Shown: positions 1 to 64,000 of the stretch, piece after piece
Position numbering within the stretch: the stretch's first letter is position 1
Layout: each line of letters starts with the position of its first letter
NCBI RefSeq assembly: GCF_014863355.1
Contig: NZ_JACZEP010000002.1
Span: 248,001 to 312,000 of the forward strand
DNA from: Aminobacter carboxidus
Lineage (GTDB): Bacteria; Pseudomonadota; Alphaproteobacteria; Rhizobiales; Rhizobiaceae
Reading direction: 5' to 3'
Length of the DNA: 64,000 nt
Program-made: the position numbers and the translations under genes
Notes under the pieces: model-generated
What the model saw: only the letters and a program-made list of their open reading frames with translations
The model's database searches: none
Told to the model about the DNA's origin: nothing

Positions 1-1832
1 GCGCCGAGTGCCGATTTCGGCGGCACTGCCTCATGCATGACGCTGATCACCGTCACGCCGGGGCAATTGTCCTTGATCACCTGGTGGAAAGCGATCTTGG
101 CCTCGAGATCGAGTGCCGCGGTCGCTTCGTCGAGGAACAGCAGACCGGGCTGCAAAAGCAGGATACGGGCGGCGACCAGCTTCTGCTTCTGGCCACCCGA
201 CAGAAGCTGGTCCCAGCTCTTGCCCTGGCGGGTTTCGTCGTCGAGATGCTCGATAAAGTCGCCAAGGCCGGCTTTGTGCATGGCGACCGCGACCTTCGCC
301 TCGGAATGGTTGCCGGGATGGTCGGGCAGGCAGACCAACTGCTTGAGTGAGACCTGCGGTAGCTTGACGTCCTGGGTGGCGTAGAACGACCTGATGCCTT
401 CGGGAAAGACAATGGCGCCACGGCCGTATGGCCACAGCCCGTTGATCGCCTTGACCAGCGAGGTCTTGCCGCATCCGGACTGGCCCGACACGAACGTCCA
501 TTCGCCACGGCGGAAGCGCAAATTGGCAACCGTCAGGAATGGGCTGGCCTCGCGGCCCTGATGCATCAATTCGAGATTGCGGACTGTCAGGCCGAACAGG
601 GCGTTCTGGCTGCCATAGCTGAATTCCGACTGGCCGGTGGCGGCATAGAATGCCGGCGGCTTCTGGACATTTTCGATTGCCTTGGCGAGATCGGTGACGC
701 GTTCGCTGTTGGCCCTGAGCGTGGCGATCGCCGGCATCACCTGGATGAACCACGAGCATTGGCTGATCAGAGAATTCACCAGTTCGGCGCCGGTGATGTA
801 GCCCTTCAGATTGATGTTGCCGTGCATGTAGGGAACGAGTCCCGGCCCGTAAGCGACGATGCGCGCGGCGATGAAGCCGTAGATCGATTCAAACGACATG
901 TAGCCGGCATTGACGACGTTGAGGCGCGACCAGGTCTTGTCGATGTCGAGATAGAGCCGGTCATGCATCGAGCGCTGCACGCTCTCGCCATGGGATGCCG
1001 CGACGTGGAAGCTGCGGCGCAGCAGCACCGTCAGTTCGCCGCGGTAGCTGCCTTCGGCCTGCTGCATGCGGATGCTGAGGCGCTCCATCACGCCGCCCAG
1101 TTTCATGGCGATGTAGGTATTGAGCGGCACATAGGCGGCAACGGCGGCAAAGGCCAGGATGACGCTGCCATAAGGGCCGAGGACTTCCAGCCCCGGCACC
1201 ACGGTCGAGGTTTCGAGCAGCTTCTGGCCGACGAAGAACAAAGATGTGGTGACGCCCATCACACCCATGGCGAGCCCGATGGCGCCGCCGGTCATGCCCT
1301 TGATCGAATCCTGGACGCGCTGGTCGATATTGTCGGGCGCCATCCCCGGACCGTCTCCGGAGCCGCCATGGTGCTGGACGTGGAAATGGGTGTGATTGGG
1401 GTCGAGCAAGGCGGCGCTGAAGCGATTGTTCAGCCAGCCGCGCCACTTGCGATGCAAGGTGGTGGAAAAGAGGTGCCGGATGCCGATGAAGCCTGCATCC
1501 TTGATCACGACCAGAACAAGCAAGGTACCAGCACTGGTCAGCAGCGACGCCAGCGGCGCCATGTTGGCCGGATCGTGGAAAAAGGCGATCGAATTGACCA
1601 GTTCGCCTGATGCTTCGGCCATCCACACGCTGGCCTTGCTGGAAAGTGCGGTAAGGAGGGCGATCACCAGCGTCAGCCCCCAGGCTTCCTTCCAGCGATC
1701 CGAGAGCCAGTAGGCCCGCATCAGGCCCCAGAAGCTACGCATCGCCGAAACCGGCGTCAGGGGAGGCGGCCTAGCGGCGCCGCGACGCCATCTGTTCAGC
1801 GATGGATATCGAGGTCTGTCGACCCGAATCAC
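1..1832 (-). CDS. YddA/SbmA-like ABC transporter, fused membrane and ATPase domains (3' end outside window)
   Basis: An ABC exporter-type half transporter with the membrane domain first and the nucleotide-binding domain second. The first ~370 residues contain several hydrophobic helices and resemble the ABC_membrane_2/SbmA-BacA type. The ATPase shows Walker A GQSGCGKTS near residue 450, signature LLSGGQKQKL, Walker B LLFLDEAT and an H-loop VMHE. A histidine-rich stretch (NHTHFHVQHHGG) lies after the first hydrophobic part. The frame stays open to base 1, so the last residues are missing. I chose GTG at 1832 because GGGG lies just upstream; the ATG at 1742 (MRSFWGLM) is an alternative with a poorer ribosome site. 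The family is linked to uptake or export of peptides, vitamins or lipids; the substrate here is unknown. Confidence 0.88.
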   Translation of the reverse strand, partial: MIRVDRPRYPSLNRWRRGAARPPPLTPVSAMRSFWGLMRAYWLSDRWKEAWGLTLVIALLTALSSKASVWMAEASGELVNSIAFFHDPANMAPLASLLTSAGTLLVLVVIKDAGFIGIRHLFSTTLHRKWRGWLNNRFSAALLDPNHTHFHVQHHGGSGDGPGMAPDNIDQRVQDSIKGMTGGAIGLAMGVMGVTTSLFFVGQKLLETSTVVPGLEVLGPYGSVILAFAAVAAYVPLNTYIAMKLGGVMERLSIRMQQAEGSYRGELTVLLRRSFHVAASHGESVQRSMHDRLYLDIDKTWSRLNVVNAGYMSFESIYGFIAARIVAYGPGLVPYMHGNINLKGYITGAELVNSLISQCSWFIQVMPAIATLRANSERVTDLAKAIENVQKPPAFYAATGQSEFSYGSQNALFGLTVRNLELMHQGREASPFLTVANLRFRRGEWTFVSGQSGCGKTSLVKAINGLWPYGRGAIVFPEGIRSFYATQDVKLPQVSLKQLVCLPDHPGNHSEAKVAVAMHKAGLGDFIEHLDDETRQGKSWDQLLSGGQKQKLVAARILLLQPGLLFLDEATAALDLEAKIAFHQVIKDNCPGVTVISVMHEAVPPKSALG

Positions 1833-1924
1833 AGTTTCTTACCCCATGCCCTTTGCCTATCGAAGGGTAACATGAGTTGAGCATTTCACAGTCAACATAT
1901 GGTTACCGGCTAATCAATGCGCCG

Positions 1925-1950
1925 CGAGCGTTGCGTGAGGGCAACGCTCG
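1925..1950. repeat. 10-bp perfect inverted repeat in a divergent promoter region
   Basis: Arms CGAGCGTTGC (1925-1934) and GCAACGCTCG (1941-1950) flank a 6-base loop. It lies in the 214-base gap between the ABC gene (leftward) and the DUF805 gene (rightward). No T-run follows on either strand, so a terminator is unlikely; an operator or leader hairpin is possible. Confidence 0.5.
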
Positions 1951-2046
1951 CCAGCCGGCTCCAATGCCCCGCTTAGGCGGCAACTGGAGCTTGCGGCGCA
2001 AGGGAAGTTGGAACACTGTCTGCCTCGCGATTCACGGGGACGACAG

Positions 2047-2784
2047 ATGCGCGGGGAAGTGCTCCACTACGACCAGACCCAGGGTTTTGGCTTCATTGCC
2101 GGGGCCGATGGCAACCGCTACACCTTCGCCCGCGAGGATCTGAGGGGCTCCACGGTTCCGGGCAAGGGCACTCAGATCGAGTTCCAGCCGAGCGGCAGTC
2201 AGGCGCGCGATGTGTTTGCGATCCACGCGCTGGTCGGCGTGCAGCAGGTGGCTGCGAAGCCCGCGCCGTCCGTGCCGCAATTCGGCCGCCGGGGCTCCGA
2301 CCAGCAAACGCCTTCCTTCAACGGGATGGCCGCGGAAGCGGGGCCGACCTCGACCGGGCTGTGGTCATATTTCTGGCGCGCCATCACCACGAACTATGCG
2401 AGCTTCCGGGCTCGCGCCCGGCGCAAGGAATATTGGGGCTATTATCTGTTCTGGGCGATCTCGGCTGTCGCGCTGGCGGCTGTCGGTTTCGGTATCGACG
2501 GCGCGCTTGGCAGGCTCGATGCCGGCATGGAGGAGCCGATCGCCGGCTTTGCGCTGCCCGGCCTGTTCTTGCTGGCAACGCTGTTGCCCAGCATCGCCGT
2601 CACCATCCGCCGCATTCACGATCTCGGCCTGTCGGGATGGTTCTATCTGTTGATCCTGCTGCCCTATGTCGGCGGCCTGATCATTTTCGTCTTCACCCTG
2701 ATCCCGTCGCAGAAGCACGAGAACAAGTGGGGGCCGGTACCGGTGGGGGTGAGGGTTCCTCCGCCTTACGTGCCTGCCGCTTAG
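2047..2784 (+). CDS. Cold-shock-like domain fused to DUF805 membrane domain
   Basis: The 245-residue protein has two parts. Residues 1-60 look like a cold-shock (OB-fold) domain: the nucleic-acid-binding motif appears as QGFGFI near residue 11, with RYTFAR nearby in place of the second motif. Residues ~110-235 match the DUF805 membrane family (RARRKEYWGYYLFW, then IRRIHDLGLSGWFYL, then a closing NKWGPVP), with about four membrane segments. A variable linker joins them. The start at 2047 is preferred over an upstream ATG at 2008 because GGGGACGACAG precedes it and the cold-shock fold begins there. DUF805 function is not established; an RNA- or DNA-responsive membrane protein is only a guess. 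Confidence 0.85.
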   Translation: MRGEVLHYDQTQGFGFIAGADGNRYTFAREDLRGSTVPGKGTQIEFQPSGSQARDVFAIHALVGVQQVAAKPAPSVPQFGRRGSDQQTPSFNGMAAEAGPTSTGLWSYFWRAITTNYASFRARARRKEYWGYYLFWAISAVALAAVGFGIDGALGRLDAGMEEPIAGFALPGLFLLATLLPSIAVTIRRIHDLGLSGWFYLLILLPYVGGLIIFVFTLIPSQKHENKWGPVPVGVRVPPPYVPAA

Positions 2785-2804
2785 AAATTCCACAAACACA
2801 AAAG

Positions 2805-2831
2805 AAAACGGCGCCGCTTGGGCGCCGTTTT
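2805..2831. terminator. Bidirectional rho-independent terminator
   Basis: An 11-bp stem, AAAACGGCGCC (2805-2815) against GGCGCCGTTTT (2821-2831), with a 5-base loop. It has T-runs on both strands and sits between the convergent DUF805 gene and leuB. Confidence 0.92.
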
Positions 2832-2849
2832 CGCTTCATCGACCTGCTA

Positions 2850-3953
2850 TCAGGCGAAGAACTTCGCGATGATCGCGTCGCCCATTGCGGTGGTGCCGAC
2901 TTCGGTCTTGCCTTCAGACATGATGTCCTTGGTGCGCAGGCCGTCGTCGAGCACTGCGGCAATCGCCGCTTCGAGGCGGTCGGCCTCGGCCACCATGTTG
3001 AACGAATAACGCAGGCACATGGCGAACGACGCGATCATGGCGATCGGATTGGCGATGCCTTGGCCTGCGATATCAGGCGCCGAACCATGCACGGGCTCGT
3101 AGAGCGCCTTGCGCTTGCCGGTCACGCCATCCGGCGCACCGAGCGAGGCCGAAGGCAGCATGCCGAGCGAGCCGGTCAGCATCGCGGCGACGTCCGACAG
3201 CATGTCGCCGAAAAGATTGTCGGTGACGATGACGTCGAACTGCTTGGGCCAGCGCACCAGCTGCATGCCGCCGGCGTCGGCGAGCATGTGGTCGAGCTTG
3301 ACGTCGGCGTATTTGGCCTTGTGGGTGGCGGTCACCACCTCGTTCCACAACACGCCCGACTTCATGACGTTGCGCTTTTCCATCGACGTCACGCGGTTCT
3401 GGCGCGTGCGCGCCAGCTCGAAGGCGACGCCCGAAATGCGTTCGATCTCGAAGGTGTCGTAGACCTGGGTGTCGATGCCGCGCTTCTGGCCGTTGCCGAG
3501 GTCGATGATCTGCTTGGGCTCGCCGAAATAGACGCCGCCGGTCAGTTCGCGCACGATCAGGATGTCGAGGCCTTCGACAACTTCCTGTCGCAGCGAGGAT
3601 GACGAGGCGAGCGCGGGGTAGCAGATCGCCGGACGCAGGTTGGCAAACAGCTCCATGTCCTTGCGCAGGCGCAACAGGCCGGCTTCGGGGCGCACTTCAT
3701 AAGGCACCGCATCCCACTTCGGGCCGCCGACGGCGCCGAACAGGACGGCGTCCGCCGCCATTGCCTTGGCCATGTCCGCATCGGAGATCGCCTGGCCGTG
3801 GGCGTCATAGGCCGAGCCGCCGACGCGGCCTTCCTCGGTGGCGAAGCCGGTGCCGAGTTTCTCGTTCATTGCGGTAATCAGCTTGCGGACCTCGGCCATG
3901 GCCTCGGGGCCGATGCCGTCGCCGGGCAGGAGAAGAAGATTGCGCGTCGCCAT
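2850..3953 (-). CDS. leuB: 3-isopropylmalate dehydrogenase
   Basis: Catalyses NAD-dependent oxidative decarboxylation of 3-isopropylmalate to 2-oxoisocaproate, the third step of leucine synthesis, in the cytosol. The 367-residue protein has the expected family length. It shows the N-terminal [10 protein letters not shown] motif (residues 9-18), the substrate-binding [15 protein letters not shown] region, and the late [19 protein letters not shown] dehydrogenase signature near residue 290. It is leftward and ends at the terminator at 2805-2831. leuD lies about 2.3 kb upstream on the same strand with three unrelated genes between, so the two are probably not one transcript. Confidence 0.97.
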
Positions 3954-4057
3954 GGAAAGCCTTTCCGAAAGATGCGTGAACCGCGGTCTTGCTAACCTCG
4001 GCGGGACGTCGGTGCAAGCGAGAAAGGCGCGGATTTCTTGAATTGTCGGGTGTGCGA

Positions 4058-4861
4058 CTACCCGATCTCCAGCAGCAGGGCGCGGTGGTCGGAGACCTCG
4101 GGCGCGGCCACGACCTCGAAGCGACGCACGCCTACATTATCGCTGACCAGCATGTAGTCGGCGAAGCGGGGCGTCTTGCTGTAGTACGAGGTGCGCGTGT
4201 CGATGAAGCCGCGCGTCGTCACCAGCTCGGTCAACCCGATGTCGCGCAGCGCCGCAAGCATCCTGCTTTCGGGCAACACGTTGAAATCGCCGCATACCAC
4301 CAGCCCGTCGTGCTGGTGCCGTACCCTGTCGATCAGTTCGATCAGCCTTGTGGTCTGGGTGTTGCGGGCGGGCGTGTCACCCTTGCCGTCGAGTTCGCGC
4401 AGGCCATGGAGATGGACGATCAATGTCGTCCGCCGCGTCGCATAGTCGTGCAGCCTGACGGCGTGGGCGTTGCGTGAGCGCGGGTGTTCACCAAAGCCAT
4501 CGGCCGAAAAGGCGCCGTGGATGAAGTCCTGAACCTGCCCGATGACAGGTAGGGAGCGCCTGACGAAAGTGGCCAGTCCCCACTCCGACTGAAACGCGCT
4601 GTCGCCGTGATGGAGCGGCCCTCGCGCGGCGGGACAGAAGAAGGCCTGATGGCCGGGCAGGACCCCGGCCACCTCGGCAAACAGGTTCGCCCGCTGTGGC
4701 AGCTCCGCGCCGCCGTCGCGATAGATCAACCATGGCGACGCCGCGTCGGGTGTGTTGGTCACCTCCTGCAGGCAGAACACATCGGGGTCGGCGCCCTTGA
4801 TGTAGGAAACCAGCTCCTCGCCGAGCCTGCCGCCCCAGCCATTCAGCGAAAGGATGCGCAA
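4058..4861 (-). CDS. Endonuclease/exonuclease/phosphatase-fold protein
   Basis: A 267-residue single-domain member of the EEP superfamily (Mg-dependent phosphodiesterases acting on DNA, RNA, lipids or phosphoinositides). Visible conserved points are LSLNGWGG at the N-terminus, the metal-binding glutamate in CLQEV (~residue 33), the [14 protein letters not shown] loop and the C-terminal catalytic SDHRALLLE. There is no signal peptide. It starts 14 bases after the end of the RidA gene and is probably its operon partner. The substrate cannot be read from sequence. Confidence 0.85.
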
Positions 4862-4875
4862 ACGGTCCCCCTATG

Positions 4876-5256
4876 TCACGCGCGCTTCAGCGCGGTGACC
4901 TCGATCTCGATCTTCATCTCGGGCTTGTTGAGCTGGCAGACGATCATCGTCGCCGCCGGGCGGATGTCGCCGAAGGTCTCGCCGAGGATCGGGAACACCA
5001 GATCCACATAGGCCTGGTCGGTGATGTAGTAGTGCGCGCGCACCACGTCGGCCATTTCGAAGCCGCCGTCGGCAAGCGCCTTGGCGATGGTCGCCAGGCA
5101 ATTGCGGGTCTGCGCCTCGACGCTCTCGGGCATGGTCATGGTGGCGTAGTCGTAGCCGGTTGTGCCTGAGACGAAGCACCAGTCGCCCTGCACCACGGCG
5201 CGCGAGTAGCCGGCGGTCTTTTCGAAGGGCGAACCTGTAGAAATCAGCTTGCGCAT
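4876..5256 (-). CDS. RidA family protein (enamine/imine deaminase type)
   Basis: A 126-residue YjgF/YER057c/UK114 protein. The family hydrolyses reactive enamines and imines from PLP enzymes or acts in ring-cleavage pathways, usually as a trimer. Family features seen: WCFVSGTTGYD, RNCLATIAKALADGG, VVRAHYYITD, and the C-terminal KIEIEVTALKRA. The start at 5256 is fixed by GAGGAAATCCGAC immediately upstream; an in-frame longer reading to 5322 would overlap the preceding gene. It lies 11 bases after the secreted-protein gene and 14 before the EEP gene, so the three look co-transcribed. The arginine of the RidA active site is not confidently located, so deaminase activity is not assured. Confidence 0.87.
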   Translation of the reverse strand: MRKLISTGSPFEKTAGYSRAVVQGDWCFVSGTTGYDYATMTMPESVEAQTRNCLATIAKALADGGFEMADVVRAHYYITDQAYVDLVFPILGETFGDIRPAATMIVCQLNKPEMKIEIEVTALKRA

Positions 5257-5267
5257 GTCGGATTTCC

Positions 5268-6101
5268 TCACTGTTGCGGCGCGAACGCCTTGGTCATCGC
5301 GTCCTTCACCTCCACCGGCCACTCGGCCAGCGCCGGCCAGGTCCGGGGTTCAGACGTTTCGCCCTGCCTGGCAAAGTAGAGCTTCTTGCCCTTGGCATCG
5401 ATGCCAATGAAGGAATCGTTGATGCCGCAGGCATGGGGTACGCAGCCCGTAGCGACGACAATTCCTGAAGCGGTCTTCTCCGGCCCGCCCGATACCGAAA
5501 GGCCGAGCGCAACGGCCTCCATCTGGTCGCCCAGCATGGCGCTTGCCGCTTCGTAGAGCTCGGCGTTGTCAAAGAAGTCGACGGGGTAGACGACCGTTTG
5601 AGCCTTGAGGTCGGCCCATGTCGTACCGGGTTGCGGCGTGAAAGCCAGTTCACCAGCCACGGTCAGACCGTCGTCCAGCGACCATTTGCGGACCGGGGAC
5701 TTGGTGCCGGGAAGCAGGTAGGGCACGAAGTAGAGCGTGTCGCTGGTTGCGGCGGCGGGCGGTGTACCGCATTCACCGTCGCCGACCACCGTAGACTGGA
5801 TGCCGGCGTCAGTTTTCCACGCCAACACCGTCGCCGGGCCGCATGCATTGCCACCGTCGCCGAGGGCAAAGATCGCCACCTTGGTGTTGCTCACCTCGAC
5901 CGTGCGGTCGTGGAAGGCGACATAGTTCCTGGCAATCTCCTTGCCCTCGTAGGCGACGACCTTCTCGCCTTCGGCGTTCTCGACGATGGTGAAGTTGCCG
6001 CCCTCGAACGGGATCGTCTGCGGCTTGCTGTCCTGCGCCAGCGCCGAAGTCGAGATGGTCAACGCCAGCGCGAATGTAGCGAGGAGGGCGTGCGATTTCA
6101 T
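5268..6101 (-). CDS. Secreted protein of unknown function
   Basis: A 277-residue protein I do not recognise by name. It has a clear signal peptide (MKSHALLATFALALTISTSALA, cleavage near residue 22) and a mature part rich in beta-type segments. Four cysteines occur as CG at ~101, CGTP at ~127 and a C-x4-C pair (ATGCVPHACG) near residue 235. The C-terminus has IGIDAKGKKLYFARQ followed by ALAEWPVEVKDA. The ATG at 6101 has CAGGAG nine bases upstream; the longer reading to 6185 lacks one. It leads the small RidA/EEP operon. A periplasmic location is inferred from the signal peptide only. Confidence 0.75.
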   Translation of the reverse strand: MKSHALLATFALALTISTSALAQDSKPQTIPFEGGNFTIVENAEGEKVVAYEGKEIARNYVAFHDRTVEVSNTKVAIFALGDGGNACGPATVLAWKTDAGIQSTVVGDGECGTPPAAATSDTLYFVPYLLPGTKSPVRKWSLDDGLTVAGELAFTPQPGTTWADLKAQTVVYPVDFFDNAELYEAASAMLGDQMEAVALGLSVSGGPEKTASGIVVATGCVPHACGINDSFIGIDAKGKKLYFARQGETSEPRTWPALAEWPVEVKDAMTKAFAPQQ

Positions 6102-6230
6102 GGTCTGCTCCTGGAGATCGGCCTGCGATGTCGCGGAGCGGCTGGCCCTGGCCTGCGCGCGCTCCGAATCCCGAGGCGCGACCATGCCATGGCACAGCTG
6201 GCCTGTCAGCCGGAGCCGATTGTTCCAGCA

Positions 6231-6266
6231 AAAAGCCCCGCCGCGAACGTGTCGGGCGGGGCTTTT
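6231..6266. terminator. Rho-independent terminator after leuD
   Basis: Stem AAAAGCCCCGCC (6231-6242) against GGCGGGGCTTTT (6255-6266), 12-base loop, T-runs on both strands. It lies downstream of leuD, separating it from the secreted-protein operon. Confidence 0.9.
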
Positions 6267-6294
6267 CAGAATGTCGACTGGCCGAATATCGAGA

Positions 6295-6900
6295 TCAGGC
6301 CCAGGGGCGGTTCTCGGCAGCCTTCTTCTCGTAGCTGTCGATCGACTTCGCCTTCTCCATGGTCAGGCCGATGTCGTCGAGGCCGTTGAGCAGGCAATGG
6401 CGGCGGAAATCGTCGAGGTCGAAGGCGACAACACCGCCGTCGGGGCCGCGGATTTCCTTGGCTTCGAGATCGACCGAAACGGTGGCGTTGGCGCCGCGCG
6501 AAGCGTCGTCCATCAGCTTGTCGAGGTCTTCCTGGCTGACGGTGATCGGCAGGATGCCGTTCTTGAAGCAGTTGTTGTAGAAAATGTCGGCGAACGACGT
6601 CGAGATGACGCAGCGGATGCCGAAGTCGAGCAGCGCCCACGGCGCATGCTCACGCGACGAACCGCAGCCGAAATTGTCACCGGCAACGAGGATCTGCGCC
6701 TTGCGATAGGCCGGCTTGTTGAGCACGAATTCGGGGTTTTCCGAACCATCCTCATGGTAGCGCATTTCGGCGAAAAGCCCGGTGCCAAGGCCAGTGCGCT
6801 TGATCGTCTTGAGATAATCCTTGGGGATGATCATGTCGGTGTCGACATTGACGATCGGCAGGGGGGCAGCGACGCCCGTGAGCTTGGTGAATTTTTCCAT
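6295..6900 (-). CDS. leuD: 3-isopropylmalate dehydratase small subunit
   Basis: Small (swivel-domain) subunit of isopropylmalate isomerase, converting 2- to 3-isopropylmalate with the iron-sulfur large subunit LeuC, which is not in this window. The 201-residue length is typical. It starts [15 protein letters not shown] and shows [19 protein letters not shown] and the substrate-loop [17 protein letters not shown], all diagnostic. The ATG at 6900 is chosen because the family begins there; an in-frame extension to 6954 is not conserved. It is followed by the terminator at 6231-6266. Confidence 0.97.
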
Positions 6901-6996
6901 GGCTTTTGCCCGTCTGGCTGTTGCGGGGATTTTGGCTTGCCCCGCTTTACACAAGCTTGGCCGGGAATCAAAGCGTTTCGACGCTGGGGAAGCCGG

Positions 6997-7911
6997 CTAC
7001 TTCGCCGACGTCACGCCATAGACGCGGGCGATGTCGTCGAGCAGCAGGTTGGCAGCGATCGCGCCGCCCGCCGTATTCCACACCGCATCGTCCACGGCGA
7101 CGGCCTTGCCGGCCTTCACCACCGGCAGGCTCTGCCACAGCGGTTCGGACAGCCATTCTTCCGACTGCTTGCTCGCCTTGCCGTTGCCGGTCTCGTAGAC
7201 GAAGTAGAACAGGTGATCGCCGTCGAATTCGGGGATACGTTCTTTGGTGACGTCGTCGGCGAAGCCTGGCTTGTCCTGGATGGCGGGGCGCTGGATGCCG
7301 ATCTGGCTGAAGATCATGCCGGGGAAGGTATCCTTGTAGTAGATGCGGGTCAGGCCCGGCATGAAGCGGATCAACGACACCTTCTCGGCCTTCCTGTCGC
7401 CGAGCGTCTCGCCAAGCTTGGTCGCCTTGTCGTCGAACGCCTTGAGTCGTGCCTCGCCTTCGGCCTTCTTGCCGAGCGCATCGGCATAGAGCGCGAAGTT
7501 CACCTTCCAGTCGCCGCGCAGGCGTTCCGACATGACCGTCGGGGCGATCGCCGAGAGCTGGTCGTAGATCTTTTCCTGGCGCGTCTTGTTGCCGAGGATC
7601 AGGTCCGGCTGCAGGCCGGCGATCAGCTCGAGATTGACTGCCGATTCTTCGCCGACAACCTCGACGCCGTCCATCTTGTCGGCGATGTGTTTGTACCAGG
7701 GCGAGCCGGTCCAGGAGCGCACGGCGCCGACAGGCTTGAAGCCCAGCGACAGCATGGCTTCGGTGCCTTCATTGGTCAGCACCACGATGCGCTGCGGATT
7801 TTCGGGCACGTCGGTCACGCCCATGGCGTGTTTCACTTCGTGGGCGAAGGCTGAACTGGCGGCAAAGGCGGCCATTGCGAGGCCGAGTGCGGCTTTGGCG
7901 AAGAGCTTCAT
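6997..7911 (-). CDS. Iron-siderophore ABC transporter substrate-binding protein
   Basis: Periplasmic ligand-binding protein (304 residues) of the FecB/FhuD class. It has a signal peptide ending near AFA (residue 23), then the fold start PENPQRIVVLTNEGTEAMLSLG, with IAGLQPDLILGNK in the first lobe and the FDGDHLFYF segment in the second. GGAG lies 8 bases before the ATG at 7911 but only 2 before the ATG at 7917, which decides the start. It diverges from the permease/ATPase genes at 8001-10880 across an 89-base gap that contains a candidate iron box. The ligand class (ferric siderophore versus haem or cobalamin) cannot be settled. Confidence 0.9.
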   Translation of the reverse strand: MKLFAKAALGLAMAAFAASSAFAHEVKHAMGVTDVPENPQRIVVLTNEGTEAMLSLGFKPVGAVRSWTGSPWYKHIADKMDGVEVVGEESAVNLELIAGLQPDLILGNKTRQEKIYDQLSAIAPTVMSERLRGDWKVNFALYADALGKKAEGEARLKAFDDKATKLGETLGDRKAEKVSLIRFMPGLTRIYYKDTFPGMIFSQIGIQRPAIQDKPGFADDVTKERIPEFDGDHLFYFVYETGNGKASKQSEEWLSEPLWQSLPVVKAGKAVAVDDAVWNTAGGAIAANLLLDDIARVYGVTSAK

Positions 7912-7970
7912 GTTCATGGCTCCAAACTTGACGGGGACAAGAAGGTTTGGCAAAGGGTCAGAACAAACCC

Positions 7971-7985
7971 TGACTGTCAAGATCA
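7971..7985. promoter_or_regulatory. Candidate RirA iron-responsive (IRO) box
   Basis: TGA (7971-7973), nine bases, TCA (7983-7985) matches the TGA-N9-TCA core reported for RirA-regulated iron genes in Rhizobiales. It lies in the divergent promoter region of the iron importer. A short consensus, so the match is suggestive only. Confidence 0.45.
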
Positions 7986-8000
7986 TATTAAGGCTGCCGC

Positions 8001-9023
8001 GTGCCCCTCGCTTCGTCGAACACGAGCATCCGAGTGCATCAGCGCATCGGTCGGCGCGCGCTGTTCTCAGGGCTGGCGGTGCTGTTGCTCATCCTGATGT
8101 ATCTCAGCCTGGCGATTGGCTATCGCCTCTATTCGCCCGGCGAGATCTGGCGGGCGGTGACCGCCTTCGACGGCAGCGAAGCGCATGTCGTGATCCGTGA
8201 CCTCCGTCTGCCGCGGGCGCTGATGGCGCCGCTCGTTGGCGCAGCACTCGGCATAGCTGGCGTGCTGGTCCAGACGCTCGCGCGCAACCGCATCGCCTCG
8301 CCCGACACGCTCGGCCTCAATGCCGGTGCTGCCTTCGCCGTGGTCATGGCGAGCGGGCTGTTCGGTGTTGCATCCTTGCCCGGGCTGTCGGTGGCGGCGG
8401 CTGCGGGTGCGCTGGCCACCAGCATGCTCGTCTTTGGCCTCGCTGCCGCTGCCGGCGGCATCTCGCCGCTCAGGATCGTGCTTGTCGGTGTCACCTTCGC
8501 TGGCCTGTTCGACAGCTTCGTCAATGTCGTGCTGACGGTCAACGAGACGATGCTCGACCAGTTGCTGTTCTGGCTCGCCGGTTCCTTCGCCGACCGCAAG
8601 CTCAACCTGGCGCTCAATGGCCTGCCCTTCGTGCTGGTCGGCAGCGGCATCGCCTTCTACCTCGCCCGCTCGCTCGACATCCTGCAGACCGACGATGCCA
8701 CGGCGCGCGGGCTCGGCGTGCCGCTTGGCGTCGTGCGTGGGCTGAGCTTCGTTTCGGTGGCACTGCTCAGCGGCGCTTCGGTGGCGATGGCCGGGCCGGT
8801 GCTGTTTGTCGGCCTCGTCGTGCCGCATGCGGCGCGCGCCCTTGTCGGCCTCGAACATCGATTGCAGATCGTCGCCGCAGCCCTTGTCGGTGCCGTCTAC
8901 ACGACGCTGGCCGACATCCTCGCCCGCTTTGTCATCTTCCCACGCGAAGCGCCGGTCGGCGCCGTCACGGCGATCGTCGGCGGCTGCCTGCTTCTCGTCC
9001 TGCTCAGGAGGCGCGCGGCATGA
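8001..9023 (+). CDS. Iron-siderophore ABC transporter permease, first subunit
   Basis: A 340-residue FecCD/BtuC-type permease of the inner membrane. Expected features are the PRALMAPLVGAALGIAGVLVQ region after the first helix, RNRIASPDTLGLNAGAAFAV (the ASPDxLG family motif), about nine to ten hydrophobic helices, and the cytoplasmic coupling loop ATARGLGVPLGVVRGLSF ahead of the late GLVVPHAAR motif. It starts with GTG at 8001. Its last bases overlap the next gene in an ATGA arrangement, so translation is coupled. It should pair with the 9020-10072 subunit as a heterodimer. Confidence 0.93.
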   Translation: MPLASSNTSIRVHQRIGRRALFSGLAVLLLILMYLSLAIGYRLYSPGEIWRAVTAFDGSEAHVVIRDLRLPRALMAPLVGAALGIAGVLVQTLARNRIASPDTLGLNAGAAFAVVMASGLFGVASLPGLSVAAAAGALATSMLVFGLAAAAGGISPLRIVLVGVTFAGLFDSFVNVVLTVNETMLDQLLFWLAGSFADRKLNLALNGLPFVLVGSGIAFYLARSLDILQTDDATARGLGVPLGVVRGLSFVSVALLSGASVAMAGPVLFVGLVVPHAARALVGLEHRLQIVAAALVGAVYTTLADILARFVIFPREAPVGAVTAIVGGCLLLVLLRRRAA

Positions 9024-10072
9024 GTTTTCTGACTCCACGCCTGTCGCCGGCCTTGGCCCGTATCAACCGCCGCGCCTGGGTTGCCGTCGGCATCATCGCG
9101 ACTGTCGCCGTGGTGCTTGCGCTGTGCGGGGTCGGTTTCGGCTCGACCTGGATCGAGCCGCGACGCGTCGTCGAAATCCTGATGGGCGAGGGTGCACGCG
9201 GCGAGCGCGTCGTGGTGCTGCAGTTGCGGGCGCCGCGGGTTGCCATCGCTGCCCTTGCCGGCGGCGCCATGGCCGTTGCCGGCTACCTTTTGCAGAAGGT
9301 GACTCGCAATGAACTGGCCTCGCCCGGTGTGCTCGGCGTCATCGGCGGCGCCGGCCTGGGCGTCGTCATCTTCCTGGCGCTGCTGTCCGACGAGAGCAAT
9401 TCGCTCGTCACCTCCATCGTCTGGCAGCCGATGGCGGCGATGATCGGCGCAAGCCTGGCCATCGCGGCGGTGTTCCTGCTTTCGGGCCAACAGGCCTCGT
9501 CGGCGGTTCGGCTTTTGCTGTTCGGCATCGCCGTGGGCGCGGTCTGCAAGGCGGCGACCCTGATCCTGATGATCGTCGGCCCGATCTACCGCACCACCCA
9601 GGCCAGCCGCTGGCTTGCCGGTGCGGTCAACGAGATCAACTGGGGCGAGGTCCAGGTCGTCGCCATCGGCCTCGCCATCGCCATGGTCGGCGTCGTCGCG
9701 GTGGCGCGTCGCCTGCCGCCGACCGATCTCGACGAGGTCTCGGCGCGTGGCCTCGGCCTCAACCTGCCGGTGTTCCGCATCTTGGTGTTTGCACTCGCCT
9801 CGGCGCTGACGGCACTTGCCGTCGCCTTCGCCGGCGGTGTCGGTTTCATCGGCCTGATGGCGCCGCATCTGGCGCGGCTGATCGTCGGCCGCCCGGTGCT
9901 CGCCGGCATCGCCGCCAGCTTCCTTTTGGGCGCCATCATGCTGATCGGCGCCGATCTCATCGTGCGCGTGCTTTTTGCGCCGACCGAAGTGCCTGCCGGC
10001 ACCGTCACTGCGGTCATCGGCACGCCCTATTTCCTCTACCTCGTGCTGCGCAGAGGGAGCACCAATGGATAA
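9020..10072 (+). CDS. Iron-siderophore ABC transporter permease, second subunit
   Basis: A 350-residue FecCD-family permease. It carries RAPRVAIAALAGGAMAVAGYLLQ, NELASPGVLGVIGGAG, the coupling loop VSARGLGLNLPVFR and GFIGLMAPHLARLIVG. Start ATG overlaps the preceding stop by four bases, and its end overlaps the ATPase gene by eight bases, giving a tightly coupled three-gene unit. Two distinct permeases, rather than one duplicated subunit, match the FecCD and FhuB-like heteromeric arrangement. Confidence 0.93.
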   Translation: MSFLTPRLSPALARINRRAWVAVGIIATVAVVLALCGVGFGSTWIEPRRVVEILMGEGARGERVVVLQLRAPRVAIAALAGGAMAVAGYLLQKVTRNELASPGVLGVIGGAGLGVVIFLALLSDESNSLVTSIVWQPMAAMIGASLAIAAVFLLSGQQASSAVRLLLFGIAVGAVCKAATLILMIVGPIYRTTQASRWLAGAVNEINWGEVQVVAIGLAIAMVGVVAVARRLPPTDLDEVSARGLGLNLPVFRILVFALASALTALAVAFAGGVGFIGLMAPHLARLIVGRPVLAGIAASFLLGAIMLIGADLIVRVLFAPTEVPAGTVTAVIGTPYFLYLVLRRGSTNG

Positions 10073-10880
10073 AGCCATCAGCGTCAAGGCACTGACCATC
10101 GCCTATGGCGCGGCGACCGCGATCAGTGCCGTCGATCTCGACATCGCCAAGGGCAAGGTCACGGTGCTTGCCGGTCCCAATGGTTGCGGCAAGTCGACTT
10201 TGCTGCGCGCCATACGCCGACTGCACCAGCCGAAATCGGGTGAAATCCGGCTCGGCGACATGCCGATCTCGGGTCTCAAGGAAAAGGAGCTGGCACGCCA
10301 CATCGGCCTTTTGGCGCAGAGCCCGTCGGCGCCCGACGACATGAGCGTCGAGGAGTTGGTCCGGCTCGGCCGCTATCCGCACCAGACCATGCTGCAGCCA
10401 TGGAGTGCTGCCGACGCCGACGCCATCCAGGCGGCGATGTTCGGCACCGGCGTTTCCCATCTGAGCGAGCGCAGGCTCGGCTCGCTGTCGGGCGGCCAGT
10501 TGCAGCGCGTCTGGATCGCCATGGTGCTGGCGCAAGAGACCGACATCATCTGCCTCGACGAGCCGGTCAACCATCTCGACATGGCCCACCAGATCGACTG
10601 CCTCGACCTCGTCACCCGACTCAATCGCGAGCATGGCCGCACCGTGGTGCTGGTGCTGCACGACCTCAACCTCGCGGCGCGTTATGCCGACCGGCTGGTG
10701 TTCATGAAGGACGGCAGCATGGTAGCCGATGGCGCCCCTGTCGAGCTGATGCGGGAAGAGCTGATCGAGGACGTCTTCGGCATCAGCTGTCGGGTCATCG
10801 AGGATCCGGTGCACCAGCGGCCGCTGTGCATTCCGATCCGCAATTCGTCGCCGCGCTTCGGAGCGGCTCCGCAAAGCTGA
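10065..10880 (+). CDS. Iron-siderophore ABC transporter ATPase
   Basis: A 271-residue FecE-type nucleotide-binding protein. Walker A is GPNGCGKSTLL (~residue 36), the signature LSGGQLQRVWIAMVLAQ, Walker B DIICLDEPVNHLDMAHQ and the H-loop VLVLHDLNLAARYADRL, the last two wording typical of siderophore importers. It begins inside the last codons of the preceding permease (ATGGATAA overlap). This completes the importer: binding protein (leftward), two permeases and the ATPase. Confidence 0.94.
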   Translation: MDKAISVKALTIAYGAATAISAVDLDIAKGKVTVLAGPNGCGKSTLLRAIRRLHQPKSGEIRLGDMPISGLKEKELARHIGLLAQSPSAPDDMSVEELVRLGRYPHQTMLQPWSAADADAIQAAMFGTGVSHLSERRLGSLSGGQLQRVWIAMVLAQETDIICLDEPVNHLDMAHQIDCLDLVTRLNREHGRTVVLVLHDLNLAARYADRLVFMKDGSMVADGAPVELMREELIEDVFGISCRVIEDPVHQRPLCIPIRNSSPRFGAAPQS

Positions 10881-11057
10881 GTCCGATCTCTGCTTCGGCA
10901 GGTAACAAACGCCACCCTGCCGCGAACCCCGTTCTGGGGCTTGCCGCGCTACGCATTTGCAACCGCGACTTGTCACCGGGGGCATCCTCGCGCTTTAACA
11001 GGTGGTGGGGGCTGAAGACCGACGCGCAATTCACACGATCAGGCGAGGACGGGCCGA

Positions 11058-12605
11058 ATGAGATTGATCAAGGCAGTGCTTGCCCTGCTGCTGGTTGCAG
11101 CCGCCGCCGTCGTAGTCGCCCGCTTGCTGTTTCCGCTGCCGTCGATCAAGGATCGGCCTGCCGAAACCGCCCTGGCTGGTGTCACCGACAGCGCCCTTGC
11201 CAGGATGGTCGCGCAAGGCAGCGCCGAAAATCCCGGCAAGAGCGGCGTCCTGCCGATCGCCGCGGGCCATGACGCGATTGCCAGCCGGCTGTTCCTCGCC
11301 GGCATCGCCCAGCGCTCGATCGACGTGCAGTACTACATCTGGCACGATGACACCTCCGGCCGCCTGCTGCTGCGGGCGCTCTACGAGGCATCGAAGCGCG
11401 GCGTCCGCGTCAGGCTTCTGCTCGACGACAATGGCATTCCTGGGCTCGACCCGACGGTGGCCGCGCTCGACGCGCAGCCCAATTTCGACATCCGCCTGTT
11501 CAATCCCTCGATGATCCGGTCGCCCAAGCTGCTCGGCTACTCCTTCGACTTCTTCCGCATGAACCGGCGCATGCACAACAAGTCGTTCATCGTCGACGGT
11601 GTCGCTGCCATCGTTGGCGGGCGCAACATCGGCGACGAATATTTCAAGGTCGGCGACGGCACGTTCTATCTCGATCTCGACGTGCTTGGTGCCGGTGCTG
11701 TGGTCGAAGACACATCGAAGGCCTTCGATCTCTACTGGAACAGCGGCTCTGTTTTCGCCTCCGACCAGATCGTCGATCCGTCCGCCGGCACGCTGGCTGC
11801 GTTCCTTGAAGGAACGGACGAAGCGTCGAAGCGTCCCGCCGCCGCCGACTTCGTCAGGCCTGACGCGCCGGCCTACAACAAGCTGCGCGGCGGCGGGCTC
11901 AATCTCGAATGGGTCGACGTCAAGCTGGTGGTCGACGACCCGATCAAGGGCGAAGGCAAGGCCAGCAAGGACCAGTTGATGATCAGCCGGCTGGCCGAGG
12001 TGGTCGGGCCGGTGCGGCAGGGTCTCGACCTCGTCTCGGCCTACTTCGTGCCGGGCAAGGCTGGCGTCGACTACTTCTCCGGGCTGGTGAAGGGTGGAGC
12101 CAAGGTGCGGATCCTGACCAACGCGCTTGAAACCACCGATGTCGCGATGGTCCATGCCGGCTACTCGAAATACCGCCGGGAGATGCTGGAAGACGGCATC
12201 GAGCTGTTCGAACTGAGGCCTGTCGGTGAAGCGGCCAAGGGTGAGCGCGAGCTTTCGCTGACCGGCTCCTCGGGCGCCAGCCTGCATGCCAAGACATTCG
12301 CAGCCGATGGCGACCGGGTCTTCATCGGCTCGTTCAATTTTGATCCGCGCTCGGCGCTGCTCAATTGCGAGATGGGTTTCCTTATCGGCAGCCCGTCCAT
12401 CGCAAAGGCGATGGCGCAGGGCTTCGACACCAAGGTCGCCGCTGGCTCCTATCGGGTCTCGCTGCGGCCTGATGGCGGCATGCAGTGGGCGGAGGACGAA
12501 CCCGGCAAGCCTGTCGTCACCTTCGACGACGAACCGAACGCCTCGGCGGTCAAGCGGCTGATGGTGACGGTGTTCGGCTGGCTGCCCATCGAATGGCTGC
12601 TCTAG
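11058..12605 (+). CDS. Phospholipase D-family protein, ClsC-like cardiolipin synthase
   Basis: A 515-residue inner-membrane-anchored enzyme with one N-terminal hydrophobic helix (residues 5-25) and two PLD domains. The catalytic HKD motifs are HNKSFIVDG with GGRNIGDEYF (His ~173) and HAKTFAADG with GSFNFDPRS (His ~410), so both halves of the active site are intact. The YYIWHDDTSGRLLLRAL segment is typical of the YmdC/ClsC group, which transfers a phosphatidyl group to make cardiolipin or related lipids. Start ATG at 11058 follows GAGGACGGGCCGA. It stands alone, with gene-free gaps on both sides. Confidence 0.88.
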   Translation: MRLIKAVLALLLVAAAAVVVARLLFPLPSIKDRPAETALAGVTDSALARMVAQGSAENPGKSGVLPIAAGHDAIASRLFLAGIAQRSIDVQYYIWHDDTSGRLLLRALYEASKRGVRVRLLLDDNGIPGLDPTVAALDAQPNFDIRLFNPSMIRSPKLLGYSFDFFRMNRRMHNKSFIVDGVAAIVGGRNIGDEYFKVGDGTFYLDLDVLGAGAVVEDTSKAFDLYWNSGSVFASDQIVDPSAGTLAAFLEGTDEASKRPAAADFVRPDAPAYNKLRGGGLNLEWVDVKLVVDDPIKGEGKASKDQLMISRLAEVVGPVRQGLDLVSAYFVPGKAGVDYFSGLVKGGAKVRILTNALETTDVAMVHAGYSKYRREMLEDGIELFELRPVGEAAKGERELSLTGSSGASLHAKTFAADGDRVFIGSFNFDPRSALLNCEMGFLIGSPSIAKAMAQGFDTKVAAGSYRVSLRPDGGMQWAEDEPGKPVVTFDDEPNASAVKRLMVTVFGWLPIEWLL

Positions 12606-12820
12606 ACCCGAGAAAAGCCCGTGACGGAGAGGGGCCGGGAATGAGCATCGGCAGGTGATCAGGCTGGTACTGCACAGCATGGCGGTGCCGGTGCCGATCG
12701 CGGCGGCGTGGCTGCCACTGCAGCAGGTCTCGGCCGGCCAATCCCGGCGGTGCTGATCATGCTGTTCATTGTCGACCCGGCGACAAGCTGGCACCGAAGC
12801 CGGTGGCTCACTGTCGCGCT

Positions 12821-13177
12821 CTAATCGTTTTCGTCGTCGGTGACGCGAAAGATGATCTGCTTGGCGACGGACGAGCACAGCACGACGAATAGCCCGATGC
12901 CGACCAAAGCGAAGAAGATGGTGAAGAGCTTGCCGAGCGCCGTGTGCGGCGCAAGATCGCCATAACCGACGGTGGCGAGGGTCATGACCGAGAAGTAGAT
13001 TGCGTCCAGATAGCTCCAGCCTTCAATCCAGACGTAGAAGACGGACGCCACCGCGACAAGCGTCGAGGTAACGACCAGCAAGGTTCGGACCTGTGGATCG
13101 GCGAACGCATCGCGCATGCCACGTGCAAGCGAGGTCAGATGCCATCTTGCATGGTGCTTCTTGGGGTGCCGGTCCAT
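12821..13177 (-). CDS. Small two-helix potassium channel protein
   Basis: A 118-residue protein of the Ion_trans_2 type: helix ~35-53, pore loop with the selectivity filter TVGYGD (residues ~69-74), and a second helix ~82-103. The ends are charged and short, with no RCK or cyclic-nucleotide domain, so gating partners are not encoded in the same chain. It would form a tetramer in the inner membrane. The start ATG gives MDRHPKKHH. The 215 bases between it and the phospholipase-type gene hold no convincing gene. Confidence 0.88.
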   Translation of the reverse strand: MDRHPKKHHARWHLTSLARGMRDAFADPQVRTLLVVTSTLVAVASVFYVWIEGWSYLDAIYFSVMTLATVGYGDLAPHTALGKLFTIFFALVGIGLFVVLCSSVAKQIIFRVTDDEND

Positions 13178-13242
13178 GGCTTGCCTCCGCCCAGACGGGC
13201 ATCAAAGCAAGCCGGTCGGCTCCCGTCCAGTGCGGCAGCTGG

Positions 13243-14373
13243 CTACAGCAGCGCGCCGAGCCCGGCGAACAGCCGGTCGATGCCCGCCGCCGTCGTGATC
13301 GTGCCCGGTGAAAGGCGCAAGATGCGGCCACGGCAATCCGTGAAAACACCACGCTGGCGCAGGCCGTTGACGACCGTCGCCGTGTCGGTCTCAGCGGGAA
13401 GGCGCAACATGATGCTGCCGCCGCGCCGGCTGTCGTCGCGCGGGCTGGCAAGCGTCAGGCCCATCTCGTCGGCCCGCGCGATGATCGCAGCACCGAGCTT
13501 ACGATTATGCGCGAGCAGTGCTGTCTTGTCCTGCGCTGCGTGCCATTCCAGCGCTGGCACCGAGCCGATGCAGGCCAGCGCCGACGGCGTGCCGTGGTCG
13601 AAGCGGCGGGCATCTGGCGCATAAGCGAAGGCGTCGAGGCCCCAGGAGAAGATGTTGTCCTGGCTGAACCAGCCGCGCAGTTCCGGCCGGCATTGGCTCA
13701 GCAGCGGCTCGGCGACATGGATGACGCCGGCGCCCGGCGTGCCGCACAGCCATTTCAGCGTCGTCGACACGGTGAAATCGACGGCCGGCGTGTCGACCTT
13801 GTAGGGGATCAGCCCCACGCCCTGGGTGATGTCGACGCCGATGAGGCTACCCATCTTGCGGCCATGGGCCACCAGCCGATCGAGGTCGCAGCGATGCGAG
13901 GCGGTCGACGTCACCTGGGTCAAAAGCGCCAGGCCGACTTCCTCGCCCCATCGGGCAATGACATCGTCGTCGTGGACCCAAGCTTCGCCGTCGCGCAACG
14001 GCACCGTGTCGAGCGTAAAGCCGAAGCGCGGCGCAAGACCGGCGAGCAGGAAGTGCAGGCTTGGGAAACAGTCGGCCGTCACCAGCACGCGGCGCCCGGC
14101 GAGATGGTGGCCAGGCAGCGCACCGATCAGACTGTAGAGGGCGGTGGTGACGTTTTCGGCCGAGGTCAGCGAGCCCTTGGGCGCGCCGATCAGCTCGCTC
14201 CACAGCTCGATGAAACGCTGGCGCCTGCTGAGTGTCCGCATCCACTGGCCGTCGTCGAAGGCGCCCCAGCTCGCGGCGAAATCGGCAAGCCCGGCCGCCA
14301 TGGCTTCGGCCTTGCCGGGATACATGCCGATCGAGTGGTAGAGGAAATAGGCGGAGCCGTCTGGCGTGTTCAT
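13243..14373 (-). CDS. Class V aminotransferase-fold PLP enzyme, kynureninase-like
   Basis: A 376-residue PLP-dependent enzyme of fold type I. The region DITQGVGLIPYKVDTPAVDF, followed by STTLKWLCGTPGAG with the likely PLP-binding lysine near residue 208, resembles kynureninases and related class V lyases. The aspartate in VDITQ would pair with the PLP ring nitrogen. It also carries the FSQDNIFSWGLDAF and GSIMLRLP segments usual in the C-terminal part. It is 31 bases downstream of the permease gene and probably co-transcribed with the binding protein and permease, so its substrate is likely the imported amino acid or a derivative. The exact reaction is unknown. Confidence 0.75.
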   Translation of the reverse strand: MNTPDGSAYFLYHSIGMYPGKAEAMAAGLADFAASWGAFDDGQWMRTLSRRQRFIELWSELIGAPKGSLTSAENVTTALYSLIGALPGHHLAGRRVLVTADCFPSLHFLLAGLAPRFGFTLDTVPLRDGEAWVHDDDVIARWGEEVGLALLTQVTSTASHRCDLDRLVAHGRKMGSLIGVDITQGVGLIPYKVDTPAVDFTVSTTLKWLCGTPGAGVIHVAEPLLSQCRPELRGWFSQDNIFSWGLDAFAYAPDARRFDHGTPSALACIGSVPALEWHAAQDKTALLAHNRKLGAAIIARADEMGLTLASPRDDSRRGGSIMLRLPAETDTATVVNGLRQRGVFTDCRGRILRLSPGTITTAAGIDRLFAGLGALL

Positions 14374-14403
14374 CGTTGAGAATTCCGTATGGCTGTCAGG
14401 GGC

Positions 14404-15081
14404 TCAGCGTGCCGTCATCTGGCGCTTGCCGCGTTCTTCGAGAAAGCTCACCAGTCTAACCAATGGCAATAGGAAGATGAGATACATGGCGGCGGCGCCG
14501 ATCAGCGGCGTCGGGTTGGCCATCAGCGCCTGCGCATCGGTCGCCTGCTTCAGCAGGTCGGGCATGGCGACGACCGAGGCGAGCGCTGTGTCCTTGAAGA
14601 TCGAGACGCAGTTGCTGGTCAGCGGCGGGATGATGACGCGCAGCGCCTGCGGCAGGATTACCGTACGCATCGTCGTCCAGAACCCTATGCCCAGCGCCGA
14701 AGCCGCCTCGAACTGGCCCTTGGGCACGTTTTCGATGCCGGCGCGGCAGACCTCGGCGGTGAAGGCCGAAAGCACCAGCGACAGCGCCAGCGTTGCTGCG
14801 GTGAAGGACGAAAAGCGGATGCCGACAAAGGGCAGCGCGTAATAGATCAGGATCAGCAAAACCAGGATCGGCATTGCCCGGAGGAAATCGACATAGGCAA
14901 TGGCGAACAGCCGCACCGGCTTCGGCCCGTAGAGCCGCATCAGGCAGACAAGCAGCCCGGCTGCGCCGCCGAAGATGATGCTGGCGACGCCGAGCAGGAT
15001 GGTATTGCCGACACCACGCATGAGCATCGGAAAACTGCGGACCAGTATGTCCCAGTTGAAGAAGGTGGTGATCAGGTCCAT
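14404..15081 (-). CDS. Polar amino acid ABC transporter permease
   Basis: A 225-residue HisM/GlnP-type inner-membrane permease. It begins with MDLITTFFNWDILVRSFPMLMRG, typical of the family start, and has about five helices. The cytoplasmic EAA-like loop appears as EAASALGIGFWTTMRTVILPQALR, and FKDTALASVVAMPDLL follows, as in glutamine and histidine systems. Only one permease is encoded and no ATPase gene is adjacent, which is unusual for this class; a homodimer with a borrowed ATPase is possible. It sits between the binding-protein and PLP-enzyme genes. Confidence 0.92.
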   Translation of the reverse strand: MDLITTFFNWDILVRSFPMLMRGVGNTILLGVASIIFGGAAGLLVCLMRLYGPKPVRLFAIAYVDFLRAMPILVLLILIYYALPFVGIRFSSFTAATLALSLVLSAFTAEVCRAGIENVPKGQFEAASALGIGFWTTMRTVILPQALRVIIPPLTSNCVSIFKDTALASVVAMPDLLKQATDAQALMANPTPLIGAAAMYLIFLLPLVRLVSFLEERGKRQMTAR

Positions 15082-15160
15082 GGCGGGGTCCGGGAGCAGG
15101 ACGCCGCGGCCTCGGATGGCCGCAGCGTCATTTCAACGGTTTGCGGGTGGAGCCGTTGGC

Positions 15161-15955
15161 TCACTCGGCTTTCGGCAGCGGCATTGCGGTGGTCGTGCTG
15201 GTGCCCGCGTCCGGATCGACGCCGAACCACTTCTTGTGGATCGCGGCCATCGTCCCGTCAGCCTTCATCGCCGACACAGCGTCGTTGGCGGCAACGATGG
15301 CAGGGTGATCCTTGCGCGCCATCATGGCGAAACGCTCGCCGGTCGGAATGCGCACCAGCACCTTGAAGCCCGGCGTCTTGGTCATGGCATACTGGAAGCC
15401 AGCAAGTTCGCCGGCGCCGCCGTCGACACGCTCAGCCTGGATGTCGAGCAGCAGGTCCTGCTGGGCGTTGTAGCTGCGCACTTCGGCCAAGCCGAGTTTT
15501 TCGGTGTTTTCCTTGGCCCAGGCTTCGCCTGTCGTGCCGGCGACGACGCCGATGACCTTGCCCTTGAGCCCGTCGAGCCCTGATATCGTCGACGCTTCGC
15601 GTCCGATGACCGTACCGTCGCCGTCATAATAAGGCTGGGTGAACGACTGGTTCTGCAGGCGCTCGTTGTTGACCGAGATCGACGAGATGGCGAAGTCGAT
15701 GCGGCCCGAGCTCGAGGCGGCGAACAAGGCCTGGAAACCCATGTCCTGGAATTCGACGGGCCGGCCAAGGCGCTTGGCGACCTCGGTCGCGACGTCGATT
15801 TCAAAGCCTTCGAAGCTGCCGCTCTCGGTCTTGAACTCCCATGGCGGATTGGCCGGATAGGCGCCGACGACGAGCTTTTCCTGGGCGCCGGCCGGTGCCG
15901 ACAGTGCAAGCGTGAAGGCCAGGGCGATGCCGGCCGCTAGTTTAGAGAATGCCAA
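15161..15955 (-). CDS. Amino acid ABC transporter substrate-binding protein
   Basis: A 264-residue periplasmic binding protein of the SBP_bac_3 family, with signal peptide cleaving near APAGAQ (residue ~24). It shows the family opening VGAYPANPPWEF, GSFEGFEIDVATEVAKRLGR, DFAISSISVNNER and the AGTTGEAWAK hinge. It begins with TTG, supported by GGGAGGAAG seven bases upstream; no ATG fits as well. It is the first gene of the importer/PLP-enzyme cluster. The C-terminal tail after VDPDAG is low-complexity. Confidence 0.92.
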   Translation of the reverse strand: MAFSKLAAGIALAFTLALSAPAGAQEKLVVGAYPANPPWEFKTESGSFEGFEIDVATEVAKRLGRPVEFQDMGFQALFAASSSGRIDFAISSISVNNERLQNQSFTQPYYDGDGTVIGREASTISGLDGLKGKVIGVVAGTTGEAWAKENTEKLGLAEVRSYNAQQDLLLDIQAERVDGGAGELAGFQYAMTKTPGFKVLVRIPTGERFAMMARKDHPAIVAANDAVSAMKADGTMAAIHKKWFGVDPDAGTSTTTAMPLPKAE

Positions 15956-16360
15956 TTTTCTTCCTCCCTTTGATCTGTTTGACGATGACAGGCGATGTAG
16001 TGGCCAGTCATGGCAGCTGTTTCAAGCATGTAAGTATGCATAGGCATATGGAGGTGGAGATCCAGGCCGTCGCCGGCACAACCGCGATCCCTGCGGCTCA
16101 CCGACATGGCTTCCAGGTGGCCTGCGCCTTGTCTTGTATGCGTGTGATGGTTTTTGGCGCGTGCTCGACGCGAACCATCACTGCTCATGCGCAAGCGCAT
16201 AACATTCGAACTTACCCCCCGTACCTCCTCCATCCTCCTCGGCTAGATATTTGCATATGCATTTAAATTCGTCCAGATGGTTGTTGGTATGGCGCCTTGG
16301 GGAGGTGACGTGCGCCTGGCGCTGCCGCGGCGCGATGGACGCCGCCACTCAGCCCAAACG
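15956..16360. other. Gene-free region with AT-rich palindromes
   Basis: About 400 bases with no convincing gene; open frames here lack ribosome sites and family likeness. It is locally AT-rich and carries palindromic elements: GCAT-N6-ATGC (16026-16039), the neighbouring GGCATATGG near 16043-16051, and TGCATATGCA (16252-16261). It is the upstream region of the amino-acid importer cluster, so these may be operators for an unseen regulator. Confidence 0.4.
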
Positions 16361-16396
16361 AAAACGGCCGCGGATCGCTTTGACGATCCACGGCCG
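16361..16396 (-). terminator. Rho-independent terminator (leftward)
   Basis: Arms CGGCCG (16365-16370) plus GGATCG (16372-16377) pair with CGATCC (16384-16389) plus CGGCCG (16391-16396), one mismatch, 6-base loop. On the leftward strand the stem is followed by TTTT (16364-16361). It ends the gene at 16422-16862. Confidence 0.85.
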
Positions 16397-16421
16397 CTTG
16401 ATGCGGAGAGGGTGCTAGGCG

Positions 16422-16862
16422 TCAGGCGCGGTTGAGCGCCATCACCCCTGTCTCGGTGCCGGTCAGCCGGCGCGAGCGGCCATCGGCGCCGACGACCATC
16501 TGGATGCGGCGTCGCTCCGCCGAAAACAGCTTCGAGGTCGACACATCCACCGGCGGGTTGAAGGCGACGGTGACGCGCCAGAGATCCGGCTTGATCGTCT
16601 CTTCGAGGCCGATGACGCGACCCTTGGCCGGATTGCCGTTGAAGGTGCCCGACACCGTCTCGCCGACGGCGAAGGGTACACCACCGGCGGCCTGTTCGGG
16701 CTTGGTGTCGTTGGGACGTGCGGCCAGCGTGTTCCAGTCGCGCACACCTTCCTGGCGGGCGACGAGTTCAAGCGCCTTGGCGTGGCTGATGGCGATGCCA
16801 TCGGCAGCGAGCGCGTCGCGCAGCCTGCGGGCATTGGTTTTGTAGTCTTGACCTGTGGTCAT
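16422..16862 (-). CDS. Glyoxalase-superfamily-annotated small protein
   Basis: A 146-residue cytosolic protein. The first 50 residues (NARRLRDALAADGIAISHAKALELVARQEGVRDWNTLAA) are a conserved helical segment found in rhizobial proteins annotated as glyoxalase superfamily, although no metal-binding glyoxalase motif is visible here. The C-terminal half is beta-rich (VGETVSGTFNGNPAKGRVIGLEE). The ATG at 16862 is supported by GGAG eight bases upstream, against an in-frame longer reading to 16916. It is followed by a clean terminator and is probably a single-gene unit. Function unknown. Confidence 0.75.
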   Translation of the reverse strand: MTTGQDYKTNARRLRDALAADGIAISHAKALELVARQEGVRDWNTLAARPNDTKPEQAAGGVPFAVGETVSGTFNGNPAKGRVIGLEETIKPDLWRVTVAFNPPVDVSTSKLFSAERRRIQMVVGADGRSRRLTGTETGVMALNRA

Positions 16863-17073
16863 GGTTTCGCTCCTTCGCGATGCGCGAACGGCGTGGTGAA
16901 AGTCGGGAGCCCGCATTGCCGCTTCGGCCGTCGCATCGACAGGGAAACGAATGTTCTGAAGGAAGCTTCACCATGCCTTGCGGCTGCGGGCGGCAGGGGC
17001 TTCCCGCCCTTGACCGCCATCAGATAGGAAGAAGCAGGCGCGCCGTCAATGAGGGCGCGCCCTGTAGCCGGGC

Positions 17074-17907
17074 TCAGGCGGCCTTGTCCCATGCCGGCGC
17101 CAGGCCGCCGGGGCTGACGATGCGCCCGCCCGGCATGGCGAGGGCGTGGACAGAGGCCATCTCGTCTGCCGAAAGCTCGAAATCGAAGATGTCGAAATTC
17201 TCTGGCAGGCGCGACAGCGTCGCCGTCTTGGTCAGGGACACGACGCCGTCCTGCTGCACCAGCCAGCGCAGCACCACCTGTGCTGCCGTCTTGCCGTGGC
17301 TGGCGCCGATCTGCTTCAGCACGGGATCGGAGATCACCTTGCCGTCGGCCATGGCGTAGTAGGCGGTAACAGACATGCCGGCCTTGCGCGCCGCTTCGAG
17401 CACCGCCGTCTGGTCGAGATAGGGGTGATACTCGACCTGGTTGGTGACCAGTGGCGCTCGGCTCAGTTTCGCCGCCTCGGCCATCAGCGTGGTGTTGAAA
17501 TTGCTGACGCCGATGTGGCGGACCTTGCCGGCCTTATGGACCTCGTTCAGGGTGCCGATCTGCTCGGCCAGCGGCACCTGGTCGTTCGGCCAATGCAGCA
17601 GCAACAGGTCGACATGGTCGGTGCGAAGCTTCTTCAGGCTCTCGTCGACCGATCTCGCGAACGCCTCGTGCGGGTATTTGTCGACCCAGACTTTTGTGGT
17701 CAGGAAGATGTCCGAACGCGCTACGCCCGAGCCGGCGATCGCCTCGCCGACCTCGGCCTCGTTGCCGTAGATCTGGGCAGTGTCGATATGGCGGAACCCT
17801 TGCTTGATGGCCTCGGGCACCACTTTCAGAACCTCAGTGCCGGGCATGCGGAAGGTGCCGAAGCCCAGGGCCGGAATTGTCGCGCCATTGGCGGTGACGA
17901 ATTTCAT
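17074..17907 (-). CDS. Aldo/keto reductase
   Basis: A 277-residue NADPH-dependent reductase of the aldo/keto reductase (TIM-barrel) family, close to 2,5-diketo-gluconate reductases. The catalytic tetrad is visible as DTAQIYGNE (Asp and Tyr, ~43-48), TTKVW (Lys ~74) and LLHWPND (His ~105). The family signatures IGVSNFN and LRWLVQQDGVVSLTKT (a variant of IPKS) follow. It is cytosolic. It is leftward and unlinked in function to its neighbours; a 211-base gap separates it from the gene on the left. Physiological substrate unknown. Confidence 0.92.
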   Translation of the reverse strand: MKFVTANGATIPALGFGTFRMPGTEVLKVVPEAIKQGFRHIDTAQIYGNEAEVGEAIAGSGVARSDIFLTTKVWVDKYPHEAFARSVDESLKKLRTDHVDLLLLHWPNDQVPLAEQIGTLNEVHKAGKVRHIGVSNFNTTLMAEAAKLSRAPLVTNQVEYHPYLDQTAVLEAARKAGMSVTAYYAMADGKVISDPVLKQIGASHGKTAAQVVLRWLVQQDGVVSLTKTATLSRLPENFDIFDFELSADEMASVHALAMPGGRIVSPGGLAPAWDKAA

Positions 17908-18000
17908 GATGTTCTCCTTGAGAGGAAATTGGGGGCGGGGGAGGAAATTCGGGCGGATGGCTCCGCTCTTTAGGTAGGTCGGGAGTGAAGCGGGTCAATC

Positions 18001-18039
18001 ATCTTAAGCCGGCATCTTAAGCCGGCATCCTAGGCCGGT
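18001..18039. repeat. 13-bp tandem repeat, three copies
   Basis: ATCTTAAGCCGGC is exactly repeated (18001-18013, 18014-18026), then a diverged third copy ATCCTAGGCCGGT (18027-18039) that includes the stop codon of the MFS gene. Probably replication slippage at the 3' end of that gene. Confidence 0.85.
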
Positions 18040-19211
18040 TGGCACAGTGGTTCCTGGCGCCGGTCGAGCGCGCCGCTCCATACAGTCAGCACGAAGGCGC
18101 CGGCCACCAGCACGGCACCCACCCATGGCGTGGCGCCAAGGCCGAGCGGCGAGGCGACAACCACGCCACCGATCCAGGCGCCAAGTGCGATGCCGAGATT
18201 GAAGGCAGCGATGTTCAGCGCCGAGGCGACGTCGACCGCGCCTGGGCGGTGTTCCTTGGCCAGTTGCACGACATAGAGCTGCAGGCCCGGAACATTGGCG
18301 AAAGACAGGAAGCCGAGCCCGGCAAGCGTCGCCAGCGTCCATAGCGGCGACACGGCGGTGAACGAAAACAGCACCAGTACGGCGGCCTGCAGCGCAAACA
18401 GCACGGTCAGCGCCTTGACCGGGTTGCGGTCGGCGATGCGGCCGCCGGCGATGTTGCCGATGGCAATCGCGAGGCCATAGAGCACGAGGATCAGGCTGAC
18501 GCTCGAGGCCTGGAAGCCGGTGACCTGCTCGAGGATCGAGGCAAGGTAGGTGAAGGTGACAAAGGTGCCGCCATAACCGAGCGCGGTCATGGCGAAGACC
18601 AGCAGCAGCCGGCCCGAGCCCAGCACGCGGACCTGGTCGAGCAGGCTCGACGGTGCCGCCTTGTTCAGGGTCGAAGGCAGCAGGGCAGCGATACCGGCGA
18701 AGGCGATGACGCCGAGCAGCGACACGCCCCAGAAGGTGGCGCGCCAGCCGAAGGTCTGGCCGATGAAGGTGCCGAGCGGTACGCCGGTGACGATCGCCAC
18801 CGTCAGGCCCATGAACATCATGGCAATCGCCGAGGCGCGGCGGTTTTCCGGCACGAGGTCGGCGGCAATCGTCGCTCCGACCGAGAAGAACACGCCATGC
18901 GCAAAGGCCGACAGCACGCGTGCGACGAGCAGCAGCTCGTAGCTGGGGCTCAGCGCTGCTGCCGTGTTGCCAACGACAAACAGCGCCATCAGCCCAAGCA
19001 GCAGCGGCTTGCGCTCGATCCGGCCGGTGAGCGCGGTCAGCACCGGCGCGCCGAAGGTGACGCCCAGCGCGTAGACGCTGACGATCAGGCCGGCGAGCGG
19101 CAGGGTGATGTGGAGATCCTCGGCCACCGTCGGCAACAGGCCGACGATGACGAATTCGGTCGTGCCGATCGCATAGGCCGCGATGGTGAGCGCGAAGATG
19201 GCTAAAGGCAT
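18030..19211 (-). CDS. MFS transporter, AraJ/YdhP-like drug or sugar efflux type
   Basis: A 393-residue inner-membrane secondary transporter with about twelve helices. It has FVIVGLLPTVAEDLHI in helix 1, GRIERKPLLLGLMALFVVGN as the loop 2-3 motif (a variant of the MFS GRxxRR), and GVFFSVGATIAADLV in helix 5, all typical of the DHA1 AraJ/PbuE group. These export drugs, arabinose-like sugars or purines. It diverges from the LysR gene across a 156-base region with a perfect palindrome, so it is probably the regulator's target. Confidence 0.9.
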   Translation of the reverse strand: MPLAIFALTIAAYAIGTTEFVIVGLLPTVAEDLHITLPLAGLIVSVYALGVTFGAPVLTALTGRIERKPLLLGLMALFVVGNTAAALSPSYELLLVARVLSAFAHGVFFSVGATIAADLVPENRRASAIAMMFMGLTVAIVTGVPLGTFIGQTFGWRATFWGVSLLGVIAFAGIAALLPSTLNKAAPSSLLDQVRVLGSGRLLLVFAMTALGYGGTFVTFTYLASILEQVTGFQASSVSLILVLYGLAIAIGNIAGGRIADRNPVKALTVLFALQAAVLVLFSFTAVSPLWTLATLAGLGFLSFANVPGLQLYVVQLAKEHRPGAVDVASALNIAAFNLGIALGAWIGGVVVASPLGLGATPWVGAVLVAGAFVLTVWSGALDRRQEPLCQPA

Positions 19212-19337
19212 GTCGTGTACCGTTCCCGCCCGCGATGGCGGGCACAGCTGAAAGGGGGCGGCCTTGGCCGCGGTTGATCCGTGGCCGCAATATGGGGCGA
19301 GGGCACTTGCGCAATAATATCGGATGATAGATCAATA

Positions 19338-19358
19338 CTTGTGAATTTGATTCACAAG
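19338..19358. promoter_or_regulatory. Perfect 9-bp palindrome, probable LysR operator
   Basis: Arms CTTGTGAAT (19338-19346) and ATTCACAAG (19350-19358) with a 3-base spacer contain the T-N11-A form expected of LysR boxes. It lies 9 bases upstream of the LysR start codon and in the divergent promoter region of the MFS gene, fitting autorepression and control of the transporter. Confidence 0.72.
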
Positions 19359-19367
19359 AGGCAAGCC

Positions 19368-20270
19368 ATGGACAATCGCGCCGGTGAGATGGAGGTTTTC
19401 GTCCGGGCCGTTTCGCTCAAGAGCTTCTCCGCTGCTGGCCGGCAGCTCGGCCTGTCGCCCTCGGCCGTCAGCAAGCTGATCACCCGCATCGAAGACAGGT
19501 TGGGCACGCGGCTGGTGGTGCGCTCGACGCGCAGCCTGCAGCTGACTCCGGAAGGCGAGGTCTATCTCGAGCGCGCACGCCGCATCCTCGGCGAGATCGA
19601 GGAGGCCGAGCGCATCGTCGCTGGTGGCGCCAACGCGGTGCCGCGCGGGCCGCTCCGGGTCAGCGCCTCGGTCGCCTTCGGCGCCAGCCATGTCGTGCCG
19701 CACATGGCCGAATTCCTGGCGCTTTACCCCGAGGTAGAGCTCGACCTGTCACTGACCGACAGCGTCATAGATCTCTACGAAGAGCGGGCCGATGTCGCCA
19801 TCCGGTCCGGCAAGCTGCGCGATTCATCGCTCAAGGCGCGCAAGATCCTGGAGATCCGGCGCGTCGTCGTTGCCTCGCCGGCCTATCTGGAAAAGCGCGG
19901 CGTGCCCCAGAGGCCGGCCGATCTCGCCGGCCACAACTGCCTGCGCTTCAACTTCCTGCGCAACCGTGACGAATGGATCTTTCGCGACGCCGAGACCGGC
20001 GAGCACTTCGCCCAGCGTATCGGTGGCAACCTGCTCGCCAACAATGGCCCGAGCCTGCGCCGGCTCTGCCTCGACGGCGTCGGCCTGATCCGCAGCGGGC
20101 AGTTCCAGGTCCAGGCCGACATCGACGCCGGAACGCTGGTGCCGGTGCTCGAAGCCTACAATCCCGAAGACATCGAGATGATTCACGCGCTGTTTGCCGG
20201 CCATGGCCATCTTGCCGCGCGCATCCGTGCCTTCATCGATTTCCTCGCCGACAAGACGCGTGTCGGCTGA
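19368..20270 (+). CDS. LysR-family transcriptional regulator
   Basis: A 300-residue regulator with an N-terminal winged helix-turn-helix (residues 1-60; FSAAGRQLGLSPSAVSKLITRIEDRLGTRLVVR) and a C-terminal effector-binding domain starting at GPLRVSASVAFG. The CrgA/DmlR-like subgroup is suggested by the STRSLQLTPEG and VASPAYLEKRG wording. ATG at 19368 follows AAGAGGC; an in-frame upstream ATG at 19281 would include the operator and is rejected. It faces the MFS transporter, its likely target. Effector unknown. Confidence 0.93.
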   Translation: MDNRAGEMEVFVRAVSLKSFSAAGRQLGLSPSAVSKLITRIEDRLGTRLVVRSTRSLQLTPEGEVYLERARRILGEIEEAERIVAGGANAVPRGPLRVSASVAFGASHVVPHMAEFLALYPEVELDLSLTDSVIDLYEERADVAIRSGKLRDSSLKARKILEIRRVVVASPAYLEKRGVPQRPADLAGHNCLRFNFLRNRDEWIFRDAETGEHFAQRIGGNLLANNGPSLRRLCLDGVGLIRSGQFQVQADIDAGTLVPVLEAYNPEDIEMIHALFAGHGHLAARIRAFIDFLADKTRVG

Positions 20271-20340
20271 CGCCATTGTTTCGGCGGATATGCGCACTAC
20301 CTTGGCAAGGTGCGGGGTTTTCGCGCGGGAATGTGTGGTG

Positions 20341-20667
20341 ATGAATGTGTTGGTGATGAAGATGGTGAGATCGAAGAGGGCTTTGGTCGTGGCGGGCATA
20401 TTGCTTGCCGGCCCGATGCAGGCTCATGCCATCGATCTGCCCGGCCAGCCGGACCGCCACCAGCTGGCCCGCGAAGGCCGGATCAACGAGCTTCAGATCC
20501 TGCAGAGCCGGCAGGGCCGCATCGACTTCCAGGCCGAACAACAGCGCTTGCGTGAACAGGATCGCCAGATCGTGGTGCCGCAGGTGCCGCGACCCGAAGT
20601 GCCTGTGATGAAGTCGAGCTGCCAGATCGAGCTGTACGGCAACATCTATCGCCGTGTCTGCCGCTGA
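20341..20667 (+). CDS. Small secreted protein, unknown
   Basis: A 108-residue protein with a signal peptide (hydrophobic segment ALVVAGILLAGPMQAHA, cleavage near residue 30). The mature part is glutamine/arginine-rich with a short coiled-coil-like stretch (RINELQILQSRQGRIDFQAEQQRL). It ends CQIELYGNIYRRVCR, with two cysteines that could form a disulfide in the periplasm. The start could be 20341 or the ATG at 20359; neither has a strong ribosome site. I do not recognise a family. Codon pattern is like neighbours, so it is probably real. Confidence 0.6.
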   Translation: MNVLVMKMVRSKRALVVAGILLAGPMQAHAIDLPGQPDRHQLAREGRINELQILQSRQGRIDFQAEQQRLREQDRQIVVPQVPRPEVPVMKSSCQIELYGNIYRRVCR

Positions 20668-20712
20668 GCGTTTGTCCGCCCAGAGCTTGGCGGGTGCTCG
20701 CCCTTGGCTTGC

Positions 20713-20728
20713 CGGATAGGCCTATCCG
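20713..20728. repeat. 16-bp perfect palindrome between convergent genes
   Basis: CGGATAGG (20713-20720) and CCTATCCG (20721-20728) form a spacerless palindrome, followed at once by a second short one (GGGTC/GACCC, ~20731-20744). No T-run follows, so this is not a standard terminator. Confidence 0.45.
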
Positions 20729-20780
20729 AAGGGTCTCGGGACCCGTCCAGGGACTAAATTGCCGACCGACAGCCCAGGAA

Positions 20781-21269
20781 TTACCTCGCCGCCACCTGTT
20801 CGGCCAGCACGCCGTCGAGCCTGTCGTATCCGGCCTCGACACCCTTGGCCATGCCGATGGCGATGGCGCCGTCCTTGGCCTGGCGTGAACTGTAGAGCAC
20901 GGTGTTGACCGAAATCGTGCGGCCATCCTTTTCCGTCAGCACCAGGGTCGAGCGCGCCTCGCCGTCGGTCCAGTCCATGTCGAACAGCTCGACGCTGACG
21001 ATCTTTTGGGGCCGGAGCACTTCGCGGTAGGTGCCGGTCATGCCCATGTCGCGGCCATCTTCATGGCGCCAGACGAAACGGTACTGGCCACCGACGCGCA
21101 GGTCGATGTCGCAGACGGCGAACGACCAGCCATCCGGTCCGGTCATCCAGCGCTTCAGCAATGCTGGGATCGTCCAGCAGTCGAACACCAGGTCGCGCGG
21201 CGCGTCGAAGATACGCGTCATGGCGATTTCGCGGTCGCTCGGCGTGGTCACTTCCAGTCGGTGGCTCAT
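20781..21269 (-). CDS. SRPBCC (AHSA1-like) domain protein
   Basis: A 162-residue START-like ligand-binding protein of the activator-of-Hsp90-ATPase-homologue group. It shows ITRIFDAPRDLVFDCWTIP-type N-terminal wording (RIFDAPRDLVFDCW), LLKRWMTGPDGWSFAVCDID, GGQYRFVWR and VLTEKDGRT. ATG at 21269 has GGGAGAAGAACAG before it. It lies 25 bases after the ArsR gene, an arrangement very common in Proteobacteria, where the pair is co-transcribed. Its ligand and role are unknown. Confidence 0.9.
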   Translation of the reverse strand: MSHRLEVTTPSDREIAMTRIFDAPRDLVFDCWTIPALLKRWMTGPDGWSFAVCDIDLRVGGQYRFVWRHEDGRDMGMTGTYREVLRPQKIVSVELFDMDWTDGEARSTLVLTEKDGRTISVNTVLYSSRQAKDGAIAIGMAKGVEAGYDRLDGVLAEQVAAR

Positions 21270-21294
21270 CTGTTCTTCTCCCTCGATCGCGGTC

Positions 21295-21636
21295 TCAGGC
21301 CTTGCCCTGGTTCGCCTGCAGGTCGGCGAGCAGCATGTCCAGGCGCTTGTAGTTGCTCTCCCAGACCTGGCGGTATTCGTCGAGCCAACCGGTCGCCTCG
21401 GCCAGCGCCTCGCCCTCGATGCGGCATGGCCTGCGCTGGGCGTCGCGGCCACGCGAGATCAGCCCGGCGCGCTCCAGCACCTTGAGGTGCTTGGAAATCG
21501 CCGGCTGGCTCATAGCGAAAGGCTCGGCCAGTTCCATCACCGAAACCTCGCCCGACATCAGCCGCGCCAGGATCGCCCGGCGCGTCGGATCGGCCAGTGC
21601 GGTGAAGGTGGCGTCTAGACGTTCGGACGGCGTCAT
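21295..21636 (-). CDS. ArsR-family transcriptional regulator
   Basis: A 113-residue winged-helix repressor. It reads ATFTALADPTRRAILARL and MSQPAISKHLKVLERAGLISR (recognition helix ~42-62), which is the non-metal subgroup normally coupled to SRPBCC proteins. No cysteine metal site is visible. It probably represses its own operon with the SRPBCC gene through the inverted repeat at 21655-21670. Confidence 0.93.
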   Translation of the reverse strand: MTPSERLDATFTALADPTRRAILARLMSGEVSVMELAEPFAMSQPAISKHLKVLERAGLISRGRDAQRRPCRIEGEALAEATGWLDEYRQVWESNYKRLDMLLADLQANQGKA

Positions 21637-21654
21637 TTCAAACCCTCTTTGTTC

Positions 21655-21670
21655 ATAACAAGAAGGTTAT
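21655..21670. promoter_or_regulatory. Candidate ArsR operator
   Basis: ATAAC (21655-21659), six bases, GTTAT (21666-21670), placed 18 bases upstream of the ArsR start codon in an AT-rich patch. ATA-N-TAT half sites at this spacing are typical of ArsR-family operators; not proven here. Confidence 0.5.
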
Positions 21671-21737
21671 ATATCCGATGAACGCTGGCGTCCAGCCAGG
21701 TTCGAAATCGGCTGAAAAGGCCGGCGCAACATCGACG

Positions 21738-21764
21738 CCTCCCTGCCCCTTGTGGGGAGGGATA
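21738..21764. repeat. Intergenic palindromic repeat (CCCCTTGTGGGGAGGGATA family)
   Basis: The hairpin-forming CCTCCCTGCCCCTTGTGGGG followed by AGGGATA recurs near-identically at 34165-34191. It lies between the ArsR and flavin-oxidase genes. A dispersed intergenic element of this genome. Confidence 0.7.
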
Positions 21765-21840
21765 CAGTTCGCAGCAAAGCCCCCCGGCGTTGCTGCGGGT
21801 TCACCCCGCCCATGATCCTCCCCTTGAGGGAAGAGGCTCT

Positions 21841-23280
21841 TTACGCCGCCTTGCGCGTCTTCTTGGCGTGAACGTTCTGGTTCATGCGGAACAGGTTGTC
21901 GGGATCGTATTTGCGCTTCACCTCGAGCAGCCTGCTGTAATTGGCGCCATAGGCCGCCTCGACCCGGTCGGCCTCGTCGGCCGGCATGAAGTTGACATAG
22001 GCAGTGCCGACGGCCTGGGGCCGTGTCGCCTCGTAGACGTTGCGGGCCCAGCCGATGCAGGCCTTGTCCATCGAGGCTTCGCGCCAGCGCGCATGCACGT
22101 TCATGACGAAATGCGAGCTGCGTTGCGGGAAAGCCGTCGCATCGGTCGCCACCCGCCCGGCGGCACCGCCGACATGGCCGACGAAGATTTCGCATTCCGG
22201 CCCCGGCAGGGCGCGTATCGCGTTGTCGAGCATGTCGATGGTCGTGTCCGCCAGCTCGATGAAGTCGTGGCTCTTCCAGTAGTTGCGTGCGCCGGGCTGC
22301 AGCAGCGGATCGAACGCCATCTGCCATCCGGCGAACGGGTTCGGCCCGACGACGTCGACGATCGGCTGGCCGATGCCGCGCAGGGCGGCGGTCGCCTTCT
22401 CGCCGGCCTGGAGGTCGCCGCACCAGCACATGGCCAGCACCAGCACCTCCTTGCCGTGCCATTGCGCCGGCAGGAATGGCAGCGGCGGCGCTTGCCGCAT
22501 CACGGTCCAGCAGGTCAGTTCGTCGGGCGCATCCTCAAGCGCCTCGCGATACTGCCGAAGTACCGGCTTGGCCTCGTCGAAGGGATGCACGACGAGCCCC
22601 GAAAGCACCTGCGGGCCCAGCTTGTGCAGCTTGAATTCGAAGGCGGTGACAACACCGAAATTGCCGCCGCCGCCACGTATTGCCCAAAACAGGTCGGGAT
22701 GCTCGGCCGTGCTTGCCCGCACCAGGTCGCCATCCGCCGTCACCACGTCGGCCGACAGCAAATTGTCGATGGTCAGGCCGAGCTTGCGTGTCGTCCAGCC
22801 GAAGCCGCCACCCAAGGTCAGCCCCGATATGCCTGTTGTCGAGTTGATGCCGGTCGGCACTGCAAGGCCAAACGCTTGGGTTTCCTTGTCGACATCGGCG
22901 AGGATCGCGCCCGGCTCGACCCAGGCACGGCGCGCCACGCGGTCCACCCGCACAGACTTCATCTGGGAAAGATCGATCATCAGGCCGCCGTCGCAGACGG
23001 CACTACCGGCGATGTTGTGGCCGCCGCCGCGCACGGAGACGAGCAGCTTGTACTCGCAAGCGAACTTGACCGCGGCGATGACGTCGCTGGCGCCGACGCA
23101 ACGCACGACAAGGCCGGGGCGGCGGTCGATCATGGCGTTCCAGATGGTGCGGGCCTCGTCGTAGCCGGCATCGCCGGCATTGAGCACATGGCCACGCAGG
23201 CTTGCTGCAAAGGCATCGAGCACGGGCGCGCTCACGGTCGCCAGCCCACCGTCCAGCGTCGTCAGGTTGAGGTCGTTCAT
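21841..23280 (-). CDS. FAD-binding oxidoreductase, berberine-bridge-enzyme type
   Basis: A 479-residue flavoprotein oxidase. The N-terminal FAD_binding_4 domain shows SVRGGGHNIAGSAVCDGGLMIDLSQM (the histidine in GGGHN is the usual 8-alpha FAD attachment site, ~residue 83), LTLGGGFGWTTRKLGLTIDNL and FWAIRGGGGNFGVVT. The C-terminal BBE motif reads NYSRLLEVKRKYDPDNLFRMNQN. There is no signal peptide. ATG at 23280 follows GGAGGAAAGC. A second covalent-FAD cysteine is not evident at the usual place. It diverges from a broken LysR gene that may once have controlled it. Substrate (sugar or secondary metabolite) unknown. Confidence 0.92.
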   Translation of the reverse strand: MNDLNLTTLDGGLATVSAPVLDAFAASLRGHVLNAGDAGYDEARTIWNAMIDRRPGLVVRCVGASDVIAAVKFACEYKLLVSVRGGGHNIAGSAVCDGGLMIDLSQMKSVRVDRVARRAWVEPGAILADVDKETQAFGLAVPTGINSTTGISGLTLGGGFGWTTRKLGLTIDNLLSADVVTADGDLVRASTAEHPDLFWAIRGGGGNFGVVTAFEFKLHKLGPQVLSGLVVHPFDEAKPVLRQYREALEDAPDELTCWTVMRQAPPLPFLPAQWHGKEVLVLAMCWCGDLQAGEKATAALRGIGQPIVDVVGPNPFAGWQMAFDPLLQPGARNYWKSHDFIELADTTIDMLDNAIRALPGPECEIFVGHVGGAAGRVATDATAFPQRSSHFVMNVHARWREASMDKACIGWARNVYEATRPQAVGTAYVNFMPADEADRVEAAYGANYSRLLEVKRKYDPDNLFRMNQNVHAKKTRKAA

Positions 23281-23441
23281 GGGGCTTTCCTCCGAACAGA
23301 GAAAAGGCCTCCTCTTGCACCGCAAGCCGTCGATTGTGCGCCTGAGCCGTTCGATGGACAAGAACAAGCGCGGCCCTGTTGCGGAAAAGTGATGGGCACG
23401 CGGCGTCGCTGCCCGAACCGTGCCGGTCGCCTTCGCGCCTT

Positions 23442-24169
23442 GCCGTAACGAAACCCAGTCCTGCGGAAGGCAGCCTGTTTCTCGAGCGCTGCCGCCGCAT
23501 TGCCGGCGAGTTCGAAGCGGCTGAAGAGGAGCTGTCGCAAGCGCGCCACCGCGCGGGCCGCTACGCGTCAGCCTGCCCGTCGCAGGCGCCTTGTTTCTGC
23601 CAGTCATCGCCGACTTCATGCGCGCCTGGCCCGAAATCCGGCTGGAGCTCGATTTCACTGACCGGCTCGTCGATGTCATCGAGGAAGGTTTTGACGTCGT
23701 GGTCCGCACCGGCAAACCCGCCGACTCCAGGCTGATGAGCCGCAAGCTCGGCACGTTCCGTCATCTGCTTGTCGCCGCGCCAGCCTATCTCGCCCGCGCC
23801 GGAGTTCCGGAAACGCCGGAACAGCTTCTGGCCCACGCTTGCCTGCACCATCGCCATCCGGTCACCGGCAAGCTGGAGCCATGGCCCCTGTTGCGCGAGG
23901 CGGCGTTGCTTGATCTAGACCTGCCGGCGACCGCCATCGCCAGCACGATCGAGGCGCGTATCCATCTTGCCGAACAGGGTTTCGGCATCGCCCGCCTGCC
24001 CGACTATGCCGTCAGGCACCAGCTCGCCGCGGCGACGCTGGTGCCTGTGCTTGAGCCATTCCTCGACAATCGCGGCATCATGCACGCGCTCTGGCCTGCC
24101 AGCCCCTACCTTGCACCCAAGACGCGCACCTTTGTCGACTTCCTGGCCGAACGGCTGTTCGCCGGCTAA
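23442..24169 (+). pseudogene. LysR regulator remnant: no helix-turn-helix, one frameshift
   Basis: From 23591 the frame encodes a LysR effector domain (DFMRAWPEIRLELDFTDRLVDVIEEGFDVVVRTG, then VAAPAYLARAG). Upstream, in another frame, SLFLERCRRIAGEFEAAEEELSQARHRAG matches the linker helix that normally precedes it. The switch falls near 23555-23562, where a one-base change breaks the GPLRVSLPVAGALFLP join. The DNA-binding domain is missing. It is a decayed regulator facing the flavin oxidase and overlaps the end of the sigma-factor gene by four bases. Confidence 0.85.
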
Positions 24170-25038
24170 TCGAGCAAGACCAGATCCAGTTGCCCCAGCC
24201 GATCCGGATCGGCGATGGCGTCGATGCCGACGATCCTTTCGCCGTCGAGCTTGAGCATCAGCACGACGCGGAGCTTGCCCATCGGCGCGACCAGAAGGCC
24301 GATGGCGCCGTCGACAAGTGCCGGCAGCGCGCCTTGTGCGCGGCCCTTGAAGCTTTGCGCCACGGCCTGCGCGCCGCGCAGTTCGGCCACCGCGCCCAGC
24401 TGCGCAGCCACGGCGTCGGCGCGGAACACAACATCGGGGTCGAGCACGGCCAGCAGGCCGGCGAAATCGCCGCCGCGCGATGCCGCAAGAAACGCGTCGA
24501 CCACCTGCCGCTGGCGTGTCCGGTCTGGCGCACGCGCCTCGTCGCTGCCCTGGACCCTACGCCGGGCCCGGCTCGCCAGTTGCCGTGCTGCAACTGGCGT
24601 GCGCTCGACGATGGGGGCGATGTCGTCGAAGGACAGGTCGAACATGTCGTGCAGCACAAAGGCGATGCGCTCGGCCGGCGCCAGCTTCTCCAGAACGACC
24701 AGAAGCGCCAGTCCGACGGCGTCGGCCATGGCCAGCTCGTGCTCGGGGTTGATACCGGCGGTCTCGTCGGCCACTTCGTCCGGCCCTTCCATGTCGAGCG
24801 CGTCCTCGCGCCGCGACTTGCGCTGGCGCAGCATGTCCAGGCAGACGCGCGCCACGACCGTCGTCAGCCAGCCGCCCAGATTGTCGATTTCGCGCGCATC
24901 GGAGCGCGCCAGGCGCAGCCAGGTCTCCTGCATCGCGTCTTCGGCCTCGCTGGCCGAGCCCAGCATGCGGTAGGCCACGGCGCGCAAATGGCCGCGATTG
25001 GCGGCAAATCGCTCGGCCAGAAAAATTTCTTCGTTCAT
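24166..25038 (-). CDS. ECF sigma factor with C-terminal SnoaL-like domain
   Basis: A 290-residue sigma factor. Region 2 reads LRAVAYRMLGSASEAEDAMQETWLRLARS (~19-47), region 4 ERIAFVLHDMFDLSFDDIAPIVERTPVAARQLASRARRRV (~123-162), and the last ~115 residues form an extra SnoaL-like domain (VVDAFLAASRGGDFAGLLAVLDPDVVF). ECF groups with this extension, notably ECF41, use it in place of an anti-sigma factor. A DPDRL motif near the C-terminus resembles the NPDKL motif of ECF41, but WLPEP and DGGGK are not clear. It diverges from an AhpD/CMD-family gene, the partner typical of ECF41. Motif pairs at 25040-25101 fit autoregulation. Confidence 0.9.
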   Translation of the reverse strand: MNEEIFLAERFAANRGHLRAVAYRMLGSASEAEDAMQETWLRLARSDAREIDNLGGWLTTVVARVCLDMLRQRKSRREDALDMEGPDEVADETAGINPEHELAMADAVGLALLVVLEKLAPAERIAFVLHDMFDLSFDDIAPIVERTPVAARQLASRARRRVQGSDEARAPDRTRQRQVVDAFLAASRGGDFAGLLAVLDPDVVFRADAVAAQLGAVAELRGAQAVAQSFKGRAQGALPALVDGAIGLLVAPMGKLRVVLMLKLDGERIVGIDAIADPDRLGQLDLVLLD

Positions 25039-25039
25039 C

Positions 25040-25066
25040 CGTCACATTCCTTGCTGGCGTTCCGTC
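25040..25066 (+). promoter_or_regulatory. Candidate ECF41-type promoter for the CMD gene
   Basis: CGTCACA (25040-25046), 16 bases, CGTC (25063-25066): one mismatch from the reported ECF41 promoter TGTCACA-N16-CGTC. It points right, toward the carboxymuconolactone-decarboxylase-family gene starting at 25182. Confidence 0.55.
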
Positions 25067-25074
25067 ATGGCCAT

Positions 25075-25101
25075 GACGAACGAATCCCGGCCGATGTGAC
25101 A
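25075..25101 (-). promoter_or_regulatory. Candidate ECF41-type promoter for the sigma gene
   Basis: On the leftward strand TGTCACA (25101-25095), exactly 16 bases, then CGTC (25078-25075). This matches the reported ECF41 consensus TGTCACA-N16-CGTC in full, 36 bases upstream of the sigma-factor start codon, as expected for autoregulation. Confidence 0.7.
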
Positions 25102-25181
25102 CGAGACCGGCTCAAGGGCAGCGGCGTCAAGATCATCAGGCGCAAAGCCGAAAACAGAACGCAATTTCGAGGAGAATTCCG

Positions 25182-25640
25182 ATGCAAGCTCGTATGACCA
25201 ACCCCGCCATCCTGCTTCCCGATGCCATGCAGGCGCTGTTTGCGCTCAACAAGGCGACCGAAAAGGACGGCCTGTCCGAGGTGACGCGCAAGCTGGTCCA
25301 TCTGCGCGCCAGCCAGATCAACAGCTGCAGCGTCTGCGTGCACATGCATTCGCTCGAACTGAGGAAACTTGGCGAGAAGGACGACCGCATCTTCGCCGTC
25401 GCCGCGTGGCGCGACACGCCATGGTTCACGCCGGCAGAGCGTGCCGCGCTGGCGCTCACCGAAGCCGTCACCCGCGTCGCCGACAAGTCCGACCCGGTGC
25501 CGGACGACGTTTGGGAAGAGGCTGTCAGCCACTATGATGAAAAGGCGATCTCGGCGCTGCTTCTGACCATCGCGTTGATCAACGTCTGGAACCGCCTCAA
25601 TGCCGCAGTTCGCCAGGTCGCGGGAGCCGCCTGGAACTGA
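25182..25640 (+). CDS. Carboxymuconolactone decarboxylase family (AhpD-like) protein
   Basis: A 152-residue all-helical CMD-fold protein. The redox motif CSVCVHMH (C-x-x-C plus two histidines, ~residues 48-55) is that of AhpD-like alkylhydroperoxidases rather than true decarboxylases. LTEAVTRVAD and LLTIALINVWNRLNAA complete the fold. GAGGAGAATTCCG precedes the ATG at 25182. It is divergent from the SnoaL-type sigma factor; family knowledge says such genes are the main targets of ECF41 sigma factors. A role in peroxide or electrophile detoxification is likely but not shown. Confidence 0.93.
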   Translation: MQARMTNPAILLPDAMQALFALNKATEKDGLSEVTRKLVHLRASQINSCSVCVHMHSLELRKLGEKDDRIFAVAAWRDTPWFTPAERAALALTEAVTRVADKSDPVPDDVWEEAVSHYDEKAISALLLTIALINVWNRLNAAVRQVAGAAWN

Positions 25641-25656
25641 CGATCCACGTCGTGCG

Positions 25657-25690
25657 CTCCCTCATCCTGCGCCTGTCGAAGGGTGAGGGA
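25657..25690. repeat. REP-like inverted repeat (CTCATCCTG-CCTGTCGAA family)
   Basis: TCCCTCA (25658-25664) and TGAGGGA (25684-25690) flank TCCTGCGCCTGTCGAAGGG. The core CTCATCCTGCGCCTGTCGAA recurs inverted with three changes at 34225-34244. It lies between convergent genes and may also help end transcription. Confidence 0.65.
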
Positions 25691-25698
25691 CAGGTACG

Positions 25699-26484
25699 CT
25701 AAACCACCGCGCGGCGATAAAGATGCCAGGTCGCATGCCCCAGCACCGGCAGCACCACCAGGAGGCCGAGAAAAAAGGGCACGCAGGCTGCCAACACCGC
25801 AACCGTCACCACCAGGCCCCAGCCGAGCATGACAAGCGGGCTCGCCAGCACCGCGCGGATCGAGGTCAGCATGGCGGTGACGAAGTCGATTTCGCGGTCG
25901 AGCAGCATGGGGATTGAGATGACAGTGATGGAATACAGTACCAGCGCCAGTGCCGCGCCCTCGATATGGCCGATACCGAGGAAGATCCAGCCCTGGTTGG
26001 TGGTCAACACAAGATCGGCGAAGCGGTCGAGCGTGGCGTAGGACATGCGGCCGAGAATCAGCGCCATCAGCAGCCTGATCTGGTACATCCAGACCCAGAA
26101 CACGAACAGCATGACGAAGGCCATCCACGACACTTCGCGTCGGCGCTGGGCCCAGATCACGTTGAGGACCTCTCCAAGCGTTGGCTGGTGCCCGGCCTCC
26201 ATCTGGCGGCTTACCTCATAGAAGCCGACGGCGGCGAAGGGCCCGACCAGCGGGAAGCCGATCGCGAACGGATAGATCAGCCATGGGGCGTGCAGCACCA
26301 GCAGGGACGTTGTAATTGCCAAGCCGATCACCACGAAGACCAGCGCAATGGCGAGCCCGATGCCTGGGCTCCGCGCGAAGTCGGCGGCGCCCTCCGCCAG
26401 GCTCTGCCTGATGTCGGCTACGGTCAGTGCGCGCACTTCCGGCGGCCTAGCCGGGCGCCTGGCGTAGGTGTCCATATCCGCCAT
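25699..26484 (-). CDS. DUF2189 domain integral membrane protein
   Basis: A 261-residue inner-membrane protein of the DUF2189 family. The cytosolic start (PEVRALTVADIRQSLAEGAADFARSPGIGL) and the glycine-rich first helices are characteristic, as is GPFAAVGFYEVSRQMEAGHQPT. About six hydrophobic helices follow. ATG at 26484 has GGGAGGACG before it; a longer in-frame reading to 26619 has no such site. The function is not established; many copies lie near respiratory or stress genes in Rhizobiales. The gene stands alone. Confidence 0.88.
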   Translation of the reverse strand: MADMDTYARRPARPPEVRALTVADIRQSLAEGAADFARSPGIGLAIALVFVVIGLAITTSLLVLHAPWLIYPFAIGFPLVGPFAAVGFYEVSRQMEAGHQPTLGEVLNVIWAQRRREVSWMAFVMLFVFWVWMYQIRLLMALILGRMSYATLDRFADLVLTTNQGWIFLGIGHIEGAALALVLYSITVISIPMLLDREIDFVTAMLTSIRAVLASPLVMLGWGLVVTVAVLAACVPFFLGLLVVLPVLGHATWHLYRRAVV

Positions 26485-26671
26485 TCGTCCTCCCTCGCCC
26501 CGCGCTGCATCCGACCGCAGCGATCTATGTGCGTGGCAACGCGACTTCCCGCATTGATCGAGATCAAGCGGGAGTGCTTCCGCATTAGACGTCTCGTTCA
26601 CGCGTCGAACACGCTGCACTCACGCCTGCATGGCAAGCTCGCCGGGTCATGTCAGTAGACGGGAGGCCGAG

Positions 26672-26914
26672 ATGGCTTACTCAGTGCATTCCAGCCACGG
26701 ACAGCAGACGGCGGATCTGACGATACGGTTTCTCCAGGCAACTGCACGCCGTATCACGGCAGCCGAGATGTGGTATCGCCGTGCCCAGAGCCGGCGGATC
26801 ATCGCGGCACTCAGCCCGGAGCAGATGAAGGACATCGGCTATCCTGCTGTTGATGCCATTCCCAGCCTCGAGGTCGAGGCCGGTCTCATGTCCAAGCTGC
26901 AGACGATGCGATAA
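26672..26914 (+). CDS. DUF1127-like small protein
   Basis: An 80-residue protein whose middle (YRRAQSRRIIAALSPEQMKDIGYP) matches the DUF1127 pattern: an arginine-rich helix followed by L-x-x-x-x-M/L-x-D-I-G. Such small proteins in alphaproteobacteria are linked to phosphate and carbon metabolism, RNA binding or stress. ATG at 26672 is preceded by GGGAGGCCGAG. It diverges from the DUF2189 gene. Family assignment rests on a short motif. Confidence 0.72.
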   Translation: MAYSVHSSHGQQTADLTIRFLQATARRITAAEMWYRRAQSRRIIAALSPEQMKDIGYPAVDAIPSLEVEAGLMSKLQTMR

Positions 26915-26987
26915 CGAACCGTCGCGGGCAACACGTCGCGGGGTGGCGGCCGCCGGGCCGGCATGCCGCGACGGCGATGCCGTTACG

Positions 26988-27662
26988 CTAAGTCCCCGAC
27001 ACCTGCGTCAGGGCGATGGCCATGCCGACGATCAGCATGGCTGCTGCACCTTGCAGCACGGTGACAACGACGCTGAGCAACGCGCGACCAAGACCAAGAT
27101 CGAGATTGCGGGCAAACCAGCGCGTCTCCACCGAGACGTACCAGACGATGGCGGCGATAAGCAGCAACAGCGCCGCGACACTGGCGGTGCTGTTGTGGAC
27201 GCGCCACACCACGCCCGCCAGGCTGACGCCGAGGGCGAAGGGTGCGGCGACATAGCACTGGCTGTAGAACGGCGGCTTCAAGGTTGCCCGGTCGATCCGG
27301 GCGCCGCGAAAGCGCAACAGCTTCACCGCCATCAGCAGCGGGAAGACGCTGAAGATGACGGCGCGAAAGATCAGAAGGTTGGAGTCGCTGGCGAGCATCG
27401 ACGGTGCCACCCAGGAACGATCGTTGATGAAGCCGAGCTCCAGGCCGTGCACGATCAGCAGCGTCAGCAGCAGGAACATCGGCGGGCTCATCGTGTCCTG
27501 GTATTGCTCGTCCACGTCGTCGGACAGCTCGACATTGGCGTAGCGCATCATCTTGTCGGGATCGCGCAATGCCCGCCACATGGTCAGCGGGTAAAACAGC
27601 AGCCACGACACGACCTCGTAGAGCAGTTCCTCGATCGATTTCAGCAGTCGCATGAAGTCCAT
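26988..27662 (-). CDS. Conserved membrane protein, unknown (Yip1/permease-like)
   Basis: A 224-residue protein with about five hydrophobic helices (near residues 62-80, 97-115, 135-152, 160-176 and 195-220). The amphipathic N-terminus reads KSIEELLYEVVSWLLFYPLTMWRALRDPDKM. The FYPLTMWR segment and the acidic ELSDDVDEQYQD stretch are conserved features I associate with uncharacterised rhizobial permease annotations. No catalytic motif is visible. It stands between a DUF1127-like gene and an AraC regulator with no obvious link. Confidence 0.7.
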   Translation of the reverse strand: MDFMRLLKSIEELLYEVVSWLLFYPLTMWRALRDPDKMMRYANVELSDDVDEQYQDTMSPPMFLLLTLLIVHGLELGFINDRSWVAPSMLASDSNLLIFRAVIFSVFPLLMAVKLLRFRGARIDRATLKPPFYSQCYVAAPFALGVSLAGVVWRVHNSTASVAALLLLIAAIVWYVSVETRWFARNLDLGLGRALLSVVVTVLQGAAAMLIVGMAIALTQVSGT

Positions 27663-27737
27663 GCGTCGCTCCTCCGCAGGCTGGTCCGCGCGGCATGATG
27701 ACGGCGGGACCGGGTGAAGGGAAGGGCCGGGCGGCCG

Positions 27738-28754
27738 CTAGGGTCGCGTCAGGCGAAAACGCTGCCGGTACTGCGCCGGCGTAATGCCGGTATGACGCCG
27801 GAACAACCGGCGGAAGAATGCCGGGTCCTCGTAGCCGACGGTTTCGGCGATCGCGTCGGTGGCCTCAGCGGTGGCCTCCAGCATCTGCTTGGCCTCCTCG
27901 ATGCGCAGGCTCTGGACATAGTCCACCGGCGTGTAGCCGGTCGCAGCCTTGAAGCGGCGCTTGAAGGTGCGCTCCGGCAGCCCGCTTTCGGCGACCATGC
28001 GCGTCACCGGGTTGGCGGCGGCATAATTGTCGGCGATCCAGACCTGGCAGCTGCCGATGGCGGCATCCTCGTGGCGCCTCGGCTTGGCCATGGTGGAAAA
28101 CGGCAGTTGGCCGTCGCTGCGGTCGCCGAGCAGAAACACCTTGGCGATGCGGCCCGCTTCCTCCTTGCCGCAGTGGCGGGCGATCAGGTGCAGCGCCAGA
28201 TTCTCCCACGACGAGGCACCGCCAGTGGTAATCAGCCGTCCCTCGGGGTCCATGTCGCAGACGATGCGTTCGGGTCGGAACTTCACCAGGGGATAGCGGT
28301 CGCGGAAGATGTCGGCGGCGATCCAGTGCGAGGCCGCGTCCTTGCCGTCGAGCAAGCCGGCCTCGGCGAGGAAGATCGAGCCGGTGCAGACCGAGCACAC
28401 GGTTGCGCCTGCCGCCAGCCGTTCGCGCACCCATGCCATCTCTTCGCCCCACCCGGCAGCCACATCGCAGTCGAGCGGCAGCGCCAGGTCGGTGACGATC
28501 ACCACGTCGCAGCCGGCGGCCTCGGCCAGCGTCGCATGCGGCTCGATCGACGTGCCTATGGCGCAGGTAAAGGTCTGTTTCTGCCGCGCCACGATTTCGG
28601 GCACGATGCGGCGGGCGTTTGTCTGCTGCCCGGTCAGGCGGTCCCATATCGAGCCCACCGCCGACAGCACCTCATATAGCCCGTACACTGCCGCCGGCGT
28701 CGTCTGGGGCAAGGCAAGCAGGCTGACGCGAACAGGTTGGGTGTGCTGGCTCAT
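27738..28754 (-). CDS. GlxA-type transcriptional regulator (DJ-1/PfpI plus AraC domains)
   Basis: A 338-residue regulator. The N-terminal DJ-1/PfpI-like domain (residues ~10-190) carries the nucleophile-elbow-like segment VCSVCTGSIFLAEAGLLDG, and the C-terminal AraC/XylS double helix-turn-helix starts near 230 (LPERTFKRRFKAATGYTPVDYVQSLRIEEAKQMLE, then PAFFRRLFRRHTGITPAQYRQRF). The GlxA group controls amino-acid-derived compounds such as glycine betaine or arginine catabolism. ATG at 28754 (MSQHTQP) is taken since the fold starts soon after. It faces the hydrolase gene across 113 bases and may regulate it. Confidence 0.92.
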   Translation of the reverse strand: MSQHTQPVRVSLLALPQTTPAAVYGLYEVLSAVGSIWDRLTGQQTNARRIVPEIVARQKQTFTCAIGTSIEPHATLAEAAGCDVVIVTDLALPLDCDVAAGWGEEMAWVRERLAAGATVCSVCTGSIFLAEAGLLDGKDAASHWIAADIFRDRYPLVKFRPERIVCDMDPEGRLITTGGASSWENLALHLIARHCGKEEAGRIAKVFLLGDRSDGQLPFSTMAKPRRHEDAAIGSCQVWIADNYAAANPVTRMVAESGLPERTFKRRFKAATGYTPVDYVQSLRIEEAKQMLEATAEATDAIAETVGYEDPAFFRRLFRRHTGITPAQYRQRFRLTRP

Positions 28755-28867
28755 GCGAGATGAGTGGCACGAATGCCTCGTTTTTGTCCAGTCTCGCTCT
28801 CGCGAGACAACCCAGACCCTCATAATGTCTGCCCCAAGCCGCCCATCCGGGCGTCAAGGAGATGGGA

Positions 28868-29818
28868 ATGTCCCGCATCACCACAACCAGCCGGCGCCGG
28901 TTCCTGCTCTTGGCAGCAGCGACGGCCGCAACTAGCGTAACCCGAAGGAGCAAGGCGATGGCCAGCGAAACCACCACCAGGACCGTTCGCGCCAATGGCG
29001 TCGAGATCGTCACCGAGGCCTTTGGCGACCCGTCGGCGCCGCCGATGCTTTTGATCATGGGCGCCATGGCCTCGATGCTGTGGTGGCCGGACGCCTTTTG
29101 CCGTCAGATCGCCGCCAGCGGCCGCCATGTCATCCGCTACGACAACCGCGACACCGGCCTGTCGACCAAATATGCGCCGGGCAAGCCGCCCTACACGATG
29201 GACGACATGGCCAGGGACGCTGTTGCCGTGCTCGACGCCTACGGCATCGCCAAGGCCCATGTTGTCGGCATGTCGCTCGGCGGCATGATCGCCCAGATCC
29301 TGGCGCTGACCGAGCCCGGTCGCGTCGCCTCGCTGACCCTTGTCTCGACGACGCCCATCGGCCTCGATCGCGACCTGCCGCCACCCACACCCACCTACAT
29401 GGAGCACGCCGCGACGGGCGAAGGCGTCGACTGGTCGGACCGCGCCCAGGCGACCGGGTTCATCGCCGGCGAGGCCCGCGTGATCGCAAGCACTGCCCAT
29501 CCGCATGATGCGGCGAAGACGCTCGCCTTCATCGAGCGCGACTACGACCGCTCCGGCGGCTACCTCTCGGCCACCAACCACTTCATGCTCACCGGCGGCG
29601 AGGCGGTGAAGGGCAAGCTGCCCGGCCTGAACGTGCCGTTTACGGTCATCCACGGCACCGCCGACCCGATCTTCCCGATCGTCCACGGCAAGGCGATCAC
29701 TGATGCGGTCAAGGGCTCGACATATGTCGTCGTCGATGGCGGCGGCCACGAGTTGCATGAGGACGACTGGGGCATTGTCATCCCGGCCATCGTCAAGAAC
29801 AGCTCGGCACCTCGCTGA
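28868..29818 (+). CDS. Alpha/beta hydrolase with Tat signal
   Basis: A 316-residue alpha/beta-hydrolase-fold enzyme. The N-terminus has a twin-arginine-type signal (TTSRRRFLLLAAATAA), predicting folded export to the periplasm. The catalytic triad is readable: nucleophile serine in VVGMSLGGMIAQ, aspartate in HGTADPIFP and histidine in GGGHELHED. LMIMGAMASMLWWP-like wording (LLIMGAMASMLWW) and RYDNRDTGLS place it near the pyrimidine/aclacinomycin-esterase-like hydrolases. AAGGAG lies 6 bases before the ATG at 28868 but abuts the ATG at 28862, deciding the start. Substrate unknown. Confidence 0.88.
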   Translation: MSRITTTSRRRFLLLAAATAATSVTRRSKAMASETTTRTVRANGVEIVTEAFGDPSAPPMLLIMGAMASMLWWPDAFCRQIAASGRHVIRYDNRDTGLSTKYAPGKPPYTMDDMARDAVAVLDAYGIAKAHVVGMSLGGMIAQILALTEPGRVASLTLVSTTPIGLDRDLPPPTPTYMEHAATGEGVDWSDRAQATGFIAGEARVIASTAHPHDAAKTLAFIERDYDRSGGYLSATNHFMLTGGEAVKGKLPGLNVPFTVIHGTADPIFPIVHGKAITDAVKGSTYVVVDGGGHELHEDDWGIVIPAIVKNSSAPR

Positions 29819-29827
29819 GGCTGCCTT

Positions 29828-29855
29828 GAGGCGCCCGGTCCGCCGGGCGCCTCTT
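29828..29855 (+). terminator. Strong hairpin terminator after the hydrolase gene
   Basis: An 11-bp perfect stem, GAGGCGCCCGG (29828-29838) and CCGGGCGCCTC (29843-29853), with a TCCG loop and a short TT tail. It starts ten bases after the stop codon. The T-run is weak. Confidence 0.7.
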
Positions 29856-29967
29856 GGGCCAGAGCGTGCCGATCGCGCGGACAGCGGCCGTAGCAGGCGC
29901 GAAACCCGTTCACGGCACCCGTCGCGGCGGCTATAGCAGTGCATCGCCGATGCATTGGAGCCCGCCC

Positions 29968-31221
<1,254 letters not shown>

Positions 31222-31392
31222 GGGAGCATATCGATCGCTGGTCCCACAGAGCTCTTTAACTCGACGGCTATTGCCTCCACATTGGGCTTCGAAATTGTGT
31301 AGGCGGTTCCAATGATGTTACGGGGTTCTGGCGCAAAACCATTTCCCGGTGCCGACAGCGCCCACGATGAACGCAACTTTCTTGTTAAGCAT
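31222..31392 (-). pseudogene. Short gene remnant with intact ribosome site
   Basis: On the leftward strand AGGAG (31402-31398) precedes ATG at 31392 by five bases. This gives MLNKKVAFIVGAVGTGK and a stop after 24 codons. In the next frame, GFAPEPRNIIGTAYTISKP and NVEAIAVELKSSVG continue toward the pepT end, which looks like the same gene after a frameshift, cut off at the junction. The VAFIVGA opening hints at a nucleotide-binding fold, but I cannot name the family. Confidence 0.4.
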
Positions 31393-31487
31393 TAATTCTC
31401 CTAGTGCACTTCATAATCTTGTTTAGGTCTTCGCTCGTCGCATTCCTATGGGGCGAGCGAATAATATCTCTCACCGGAAGCTAATTT

Positions 31488-33090
31488 TTGAGTAAGTGTA
31501 TGTCAGGCACGAATATTCAGAAGGCGTTGCTTACCAAGGGCTATTTTCCGCGGGAGCTGCCGCCCACGTTCACTACCGCAGATTTTGGGCTTCACTCTCC
31601 AGACATTCTCAATGAATGGGAGAGTCGCAAGGTTTTTTCCAAGAAAGCAATGGGAAAGACCCCTTGCAAGAAAAAGAGAAGCAACGCGTATTCATATTCG
31701 CTGAAGAGCGCCGAGGCCGAAGTCATATCAAAACCCAAACGGGGGTATGAGAGGCGAAATATCCACCTCACGCACCCGGTTGCGCAAGCGCTAATTGCTG
31801 CCGAATTGTCAAATAATTGGAGGCCGGTTCAGAAATGGCTTTCACGCCAGGAGTTTTCTGAAGACGATATTCGTGTATCAGAAAAATATGAGCGTTCTAT
31901 CAAAGGCATAAATTTTGCTATGCATAGAGCCAAAAAATCATAGCTCGAAGCCACATCAGATTGGTTGGTAAAAACTGATATTTCGCGGTTTTATCCTTCG
32001 ATTTATACTCATTCGATCCCTTGGGCAGCCTATGGCAAGGAGCGTGTCAAGCAACGCATGGGGTACTACGATGGTTCTTTTGCCGACCGCCTCGATGTCT
32101 TGGTTCGTTCTTGCAATCGCAATCAGACAATTGGGATACCAATTGGCCCAGAGACATCGCGAATTATTGCCGAGATTATTTCGGCTCGAATCGATGCCGA
32201 TTTCAAAGGCCATTACAGCAGCCTCCTGCCCGGCTCAGTGGATCGCTTACAAGATGATTGGGCAGTTGGGGTGGGGACCCTGGAGGCAGCTGAAAAAGTT
32301 CTATCAACTATTAGCGGTCTCTACCGTTCGTATGGGCTTGATATTAATGGCAGTAAGACGTCGATTCAACACATAGTTGCTACTCAGCAAGCTGTTTGGA
32401 TATCGGAGATTGGCGCATTCCTTTCTCATCGGCCGGGTGCCTTGAGAGGGGCAAGGCTTCGAGAATTCCTCAACATGTGCCTGCGGCTTCAGGCCGACTA
32501 CGGTTCGGAACCAGTAATAAACTATGCTTTATCTGTGATAGAGAATTCACAGATAGGTAGGGCCGATGTTGAAGCCATGGAGTCGTTCCTCCTGAAGGCG
32601 TCTATTGTCGCCCCGAATTCCATGGATCGCATTTGTCGAATTATCTTGAACTTACAGCACCATACGAAGAGCGTATCTGCAAAGCGGATTGGTGAGCGTT
32701 TCGTGCATCTTGCGGAGAGAAATCTCGAAAAAGGCCAGTGCTATCGCGCTCATTCTTCTGGACATGAAGGCTAAGGGGATGGGACTCGGGACGCTTCCAA
32801 AAGATAATTGGGAAACACGAATATCTGAAGAGAGCGTGCTTTCTGATTGGACATGGCTACTGGCCTATGAAGGGTTTCGTCATGGTTGGCTTTCCGACAA
32901 GAAAGGCCTGATGGCGAAGCCATTCTTCAAGCCAATGGTTGATCGAAAAGTCATCTTCTATGATCATGCAAGAAATATCCAGACTTCGCGTAGTTTTGTG
33001 CAAAAACAACGACAGGTCAGAAAGCGCGATAACGTGGAAATAAAGCTTCTATTCGAGGCGATGCGAGGAATTGACATTACTGAATATTAA
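31488..33090 (+). pseudogene. Abi/DRT-like reverse transcriptase, interrupted by an amber codon and a frameshift
   Basis: Three pieces together give one ~534-residue RNA-directed DNA polymerase. Piece 1 (31488-31940) has the family start KGYFPRELPPTFTT. An in-frame TAG (31941-31943) is followed without frame change by the polymerase core: motif A TDISRFYPSIYTHSIPWA, motif B GIPIGPETSRIIAEI and motif C DRLQDDWAVG, where Leu replaces the usual Tyr before the catalytic Asp pair. Near 32728-32732 a run of five A shifts the frame; with four A the chain reads NLEKASAIALILLDMKAKG and runs to 33090. TTG 31488 (GGAAG upstream) or ATG 31500 may be the start. The region is AT-rich against GC-rich flanks, suggesting transfer. 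No group II intron maturase domain is seen. Confidence 0.85.
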
Positions 33091-33624
33091 CAATTTATCT
33101 CCAAGGTCGCTGTTGCATAAAATACGGTCTTGGTTTTCCCCAACTCCTTGTTCCCGCTTCCCTTAAAAAAACTTTCACCCGATTTATCCACGCCCCAAAA
33201 GCCAAGCTTAAGATCAGCCCATCTCCGTCAAGGGAAACCTGGTGCGCACCGGGTTATCAGGTGAGGGGGCTTGGCCGGCGGCGCTAACGTTGGCGTTGCT
33301 GGGGTGAGGAATGGTCCGCAAAGCGGACGAAAAGCCAATGGTTTGGCTTTTCGAATGACGAACGCCCGGAGCCATAGCGGAGGGCAAATCCCTTCAGGTC
33401 AAGGCCCCGCCAGCCGACGCGAAAATGCGTTGAACGGCATGAGGGCGGGGCAAGAGCACTGGCGGCGGCGTGCCGCATTCAGAATACAGAAGAAGGCGCC
33501 CCCATGCGTCAGCTTCCCAGGCAAACCCGGCTGGCCGCGGTGTGCCGGGAACGCAAACCATGCGCTCGTCCGAACGAAAGGTTTTCGCCATGAAACAGCC
33601 AAGGCGAATGGACGGGGCATGCTT

Positions 33625-33898
33625 GCACCGAAATGGGCTTCACGACTGTCGCGGCATGGATCCCCGGGATCTCCGCACTCGCTGCGCTCGTGCTCCGACC
33701 CGAGGATGACGGATGCCTTGGTGCCCTCACAAGCCCTCATTCCGAGTCTCTTCGCCCTCGTGGTGCTCTCGACAATCGCCAACGTTCGCGTTTGGCGGCA
33801 ACGCCCCTTCCTCGTCATCCTCGTGCCCGAAGCGGCGAAGCCGCGCAGGGTTACGGGGATCCATGCCATGACGGTCGCGAAGCGCATTTCGGTGCAGG
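33625..33898. repeat. Long imperfect inverted repeat, two ~90-bp arms
   Basis: The left arm (33625-33714; from GCACCGAAATGGGCTTCACG through GGATCCCCGGG to GAGGATGACGG) is repeated in reverse as the right arm (33811-33898; CGTCATCCTCGTGCCCGAAG through GGGGATCCATGCC to CATTTCGGTGCAGG), at roughly three quarters identity by eye. The ~95 bases between are unrelated. Such elements are dispersed intergenic repeats in Mesorhizobium-like genomes. Confidence 0.7.
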
Positions 33899-33971
33899 AC
33901 GTTAGGGGTGGCAACGCGGGTCCCGGTCAAAGGGCGGGATGGAAAATACCCCCGCCTCGCTGCGCGCGGCA

Positions 33972-33997
33972 CCTCTCCCCACTGCGTGGGGGCGAGG
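33972..33997. repeat. Palindromic element, CCTCTCCCC type
   Basis: CCTCTCCCCACTGCGTGGGG followed by GCGAGG forms a hairpin with one mismatch and is a variant of the element at 34085-34111. Confidence 0.65.
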
Positions 33998-34084
33998 GAT
34001 CGCCAAGCGTGTGGGCGGAATCTCGGCGCTGGTTGCACAGGGCGGAGGCCGCGCGAACAGATGCGGCTTCACAGAATCTCGGTT

Positions 34085-34111
34085 CCTCTCCCCCACAAAG
34101 TGGGGGAGAGG
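34085..34111. repeat. Perfect palindrome, CCTCTCCCCCA type
   Basis: CCTCTCCCCCAC (34085-34096), loop AAA, GTGGGGGAGAGG (34100-34111): 12-bp arms. A third intergenic hairpin of the same design within 250 bases. Confidence 0.75.
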
Positions 34112-34162
34112 TGGCCGCGAAGCGACCGGAGAGGGGGTGAGTGGACAGGCGGTGGCACCGAT

Positions 34163-34192
34163 ATCCTCCCTCCCCCTTGTGGGGAGGGATAG
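34163..34192. repeat. Palindromic repeat, second copy of the 21738 element
   Basis: CCTCCCTCCCCCTTGTGGGG then AGGGATA, nearly identical to 21738-21764. Confidence 0.7.
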
Positions 34193-34224
34193 AGGGTGGG
34201 GTGCAAGGCGTATTGCGCCCATTT

Positions 34225-34244
34225 TTCGACAAGCTCAGGATGAG
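34225..34244. repeat. REP-like element, inverted copy of the 25657 repeat
   Basis: TTCGACAAGCTCAGGATGAG is the reverse complement of CTCATCCTGAGCTTGTCGAA, which differs at three positions from 25661-25680. It lies just after the stop of the leftward oxidoreductase gene. Confidence 0.65.
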
Positions 34245-34257
34245 GCAGGGCCAAACC

Positions 34258-35427
34258 CTAGATCACGTTCAGTTCGCGAAATGCCCGCCCCTCGGCGACG
34301 CGCTGGTAGCCGAAGGCCGAGCAGTCGATGGTGCGGTAGCCGCCATGGACCAGAAGCTCGGCCAGCGCCTTGCCCACTGCCGGGGCCTGCTGCAGGCCGT
34401 GGCCGGAAAAGCCGTTGGCGAAGACGAAGTTTGTAACCTCCGGATGCGGGCCGATGACGGCATTCTGGTCGAGCGCGTTGTAGTCGTAATGCCCGACCCA
34501 GGCCTGTGTCGCCTTGATCGCCTCGAAGGCCGGCACGCGGGTTGCCAGCACCGGCCAGATCACCTCTTCGAACAGCCCCCAGTCGGGGTTGAAATCTTTG
34601 ATGTCGGCGGCCAACTCGCCGTCCTCGTTCTCGGCCCCACCTGTGATGTAGACCGAACCCTCGGGCCGGACATAGACGCCGCTCGGGTCAACCATCAGCG
34701 GCATGTCGGCGAATTTGTCCCGCGCTTCGAAGACAAAGACGTTGCGCTTGCGTGGCTCGACCGGCAGCGCGATGCCGGCCATGGCGGAGACCTTGCCGGC
34801 GTTCGGCCCGGCAGCGTTGAACAGCGTGCCGGCCTCCAGACGCTCGCCGCTGGCGAGGGTGACGGCAACAATGCGGTTGCCCTGACGTTCGATGCCGGTG
34901 ACCTCTGATGTGATCAGGTCGATGTTTTTGGTCTTCAGCGCCTTGCGAAACAGGCCGAGCATGGCATGCGCATCGAACCAGCCTTCGCCCGTCAGCCCAT
35001 AGGCGCCGGCGGAGATGCCCTCGGTCGAGATCCAGGAAAAGCGCTTTTGCAGCTGTTCGGCATTCTCGAGCACGATGTCGGCGCCCTCGGCCAATTGTGC
35101 TGCGTGGTTGGCCCTGAGGATCGGCAGGCCGTTGTCGCCGGCGAGGATCAGGTAGCCGCCCTCGCGGAAACCGATGTCGGCGTCGGACCCGAACTCGTCC
35201 TTCAGCCGCCGGAACAAGCCGAGCGTGAACTGCGACAGGCGGATGTTTTCGGGGATCGAGAATTGCTGGCGGATCGAGGCGCAGGACAATGTGGTCGCGG
35301 CATGGGCGAATTGCGGGTCGCGCTCGATCAGCGCGATCGAGCCGGTAAAACCCTCCTCGCGCAGATAATAGGCGATCGAGCTGCCGACGATCGCGCCGCC
35401 TGTGATGACCACGTCGTAGCGTGCCAT
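34258..35427 (-). CDS. FAD-dependent oxidoreductase, DAO (D-amino-acid/sarcosine oxidase-like) family
   Basis: A 389-residue flavoenzyme. The N-terminal dinucleotide fold reads YDVVITGGAIVGSSIAYYLREEG and ALIERDPQFAHAATTLSCASIRQQFS, a start typical of sarcosine-oxidase and FOXRED1-like proteins. The LFNAAGPNAGKVSAMAG segment and the C-terminal NFVFANGFSGHGLQQAPAVGKALAELL close the FAD site. It has no signal peptide. ATG at 35427 (MARYD) is preferred to the longer reading to 35514. It is divergent from the CoA-ester lyase gene. Likely oxidises an amino acid or N-methyl amine; the substrate is unknown. Confidence 0.92.
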   Translation of the reverse strand: MARYDVVITGGAIVGSSIAYYLREEGFTGSIALIERDPQFAHAATTLSCASIRQQFSIPENIRLSQFTLGLFRRLKDEFGSDADIGFREGGYLILAGDNGLPILRANHAAQLAEGADIVLENAEQLQKRFSWISTEGISAGAYGLTGEGWFDAHAMLGLFRKALKTKNIDLITSEVTGIERQGNRIVAVTLASGERLEAGTLFNAAGPNAGKVSAMAGIALPVEPRKRNVFVFEARDKFADMPLMVDPSGVYVRPEGSVYITGGAENEDGELAADIKDFNPDWGLFEEVIWPVLATRVPAFEAIKATQAWVGHYDYNALDQNAVIGPHPEVTNFVFANGFSGHGLQQAPAVGKALAELLVHGGYRTIDCSAFGYQRVAEGRAFRELNVI

Positions 35428-35523
35428 GGAGTGTTCCCGTCTGCTGTGATGGAGGACAAAAGCAGTTACGCCACCGCCGGGCAAGCCCTTGCAAGGACCA
35501 GCATTGCCGGGCAAGAAGTCCAG

Positions 35524-36423
35524 ATGTCACATTCTGTCCCCCGTCCGCGCCGCTCAGTGCTTTTCGTGCCCGCCACCAACGAAAAGGCGATCGCCAAGCT
35601 GTCGCAGCTTGCCTGCGATACGGTCATCTTCGACCTGGAAGATGCCGTGCTGCCCGAGCACAAGGCGGCGGCACGCGACAGGCTGGCCCAGTTCTTCGCC
35701 GCACGGCCGGCCGGTGCGCGCGAATATGTCGTGCGCATCAATGGGCTGAAAAGCGCGTGGGGTACGGACGATCTCGCGGCTGCCGGCGGCTGGGCCACCG
35801 ATGGCGTGGTGCTGCCCAAGATCGAGACGCCGCGCGACCTGCTCGAGGCCAACGACGTGCTCGACGAGGCCGACGCGCCCGACACGCTGAAGCTGTGGGC
35901 GATGATCGAGACGCCACGCGCACTGGTCAATCTGGCGGCCATCGCCGAGCTCGGCCGCGATCCCGCGGCACGGCTGTCGTGCCTGATCGCCGGGCTCAAC
36001 GACCTGGCCAAGGACACCGGCGTCAAGCTCACGCCCGACCGCCGCTATCTCCAGCCATGGCTGATGCAGATGGTGCTGTGCGCCCGCGCCGGCGGCGTCG
36101 ACATGCTTGACAGCGTCTCCAACGATTTCCGCGATCTCGACGCCTTTGGCCAGGAGTGCGGCGAGGCCGCCGCCATGGGTTTTTCGGGCAAGACCGTCAT
36201 CCACCCGGCACAGATCGGCCCTGCCAACGCAGCGTTTTCGCCCTCAGCCGAAGCACTTGCCGAAGCGCGGGCCGTCGTCGAGGCCTTCGCGCTTCCCGAC
36301 ACCGCCTCCTCAGGTGTAATCTCGCTCAGCGGCAAGATGGTTGAGCGGCTGCATCTGGTCCAGGCCGAGAAGGTGCTGGCGCGTGCGGCAATGATCGCTG
36401 AGATGACCGGAGACGAGAAATGA
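35524..36423 (+). CDS. CoA ester lyase (HpcH/HpaI aldolase, citrate-lyase-beta type)
   Basis: A 299-residue Mg-dependent lyase related to malyl-CoA, beta-methylmalyl-CoA and citramalyl-CoA lyases. Motifs: RSVLFVPATNEKAIAKL, DTVIFDLEDAV (Mg-binding Glu/Asp region), YVVRINGLKSAWGTDDL, LPKIETPRD, AMIETPRAL (catalytic glutamate) and GFSGKTVIHPAQI. It starts at ATG 35524 after AAGAAG. Its stop overlaps the start of the DUF1737 gene (ATGA), so the two are coupled. The acyl-CoA substrate is unclear. Confidence 0.92.
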   Translation: MSHSVPRPRRSVLFVPATNEKAIAKLSQLACDTVIFDLEDAVLPEHKAAARDRLAQFFAARPAGAREYVVRINGLKSAWGTDDLAAAGGWATDGVVLPKIETPRDLLEANDVLDEADAPDTLKLWAMIETPRALVNLAAIAELGRDPAARLSCLIAGLNDLAKDTGVKLTPDRRYLQPWLMQMVLCARAGGVDMLDSVSNDFRDLDAFGQECGEAAAMGFSGKTVIHPAQIGPANAAFSPSAEALAEARAVVEAFALPDTASSGVISLSGKMVERLHLVQAEKVLARAAMIAEMTGDEK

Positions 36424-36629
36424 AACTCTACCGCTTCCTGACCGGCCCCGACGACGCCACCTTCTGCCACAAGGTCACGGCTGCGGTGAACAAGGGCTGG
36501 CACCTGTTCGGCTCGCCGACCTATTCGTTCGACGCCGAGACCAAGACGATGCGTTGCGGCCAAGCCGTGGTGAAGGATGTCGAAGGCCACGATTACGAAG
36601 CCGGCGTCACCAAGCTCAGCGATTACTGA
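36420..36629 (+). CDS. DUF1737 small protein
   Basis: A 69-residue protein of the DUF1737 family: YRFLTGPDDATFCHKVTAAVNKGWHLFGSPTYSFD is the family pattern (lid-like domain with G-W-x-L-x-G). It shares ATGA with the upstream CoA lyase and appears to be its accessory. No function is established; its persistent genetic coupling to the lyase gene is the main clue. Confidence 0.9.
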   Translation: MKLYRFLTGPDDATFCHKVTAAVNKGWHLFGSPTYSFDAETKTMRCGQAVVKDVEGHDYEAGVTKLSDY

Positions 36630-36647
36630 TCGTTGGGGTGGCTGCCG

Positions 36648-37070
36648 CTATTCGGCGGCTTCCTCCAGCCGCTCCATGTCCTCGTCGGACAGGCCGAAAT
36701 GGTGGCCGATCTCGTGGATCAGCACATGGGTGACGATGTCGCCCAGCGTCTCCTCGTTCTCGGCCCAGTAGTCGAGGATCGCCCTGCGGTAGAGCGTGAC
36801 GCGGTTGGGGCCTTCGCCGGTCTGCGGGTTCCAGCGCTCGGCGATGCCGCGGCCCTCGAACAGGCCGAGCAGGTCGAACGGCGTTTCCAGCGACAGGTCG
36901 TCCATGATCTCGTCGGTGGGGAATTCGGCCAGCAGGATGACGACCTCGCCGGTCAGCTGGCGAAACTCCTCCGGCAGATGCGCATAGGATTCGAGCGCCA
37001 GCAACTCCAGCTCCTCGATAGAGGGCGAAAGCTGGTCGTGCCAGGCGCGGGTCTTGTAGATGCGGGCCAT
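36648..37070 (-). CDS. Zincin-like metallopeptidase (PF06262 family)
   Basis: A 140-residue protein with the zinc-binding HEIGHHFGLSDEDM motif near residue 126, in the short-zincin form usual for this family (His, His and a later acidic ligand). The rest (RYY-free, RVTLYRRAILDYWAENEETLGDIVTHVLIHE) matches the acidic single-domain layout. ATG at 37070 follows AAGGACAAAG. It is convergent with the DUF1737 gene. The substrate is unknown and the family is thinly characterised. Confidence 0.9.
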   Translation of the reverse strand: MARIYKTRAWHDQLSPSIEELELLALESYAHLPEEFRQLTGEVVILLAEFPTDEIMDDLSLETPFDLLGLFEGRGIAERWNPQTGEGPNRVTLYRRAILDYWAENEETLGDIVTHVLIHEIGHHFGLSDEDMERLEEAAE

Positions 37071-37193
37071 TCTTTGTCCTTTTGGGGGCATATAGCCCTT
37101 TGCCGCCTCGCTTACGAGGCCTTTGCCGCTCGGGCGACAATTTAGCGGCGACGGCGAGAGGACGGGAGAGGAATAAATTCTCCTTGAATCGGC

Positions 37194-37224
37194 TTGACTC
37201 TCCCCAGCGCCTCTGGAATCTATA
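37194..37224 (+). promoter_or_regulatory. Candidate promoter of the imuAB-dnaE2 operon
   Basis: TTGACT (37194-37199) with TCTATA (37219-37224) at a 19-base spacing, or AATCTA (37217-37222) at 17. It is immediately followed by the LexA box, so bound LexA would cover the start site. Confidence 0.5.
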
Positions 37225-37225
37225 G

Positions 37226-37240
37226 GAACATAACAGGAAC
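37226..37240. promoter_or_regulatory. LexA (SOS) box, GTTC-N7-GTTC type
   Basis: GAAC (37226-37229), seven bases, GAAC (37237-37240); read on the other strand this is GTTC-N7-GTTC, the direct-repeat LexA site of alphaproteobacteria. It lies 21 bases upstream of imuA, whose operon is a classic SOS target. Confidence 0.85.
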
Positions 37241-37261
37241 AATTACAGGAAGCAGATCGAC

Positions 37262-38254
37262 ATGGCGACCAGCGCCGTGGCGCGGGATGTCGTTTTTGCC
37301 TTGCGCCAGAAGATAGCGAAGATCGAGGGAACGCTGGCCGAAAGGCTGGTCTCGCCTGCTGACGGCCAGCCGGTTGCGGGGCTTTTGGTCCGCCGCAACG
37401 GCCACGCCTCGCCGCGTGACTTCTTCCTGCCGACTGGTGTCGAGCGGCTCGACGAGGTGCTCGGCGGTGGCTTGCCGAAGGCGGCGTTGATCGAGATCCA
37501 TGGCACCGAAACCCGTAATGCCGGTGCGGCTGCGGGGCTCGCTCTCTGTCTTGTCAGCGGCATGCTGAAGGAGCGGTCGCGGCCCAGGGATCTGGTGCTG
37601 TGGGTCGGCACGACAGAGATGTTCCGGGAGGCGGGGCATCCCTACGCGCCGGGCCTCGCCAGCTTCTTTGGCATATCAGCCGAAAGCCTGTTGCTTGCCG
37701 AGGCGCCGAAAGCAGCCGACGTGCTCTGGATCGCCGAGGAGGCCGCCCGCATCGTGGAGATCGCGGCCGTCGTCGTCGAGCTGCGCGGCAATCCACGCAG
37801 CGTCGACCTCACGGCGACGCGCCGTCTGCACCGCCGGGCGCAGGACAGCGGCCGGCCCGTCTTTCTGCTGCGCCAGTCGGCCGCGCCGGAGCCGACGGCA
37901 GCGCCCGTCCGGCTGGTCGTCACACCTGCGCCGGCCACCTTGCGGCAAACGCTTCTTGGGCCGCTGGCCGGTTCGATTGGCGCACCTGTTTTCGCTGTCG
38001 AGATCGGCAAGAGCCGCACGGCTCTCCCCGGCAGCTTCATTGTGGAATGGAACCCCGATGCACACACCCTCGCAGAACGAAGAGACGGTTCAGAGAATCG
38101 TATCGCTGTGGTTTCCTCATCTCGCGGCCGAGCGCATCCTCCGGCGCAGGCTGGGGCGGTCCTGGCGTTCAAGCCCGCAGTTGGCGAAGCCGCTGGTAAC
38201 AAGCCATCGCGAGAGCAACACCCAGCGCATCGCCGGCCTCGACGCACGGGCTGA
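37262..38254 (+). CDS. imuA: Inducible mutagenesis protein A
   Basis: A 330-residue RecA-like/SulA-related accessory of mutagenic DNA repair. It works with ImuB and DnaE2 in translesion synthesis after SOS induction. Features: FFLPTGVERLDEVLGGGLPKAALIEIHG (the RecA-like start), DLVLWVGTTEMFREAG, and ELRGNPRSVDLTATRRLHRRAQDSGRPVFLLR. AGGAAG precedes ATG 37262. Its 3' part overlaps imuB by 197 bases; the last ~60 residues are low-complexity, so the functional domain may end earlier. Controlled by the LexA box 21 bases upstream. Confidence 0.93.
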   Translation: MATSAVARDVVFALRQKIAKIEGTLAERLVSPADGQPVAGLLVRRNGHASPRDFFLPTGVERLDEVLGGGLPKAALIEIHGTETRNAGAAAGLALCLVSGMLKERSRPRDLVLWVGTTEMFREAGHPYAPGLASFFGISAESLLLAEAPKAADVLWIAEEAARIVEIAAVVVELRGNPRSVDLTATRRLHRRAQDSGRPVFLLRQSAAPEPTAAPVRLVVTPAPATLRQTLLGPLAGSIGAPVFAVEIGKSRTALPGSFIVEWNPDAHTLAERRDGSENRIAVVSSSRGRAHPPAQAGAVLAFKPAVGEAAGNKPSREQHPAHRRPRRTG

Positions 38255-39665
38255 GACGCTCCGGCTGCGGCCTGGCATGGGCATTGCCGAAGCGCGCGCC
38301 ATGCATCCCGACATCGACGTCGTCGAAGCCGATCCCGAGGCCGATCGCCGGTTGCTCGAAGGCCTTGCCGACTGGTGCGACCGCTACACCCCGTTGGTCG
38401 CAATCGATGGAGAAAATGGGCTGTTCCTCGATATCACCGGCTGCGCTCACCTCTTCGGTGGCGAAAAGGCCCTGCTCGCCGATCTGATGGCCCGCTTTTT
38501 CCATCAGGGTTTCGACGTGCGCGCCGGTCTTGCCTCGACCCCGGGCGCGGCGTGGGCGGCTGCCCGTTTCGCCACCGGCCATATTCTGGCTCCGGGCAGC
38601 GAGCGCAATTTCTTTGCCCGCCTGCCGCTGGCGGCGCTGCGGATTGATGCCAGGACGAAGGCCAGCCTCGAAAGCGTGGGGCTGCGCACGGTCGGCGCGA
38701 TCATGGACGGGCCGCGGGCACCGCTTGTCCGCCGCTTCGGCACTGAGCTCATCGAGCGCCTCGACCAGGCGTTGGGCCGGCTCGATGAGGCGATCTCGCC
38801 ACGCCTGCCGGTCGCTGCCCTTTCGGTCGAGCGCCATTTTGCCGACCCGCTGTCGCTCATCGACGACATCGAGAGGCTGATCGGCCTGCTGGCCGCCACG
38901 CTGAAGGTCGATCTCGAACGCCGGGAGGAAGGTGCGCGGGCGCTTGAACTCCTGCTGTTCAGGGTTGACGGCATGGTCAGCCGTATAACGGTCGGGGCCT
39001 CGCGTCCCATCCGCGAACCGACATTGGTGCGCAGGCTGTTCCATGAGCGGCTGGCGACGCTTGGCGAGGGCATCGATGCCGGCTACGGCTTCGACCTCGT
39101 GCGTCTCTCCGCGCTGTCGACCGCCCGCTTCGACGCCCGCCAGGGGGACCTTGCCGGCGAGGTCGAGGATGGCGGCGAGGAGCTGGCGATCTTTGCCGAT
39201 CGCATCGGTGCGCGCCTTGGCGAAGCCGCGGTGCTCGAACCTGCCACTGTCGAAAGTCATTTGCCGGAACGTGCCGCGCCGGTACGACCATATGCCCAGG
39301 AGGAGGCGCGCAAAGGCCTGGCCGGGCGCCCGAAGAGGGAGGTGCGACAAGCCGGCGGGCGGCCTCGACAGGCCGATCGTCCCATCCGCCTGTTCCGGCA
39401 ACCCGAACCCATCGACGTTCCCGCGACCGAGATTCCTGATGGCCCGCCGCTCAATTTCCGCTGGCGCCGGGCGCTGCATCGCGTGGCTCGGGCAGAAGGT
39501 CCCGAGCGCATCGCGCCGGAATGGTGGCGCGAGGACGCGGATGCGCCGACGCGGGACTACTACCGCATCGAGGACGCCGAGGGCCGTCGATACTGGCTCT
39601 ACCGGCAGGGCCTCTACAGCGCGAAGGCGGTTCCGCGCTGGTTCCTGCATGGGGTCTTCGCATGA
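38058..39665 (+). CDS. imuB: Y-family DNA polymerase-like protein ImuB
   Basis: A 535-residue Y-family polymerase relative that lacks the catalytic acidic residues and serves as the hub linking DnaE2, ImuA and the sliding clamp. It starts RIVSLWFPHLAAERILRRR (~12-30), has VVAIDGENGLFLDITGCAHLFGGE and LASTPGAAWAAARFA in the palm/finger part, and ARTKASLESVGLRTVGAIM in the helix-hairpin-helix part. The C-terminus ends RDYYRIEDAEGRRYWLYRQGLY, typical of ImuB. Translation probably starts at ATG 38058 inside imuA. The stop overlaps dnaE2 (ATGA). Confidence 0.94.
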   Translation: MHTPSQNEETVQRIVSLWFPHLAAERILRRRLGRSWRSSPQLAKPLVTSHRESNTQRIAGLDARAETLRLRPGMGIAEARAMHPDIDVVEADPEADRRLLEGLADWCDRYTPLVAIDGENGLFLDITGCAHLFGGEKALLADLMARFFHQGFDVRAGLASTPGAAWAAARFATGHILAPGSERNFFARLPLAALRIDARTKASLESVGLRTVGAIMDGPRAPLVRRFGTELIERLDQALGRLDEAISPRLPVAALSVERHFADPLSLIDDIERLIGLLAATLKVDLERREEGARALELLLFRVDGMVSRITVGASRPIREPTLVRRLFHERLATLGEGIDAGYGFDLVRLSALSTARFDARQGDLAGEVEDGGEELAIFADRIGARLGEAAVLEPATVESHLPERAAPVRPYAQEEARKGLAGRPKREVRQAGGRPRQADRPIRLFRQPEPIDVPATEIPDGPPLNFRWRRALHRVARAEGPERIAPEWWREDADAPTRDYYRIEDAEGRRYWLYRQGLYSAKAVPRWFLHGVFA

Positions 39666-42600
39666 ACATGGCCGTCGCTGCCAGCTATGCCGAATTCGGC
39701 ATCCAGTCGAATTTCTCTTTCCTGCGCGGTGCTTCGGCACCGGAAGAGCTGGTGATCGCGGCGAAGTTCCTGGGGCTTTCTGCGATCGGCCTTGCCGACT
39801 GCAACACGGTGGCGGGCACCGTGCGCGCCTGGAAGATGGCCGATACGGAGGGACTTGCCTACCATCCCGGCTGCCGCCTGGTTTTTGCCGACGGCACGCC
39901 CGACATGCTCGCTTATCCACAAGACCGCAAGGGTTGGGGGCATCTGTGCCGCATGCTCACCCAGGCCAATACCCGTGATGAAAGCGAAAAAGGTGCGCCG
40001 CGTCTCTACCGGGAGGATCTTTTCGAATGGGGCGATCTGCTGTCGCTTGCCGTCCTGCCCGACGTCACGGCGGCCACGGAAACTGATGTCGTGTTTCTAC
40101 GCAGTCTCAAGGCGCGGTTCGGTGCCTCTCTGTGGCTGGCGGTCGCACCGAATTTTGGCGGCGACGACCGCTTCAGGATCGAGCAGGCCGCCGCTATGGC
40201 CGCCATGGCAGGCGTGCCGCTGATGGCAACCAATGACGCGCTCTACCATGCGCCTGGCCAGCGCCCGCTGCAGGATGTGCTGACTGCGATCCGCCTCGGC
40301 GTGCCTGTTGCCGAGGCCGGTTTCGAGCTGAAGGCGAATGCCGAACGCCATCTGAAGGGCCCTGCCGATATGAGCCGGTCTTTCAAGCGGCATCCGGAAG
40401 CCCTTGCCGAGACGTTGCGCTTCGCCGAAAGCCTGCATTTCTCGCTGAAGGAGCTCAAATACAATTATCCCGACGAACCGACGGAATCGGGCCTCGAACC
40501 ACAGGCGGAATTGGAAAGACTGACCTGGGAAGGCTCGAAGAAACGTTATCCCGACGGTGTGCCGGAAAAGGTCCAAGGCATCATCCGGCATGAGCTCGCC
40601 ATCGTCGAAAAGCTCAACTACGCCCGTTATTTCCTCACCGTGCACGACATCGTCCAGTTCGCCCGCTCCAGGGATATCCTCTGCCAGGGACGTGGCTCGG
40701 CGGCCAATTCGGTCATTTGCTTCTGCATAGGTATCACCGATGTCGGACCCGATATCGTCGATGTGCTGTTCGAGCGCTTCATTTCCGAGGAACGTGGCGA
40801 GCCGCCGGATATCGACGTCGACTTCGAGCATGAGCGGCGCGACGAGGTCATCGCCTTCATCTACGAAAGATACAGCGCCAAGCGCACCGCGCTTGCGGCT
40901 TCCGTCGTCACCTATCGCGGCCGTTCGGCGCTGCGCGAGGTGGCCAAGGCGATGGGCCTGTCGGACGATGTCAGGGGGGCGATGTCGGGCTCGATCTGGG
41001 GCTGGTACTCGTCCGAGCTCGGCGAGAAGGAAGCGACGGCAGGCGGGCTCGACAAGGCCGATCCGGTGACCAGGCATGTGATCGAACATGCCAACGGCAT
41101 CATGGGGTTTCCGCGCCACTTGTCCCAGCATGTCGGCGGCTTCGTCATCACCCGGGATCGGCTCGATGAGATCGTGCCGATCGTCAAGACGGCGATGGAC
41201 GAGCGCAAGATGGTCGAGTGGGACAAGGACGACCTCGATGCCGTCGGTATCTTGAAGGTCGATGTGCTGGCGCTCGGCATGCTGACCTGCCTGCGCAAGG
41301 CCTTCAAACTGCTTGAGGCTCATTACGACGAACGCGACCGGCATGGCCGCCCGCTCGAGCTGGCAACATTGCCGCCGGAGGATCCCAAGGTCTACGACAT
41401 GATCTGCCGCGCCGACACGCTCGGGGTCTTCCAGATCGAGAGCCGGGCCCAGATGTCGATGCTGCCGCGCCTCAAGCCACGCGAATTCTATGACCTCGTC
41501 ATCGAGGTGGCGATCGTCCGACCAGGTCCGATCCAGGGCGACATGGTGCATCCCTATCTCCGCCGCCGGCAGGGCAAGGAAAAGGTTGATTTCCCCAAAA
41601 AGGAGCTCGAGGCCATCCTTGGCAAGACACTGGGGGTGCCCCTGTTCCAGGAACAGGCGATGAAGATCGCCATCGTTGCCGGCGGTTTCACGCCTGGCGA
41701 GGCCGACCAGCTCAGGCGCGCCATGGCCACTTTCAAGCGCACCGGCACGATCGGCAATTACCGCGACCGCATGGTCAAGGGCATGGTCGACAGGGGCTAC
41801 GAGCGTGACTTCGCCGAGCGCTGCTTCAAGCAGATCGAGGGTTTTGGCGAATACGGCTTTCCCGAAAGCCACGCCGCCGCCTTCGCGCTGCTTGTCTATG
41901 CCTCGTGCTGGTTCAAGGCCTATTACCCAGATGTCTTTTGTGCTGCGATCCTGAACTCGCAGCCGATGGGCTTTTACCGGCCGGCGCAACTGGTCCGCGA
42001 TGCCGAGGATCATGGCGTCGAGATCCGGGCCGTCGACATCAACCGCTCCGACTGGGATTGCACGCTCGAACGCTCCGGCTTCGATCCCAGGCGCATCCGT
42101 GCCCGCCACGCCGAGATGCGCGAGGTCATCAAGACAAGCCGCGCCGTGCGGCTGGGCTTCCGCCAGATCAAGGGGCTGGGCGAAAAGAGGATGGAAACCT
42201 TCGTCGAACGGCGAGGCAAGGGTTACGTCTCGGTGCGCGATGTCTGGCTGCGCTCCGGTCTCGACGTCGGCGAGATCGAGCTCCTTGCCCAGGCCGATGC
42301 CTTCCGCTCGATCGAACTCGACCGGCGCGAGGCGCTATGGGCGGTGCGCGCGCTCGACGGCAAGAGTGCCGCCGAGATGTTGCCCTTGTTCGACCAGCCA
42401 GAGGTTCATTTGCCCGACAGCGAGCCGCAGATGTATCTGCCCGCCATGCCGCTCGGCGAGCATGTCATCCACGATTACCGTTCGCTCGGCCTGTCGCTGA
42501 AGGCACATCCGGTGGCCTTCCTCCGGCAACGGCTGGACAAGGCCGGCATCACCCCGAATGGCCGCCTGCCCGAGGTGCCTGATGGCCGGCGCGTCTCGGT

Positions 42601-43009
42601 GGCCGGGTTGGTGCTGGTCCGCCAGCGCCCGGGCAAGGGCAACGCCATCTTCCTCACCCTGGAGGATGAGAATTCGGTCGCCAACATCATCGTCTGGGCC
42701 CGCGTCTTCGAGCGTTTCCGGCCTGTCGTCATGGGGTCGAAGTTCATCCGGGTCACTGGCAAGCTGCAGGCGGAATCGGGCGTGATCCATATTGTCGCCG
42801 ACAAGATGGAGGACCTGACGCATTGGCTGGCGGCGATGTCGGAAGAGCTGCAGGCGTCAGCCGATGCTCAGGTCGCGCCCGCCCTGGCCAATGGAGCGCG
42901 GCAAAGCGCTGCGGAGAAAGCAGCAAAAGATCCGCGTGTTACCCAGAGTTATGAGCGGCTTGCCCGCAAGGCCAGCAGCGTCATGCCCAAGGGGCGCAAT
43001 TTTCAATGA
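39662..43009 (+). CDS. dnaE2: Error-prone DNA polymerase III alpha subunit DnaE2
   Basis: A 1115-residue C-family polymerase that does SOS mutagenesis with ImuA and ImuB. The N-terminal PHP domain opens YAEFGIQSNFSFLRGASAPEEL, the DnaE2-specific wording. The palm carries the catalytic PDIDVDFEHERRDEVIAFIYERYS stretch (first aspartates) and VDVLALGMLTCLRKAF; GFGEYGFPESHAAAFALLVYASCWFKAYYP and the OB-fold NIIVWARVFERFRPVV follow near the C-terminus. Length fits DnaE2, shorter than replicative DnaE. ATG 39662 overlaps the imuB stop. Confidence 0.96.
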   Translation: MNMAVAASYAEFGIQSNFSFLRGASAPEELVIAAKFLGLSAIGLADCNTVAGTVRAWKMADTEGLAYHPGCRLVFADGTPDMLAYPQDRKGWGHLCRMLTQANTRDESEKGAPRLYREDLFEWGDLLSLAVLPDVTAATETDVVFLRSLKARFGASLWLAVAPNFGGDDRFRIEQAAAMAAMAGVPLMATNDALYHAPGQRPLQDVLTAIRLGVPVAEAGFELKANAERHLKGPADMSRSFKRHPEALAETLRFAESLHFSLKELKYNYPDEPTESGLEPQAELERLTWEGSKKRYPDGVPEKVQGIIRHELAIVEKLNYARYFLTVHDIVQFARSRDILCQGRGSAANSVICFCIGITDVGPDIVDVLFERFISEERGEPPDIDVDFEHERRDEVIAFIYERYSAKRTALAASVVTYRGRSALREVAKAMGLSDDVRGAMSGSIWGWYSSELGEKEATAGGLDKADPVTRHVIEHANGIMGFPRHLSQHVGGFVITRDRLDEIVPIVKTAMDERKMVEWDKDDLDAVGILKVDVLALGMLTCLRKAFKLLEAHYDERDRHGRPLELATLPPEDPKVYDMICRADTLGVFQIESRAQMSMLPRLKPREFYDLVIEVAIVRPGPIQGDMVHPYLRRRQGKEKVDFPKKELEAILGKTLGVPLFQEQAMKIAIVAGGFTPGEADQLRRAMATFKRTGTIGNYRDRMVKGMVDRGYERDFAERCFKQIEGFGEYGFPESHAAAFALLVYASCWFKAYYPDVFCAAILNSQPMGFYRPAQLVRDAEDHGVEIRAVDINRSDWDCTLERSGFDPRRIRARHAEMREVIKTSRAVRLGFRQIKGLGEKRMETFVERRGKGYVSVRDVWLRSGLDVGEIELLAQADAFRSIELDRREALWAVRALDGKSAAEMLPLFDQPEVHLPDSEPQMYLPAMPLGEHVIHDYRSLGLSLKAHPVAFLRQRLDKAGITPNGRLPEVPDGRRVSVAGLVLVRQRPGKGNAIFLTLEDENSVANIIVWARVFERFRPVVMGSKFIRVTGKLQAESGVIHIVADKMEDLTHWLAAMSEELQASADAQVAPALANGARQSAAEKAAKDPRVTQSYERLARKASSVMPKGRNFQ

Positions 43010-43099
43010 AGGAGGAGTTGGCGAACTCGGGCGCAACAAACACTGCGGCGCCTTGAGAGGCGCAGGATCACCAAATCGCTTCCGGCTCGGTGTCGTGAG

Positions 43100-43327
43100 T
43101 TAGTCCGTCGGCGGGGCGTTCTTGGGTGTGGTTTCGGTGTCGAGGATCTGCCGCGCCTCGGAGGGCAGCATGACCGGAATGCCGTCACGGACGGGATAGG
43201 CGAGGCGTGCCAGTCTGGAGACCAGTTCGCCGCGCTCGGCATCCCACTTCAGCGGCCCCTTGGTCAGCGGGCAAGCCAAAAGTTCGAGCAGCTTGACGTC
43301 GATATCGCGCTTGTTGGCCTCAACCAT
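43100..43327 (-). CDS. Trm112 family protein
   Basis: A 75-residue zinc-ribbon-like protein related to eukaryotic Trm112. It has [20 protein letters not shown] (first strand pair, only one Cys kept) and [14 protein letters not shown], the family signature, near residue 45. Most zinc ligands are missing, as usual in bacterial members. It is leftward and starts 22 bases after the Lon-domain gene, so the two probably share a transcript. Bacterial role: possible methyltransferase partner, unproven. Confidence 0.92.
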
Positions 43328-43348
43328 TCAGCTCTCCTGGCCGGCCAC

Positions 43349-44020
43349 CTATTGCAGGCTCGATCCGAAGTCTTCGTTCTCGCGCGCCAGCGCCATTTCG
43401 GTGATCGCGATCAGCGTCTCGGCGCGGGTCTTGAGGTCGGGTGCTTCGAGCAGTGCCTGCTTTTCGGCGGCACCGTAGGGTGCCATCATCGACAGCGCAT
43501 TGACCAGGATGGCATTGTCGGCGCGGCTGACGCTTTCCCAGTCGGCCTCAAGTTCGTTGGCCTGGAGGTAGGTGCGGAAAGCCTTGAGCAAGGCCGGCCG
43601 GTCGACTTCCGCGCCGGCCTTGTCCTCGTTGAGGTCGGCGGCGAACGAGGCAATCTTGCACTGCCGGAACGGCGTCTTGACCAACAGCTCCTGGGTGATG
43701 CGAAAGCGGCAAACGCCTTGCAGGGAGATCAGGTAGCGGCCGTCGCCTGTTTCGGCGAGCGAAGTGATGCGGCCGATACAGCCTACCGGGCAGAGTGCCG
43801 GCTCGCCATCGGGACGCAGATTGCCGTCGAGCGAAGGCTGGATCATGCCGATCAGCCGCGAGCCGGACATCGCGTCGTCGATCATCTGGAGATAGCGCGG
43901 CTCGAAGATGTTGAGTGGCATGCGCCCGCCTGGCAACAGCAAGGCGGCCGTCAGCGGGAACACTGCCAATGTTGTCGGCAGATCGCTGTCGAGCCGGTAG
44001 TGCGCGTTTCCTGCCTGCAT
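43349..44020 (-). CDS. LON peptidase substrate-binding domain protein
   Basis: A 223-residue protein made of the N-terminal domain of Lon protease without ATPase or peptidase domains. It has LAVFPLTAALLLPGGRMPLNIFEPRYLQMIDDAM (residues ~18-52), then PVGCIGRITSLAETGDGRYLISLQGVCRFRI. A helical C-terminal part follows (LVNALSMMAPYGAAEKQALLEA). It is encoded between the CnoX-like thioredoxin and Trm112 genes on the same strand. Likely binds unfolded or tagged proteins; a role in proteolysis control is inferred. Confidence 0.94.
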   Translation of the reverse strand: MQAGNAHYRLDSDLPTTLAVFPLTAALLLPGGRMPLNIFEPRYLQMIDDAMSGSRLIGMIQPSLDGNLRPDGEPALCPVGCIGRITSLAETGDGRYLISLQGVCRFRITQELLVKTPFRQCKIASFAADLNEDKAGAEVDRPALLKAFRTYLQANELEADWESVSRADNAILVNALSMMAPYGAAEKQALLEAPDLKTRAETLIAITEMALARENEDFGSSLQ

Positions 44021-44086
44021 CTTGTCCTCAGCTGTTATTCATCTGGGGTGGCTGCAACCAAACGCAAGGCCGCTTTGTCGCAGCGC

Positions 44087-45055
44087 CTACGAAAACAGCA
44101 GCGACGACAGCTTGCGCCTTGTGGCAAGCGTCACCTCGTCGGTGAAGCCCCAGGCCTCGAACAGCTTGAGAAGTTGTGCCCTGGCACCGTCGTCGTTCCA
44201 GGTCCGGTCCGCCTTGACGACGGCGAGCAGATTGTCGGCCGCCTCGGTGCGCTGGCCCTTGGCGTTCTGGATCATGGCGAGGTCGAAACGCGCCTGGTGA
44301 TCGCCGGGGTTCTGCGCCAGCTTGCGTTCGAGCTCGGCTGAATCGCCAAGTGCCGCCGCCTCTTCGGCGAGTGCCATCTTGGCGCGGACCGAAACCAGTG
44401 CCGGGGTGGATTTCTTGTCTTCGGGTGCGCGTGCCAGCACTTCGTTGGCGCCGTCGATGTCGCCGGCCTCGAACAGGATGTCGGCAAGCGCTGCAATGGC
44501 GTCGACATTGTCGGGCGCCTGTTCGAGCACCGCGTCATAGATCTGCACCGCCGTCTGCAGGTCGCCGGCCTCGCGCGCTTCAGTCGCGGCTGCAAGCGCC
44601 TCGGCGATCTGCGGCTGGCCGCCATCCTTGCCGGCGATCTTGTCGATGAAGTCGCGGATCTGGCTTTCGGGCACGGCACCCATGAAACCGTCGACCGGCT
44701 GGCCGTTCTTGAACGCAATGACGGCGGGAATCGACTGGATGCCGAGCTGGCCGGCAATCGCGGGATGGTCGTCGATATTCATCTTGACCAGCTTCACCCG
44801 CCCACCGGCGGCCTGGACGACGCGCTCGATCACCGGGGTCAGTTGCTTGCACGGGCCGCACCACGGCGCCCAGAAGTCGACCAGCACCGGCTGCTTGCGC
44901 GACTCCTGGATCACATCGGCTGTGAAGGCCGCGGTCGTCGTGTCCTTGATGAGATCGGCCGCAGGTGCAGCGTCATTGGCGGGTGCCGCGCCAAACTGCA
45001 CGTTGGTGGCGTACTGGCTGCTCATGCCGCCGAAGGGATTGCTTTCGTTGCTCAT
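44087..45055 (-). CDS. Thioredoxin-like co-chaperone, CnoX/YbbN type
   Basis: A 322-residue protein. Residues ~50-150 form a thioredoxin domain with an intact redox pair WCGPCKQLTP (~79-88), and the rest forms tetratricopeptide-like repeats (EAREAGDLQTAVQIYDAVLEQAPDNVDAIAALADILFEAGDID and HQARFDLAMIQNAKGQRTEAADNLLAVV). In related proteobacteria this protein guards chaperone substrates from oxidation and hands them to GroEL. The N-terminal 40 residues are low-complexity. ATG at 45055 (MSNESNPFGG) is taken as start. Confidence 0.93.
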   Translation of the reverse strand: MSNESNPFGGMSSQYATNVQFGAAPANDAAPAADLIKDTTTAAFTADVIQESRKQPVLVDFWAPWCGPCKQLTPVIERVVQAAGGRVKLVKMNIDDHPAIAGQLGIQSIPAVIAFKNGQPVDGFMGAVPESQIRDFIDKIAGKDGGQPQIAEALAAATEAREAGDLQTAVQIYDAVLEQAPDNVDAIAALADILFEAGDIDGANEVLARAPEDKKSTPALVSVRAKMALAEEAAALGDSAELERKLAQNPGDHQARFDLAMIQNAKGQRTEAADNLLAVVKADRTWNDDGARAQLLKLFEAWGFTDEVTLATRRKLSSLLFS

Positions 45056-45128
45056 CTTCACTCTTCCGGTATGTCGTTCTCGCATGCGCCCTGTTAGGCT
45101 GCGCGGCTGTCAGCCAACCATGTGGCGA

Positions 45129-45641
45129 TCAGCCAGAGACTTTCAAGATAACAGCATCATGGCCGGTTGCCTCGACGAATCGCAGCAGATCGGCATTGGC
45201 AATCGAGGTTGTCGCCTCGTTGGTCAGCGGGTGGGCGTTGATCACGGCGTTTTCCATCAAGGTGGCGTCGAGCACCAGCTTGACCCTGGCCGAAGCATCG
45301 TTGATCAGCCCGAAGACGGTGACAGCACCTGGCACTACACCGAGCAACTCCATCAGCGCCTCGGGCTTGCCGAAGGAGACCCGGCCCGACGCGCCGATCA
45401 GGTGATGGATCTGCCTGAGGTCGACAGTCGCCTCCTCATCGACGGTGACCAGGAAGAAGCTGTCCTTCTTGTCCTTGAGGAACAGGTTCTTGGTGTGCCC
45501 GCCGGGGATGGTGCCGCGCAGCGCCTGCGAATCGGTGACGGTGTAGAGCGGCGGATGGTCGTGGGTGGTCACTGGGATGCCGAGCTCGGCCAGAAAGGCG
45601 AGCAGTTCGGCGCGGATCTTGGGTGTCGTCGAGGCGGTCAT
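45129..45641 (-). CDS. Prolyl-tRNA editing protein, ProX/YbaK type
   Basis: A 170-residue single-domain trans-editing deacylase of the YbaK superfamily. It shows HDHPPLYTVTDSQALRG, PGGHTKNLFLKDKKDSFFLVTVDEEATVDLRQI (the lysine in GGHTKNLFLKDKK is the likely catalytic/binding residue) and GVVPGAVTVFGLINDA. It hydrolyses mischarged aminoacyl-tRNA such as Ala-tRNA(Pro). ATG at 45641 (MTAST) is preferred with GGAG eight bases upstream. It lies 73 bases upstream of the CnoX-like gene on the same strand. Confidence 0.93.
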   Translation of the reverse strand: MTASTTPKIRAELLAFLAELGIPVTTHDHPPLYTVTDSQALRGTIPGGHTKNLFLKDKKDSFFLVTVDEEATVDLRQIHHLIGASGRVSFGKPEALMELLGVVPGAVTVFGLINDASARVKLVLDATLMENAVINAHPLTNEATTSIANADLLRFVEATGHDAVILKVSG

Positions 45642-45792
45642 CGCAGCTCCGGAAATTGCCGTGCGCAAGGTTTATGGGCAAAGCCGGCTTTCTGCACAAG
45701 TCCGGCTTGGGGCTGGCATGTACTTCCCGAAGGGAAATATGGGATTCGCGGGTGTTGCGGAAAAAAGTTCAAAAAAGAGCGGTTTTTCCCTG

Positions 45793-45821
45793 TTGCATTC
45801 GCCGCGAGCTTCGGCCATATA
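45793..45821 (+). promoter_or_regulatory. Candidate sigma-70-type promoter of tRNA-Gly
   Basis: TTGCAT (45793-45798), 17 bases, CATATA (45816-45821), placing a start site about 20 bases before the tRNA. Confidence 0.5.
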
Positions 45822-45850
45822 GCAGCCGTTGCGGCGACGAGCCGCGGCGA

Positions 45851-45925
45851 GCGGGTGTAGCTCAGGGGTAGAGCACAACCTTGCCAAGGTTGGGGTCGAG
45901 CGTTCGAATCGCTTCACCCGCTCCA
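45851..45925 (+). tRNA. tRNA-Gly (anticodon GCC)
   Basis: Cloverleaf: acceptor GCGGGTG paired with CACCCGC, D-arm GCTC-GAGC, anticodon arm CAACC-TTGCCAA-GGTTG with anticodon GCC, T-arm GAGCG-TTCGAAT-CGCTT (one G-T pair), discriminator T, and the CCA end encoded (45923-45925). All arms pair. Confidence 0.97.
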
Positions 45926-45939
45926 AATATCCCACGAAA

Positions 45940-45963
45940 AAGGCCGCGGTTTACCGCGGCCTT
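45940..45963 (+). terminator. Terminator of tRNA-Gly
   Basis: Ten-base arms AAGGCCGCGG (45940-45949) and CCGCGGCCTT (45954-45963) around a TTTA loop, 14 bases after the tRNA. Confidence 0.85.
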
Positions 45964-46254
45964 CGTCGTTTCAGGGCCGCGGTGAAACCGCGACGCTTCA
46001 ATGCAGCTTGTCCTCGACGAATGGCTTGGTCCACGGCAAATGGCCGTGTCGTCACCGCGGCCGCTAATTTCGCGTCTGGCGCCCGAAGCGCAACAGAATC
46101 AATATCGCGGTTGCGGCGCGGCCGGCCCAGAACCCAGCACACCCTCTGCAGGCCGAACGTAGAAGATAGCGTGCCGTGTCGCAGCCCGTCGACAGACGCC
46201 AGGGCCAGTGGCGCCGAACGCCTGGCAGTCTGATTGGCGAGGTGACGATTCCAG
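45964..46254. other. Gene-free stretch after the tRNA
   Basis: Together with the terminator this makes ~330 bases without a gene. It holds a short hairpin (CGCGGT-GAA-ACCGCG, 45978-45992) and otherwise GC-rich sequence in which I see no integrase, attachment repeat of the tRNA end, or family motif. Confidence 0.6.
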
Positions 46255-47307
46255 CTAGGCGGCCGACGCTTTGGCAGCGCGCAGCAGCATGCCGAACAGG
46301 TCGCGCGGCTCGTCGGGGTCGGCGAGCAGGTCGAGTTCCTCGAACAGGCCGGTGTCGATCAGCTTGTCCCTGACGTAGCGCAGGGCGGAGAAATCCTCGA
46401 TGGCAAAGCCGACCGAATCAAACAGCGTCACCTGTGCACTCGAACTGCGGCCTTGCGCCTTGCCTGCCATCACCTGCCACAGCTCGATGACGGGGTGGTC
46501 GGCGGGCAATTGCTGGATCTCGCCCTCGATGCGGGTCTGCGGCGGAAATTCGACGAAGATGTCGGAGCGTAGCAGGATGTCCTTGTGCAGTTCGGTCTTG
46601 CCGGGGCAATCGCCGCCGACGGCGTTGATGTGTACGCCGGTGCCGACCATGTTGTCGGTCAGGATCGTCGCCAGCTGCTTGTCGGCGGTGACGGTGGTGA
46701 TGATGTGGGCGCCTTCGACAGCGTCCTGGGCGTTGTCCGAGATGACAATGTCGAAACCCATGTCCGCCAGGTTCGCCTGGCATTTCCGCGAGGCCGAGGC
46801 GTCGATGTCGTAGAGCCTGAGCTTGTTCACCCCAAGCAACGCCTTGAACGCTAGGGCCTGGAACTCCGACTGGGCGCCATTGCCGATGATGGCCATGGTG
46901 TCGGCACCCTTGGGTGCGAGATATTTGGCTGCCACCGCCGAGGTCGCTGCGGTACGCAGCGCGGTCAGGATGGTCATTTCGGTCAGCAGCATCGGATAGC
47001 CGTTGCCGACATCGGCGAGCACGCCGAAGGCGGTCACCGTCTGGCGACCGTCGCGGGTGTTCTTGGGGTGGCCGTTGACGTATTTGAAGCCATAGAGGTG
47101 GCCGTCGCTTGTCGGCATCAGCTCGATGACGCCGTCATGGCTGTGCGAGGCGATGCGCGGCGTCTTGTCGAACTGCTCCCAGCGCAGGAAATCCTCTTCG
47201 ACATAGGCCGACAGCTCGGTCAGGAAGCGCTCGACGCCGACCGCCAACACCAGCTTCATCATGTGGTCGACGCTGACGAACGGAACGACGTTCAGTTTTT
47301 CGGTCAT
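46255..47307 (-). CDS. Ornithine cyclodeaminase
   Basis: A 350-residue NAD-dependent enzyme of the OCD/mu-crystallin family that converts ornithine to proline and ammonia. It has MPTSDGHLYGFKYVNGHPKNT (substrate lysine region), LLTEMTILTALRTAATSAVAAKYLAP, the Rossmann motif IIGNGAQSEFQALAFK and GVHINAVGGDCPGKTELH with the catalytic aspartate in GGDCPGKTE. Length fits true ornithine cyclodeaminases. It begins two bases after the arginase stop, so the two form an arginine-to-proline route. Confidence 0.95.
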   Translation of the reverse strand: MTEKLNVVPFVSVDHMMKLVLAVGVERFLTELSAYVEEDFLRWEQFDKTPRIASHSHDGVIELMPTSDGHLYGFKYVNGHPKNTRDGRQTVTAFGVLADVGNGYPMLLTEMTILTALRTAATSAVAAKYLAPKGADTMAIIGNGAQSEFQALAFKALLGVNKLRLYDIDASASRKCQANLADMGFDIVISDNAQDAVEGAHIITTVTADKQLATILTDNMVGTGVHINAVGGDCPGKTELHKDILLRSDIFVEFPPQTRIEGEIQQLPADHPVIELWQVMAGKAQGRSSSAQVTLFDSVGFAIEDFSALRYVRDKLIDTGLFEELDLLADPDEPRDLFGMLLRAAKASAA

Positions 47308-47309
47308 GG

Positions 47310-48230
47310 TCAGAAACTCCGGGTCGGACGGTCCATGATGCGGCGGCCCATCAGGCTCGCCGTCAGGTCGACCATCAGCGTTGCGGTACGGCCGCGTTCG
47401 TCGAGAAAGGGGTTCAGCTCGACAAGGTCAAGGCTGGTGACCAGGCCGCTGTCATGCAGCATTTCCATGACCAGATGCGCCTCGCGGAAGGTCGCTCCGC
47501 CGGGCACGGTGGTGCCGACGGCCGGTGCGATCGCCGGGTCGAGGAAGTCGACGTCGAAGCTGACATGCAGCAAGCCGCCTTCGGCCGCGACGCGCTCGAG
47601 GAAGGCGCGCAGCAGCGGCGCGATGCCGTGCTCGTCGATGGCTCGCATGTCGTGGACGACGACGCCGGCCTCGGCGAGCGCGACACGCTCGGCCGGATCG
47701 ACGCTGCGGATGCCAATCGCGCAGATACGCTCCGGGCTGACCTTGGCCCGAAGCGTCGGGAAAAAGCCCTCGAAGCCGGATAGGCCGCTGGCATAGGCAA
47801 GCGGCACGCCATGCAGATTGCCGCTGGTCGTGGTGTCGAGGGTGTGGAAATCAGGATGCGCGTCGAGCCAGAGCACGAACAGTGGCTTGCCGAGTTCGGC
47901 CGCGCGCCGGGCGATGCCGCTGACCGTGCCCGCCGACATGCTGTGGTCGCCGCCGAGGAAGATCGGCATCGCATCGGCGCCCATCTGGTAGGCGGCGTCG
48001 GCCAGGGCGGCAGTCCAGGCCGCGATCGCGGGCAGGGCTTTCAACGCCTTGTTCGGGTGCGCCAGCTCCTGTTTTGGCGTGGGCACCACCTGCCCCATGT
48101 CGGTGACGGAATGACCGAGCTCGACGAGCGCCTCGACGAGGCCAGCGGTGCGCAAGGAGCTGGGGCCCATGTCGCAGCCCCTGCGGTCGGTACCTTCCTG
48201 GATGGGTGCGCCAATTATCCGGCAATGCAT
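47310..48230 (-). CDS. rocF: Arginase
   Basis: A 306-residue binuclear manganese ureohydrolase producing ornithine and urea from arginine. Metal-binding motifs are complete: FLGGDHSMSAG (~101), VLWLDAHPDFHT (Asp/His cluster), SGNLHGVPLAY, and HVSFDVDFLDPAIAPAVGT with ELNPFLDE later. The opening IGAPIQEGTDRRGCDMGPSSLR is typical of arginases rather than agmatinases. It is co-transcribed with ornithine cyclodeaminase. A perfect palindrome CGGGCTGCAGCCCG sits at 48248-48261, upstream. Confidence 0.95.
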   Translation of the reverse strand: MHCRIIGAPIQEGTDRRGCDMGPSSLRTAGLVEALVELGHSVTDMGQVVPTPKQELAHPNKALKALPAIAAWTAALADAAYQMGADAMPIFLGGDHSMSAGTVSGIARRAAELGKPLFVLWLDAHPDFHTLDTTTSGNLHGVPLAYASGLSGFEGFFPTLRAKVSPERICAIGIRSVDPAERVALAEAGVVVHDMRAIDEHGIAPLLRAFLERVAAEGGLLHVSFDVDFLDPAIAPAVGTTVPGGATFREAHLVMEMLHDSGLVTSLDLVELNPFLDERGRTATLMVDLTASLMGRRIMDRPTRSF

Positions 48231-48281
48231 CTCAACTTCTCCTCGGCGGGCTGCAGCCCGGCAATGTCTTATGGTTGCGCC

Positions 48282-48590
48282 CTAACGGCGATGTCCGGCT
48301 TCGCCCTCGCTCTTGAGCCAGGCAACGAAGGCATCGGTAACGTTCGAGCGCGCATGCACCACCGCATAATATGCCCCGAGCGTGGCGTCCACTGACGGGC
48401 ACAGATGCCTGATGGTGCCGGCCTCAAGCGCTGATGTCACGAAGGCGGTGTTGGCCTGGGCGACGCCAAGGCCGCTGAGGCAAGCGTCGATAGAGGCTTC
48501 GTCGGTGTCGAAGACCATGCTTGTGCAGGTACAGGCGCGCTTTGTCGAACATGTGCAGCAGCTCGGTGCGATGGACCGGAGTTCGAGCTG
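48282..48590 (-). pseudogene. LysR regulator remnant, C-terminal quarter only
   Basis: The last ~90 codons encode FDTDEASIDACLSGLGVAQANTAF-like effector-domain wording (DACLSGLGVAQANTAFVTS) and YYAVVHARSNVTDAFVAWL, the usual end of LysR proteins. Upstream the frame becomes antisense to the aminotransferase gene and the DNA-binding and hinge parts are missing. Probably the relic of a regulator of the arginine genes. Confidence 0.75.
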
Positions 48591-48594
48591 ACGG

Positions 48595-49701
48595 TCAGTT
48601 CTGGTCGCGCAGGGCTGTGGAAATGGCTTCGAGCCCGCTCCTGAGCTGCGCTTCGGTCGGCCAGCCGAAGCCGACGCGGAAGTGGTTGCGCGGCATCTCG
48701 AACCAGTGGCCTGGGCCGACATAGGCGCCGTGCTTTTCAAGCAGCCCGGTGTAGAAGCGGTCGAGATCGAAATCGGGGCCGACATTGAACCGGGGAAAGC
48801 CGACGACGCCGCCTTCCGGCCTGACCCATTCGACCAGCGGCTCGCGGTCGATCCATTGCTGGACGATGTCACGCCGCAGCTTCATCTCGGGCATCAGCGC
48901 GCCAAGGAAATCGTCGCGGCGCTCGAGCATGGCACGCGCGATGGCCTCGTCGATGACGCTGCCACAAATGCCGATCTGTTCCTTGGCGGCAAGAAACCGT
49001 TCGTAGAGCTCGGCGTCCTGGGTGACCAGCCAGCCGATGCGGATGCCGGGGATGCCGAAGGCTTTGGACAGCGACGAGACGCTGATGGTGCGTGGACTGA
49101 GCGATGCGGCGGCGGGCAGGCGCTGGCCATAGCTCAGGTCGCGATAGGTCTCGTCGACAAGCAGATAGCAGCCGTGGTGCTCGGCAATGGCGATCAGCCC
49201 GTCGAGATCGGCTCGGCTCATGATGGTGCCGGTCGGATTGTGCGGGCAGGTGACGCTGATGTAGCGCGTGTTGGGACGCAGGGCGGCGGCGACTTCGGCG
49301 AGATCGACCGCGAAGCCTTTGTCGAAATCGAGATCGATGTAGCTGATGGCGCAGCCGATGGCGCGCGGCGTCTCGATGTTGGTGGCGTAGTTGGGCCGCA
49401 CCACAACGAGGTGGTCCTTGTCGGACAGCAGGCTGGTGGCGATGATGAACAAGGCGCCTGCAGCGCCTGCGGTGACCAGGACTTGGTCCGCTGACAGCCC
49501 GGCATCCTGGCCGGCGATCAACTCGCGCAGGGCCTTGTCGCCGCGATGCTCGCCATAAAACAGCGTCAGGTCGGGCAAAGACAGGCCGATCTCGGACAGC
49601 TTCTGGTCGGCGATCGAACTTTCCGAGAGATTGTAGCGAATACGGTCGTAGCCATATTCCTCCGGCGCTTCCTTTTCGATTACCATCCTGGCGTAATTCA
49701 T
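48595..49701 (-). CDS. Class I/II PLP-dependent aminotransferase
   Basis: A 368-residue aspartate-aminotransferase-fold enzyme. It has VTAGAAGALFIIATSLL, ISVTCPHNPTGTIMSR, LLVDETYRDLSYG (the Asp/Tyr that hold PLP) and ISVSSLSKAFGIPGIRIGW, with the PLP lysine in LSKAF near residue 230. The C-terminal GHWFEMPRNHFRVGFGW carries the substrate-carboxylate arginine. AGGAGAGCGCGAAG precedes ATG 49701. It faces the LuxR regulator and follows the arginine-catabolism genes, so a role in related amino-acid breakdown is likely. Substrate unknown. Confidence 0.92.
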   Translation of the reverse strand: MNYARMVIEKEAPEEYGYDRIRYNLSESSIADQKLSEIGLSLPDLTLFYGEHRGDKALRELIAGQDAGLSADQVLVTAGAAGALFIIATSLLSDKDHLVVVRPNYATNIETPRAIGCAISYIDLDFDKGFAVDLAEVAAALRPNTRYISVTCPHNPTGTIMSRADLDGLIAIAEHHGCYLLVDETYRDLSYGQRLPAAASLSPRTISVSSLSKAFGIPGIRIGWLVTQDAELYERFLAAKEQIGICGSVIDEAIARAMLERRDDFLGALMPEMKLRRDIVQQWIDREPLVEWVRPEGGVVGFPRFNVGPDFDLDRFYTGLLEKHGAYVGPGHWFEMPRNHFRVGFGWPTEAQLRSGLEAISTALRDQN

Positions 49702-49753
49702 CTTCGCGCTCTCCTGTCCCACAGCACACAGCCGCTGCGATCGTGTCGGCAAA

Positions 49754-49774
49754 TAGCGTAAGCTAGGATCGCTA
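49754..49774. promoter_or_regulatory. Candidate operator of the LuxR/aminotransferase pair
   Basis: TAGCG (49754-49758), eleven bases, CGCTA (49770-49774) in the 130-base divergent gap. Size fits a lux-box-like site but the arms are short. Confidence 0.35.
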
Positions 49775-49831
49775 CAGTGAGCCATCCTCCCAGGGGAGGA
49801 GGTTTGCGGACACAGGAGACGCAGCAGGCGC

Positions 49832-50665
49832 ATGCCGCAGGACGACTATCGCGATGTGGCGGAACTGGTCAGTGCCATCGGCGCACCGGAGTTCCCCTTG
49901 CGCCTTGCCGGCTGGATGCGCAGCCACGTCGCCTTCGACATGATCGCGATCGTGGTCTATCGCGGCAGCCAGCCGCCGCTGCACATCCATGATGACTTCA
50001 AGGGAGAACAGGCGCGCAACGGGCTGAGGCAATATCTGGCGCAGACCTACCTGCTCAATCCGTTTTACCAAAGCCATCTCAAGGGCATCGCCTCAGGCGT
50101 CTACCGCATCCGTGATCTCGCACCCGACCACTACCTGCAGAGCGAGGTCTACCGCTCCTACGAGATCATCATCGCGGAGACGGAGGAGATCGGCTACGTC
50201 ACCAGGGACTGGCCGCGCGGCCTCGAGGAAATCGATATCGCGGTGGCGCTCGGCGTGGGCGAGACGACCGAGATCGGCATCTACAGCTCCAAAGCGAGGA
50301 GCTTCGATGACGCTGCGATCGCAAGGCTCAACGCCGTACTGCCGCTGATCGAGTCGAGCTTTCGCCAGCACTGGCAACGCATCAAGGCGCGGCATGCCGT
50401 CGAGCGGCCTCAAGGGGATGCGGGCTGGGCCGAGGCGGCCTATGGCAGCTTCGGCGCCGATCTGCTGACCAGTCGCGAGCGCGAGGTGGTGGTGCTGGTG
50501 CTGCGCGGGCATTCGTCGGATTCGATCGCAGCCCACCTCGACATCACCCGCGCCACGGTCAAGACCCACCGCAAGCATGCCTATGAGCGGCTTGGTATCT
50601 CGACCCAGGCCGAGCTGTTGTCGCTTTTTCTCGAGCATGTGCGCCAACACATGCCGGCAAGCTGA
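49832..50665 (+). CDS. LuxR-family transcriptional regulator
   Basis: A 277-residue regulator. The C-terminal LuxR helix-turn-helix is clear (LTSREREVVVLVLRGHSSDSIAAHLDITRATVKTHRKHAYERLGISTQAEL, ~207-258). The N-terminal 190 residues do not show the Trp/Tyr set of acyl-homoserine-lactone binders, so this is probably an orphan regulator sensing a metabolite. It starts at ATG 49832 and diverges from the aminotransferase. No autoinducer synthase gene lies in the window. Confidence 0.92.
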   Translation: MPQDDYRDVAELVSAIGAPEFPLRLAGWMRSHVAFDMIAIVVYRGSQPPLHIHDDFKGEQARNGLRQYLAQTYLLNPFYQSHLKGIASGVYRIRDLAPDHYLQSEVYRSYEIIIAETEEIGYVTRDWPRGLEEIDIAVALGVGETTEIGIYSSKARSFDDAAIARLNAVLPLIESSFRQHWQRIKARHAVERPQGDAGWAEAAYGSFGADLLTSREREVVVLVLRGHSSDSIAAHLDITRATVKTHRKHAYERLGISTQAELLSLFLEHVRQHMPAS

Positions 50666-50668
50666 GGG

Positions 50669-50917
50669 TTACAGTTCCTCGAGCGTGTCGCCGATGGTTT
50701 CGATGCCCCGGAGTCGGATCCGGCCGGCGGCGCCCGAGCGCTTGATGGCGCGGGTGGCGAGCAGGTGGCAGATGGCCATCGCCGAGACGTGGTTGAACAG
50801 CGGAGCTGGCGCCAGCGTCTGGCCGCCACCCGGAATGGCGACGATGCTTTCCACCACCAGGGTCATCTGCCACTGGAAATAGTCGGCGAAAGGATGGCTG
50901 CTGCGAAAGGTAAGCAC
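50669..50917 (-). pseudogene. C-terminal fragment of an unidentified protein
   Basis: An 82-codon frame reading HPFADYFQWQMTLVVESIVAI then LFNHVSAMAICHLLATRA has protein-like composition but no proper start and no complete domain. It is convergent with the LuxR gene end and abuts the racemase fragment head to head. I do not recognise the family. Confidence 0.35.
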
Positions 50918-50925
50918 CCCAGATC

Positions 50926-51153
50926 TTGCGGCTGGACAGCATCGCCTCGACGGCGGCGTCGATGGTGCGCGAATGCATCGAGCTGGATGGAGCGGAAGCC
51001 GTGATCATTGGCGGCGGCCCGCTCGGGCAGGCGGCCGAGCAGCTGCAGCCGATGTTCGACACACCGATCATCGCGCCGATTCCCTGCGCCATGGAACGCG
51101 TGCTCGGGCTGCTGCCGGCAGGTTCGGGGACGCTGTCGCCGGTGCCGGCTTGA
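50926..51153 (+). pseudogene. Aspartate/glutamate (hydantoin) racemase fragment
   Basis: STAASMVRECIELDGAEAVIIGGGPLG and AEQLQPMFDTPIIAPIPCAMERVLGLL are the C-terminal signature of the Asp/Glu/hydantoin racemase family, including the second catalytic region normally C-G/P-x-G (here GGGPLG with no cysteine). The N-terminal ~170 residues are missing, so it cannot be active. Confidence 0.65.
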
Positions 51154-51181
51154 GATCAAGCCGCCCCGGCTTGCGGGCGTC

Positions 51182-52465
51182 TTACGTTCGCTGTTTCCGC
51201 CTCGTGGCCTTGGCGCGGCGCTTGCGCCGTAACCTGGCTTCAAACATCGAAATCTCGATGCCGACCATGCGCGGCGCATAGGCAACAGGACCTTGGTCGG
51301 CTGCGCGGAGAATGGCCTGCAATGCGCGTCGTGACATCAGCTCCCGCAACTTGCGCAAGGTGCTCCATTTGCCGAATGCCGTGAACAGCAAAGCCAGGTT
51401 TTCGGCAATGATTGCCTGGGCCTCGGGTGCTTCGAAGACCTGCACCGAAGAGGCGCCGTTGCTGTCGAGAACCTGGGCGATCGCGGACCAGAAGCGCCAC
51501 GCCCCCATGCTGGCCGAAAACGACGTCGCATCCTCGACCAGAACACGCATCGCCTCGCGACGGCGCGCCGGGAAGAATTTTCTCGCAGGACCAGAGACAT
51601 CCACCACGCCGTCCAGGGCCGGGTTGCCGGCAAAGAAGTTGTCGCCATGCAGCCGATAGGCCGACAATGGCATGGCGATCGTGGCCGACCCGCTGAGTAC
51701 GTGAGCGAGGCGGCAAAAATGGCCGTCCGCCGAAAGTCCGAACATGAGATCCGGTTTGGCGCGCGGCCGGATCGTTTCAATCAGAAAACGACGGAACATG
51801 TTGGATGTGCCGGGCGACCACAGCCAGCCATTTTCGGTGGGCGGATGTGCGACGATGCTGCGGTCGAGTTGGTCGAACTGCGCGCGGCTGACTTCTGACA
51901 GTCGCAGCACCAGGAACGGGCTTCGCAGGCCGCCGTTGCGGGTCTCGAGCTGCAATCCCCTCAGGCCGCTCCCCAATACCGCGCCCTCGGCATCGATCTC
52001 GATCACGGCGCTTGATGTGAACGCGACACCGCGCGGCAGCGCCAGATGCGCCTGGACATGCATGGCGGCAAAATCGGCGAGCAGATAGTCGTCGGAATCG
52101 ACGAAGGTGACAAAATCGCCGCGCGCGACATCGAGGCCCTTCAGTGCGCCGGCAAGCGCGCCGAGGTTTTCGTCGAGCCAGATCGTGCGAAACCGCGGAT
52201 CGTCGGCAATCGCCGCCTCGATCTCGGCGCGGCTGCCGTCGGTCGAGCCGTTGTCGACGACGATGGCCTCGAAATTGGGATAAGTCTGGTTGCGAACCGA
52301 ACGGATCGCCGATCCGACGAAACGGGCGTAGTTCCAGTTGCGGATGATGAAAGAGACGAGCGGATAGCTCACCGGCTCGGGCGCAAGCTCGTCGAGCGAA
52401 AGCCCGCCCAGCGTTAAATCAGATGCTGACGTCTCAACCGACAGCGCGTCCAGCTTATTGTGCAC
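51182..52465 (-). CDS. Family 2 glycosyltransferase
   Basis: A 427-residue cytosolic GT-A-fold enzyme. The catalytic part (residues ~30-250) has PLVSFIIRNWNYARFVGSAIRSV, EAIVVDNGSTDGS, LDENLGALAGALKGL and FVTFVDSDDYLL, which holds the metal-binding aspartates. The C-terminal ~180 residues are helical and end in a strongly basic tail (RLRRKRRAKATRRKQR). There are no membrane helices. It lies 100 bases after the fucose dehydrogenase gene, at the end of the fucose cluster, but a link in function is unproven. Confidence 0.9.
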   Translation of the reverse strand: MHNKLDALSVETSASDLTLGGLSLDELAPEPVSYPLVSFIIRNWNYARFVGSAIRSVRNQTYPNFEAIVVDNGSTDGSRAEIEAAIADDPRFRTIWLDENLGALAGALKGLDVARGDFVTFVDSDDYLLADFAAMHVQAHLALPRGVAFTSSAVIEIDAEGAVLGSGLRGLQLETRNGGLRSPFLVLRLSEVSRAQFDQLDRSIVAHPPTENGWLWSPGTSNMFRRFLIETIRPRAKPDLMFGLSADGHFCRLAHVLSGSATIAMPLSAYRLHGDNFFAGNPALDGVVDVSGPARKFFPARRREAMRVLVEDATSFSASMGAWRFWSAIAQVLDSNGASSVQVFEAPEAQAIIAENLALLFTAFGKWSTLRKLRELMSRRALQAILRAADQGPVAYAPRMVGIEISMFEARLRRKRRAKATRRKQRT

Positions 52466-52565
52466 TCACGATTCCCCGGCAAAGGCTGAGCGGGGCAGGC
52501 GCTCTTGCAATGGCTTTGGACATCGCACGGCATGCGAACCTTGGCAACAAGCTGGGTGGGGGGCG

Positions 52566-54631
<2,066 letters not shown>

Positions 54632-54649
54632 GGTCGTGGGTCCTCACTG

Positions 54650-54692
54650 CATGATCCCGAAAAGTTGCAGACTTTCCGGACAAGATCAGGCG
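54650..54692. repeat. Rhizobiales-type palindromic repeat (GCATGATC...GATCAGGC)
   Basis: GCATGATCCCGAAAAGT and ACTTTCCGGACAAGATCAGGC form imperfect inverted arms around TGCAG, an element family dispersed in rhizobial intergenic DNA. A second short stem CGAGATG/CATCTCG follows at ~54713-54740. Both lie between the hydrolase and dehydratase genes of the operon. Confidence 0.7.
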
Positions 54693-54751
54693 ACTGAAAC
54701 GAGTGCTCGGAGCGAGATGGCCCAAAGAGAGGTCATCTCGCCCCAAAGGGT

Positions 54752-55606
54752 TCAGGCGGCGACGACGCGCTGCCTTTGGGTGCCGAGGCCTTCGATGCCG
54801 AGGGTCATGGTCTGGCCTGCTTTGAGATAGACGGGCGGCTTCTGGCCGAGGCCGACACCGGGCGGCGTGCCGGTGGAGATGACGTCGCCGGCCTGCAAGC
54901 TCATGAAGCGGCTGAGATAGGATACGACCTGCTGCACCGAAAAGATCATGGTCCTGGTCGAGCCGTTCTGGAAACGCTTGTCGTCGACGTCGAGCCACAT
55001 CTTGAGGTCCTGCGGGTCGGCGATCTCGTCAGCGGTCACCATCCAGGGGCCGGTCGGGCCGAAGGTGTCGCAGCCCTTGCCCTTGTCCCAGGTTCCGCCG
55101 CGCTCGATCTGGTATTCGCGCTCGGAAACGTCGTTGACGACGCAGTAGCCGGCGACGTGACCCATCGCGTCGGCCTCGTCGATGTAGCGGCCGGGCTTGC
55201 CGATAACGACGCCGAGTTCGACCTCCCAGTCGGTCTTGACCGAGCCGCGCGGGATTTCGACGTCGTCGTCGGGACCGACGATGGCCGAGGTCCACTTGTT
55301 GAAGACGATGGGTTCGGCCGGGATGGCAGCACCTGTTTCGGCGGCATGGTCGGCGTAGTTGAGGCCGATGCAGATGAACTTGCCGATGCGGCCGACACAG
55401 GCGCCGAGGCGCAGGTCCTGCTGCGGCGTGCCGGCGACGAGCGGTAGCGTCTCGATGTCGACGGCGCGCAAGCGGGCCAGGCCCTCGGGCGAAAGGGTGT
55501 CGCCGGCGATGTCGTCGACGAGGCCGGAGAGGTCGCGGACGCGGCCGGACGTGTCGAGGATGCCGGGCTTTTCGTTGCCCTTGGGGCCGTAGCGGAGCAG
55601 TTTCAT
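54752..55606 (-). CDS. Fumarylacetoacetate hydrolase-family protein, probable 2,4-diketo-3-deoxy-L-fuconate hydrolase
   Basis: A 284-residue FAH-fold metal enzyme that in this pathway would cleave 2,4-diketo-3-deoxy-L-fuconate to pyruvate and L-lactate. Motifs: KFICIGLNYADHAAETGAAIP, DWEVELGVVIGKPGRYI (metal-binding Glu pair), YCVVNDVSEREYQIERGGTWDKGKGCDTFGPTGPW and VISTGTPPGVGLGQKPP. ATG 55606 has AAGGTG eight bases upstream and is preferred to GTG 55615. Similar proteins are often mislabelled ureidoglycolate lyase; context decides here. Confidence 0.92.
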   Translation of the reverse strand: MKLLRYGPKGNEKPGILDTSGRVRDLSGLVDDIAGDTLSPEGLARLRAVDIETLPLVAGTPQQDLRLGACVGRIGKFICIGLNYADHAAETGAAIPAEPIVFNKWTSAIVGPDDDVEIPRGSVKTDWEVELGVVIGKPGRYIDEADAMGHVAGYCVVNDVSEREYQIERGGTWDKGKGCDTFGPTGPWMVTADEIADPQDLKMWLDVDDKRFQNGSTRTMIFSVQQVVSYLSRFMSLQAGDVISTGTPPGVGLGQKPPVYLKAGQTMTLGIEGLGTQRQRVVAA

Positions 55607-55621
55607 CTGGATCACCTTGTT

Positions 55622-55655
55622 GGAAAAGAAGCCGGAGGCGGCGAACCGCCTCCGG
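55622..55655 (-). terminator. Hairpin after the sugar-binding-protein gene
   Basis: A perfect 10-bp stem CCGGAGGCGG (55632-55641)/CCGCCTCCGG (55646-55655) with a CGAA loop. On the leftward strand it is followed by CTTCTTTTCC. It probably stabilises binding-protein mRNA or partly terminates, giving unequal expression inside the operon. Confidence 0.75.
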
Positions 55656-55669
55656 GGACAGTTGCAGGA

Positions 55670-56617
55670 TCAGTCGTACAGCACGGCTGCGATGTCGGGC
55701 TGATCGATGTTGGTCTTGTCGTAGTAGTAGAAGCCGGTGTCGATGTTCTTCTCGACGGCTTCGCCCTTGGCTGCCTTGACCGCCGCTTCGACAGTCTTGT
55801 AGCCGATGCCGACCGGGTTCTGGGTGATGGCGCCGGCCATCTGGCCGTCGCGGATCGCCTGCTTCTGCTGGGCGCCCGAGTCGTAGCCGATGATCACCAG
55901 CTGGCGGCCGAGTTCCTTGGCGCCGTTGACGACACCGATGGCCGAGCCTTCGTTGGCGCCGAACATGCCCTTGAGGTCGGGGTTGGCCTGCAGGATCGCC
56001 TTGGTGATCTCCGTCGACTTGAGGTGATCGCCTTCACCATATTCGATGGCGACGATCTCGACCTTCGGATGGGCTTCCTTCATGCGGTTGACGAAGCCGT
56101 CGCGGCGGTCGATGCCGGTGCGGCTGGTCTGGTCGTGCACGACGAGCGCGACCTTGCCTTCATCGCCGATCAGCCCGGCCATCATGTCGGCGGCAAGGGC
56201 AGCGGCGGCGATGTTGTTGGTCGAGGCTGTCGCCACCGGGATATCGCCTTCGACGCCGGAGTCAAAAGCGACGACCGGGATCTTGGCGTCCTTGGCCTGC
56301 TGCAGCAGCGGCAGGGCGGCCTGGCTGTCGAGGGCGGCAAAACCGATCGCCGCCGGCTTCTTGGCAAGGGCAGCCGCCAGCATGTCGATCTGGCGGTCGA
56401 CCTGGGTTTCCGAGTCAGGGCCTTCGAAGGTGACTTCGACGCCGAGATCGGCAGCGGCCTTGTCGGCGCCCGCCTTCACGGCCTGCCAGAACTGGTGCTG
56501 GAAGCCCTTGGAGATGAGCGGGATGTACATCTTGTCCTGGGCCATTGCCATGGTCGAGCCGTAGCCGAGGATTGTCATGGCGCTGAGGGCGCCAAGCACA
56601 GTGCGTCTGGTGAACAT
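55670..56617 (-). CDS. Sugar ABC transporter substrate-binding protein
   Basis: A 315-residue periplasmic binding protein of the RbsB (Peripla_BP_4) type. It has a signal peptide with two arginines (MFTRRTVLGALSAMTILG, cleavage near AMAQ), then IPLISKGFQHQFWQAVKAGADKAAADLGV, IGFAALDSQAALPLLQQAK, PVVAFDSGVEGDIPVATASTNN and GYDSGAQQKQAIRDGQMAGAITQNP. GGAGGAAAC precedes ATG 56617. It should deliver L-fucose or a close deoxy-sugar to the permease encoded just upstream. Confidence 0.95.
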   Translation of the reverse strand: MFTRRTVLGALSAMTILGYGSTMAMAQDKMYIPLISKGFQHQFWQAVKAGADKAAADLGVEVTFEGPDSETQVDRQIDMLAAALAKKPAAIGFAALDSQAALPLLQQAKDAKIPVVAFDSGVEGDIPVATASTNNIAAAALAADMMAGLIGDEGKVALVVHDQTSRTGIDRRDGFVNRMKEAHPKVEIVAIEYGEGDHLKSTEITKAILQANPDLKGMFGANEGSAIGVVNGAKELGRQLVIIGYDSGAQQKQAIRDGQMAGAITQNPVGIGYKTVEAAVKAAKGEAVEKNIDTGFYYYDKTNIDQPDIAAVLYD

Positions 56618-56721
56618 GTTTCCTCCGATTGAACCTTGGTTGTTGATCGTTGCTGGTGGAGCGTTTTCGCTCTCTTTTTGATGTTGGCGCAGCACGACGG
56701 CGCTGCGCGAAGCAAGCTTCC

Positions 56722-57713
56722 TCAAAGCCTGCGGCGCCGCAGAATGTCGGTGTAGACGGCGAGAATGATGATCGAGCCGGTGACCACGGTCTGCCATTCC
56801 TGGGCGACCGAAAGGATGCGCAACCCGTTGGCGAGCACCGAGATGATGAGCGCGCCGATGAGCGTGCCGATGATGGTGCCGCGGCCACCGGAGAGCGATG
56901 TGCCGCCGATGACCACCGCTGCGATGGCGTCGAGCTCGTAGCCCTGGCCGAGCGCGGGCTGGGCCGAGTTGAGGCGCGAGGCGATCAGCAGGCCGGCGAT
57001 GCCGCAGATGCTGCCGGAAAGCGCATAGACGGCGATCTTCCAGCGGTCGGTGTTGACGCCCGACAGCCGCACGGCCTCCTCGTTGGAGCCGAGCGCGAAG
57101 GTGAAACGGCCAAGGATGGTGCGCTCGAGGATGAAGCTGGTGGCGATCGCGACCAGGAACAGGATCAGCACGCCATTGGGGATCGGCAGGCCGGGGATGA
57201 CCGAGCCGATCAGCGAGCCCTGCGAGATCTGGGTGAAGCCGGGCGTGCCGTTGAAATAGATCGGCCGGGTGCCGGAGATGACCAGCGACAGGCCCTTGAG
57301 GATCAGCATCATGCCGAGCGTGGCGATGAAGGGCGGGATCTTGAGCTTGGCGACGAAGGTGCCCGACAGCGTGCCGCTGGCAGCACCGGCGACGATGGCG
57401 GCCAGCACGCCGAGCCCGAGCGGCATGCCCCAGAAGGTCAGCACCACGCCTGCAATGACGGCGCAGAAGGTCATCAGCGTGCCGACCGACAGGTCGATGC
57501 CGCCGGTGATGATGACCAGCGTCGCGGCAATCGCCAGCACGCCGTTGACCGACGTCGCCTGAAGGATGGCGATGATGTTGGAGGTCTGCATGAAATTGGG
57601 CGAGGCGAGGCTGAATACCAGTATCAGGATGATCAGGCTGGCGAAGGCGAGCAGCCTGTGGGCGCCGGAGAATTTCGAGCCGATCGAGACGCTTGCTGTG
57701 GATGCGGATGCAC

Positions 57714-57717
<4 letters not shown>
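56722..57717 (-). CDS. Sugar ABC transporter permease (RbsC family)
   Basis: A 331-residue inner-membrane permease with about ten helices. Signature segments are [65 protein letters not shown] and [23 protein letters not shown]. Such proteins work as homodimers with one tandem ATPase, matching the single permease here. ATG 57717 overlaps the ATPase stop by four bases (ATGA). A 104-base gap with a small AT-rich hairpin separates it from the binding-protein gene. Confidence 0.95.
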
Positions 57718-59254
<1,537 letters not shown>

Positions 59255-59258
<4 letters not shown>

Positions 59259-60139
59259 GCGTGACCTCCCTCGATGCCGTAGAAGCGGGCCGCGCTGCCG
59301 CCGAGGATGGCCGCGCGCTCGCGCTGGCCAAGACCATCGAACAGGCGGGCCGTGACTTCGTCCCAGAAGGCGAAGGGATTCGCTATCGTCAGCACCGGCC
59401 AGTCCGAGCCCCAGATCAGGCGATCCGGCCCGAACCAGTCGAGCAGGCTGCAAAGGGTGGGGCGCAGCGCTTCAGCCGCAGCCTTGGTCGTTGTACGGAG
59501 CTCAACCGGCAGTTCGGTGAGCAGCCCTGACAGCTTGCAATAAACCTGCGTGTGGCCTGAAAGCTCAGCCATGCCGAACCGCCACAAGGCATGGCGCGCA
59601 TCGTCGGCAGGAGCGGCGAAGGCGGGCTTGGCGGCATGGTCGATGACGACGGGTAGATCGGGATGTGTCTCCACGAAACGGCGCAGCGCCTGGAGATGCT
59701 GCGGCATGACAAGTGCATCGAATCGCAGGCCAAGGCGCTTGAGCGCCGCGATGGCTTGCGGATGCGGGCGGGTGATGATCCAATCAACATCTTCGAGATC
59801 CTGCAGCATCGGCCGAACGCCCTTGAACAGCGGATCGACAGTAAAGCGGTCGAGTGCGGCCGCGCTGTCGGCCGCCGACAGATCAACCCAGCCGACGACG
59901 CCGGCGACAGCCTCGTCGTCACGACCCTGGTCGAGCAGGAATTGCGTCTCGGCCTCTGTCGGGGCGGCCTGGACAAGGATGCGCCTGGCGATGCCGGCCG
60001 CCTCGGCCAGCGGGCGCATCTCGGCTGCGCCAAAGTCGCGATAGATCGGCGCGAGATGGGGCGCATCAGGCGTCAACCAGCCATAGTCGCCGCGCTGGAG
60101 CGCCCAGTAATGACAGTGGCCGTCGATCCTTTCGATCAT
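59255..60139 (-). CDS. Amidohydrolase, probable L-fuconolactonase
   Basis: A 294-residue TIM-barrel amidohydrolase. The metal motif is [18 protein letters not shown] near the start, then [69 protein letters not shown], and [11 protein letters not shown] at the end. The wording matches L-fucono-1,5-lactonases, which open the lactone made by the dehydrogenase. ATG 60139 is preferred to a longer frame to 60334 that runs into the neighbouring gene. It overlaps the ATPase gene start by four bases. Confidence 0.93.
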
Positions 60140-60152
60140 GGCCGTCGCCCGC

Positions 60153-60902
60153 CTAGATGGTGACGCCGCCGTCGACCAGGACAGCCTGGCCGGTGACGAA
60201 GCGCGATTCATCAGACAACAGGTAGATGACCAGCGGGGCGATGTCGTCGACGGTCGCCAGGCGGCCGATCGGCTGGCGGGCGATGAAGTCCTTCTCGGCC
60301 TGAACCGGATCGGCAGCGGCAGCGATACGGCCACGCAGCGACGGGGTGTCGACGGTGCCGGGGCACAGCGCGTTGCAGCGCACGCCGCGGCGGATGTAGT
60401 CGGCGGCCATGCCCTTGGTGAAGCCGATCACCGCCGCCTTGGTGGCGCCGTAGAGCAGGCGGTTGGGAAAGCCTTTGATCGACGAGGCCATCGACGCCAT
60501 GTTGAGAATGGCGACGCTTCCTGTCTTTTCCGACTGCTCCAGCATGCCGGGCAGGAACGCCTTGGTGGTGCGGTACATGCTCTTGACGTTGAGGTCGAAG
60601 CTGAAATCCCAGTCTTCGTCGCTGCAGTCCATGACGGTGCCGTTGTGGACGAAACCGGCGCAGTTGAAGAGCCCGTCGAGCGGTGCCTGCTGTTTGGCGA
60701 AGGCTGCGACTGCTGCGCCGTCGCGGACGTCGAGACGATGGGTCTCGATACGGTCGCTTTCGGCGGCAAGTGCCGCCAGCGCCTCGGCATTGATATCGGT
60801 GGCGATGATATGGGCGCCTTCAGCGGCGCAGGCCAGCGCACTGGCGCGCCCGATGCCTTGGGCGGCGGCGGAAATGAAGATGCGTTTCCCGCTTAGTCGC
60901 AT
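60153..60902 (-). CDS. Short-chain dehydrogenase, probable 2-keto-3-deoxy-L-fuconate dehydrogenase
   Basis: A 249-residue SDR, the first gene of the fucose operon. It shows ISAAAQGIGRASALACAAEGA (cofactor loop), the unusual LFNCAGFVHNG, catalytic LNMASMASS, Tyr-Lys in LLYGATKAAVIGFTK (~150-154) and RGVRCNALCPGTVDTPSL. The CNALCPGTVDTPSL and FNCAGFVH wording is shared with keto-deoxy-fuconate dehydrogenases and mammalian BDH2. It oxidises C4 of 2-keto-3-deoxy-L-fuconate. It faces the IclR regulator across 118 bases. Confidence 0.93.
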   Translation of the reverse strand: MRLSGKRIFISAAAQGIGRASALACAAEGAHIIATDINAEALAALAAESDRIETHRLDVRDGAAVAAFAKQQAPLDGLFNCAGFVHNGTVMDCSDEDWDFSFDLNVKSMYRTTKAFLPGMLEQSEKTGSVAILNMASMASSIKGFPNRLLYGATKAAVIGFTKGMAADYIRRGVRCNALCPGTVDTPSLRGRIAAAADPVQAEKDFIARQPIGRLATVDDIAPLVIYLLSDESRFVTGQAVLVDGGVTI

Positions 60903-60955
60903 AACCGTTGCCCTCCCAGCAAACTGCTTGCGTCTGTCTATATACGAACATACTA

Positions 60956-60967
60956 TTCATAAATGAA
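60956..60967. promoter_or_regulatory. Candidate IclR operator
   Basis: TTCAT (60956-60960), AA, ATGAA (60963-60967): a short palindrome in the AT-rich gap between the IclR gene and the fucose operon, next to a TATATACGAACATAC stretch. Position fits a regulator site; the sequence is short. Confidence 0.45.
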
Positions 60968-61020
60968 CCAACCTTGCAATGGGGAAATGCGAGGCCGGTC
61001 ACGAGGGAGGATTTCGAGCG

Positions 61021-61803
61021 ATGCCAAAACGGCCGATCAATGCCGCGAACGACCAGGACAAGGATGAGCGCTACCGGGCGCCGGCGCTGGACAAGGGGCT
61101 CGATATTCTGGAGCTGCTTTCGGAGCAGCCGGGCGGGCTGACGCGAGCCGAGATCGTCAAGGCGATGGGCCGCGGGCCGAGCGAAGTCTACCGCATGCTG
61201 GAACGGCTGGTGGCGCGCGACTATGTCAGCCGATCACCTGAAGGCGATCGCTACGCCCTGACGATGAAGCTGTTCATCCTCGCCCATCGCCACCCGCCGG
61301 TGCGCCGCCTTGTCGCCCGCGCGCTGCCGCTGATGGACGCCTTTGCCAGCGAAGCCGGGCAATCCTGCCATCTCGTCGTTCCCGAAGGTGGCGCCGCGAT
61401 CGTCGTCGCCCACGCCAGTTGCCCCGGCAACTGGGAGTTCGGCATTCGCATCGGCGCCCATATCGAGCTTTTGACCACCAGTTCCGGTCACATACTGCTC
61501 GCCTTCCTGGACGGGCAGGCGCAGTCGGAGCTGGCGATGCGCTGGGAAGGCACTGCCATGGCCGACGCGCGGGACAAATTGGAGCCGGTGCTGAAAGCCT
61601 ACCGCCAGGCGGGCCACCGTGTCGGACCGAGCCAGCAGATGCGCGCCATCGAGGATATCTCGGTGCCGATCCTGTCACCCGACGGCTACGCCATCGCCGT
61701 GCTGACCTGCCCCTACATCCAGAGGCTCGACGACAAGCAGGCCGATATCGACCAGACGCTGGCCCTGCTTAAGGACGTGGCGGTGAAGCTGTCGCTGTCT
61801 TAG
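61021..61803 (+). CDS. IclR-family transcriptional regulator of the fucose operon
   Basis: A 260-residue regulator. The winged helix-turn-helix is APALDKGLDILELLSEQPGGLTRAEIVKAMGRGPSEVYRMLERLVARDYVSR (~18-68), and the effector domain follows, with PEGGAAIVVAHASCPGNWEFGIRIGAHIELLTTSSGHILLAFL and ISVPILSPDGYAIAVLTCPY. GGAGG lies ten bases before ATG 61021; a longer frame begins at 60979. It diverges from the catabolic operon and most likely senses an intermediate of the pathway. Repressor or activator role unknown. Confidence 0.94.
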   Translation: MPKRPINAANDQDKDERYRAPALDKGLDILELLSEQPGGLTRAEIVKAMGRGPSEVYRMLERLVARDYVSRSPEGDRYALTMKLFILAHRHPPVRRLVARALPLMDAFASEAGQSCHLVVPEGGAAIVVAHASCPGNWEFGIRIGAHIELLTTSSGHILLAFLDGQAQSELAMRWEGTAMADARDKLEPVLKAYRQAGHRVGPSQQMRAIEDISVPILSPDGYAIAVLTCPYIQRLDDKQADIDQTLALLKDVAVKLSLS

Positions 61804-61844
61804 GTATCTTTGGCTAGGGCAGCTCTACGTCAACCGCAAATGTC

Positions 61845-62285
61845 TTAAGCGTCAGGCGGTACCACGCCCTTGCGGACGGCGAAGTCGGCATAGAAGCGGC
61901 GCTCCTGGGTCTGGATGACCGCATAGGCCTTTCTGGCGCGTTCGTAGAAGGCGAAGCGCTCGATGCCGACCATTTTGGTGTCGGTGCCGGCAATCAGCTT
62001 TCCGACCTCACGCTGGACGTCGGGGATCTCGTCCGGCTTGCCGACGACTTCCATGCGGCCGAAGGCGTCGTCGACGAAGGTGTCGACAGGCATCACCGAC
62101 AGCACCGCCTTCATGACGCTGACGATGTCGCCGTCGATGCGCAGCGGCCGGCCGAACACGGTCTGCCTCGCCATCGCATCGGCCGGAAAATTGGCGTCGG
62201 CGATGATCAGGTCGTCGCCATGGCCCATGGCGCGGAGCACGTAGAGCACGTCGGGGCCAAGCAGCGGATCGATGCCAAGGAGCAT
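61845..62285 (-). CDS. fucU: L-fucose mutarotase (FucU/RbsD family)
   Basis: A 146-residue cytosolic sugar mutarotase that interconverts alpha and beta L-fucose. It opens MLLGIDPLLGPDVLYVLRAMGHGDDLIIADANFPA, the conserved FucU signature with catalytic histidine in GHGDD. VGIERFAFYERARKAYAVIQTQERRFYADFAVRKGV forms the end with the active-site Tyr. AGGTGACAAAA precedes ATG 62285. It is convergent with the IclR gene and downstream of two peptide-type transporter ATPase genes rather than in the main operon. Confidence 0.95.
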   Translation of the reverse strand: MLLGIDPLLGPDVLYVLRAMGHGDDLIIADANFPADAMARQTVFGRPLRIDGDIVSVMKAVLSVMPVDTFVDDAFGRMEVVGKPDEIPDVQREVGKLIAGTDTKMVGIERFAFYERARKAYAVIQTQERRFYADFAVRKGVVPPDA

Positions 62286-62450
62286 TTTTGTCACCTGAGA
62301 TGCGGGTTGCGGATGAGGGGCGGCCGCCCCTGACTGCCATAATTTCCGCTCCAGAATTGCAGGCAAGTGTTTCCGCGCGCAAGCTGTCCATTTGGCATTT
62401 TCGCCTTTCGCGGAAGCGCGGGAAACGGGCTTCCGCATTTCCGTAACGCC

Positions 62451-63200
62451 TTAGGCGTCGCGGACGAAACCTTCGCTCGCAACCAGAAGGTTGCGGGTGT
62501 AGGTCTGCGCCACGTTGCGCGTGGCGAGGTCGACGGCGTCCAGCCGTTCGACCTCCTGTCCGCCCTGCATCACCATCAGCCGCTCGCACATATGAGTGAT
62601 GACGCCGAGGTCGTGGCTGACCATGACAAAGGTCAGCTTGCGGTCGCGGCGCACCTGTTCGAGCAGGTTCAGCACTTCGGCCTGCACCGAGGCGTCGAGC
62701 GCCGAGGTTGGCTCGTCGAGCAGCAGCACCGACGGTTCGAGGATCAGCGCGCGGGCAATGGCGACACGCTGGCGCTGGCCGCCGGACAGCTGGTGCGAAT
62801 AGCGGAAGCGGAAGCCGGAGCCGAGGCCGACCTCGTCGAGCGCGCGCTGGATGCGCTTTTCGGTGTCGGCGAAACCGTGGATGTCGAGCGGTTCGAGCAG
62901 CAGCCGGTCGACGGTCTGGCGCGGGTGCAGCGACCCATAAGGGTCTTGGAACACCATCTGCACCTGGCGGTAGAATGCCTTGTCGCGGGTCTTGCCCAGG
63001 CGCTTGCCGGCGACGTCGATGGTGCCCGAAGCCACCGGCGCAAGACCGGCGACGGCGCGCAGCAGCGTCGATTTTCCCGAGCCGGATTCGCCAACGAGGC
63101 CAAAGGATTCGCCCTGGGAAACGGTGAGGCTGACGTCCTTGAGCGCGATGAAGTCGTCATAGACGACGCGCAGCTTGTCGATCGAGAGTGCAGGGGTCAC
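62451..63200 (-). CDS. ABC transporter ATPase, Opp/Dpp second type (OppF-like)
   Basis: A 249-residue nucleotide-binding protein. Walker A is GLVGESGSGKSTLLRAVAGL (~33), then VQMVFQDPYGSLHPRQTV, signature HQLSGGQRQRVAIARAL, Walker B VLLLDEPTSALDASVQAEVLNLL and VMVSHDLGVITHM. GTG 63200 shares bases with the upstream stop (GTGA) and has GGAG eight bases before it, so it is preferred to GTG 63209. The short C-terminus lacks the usual peptide-transporter extension. With the next gene it forms the ATPase pair. Confidence 0.94.
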   Translation of the reverse strand: MTPALSIDKLRVVYDDFIALKDVSLTVSQGESFGLVGESGSGKSTLLRAVAGLAPVASGTIDVAGKRLGKTRDKAFYRQVQMVFQDPYGSLHPRQTVDRLLLEPLDIHGFADTEKRIQRALDEVGLGSGFRFRYSHQLSGGQRQRVAIARALILEPSVLLLDEPTSALDASVQAEVLNLLEQVRRDRKLTFVMVSHDLGVITHMCERLMVMQGGQEVERLDAVDLATRNVAQTYTRNLLVASEGFVRDA

Positions 63201-64000
63201 AGCAACCACTCCGGCTGGCGGTCGAGCACGGGCAGCGGGTGCCGGTCGGAGCCGATCTTGGGCATGCAGTTGAGCAGGCCTTGCGTGTAGGGGTGCTTCG
63301 CCTGCGAAAGTTCCGAGGCCTTCAGTTCCTCGACGATCTTGCCGGCATACATGACAATGACCCGGTCGCAGAAGGTCGAGACCAGCCGCAGATCATGCGA
63401 GATGAAGATCAGCCCCATGCCGCGGTCGATGACGAGGCGGTCGAGAATGCGCAATATGTCGAGCTGGACGGTGACGTCGAGCGCCGAAGTCGGTTCGTCG
63501 GCGATCAAAAGTTCCGGACCGGCAATCAGCATCATGGCGATCATGGCGCGCTGGCCCATGCCGCCCGAGACTTCGTGCGGGTAGAGGTCGTAGACGCGCT
63601 TGGGGTCGCGGATCTGCACGGCAGCCAGCATGTCGAGCGCGCGCTCGCGGGCTGCCGACTTGCCGATCTTCTCATGCGTGCGCAGCGTCTCAACGATCTG
63701 GCGGCCGATGGTCATGACCGGATCGAGCGAGTATTTCGGGTCCTGCAGGATCATGGCGATGCGGTTGCCACGCAGCGCCCGGCGCTCGGCAGTGGATGCC
63801 TTCAGCAGGTCGATGCCGCTGAATTCGAGCCGGCTGGCCCTGATCTCGGCTTGCTGCGGCGTCAGTCCCATGATGGCGCGGCCGGTCTGCGACTTGCCGG
63901 AGCCGGACTCGCCGACGATGCCGAGCCGCTCCTGGCCAAGCGAAAAGGACACGCCGCGCACTGCTTCGACCACGCCGGTGCGGGTGGGAAAGGAAACGCG
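63197..64000 (-). CDS. ABC transporter ATPase, Opp/Dpp first type (OppD-like), 5' end outside window
   Basis: The visible 267 codons cover most of a DppD/OppD-like ATPase: Walker A GIVGESGSGKSQTGRAIMGL, IAMILQDPKYSLDPVMTIG, signature HEVSGGMGQRAMIAMMLI, Walker B LLIADEPTSALDVTVQLDILRIL and FISHDLRLVSTFCDR, plus a C-terminal KHPYTQGLLNCMPKIG, the typical peptide-type tail. The reading frame continues to base 64000 without a start, so the N-terminus is outside. Stop overlaps the next gene. Binding protein and permeases are expected further upstream. Confidence 0.94.
   Translation of the reverse strand, partial: RVSFPTRTGVVEAVRGVSFSLGQERLGIVGESGSGKSQTGRAIMGLTPQQAEIRASRLEFSGIDLLKASTAERRALRGNRIAMILQDPKYSLDPVMTIGRQIVETLRTHEKIGKSAARERALDMLAAVQIRDPKRVYDLYPHEVSGGMGQRAMIAMMLIAGPELLIADEPTSALDVTVQLDILRILDRLVIDRGMGLIFISHDLRLVSTFCDRVIVMYAGKIVEELKASELSQAKHPYTQGLLNCMPKIGSDRHPLPVLDRQPEWLL

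Follow-up and report, generated by a model that had tools for sequence, protein, structure and literature searches.

According to passages in two reviews, DRT4 is a template-free maker of random single-stranded DNA (ssDNA) (PMC13213688, PMC13314766), and one of these also describes the enzyme as tyrosine-primed (PMC13314766). DRT6 appears in passages of the same reviews as a relative of DRT4, single-gene or known at low resolution, that is activated by phage ORF55 and whose product is less resolved (PMC13213688, PMC13314766). AbiK and Abi-P2 are presented, in part of a further paper, as hexameric protein-primed polymerases, with Tyr44 as the priming residue of AbiK (PMC9508834). For DRT3b, sections of a preprint attribute priming to Tyr666 in the C-terminal tail and state that the class 1 enzymes studied so far use no nucleic acid template (PMC13174585, preprint).

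Here we describe an interrupted reverse transcriptase (RT) gene in a window of 64,000 nucleotides from Aminobacter carboxidus (positions 248001-312000 of one contig; genome of 6.29 Mb, 31 contigs, 100% complete). Among the described systems, its likeness to DRT6 (UG12; PADLOC profile PDLC03748; PDB 9wy8) is the closest: Drt6 is the top profile for every piece of the gene, a relative (L032) is modeled with an RT domain followed by an α-solenoid and has 9wy8 as its nearest fold, and the locus seems to consist of a single gene without known RNA. It departs from DRT6 in that the gene in the window is interrupted.

Family assignment of the RT gene

The RT-like coding sequence spans positions 31500-33090 on the forward strand. 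Its sequence and that of its relatives place motif A at the catalytic Asp codon 31977-31979, motif B at 32133-32177 and motif C (LQDD) at 32247-32258, as expected from the original prediction of an RT with these three motifs. Alignment with relatives makes ATG 31500, rather than TTG 31488, the likely start codon. From this ATG, the Drt6 profile and the relatives' alignment delimit an N-terminal piece of 147 aa (31500..31940), which is followed by an in-frame TAG (31941..31943) and by the RT palm piece that carries the three motifs (31944..32735; alignments A1 and A2, the latter of 23 sequences with L032 first). Beyond the joint of a 98-nt deletion (32735..32736), the C-terminal solenoid piece (32737..33090) lies in another frame and ends with a Tyr codon (33085-33087) and TAA.

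The PADLOC search returned Drt6 (profile length 511 positions) as the top family for 31488-31940 (E = 9.9e-26, profile positions 3-116), for 31944-32771 (E = 2.1e-84, 282 bits, positions 121-373) and for 32689-33087 (E = 3.1e-20, positions 402-499), with Drt4 as the runner-up. Drt6 was also the top profile in all six relatives tested (2e-140 to 5.4e-150). The original prediction, which had favored an Abi/DRT-type defense RT over a retron or group II intron enzyme and had proposed a profile search with the joined protein as a check, is borne out: the palm piece scores 282 bits against Drt6 compared with 21.5 bits against retron St85 and 23.3 bits against group II intron RTs, and we rejected the latter two classes. 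DRT2, DRT3 and DRT4 were likewise set aside on the profile scores. Among the NCBIfam models listed, which include none for Drt6, no family exceeded its cut-off (the Drt4 model reached 154 of the 450 bits needed), and Pfam RVT_1 scored 23.9 bits on the RT, under its 29.6-bit cut-off. The catalytic Asp of motif A and the Asp pair of motif C (32253-32258) are kept in the window, and the corresponding columns of alignment A2 (D162, D254 and D255) are invariant. Judged by these profiles, the gene, which is present in single copy in its genome, is a member of DRT6 (UG12) by descent, and a broken member rather than a working DRT6.

Relatives and the clade-specific motif C

A genome-contig scan based on an alignment of two sequences produced 47 candidate stretches, of which 14 were relatives; the same scan with a single protein gave 17 candidate stretches and no relatives. 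The close clade has 58-74% identity to the window and comprises L030 (Rhizobium JAB6), L031 (Pseudooceanicola), L032 (an alphaproteobacterial MAG), L033 (a Filomicrobium MAG), L034 (Rhizobium G21), L035 (a Comamonadaceae MAG) and L036 (a Rhizorhabdus MAG). L034 and L011 are overlapping ranges of the same contig (genome G359). More broadly, the Drt6 profile matched 15 of 394 genomes in the family at E ≤ 1e-20, where the weaker matches may be other families, and 11 of 397 genomes in the order at E ≤ 1e-60; both counts include the genome studied here. Neither scan matched any of the 14 control genomes. Viral contigs yielded 16 loci with 28-37% identity, and plasmid and phage protein searches yielded 196 and 5 records, respectively, all below 60% identity. 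An uninterrupted but distant Drt6-type gene with a 541-aa open frame (L007) was seen in a genome of the same genus (G001), on a contig other than that of its pepT.

Motif C reads LQDDW in all eight clade members (the window, L030-L033, L035 and L036 in A2, and also L011). The remaining 16 sequences of Drt6 type in A2 have NIDD, HVDD, LVDD, LMDD or YxDD instead. Thus, the clade differs from other DRT6 in having Gln directly before the Asp pair, where those 16 have Val, Ile or Met preceded by Tyr, Asn, His or Leu. The original prediction had singled out the Leu near the Asp pair as unusual. This Leu is common to the whole clade and recurs in other Drt6-type sequences (LVDD, LMDD), and from the alignment it is the Gln that is a clade trait, the Leu being nothing special. 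We also rejected motif C as a site of damage, since LQDDW is common to the whole clade.

Two lesions in the gene

The amber codon at 31941 was correctly predicted: the TAG is in frame, and the corresponding codon specifies Tyr or Phe in six relatives (L030-L033, L035 and L036). Five of these six are uninterrupted, and L030 is split further downstream. The second lesion, originally taken to be a shift in an A-run, is of a different kind. DNA alignment with the same six relatives revealed that 98 nt are absent from the window directly after GAAAAAGG, at 32735/32736, a gap present in none of the six. The reading frame switches near 32730, and as 98 nt do not make a whole number of codons, the C-terminal piece falls in another frame. 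The deleted stretch corresponds to approximately residues 415-447 of L032, and in the L032 model these residues hold two solenoid helices (416-428 and 436-443). Consistent with the deletion, the Drt6 profile match of the second piece stops at position 373 and that of the third begins at 402. The run of five A at 32728-32732 is one among seven A-runs of at least five in the gene and is a bystander, not a lesion. The gene is therefore not nearly intact, as it had been called, with about 33 residues lost at the joint, and the continuous frame expected of a working DRT6 is absent from the window.

Outside the two lesions, the coding sequence shows little decay, in line with the original suggestion that the loss is recent. 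Over 479 columns with all seven sequences present, we counted lone departures from six agreeing sequences. The window had 5/180, L030 0/175, L031 1/176 and L032 0/175, where the low counts of L031 and L032 say little because the two share 89% identity; L033, L036 and L035 had 10/185, 14/189 and 38/213, respectively. The 5 departures of the window against 0 of L030 lean slightly toward decay. In a relative-rate comparison with at least four of five outgroups agreeing (471 columns), the window and L030 each had 11 unique changes, although L030 is a weaker yardstick because it is itself interrupted. Counts with single outgroups (window versus L030) were 28 versus 41, 27 versus 42, 32 versus 27, 28 versus 24 and 26 versus 26. 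Where L031 and L032 agree, the window had 39/14/59 unique changes at the three codon positions, compared with 39/26/58 for L030. Taken together, the counts do not point clearly to relaxed constraint on the window copy, and the loss is recent relative to the split from L030. A long decay was rejected, given the little damage beyond the lesions in the alignment, relative-rate and codon-position counts. The few amino-acid changes would also fit a gene under ongoing selection.

Interruptions in related genes

The gene of L030, the closest relative, is also split. Its C-terminal part was located by tblastn 4.1 kb farther downstream, at 10171-10353 (56% identity), and the insert between (about 6092-10170) carries three transposase genes, two of the IS110 type and one with an integrase core. 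In Rhizobium G21 (L011 1175-2884), the frame is disrupted by three small indels of 1, 1 and 2 nt, possibly through assembly error in a genome of 5 contigs that is 86% complete. Therefore, three of the eight clade members are interrupted, in three ways (TAG and deletion, IS cluster, and short indels). A Drt6-type gene outside the clade (L029, genome G705, minus strand) has a TAG in its C-terminal part, elsewhere than the TAG of the window. Across the family and order scans, interrupted genes occur in 3 of the 19 genomes matched at E ≤ 1e-60 (the genome studied here, counted once, G359 and G705).

Predicted fold and C-terminal tail of the family

To examine the fold, we used the AlphaFold model of L032, predicted with A2 (mean pLDDT 88.7, pTM 0.88); the model is of this relative (65% identity to the window) and not of the window copy. 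Foldseek against the PDB placed 9wy8, a hexameric DRT6, first (E = 2.3e-26; TM score 0.80 by query and 0.91 by target), followed by UG15/DRT4, AbiK and Abi-P2, with AbiA, DRT9, group II and DGR enzymes far behind among the best 50 matches. The sequence profile of A2 likewise matched 9wy8 first (3.9e-141), then UG15/DRT4, 26cz (a SUMO-fused RNA-directed DNA polymerase), AbiK, Abi-P2 and Drt3b. The L032 model has the RT domain with a C-terminal α-solenoid as in 9wy8.

DRT4/UG15 (PDB 9vdo, 9l9s and 21ou), the template-free ssDNA maker of the two reviews, thus comes second by profile and by fold, but its profile scores the palm piece about 79 bits lower than Drt6 (203 versus 282). AbiK and Abi-P2 have the same overall build as this gene, but reach only 107 and 88 bits, respectively, on the palm piece. 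Drt3b/UG8 shares a Tyr in the C-terminal tail, the residue to which the preprint sections assign DNA priming in DRT3b. Drt3b (109 bits) has Drt3a and a noncoding RNA as partners. Neither was seen: Rfam gave no match in 30900-34400, and the 1.9-kb insert is too small for a second RT gene.

A Tyr is found among the last four residues in 14 of 22 Drt6-type sequences, and an aromatic residue in 18 of 22, a count that includes L030, which is cut off by its insert. The corresponding numbers in other long stop-to-stop frames, many of which are not genes, were 13/267 and 55/267. This position sets the Drt6-type sequences apart from AbiK with its priming Tyr44. The C-terminal Tyr may therefore prime DNA in DRT6, and we regard it as a candidate priming residue. 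The window retains the Tyr codon at 33085-33087, out of frame. In A2, an acidic C-terminal tail with a final aromatic residue is common among Drt6-type proteins. With blastn, nothing common to the window and the six relatives was detected in the 300 nt upstream. From this result and the negative Rfam search of 30900-34400, we disfavor a system that depends on a noncoding RNA.

Insertion site and sister species

The broken gene lies in a low-GC insert (31225..33133) with 47.5% G+C compared with 64% for the window, in agreement with the predicted AT-rich island next to pepT. On the left, the insert is flanked by a pepT-like peptidase gene (29854..31221, plus strand), so named in the original prediction, whose start codon is uncertain and whose 3' part matches all 10 genus genomes, the own genome included. 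On the right lies a gene on the minus strand (34258..35514) that we take, from its sequence style, to encode an FAD-dependent oxidoreductase-like protein; four sister species have 90-92% DNA identity from 34255-34258 on.

For comparison, we took eight of the nine sister genomes (G007 was left out). Both flanks were found in G002, G003, G004 and G008, and in G001, G005, G006 and G009 the pepT side alone matched in the stretch taken. Homology to the four sisters with both flanks breaks on the pepT side at 31224-31227 and resumes at 34255-34258. The match to G008 resumes at 33134, and we set the right boundary near 33133 because parts of 33134-33614 match G008, one sister species only. The stretch 31180-33400 has a few short repeats, none of them at the insert ends, and the insert DNA had no match among plasmids. 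A 50-aa frame between pepT and the RT start (31227-31376, minus strand), suspected to be an enzyme remnant, had no Pfam match.

The original prediction had recommended comparing the locus in sister strains, and in the four sisters where both flanks were found, other cargo proved to lie between them. An autotransporter gene occupies the interval in G002 (by Pfam) and in G004, the two intervals being 81% alike over 3.1 kb. The interval of G003 holds PAS-GGDEF-EAL and MEDS-LuxR genes (Pfam). In G008, the interval encodes proteins with matches to LmuB (1.6e-106) and LmuA (2.8e-25) of Lamassu, with the LmuB- and LmuA-like genes at 1475-3655 and 3980-4897 of the stretch taken (L081), both on the minus strand. 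The pepT-oxidoreductase interval is a variable one in which cargo differs among sister species and includes two unrelated defense systems.

Probable loss of the gene and alternative explanations

Our results indicate, with high probability, that a single-gene DRT6 came in with the low-GC insert and was then inactivated by the TAG and the 98-nt deletion, leaving a recent pseudogene. In the proposed course of events, the DRT6 (UG12) gene would have arrived between pepT and the oxidoreductase-like gene. The in-frame TAG would halt translation ahead of the palm domain, and the deletion would strip two α-solenoid helices and put the rest, C-terminal Tyr included, out of frame. In relatives, the working form would most likely be DRT4/AbiK-like, a hexameric, protein-primed, template-free DNA polymerase, and its ssDNA product would halt the infected cell. 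Phage defense by the intact form, and this mode of defense, are suggested by analogy with these enzymes; the window copy is presumably without function.

Alternatively, as the original prediction had allowed, the protein may still be made by suppression of the TAG and a frameshift at the run of five A, and both frames are indeed otherwise well preserved. However, with about 33 codons gone, suppression and frameshifting cannot give the normal protein: even a perfect frameshift product would be a chain about 33 residues short, not a full family chain. A-run slippage and programmed frameshifting were accordingly rejected, since the 98 nt are physically missing. The A-run is also short, the gene has six more of at least five A, and the neighboring pepT frame stops with TAG (31219-31221). 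We consider recoding extremely improbable. An assembly or sequencing error, with the gene whole in the living strain, would sit well with two lesions in an otherwise well-preserved coding sequence, and an artefact could account for the TAG. A clean 98-nt deletion in single-copy DNA is, however, an atypical sequencing error, and the TAG would need a second, independent mistake, so that this explanation is improbable. A shortened frame from TTG 31965 to 32774 (269 aa) is open and keeps motifs A to C with the catalytic Asps, and could have been retained as a smaller protein that took on another function. Such a protein would be missing most of the solenoid as well as the N-terminal piece and would end in out-of-frame residues, and none of the six aligned relatives has this shape; we give this reading very little credence. 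Inactivation of a DRT6 gene by the two lesions remains our preferred explanation, and on the sequence evidence this is an ordinary loss of a defense gene of a known family, not a new decoding trick.

It is conceivable, if rather doubtful, that DRT6 of the LQDDW clade is costly and repeatedly lost, and that the interval may swap defense systems between sister species (Lamassu in G008, DRT6 here). The analysis removes a false lead on recoding of a defense polymerase and illustrates that a seeming one-base shift can mask a 98-nt deletion visible only through relatives. It adds what appears to be a small, clean example of a defense gene lost recently, together with a DRT6 clade that has a motif C residue of its own and an interval of the chromosome that carries different cargo in different sister species, two unrelated defense systems included.
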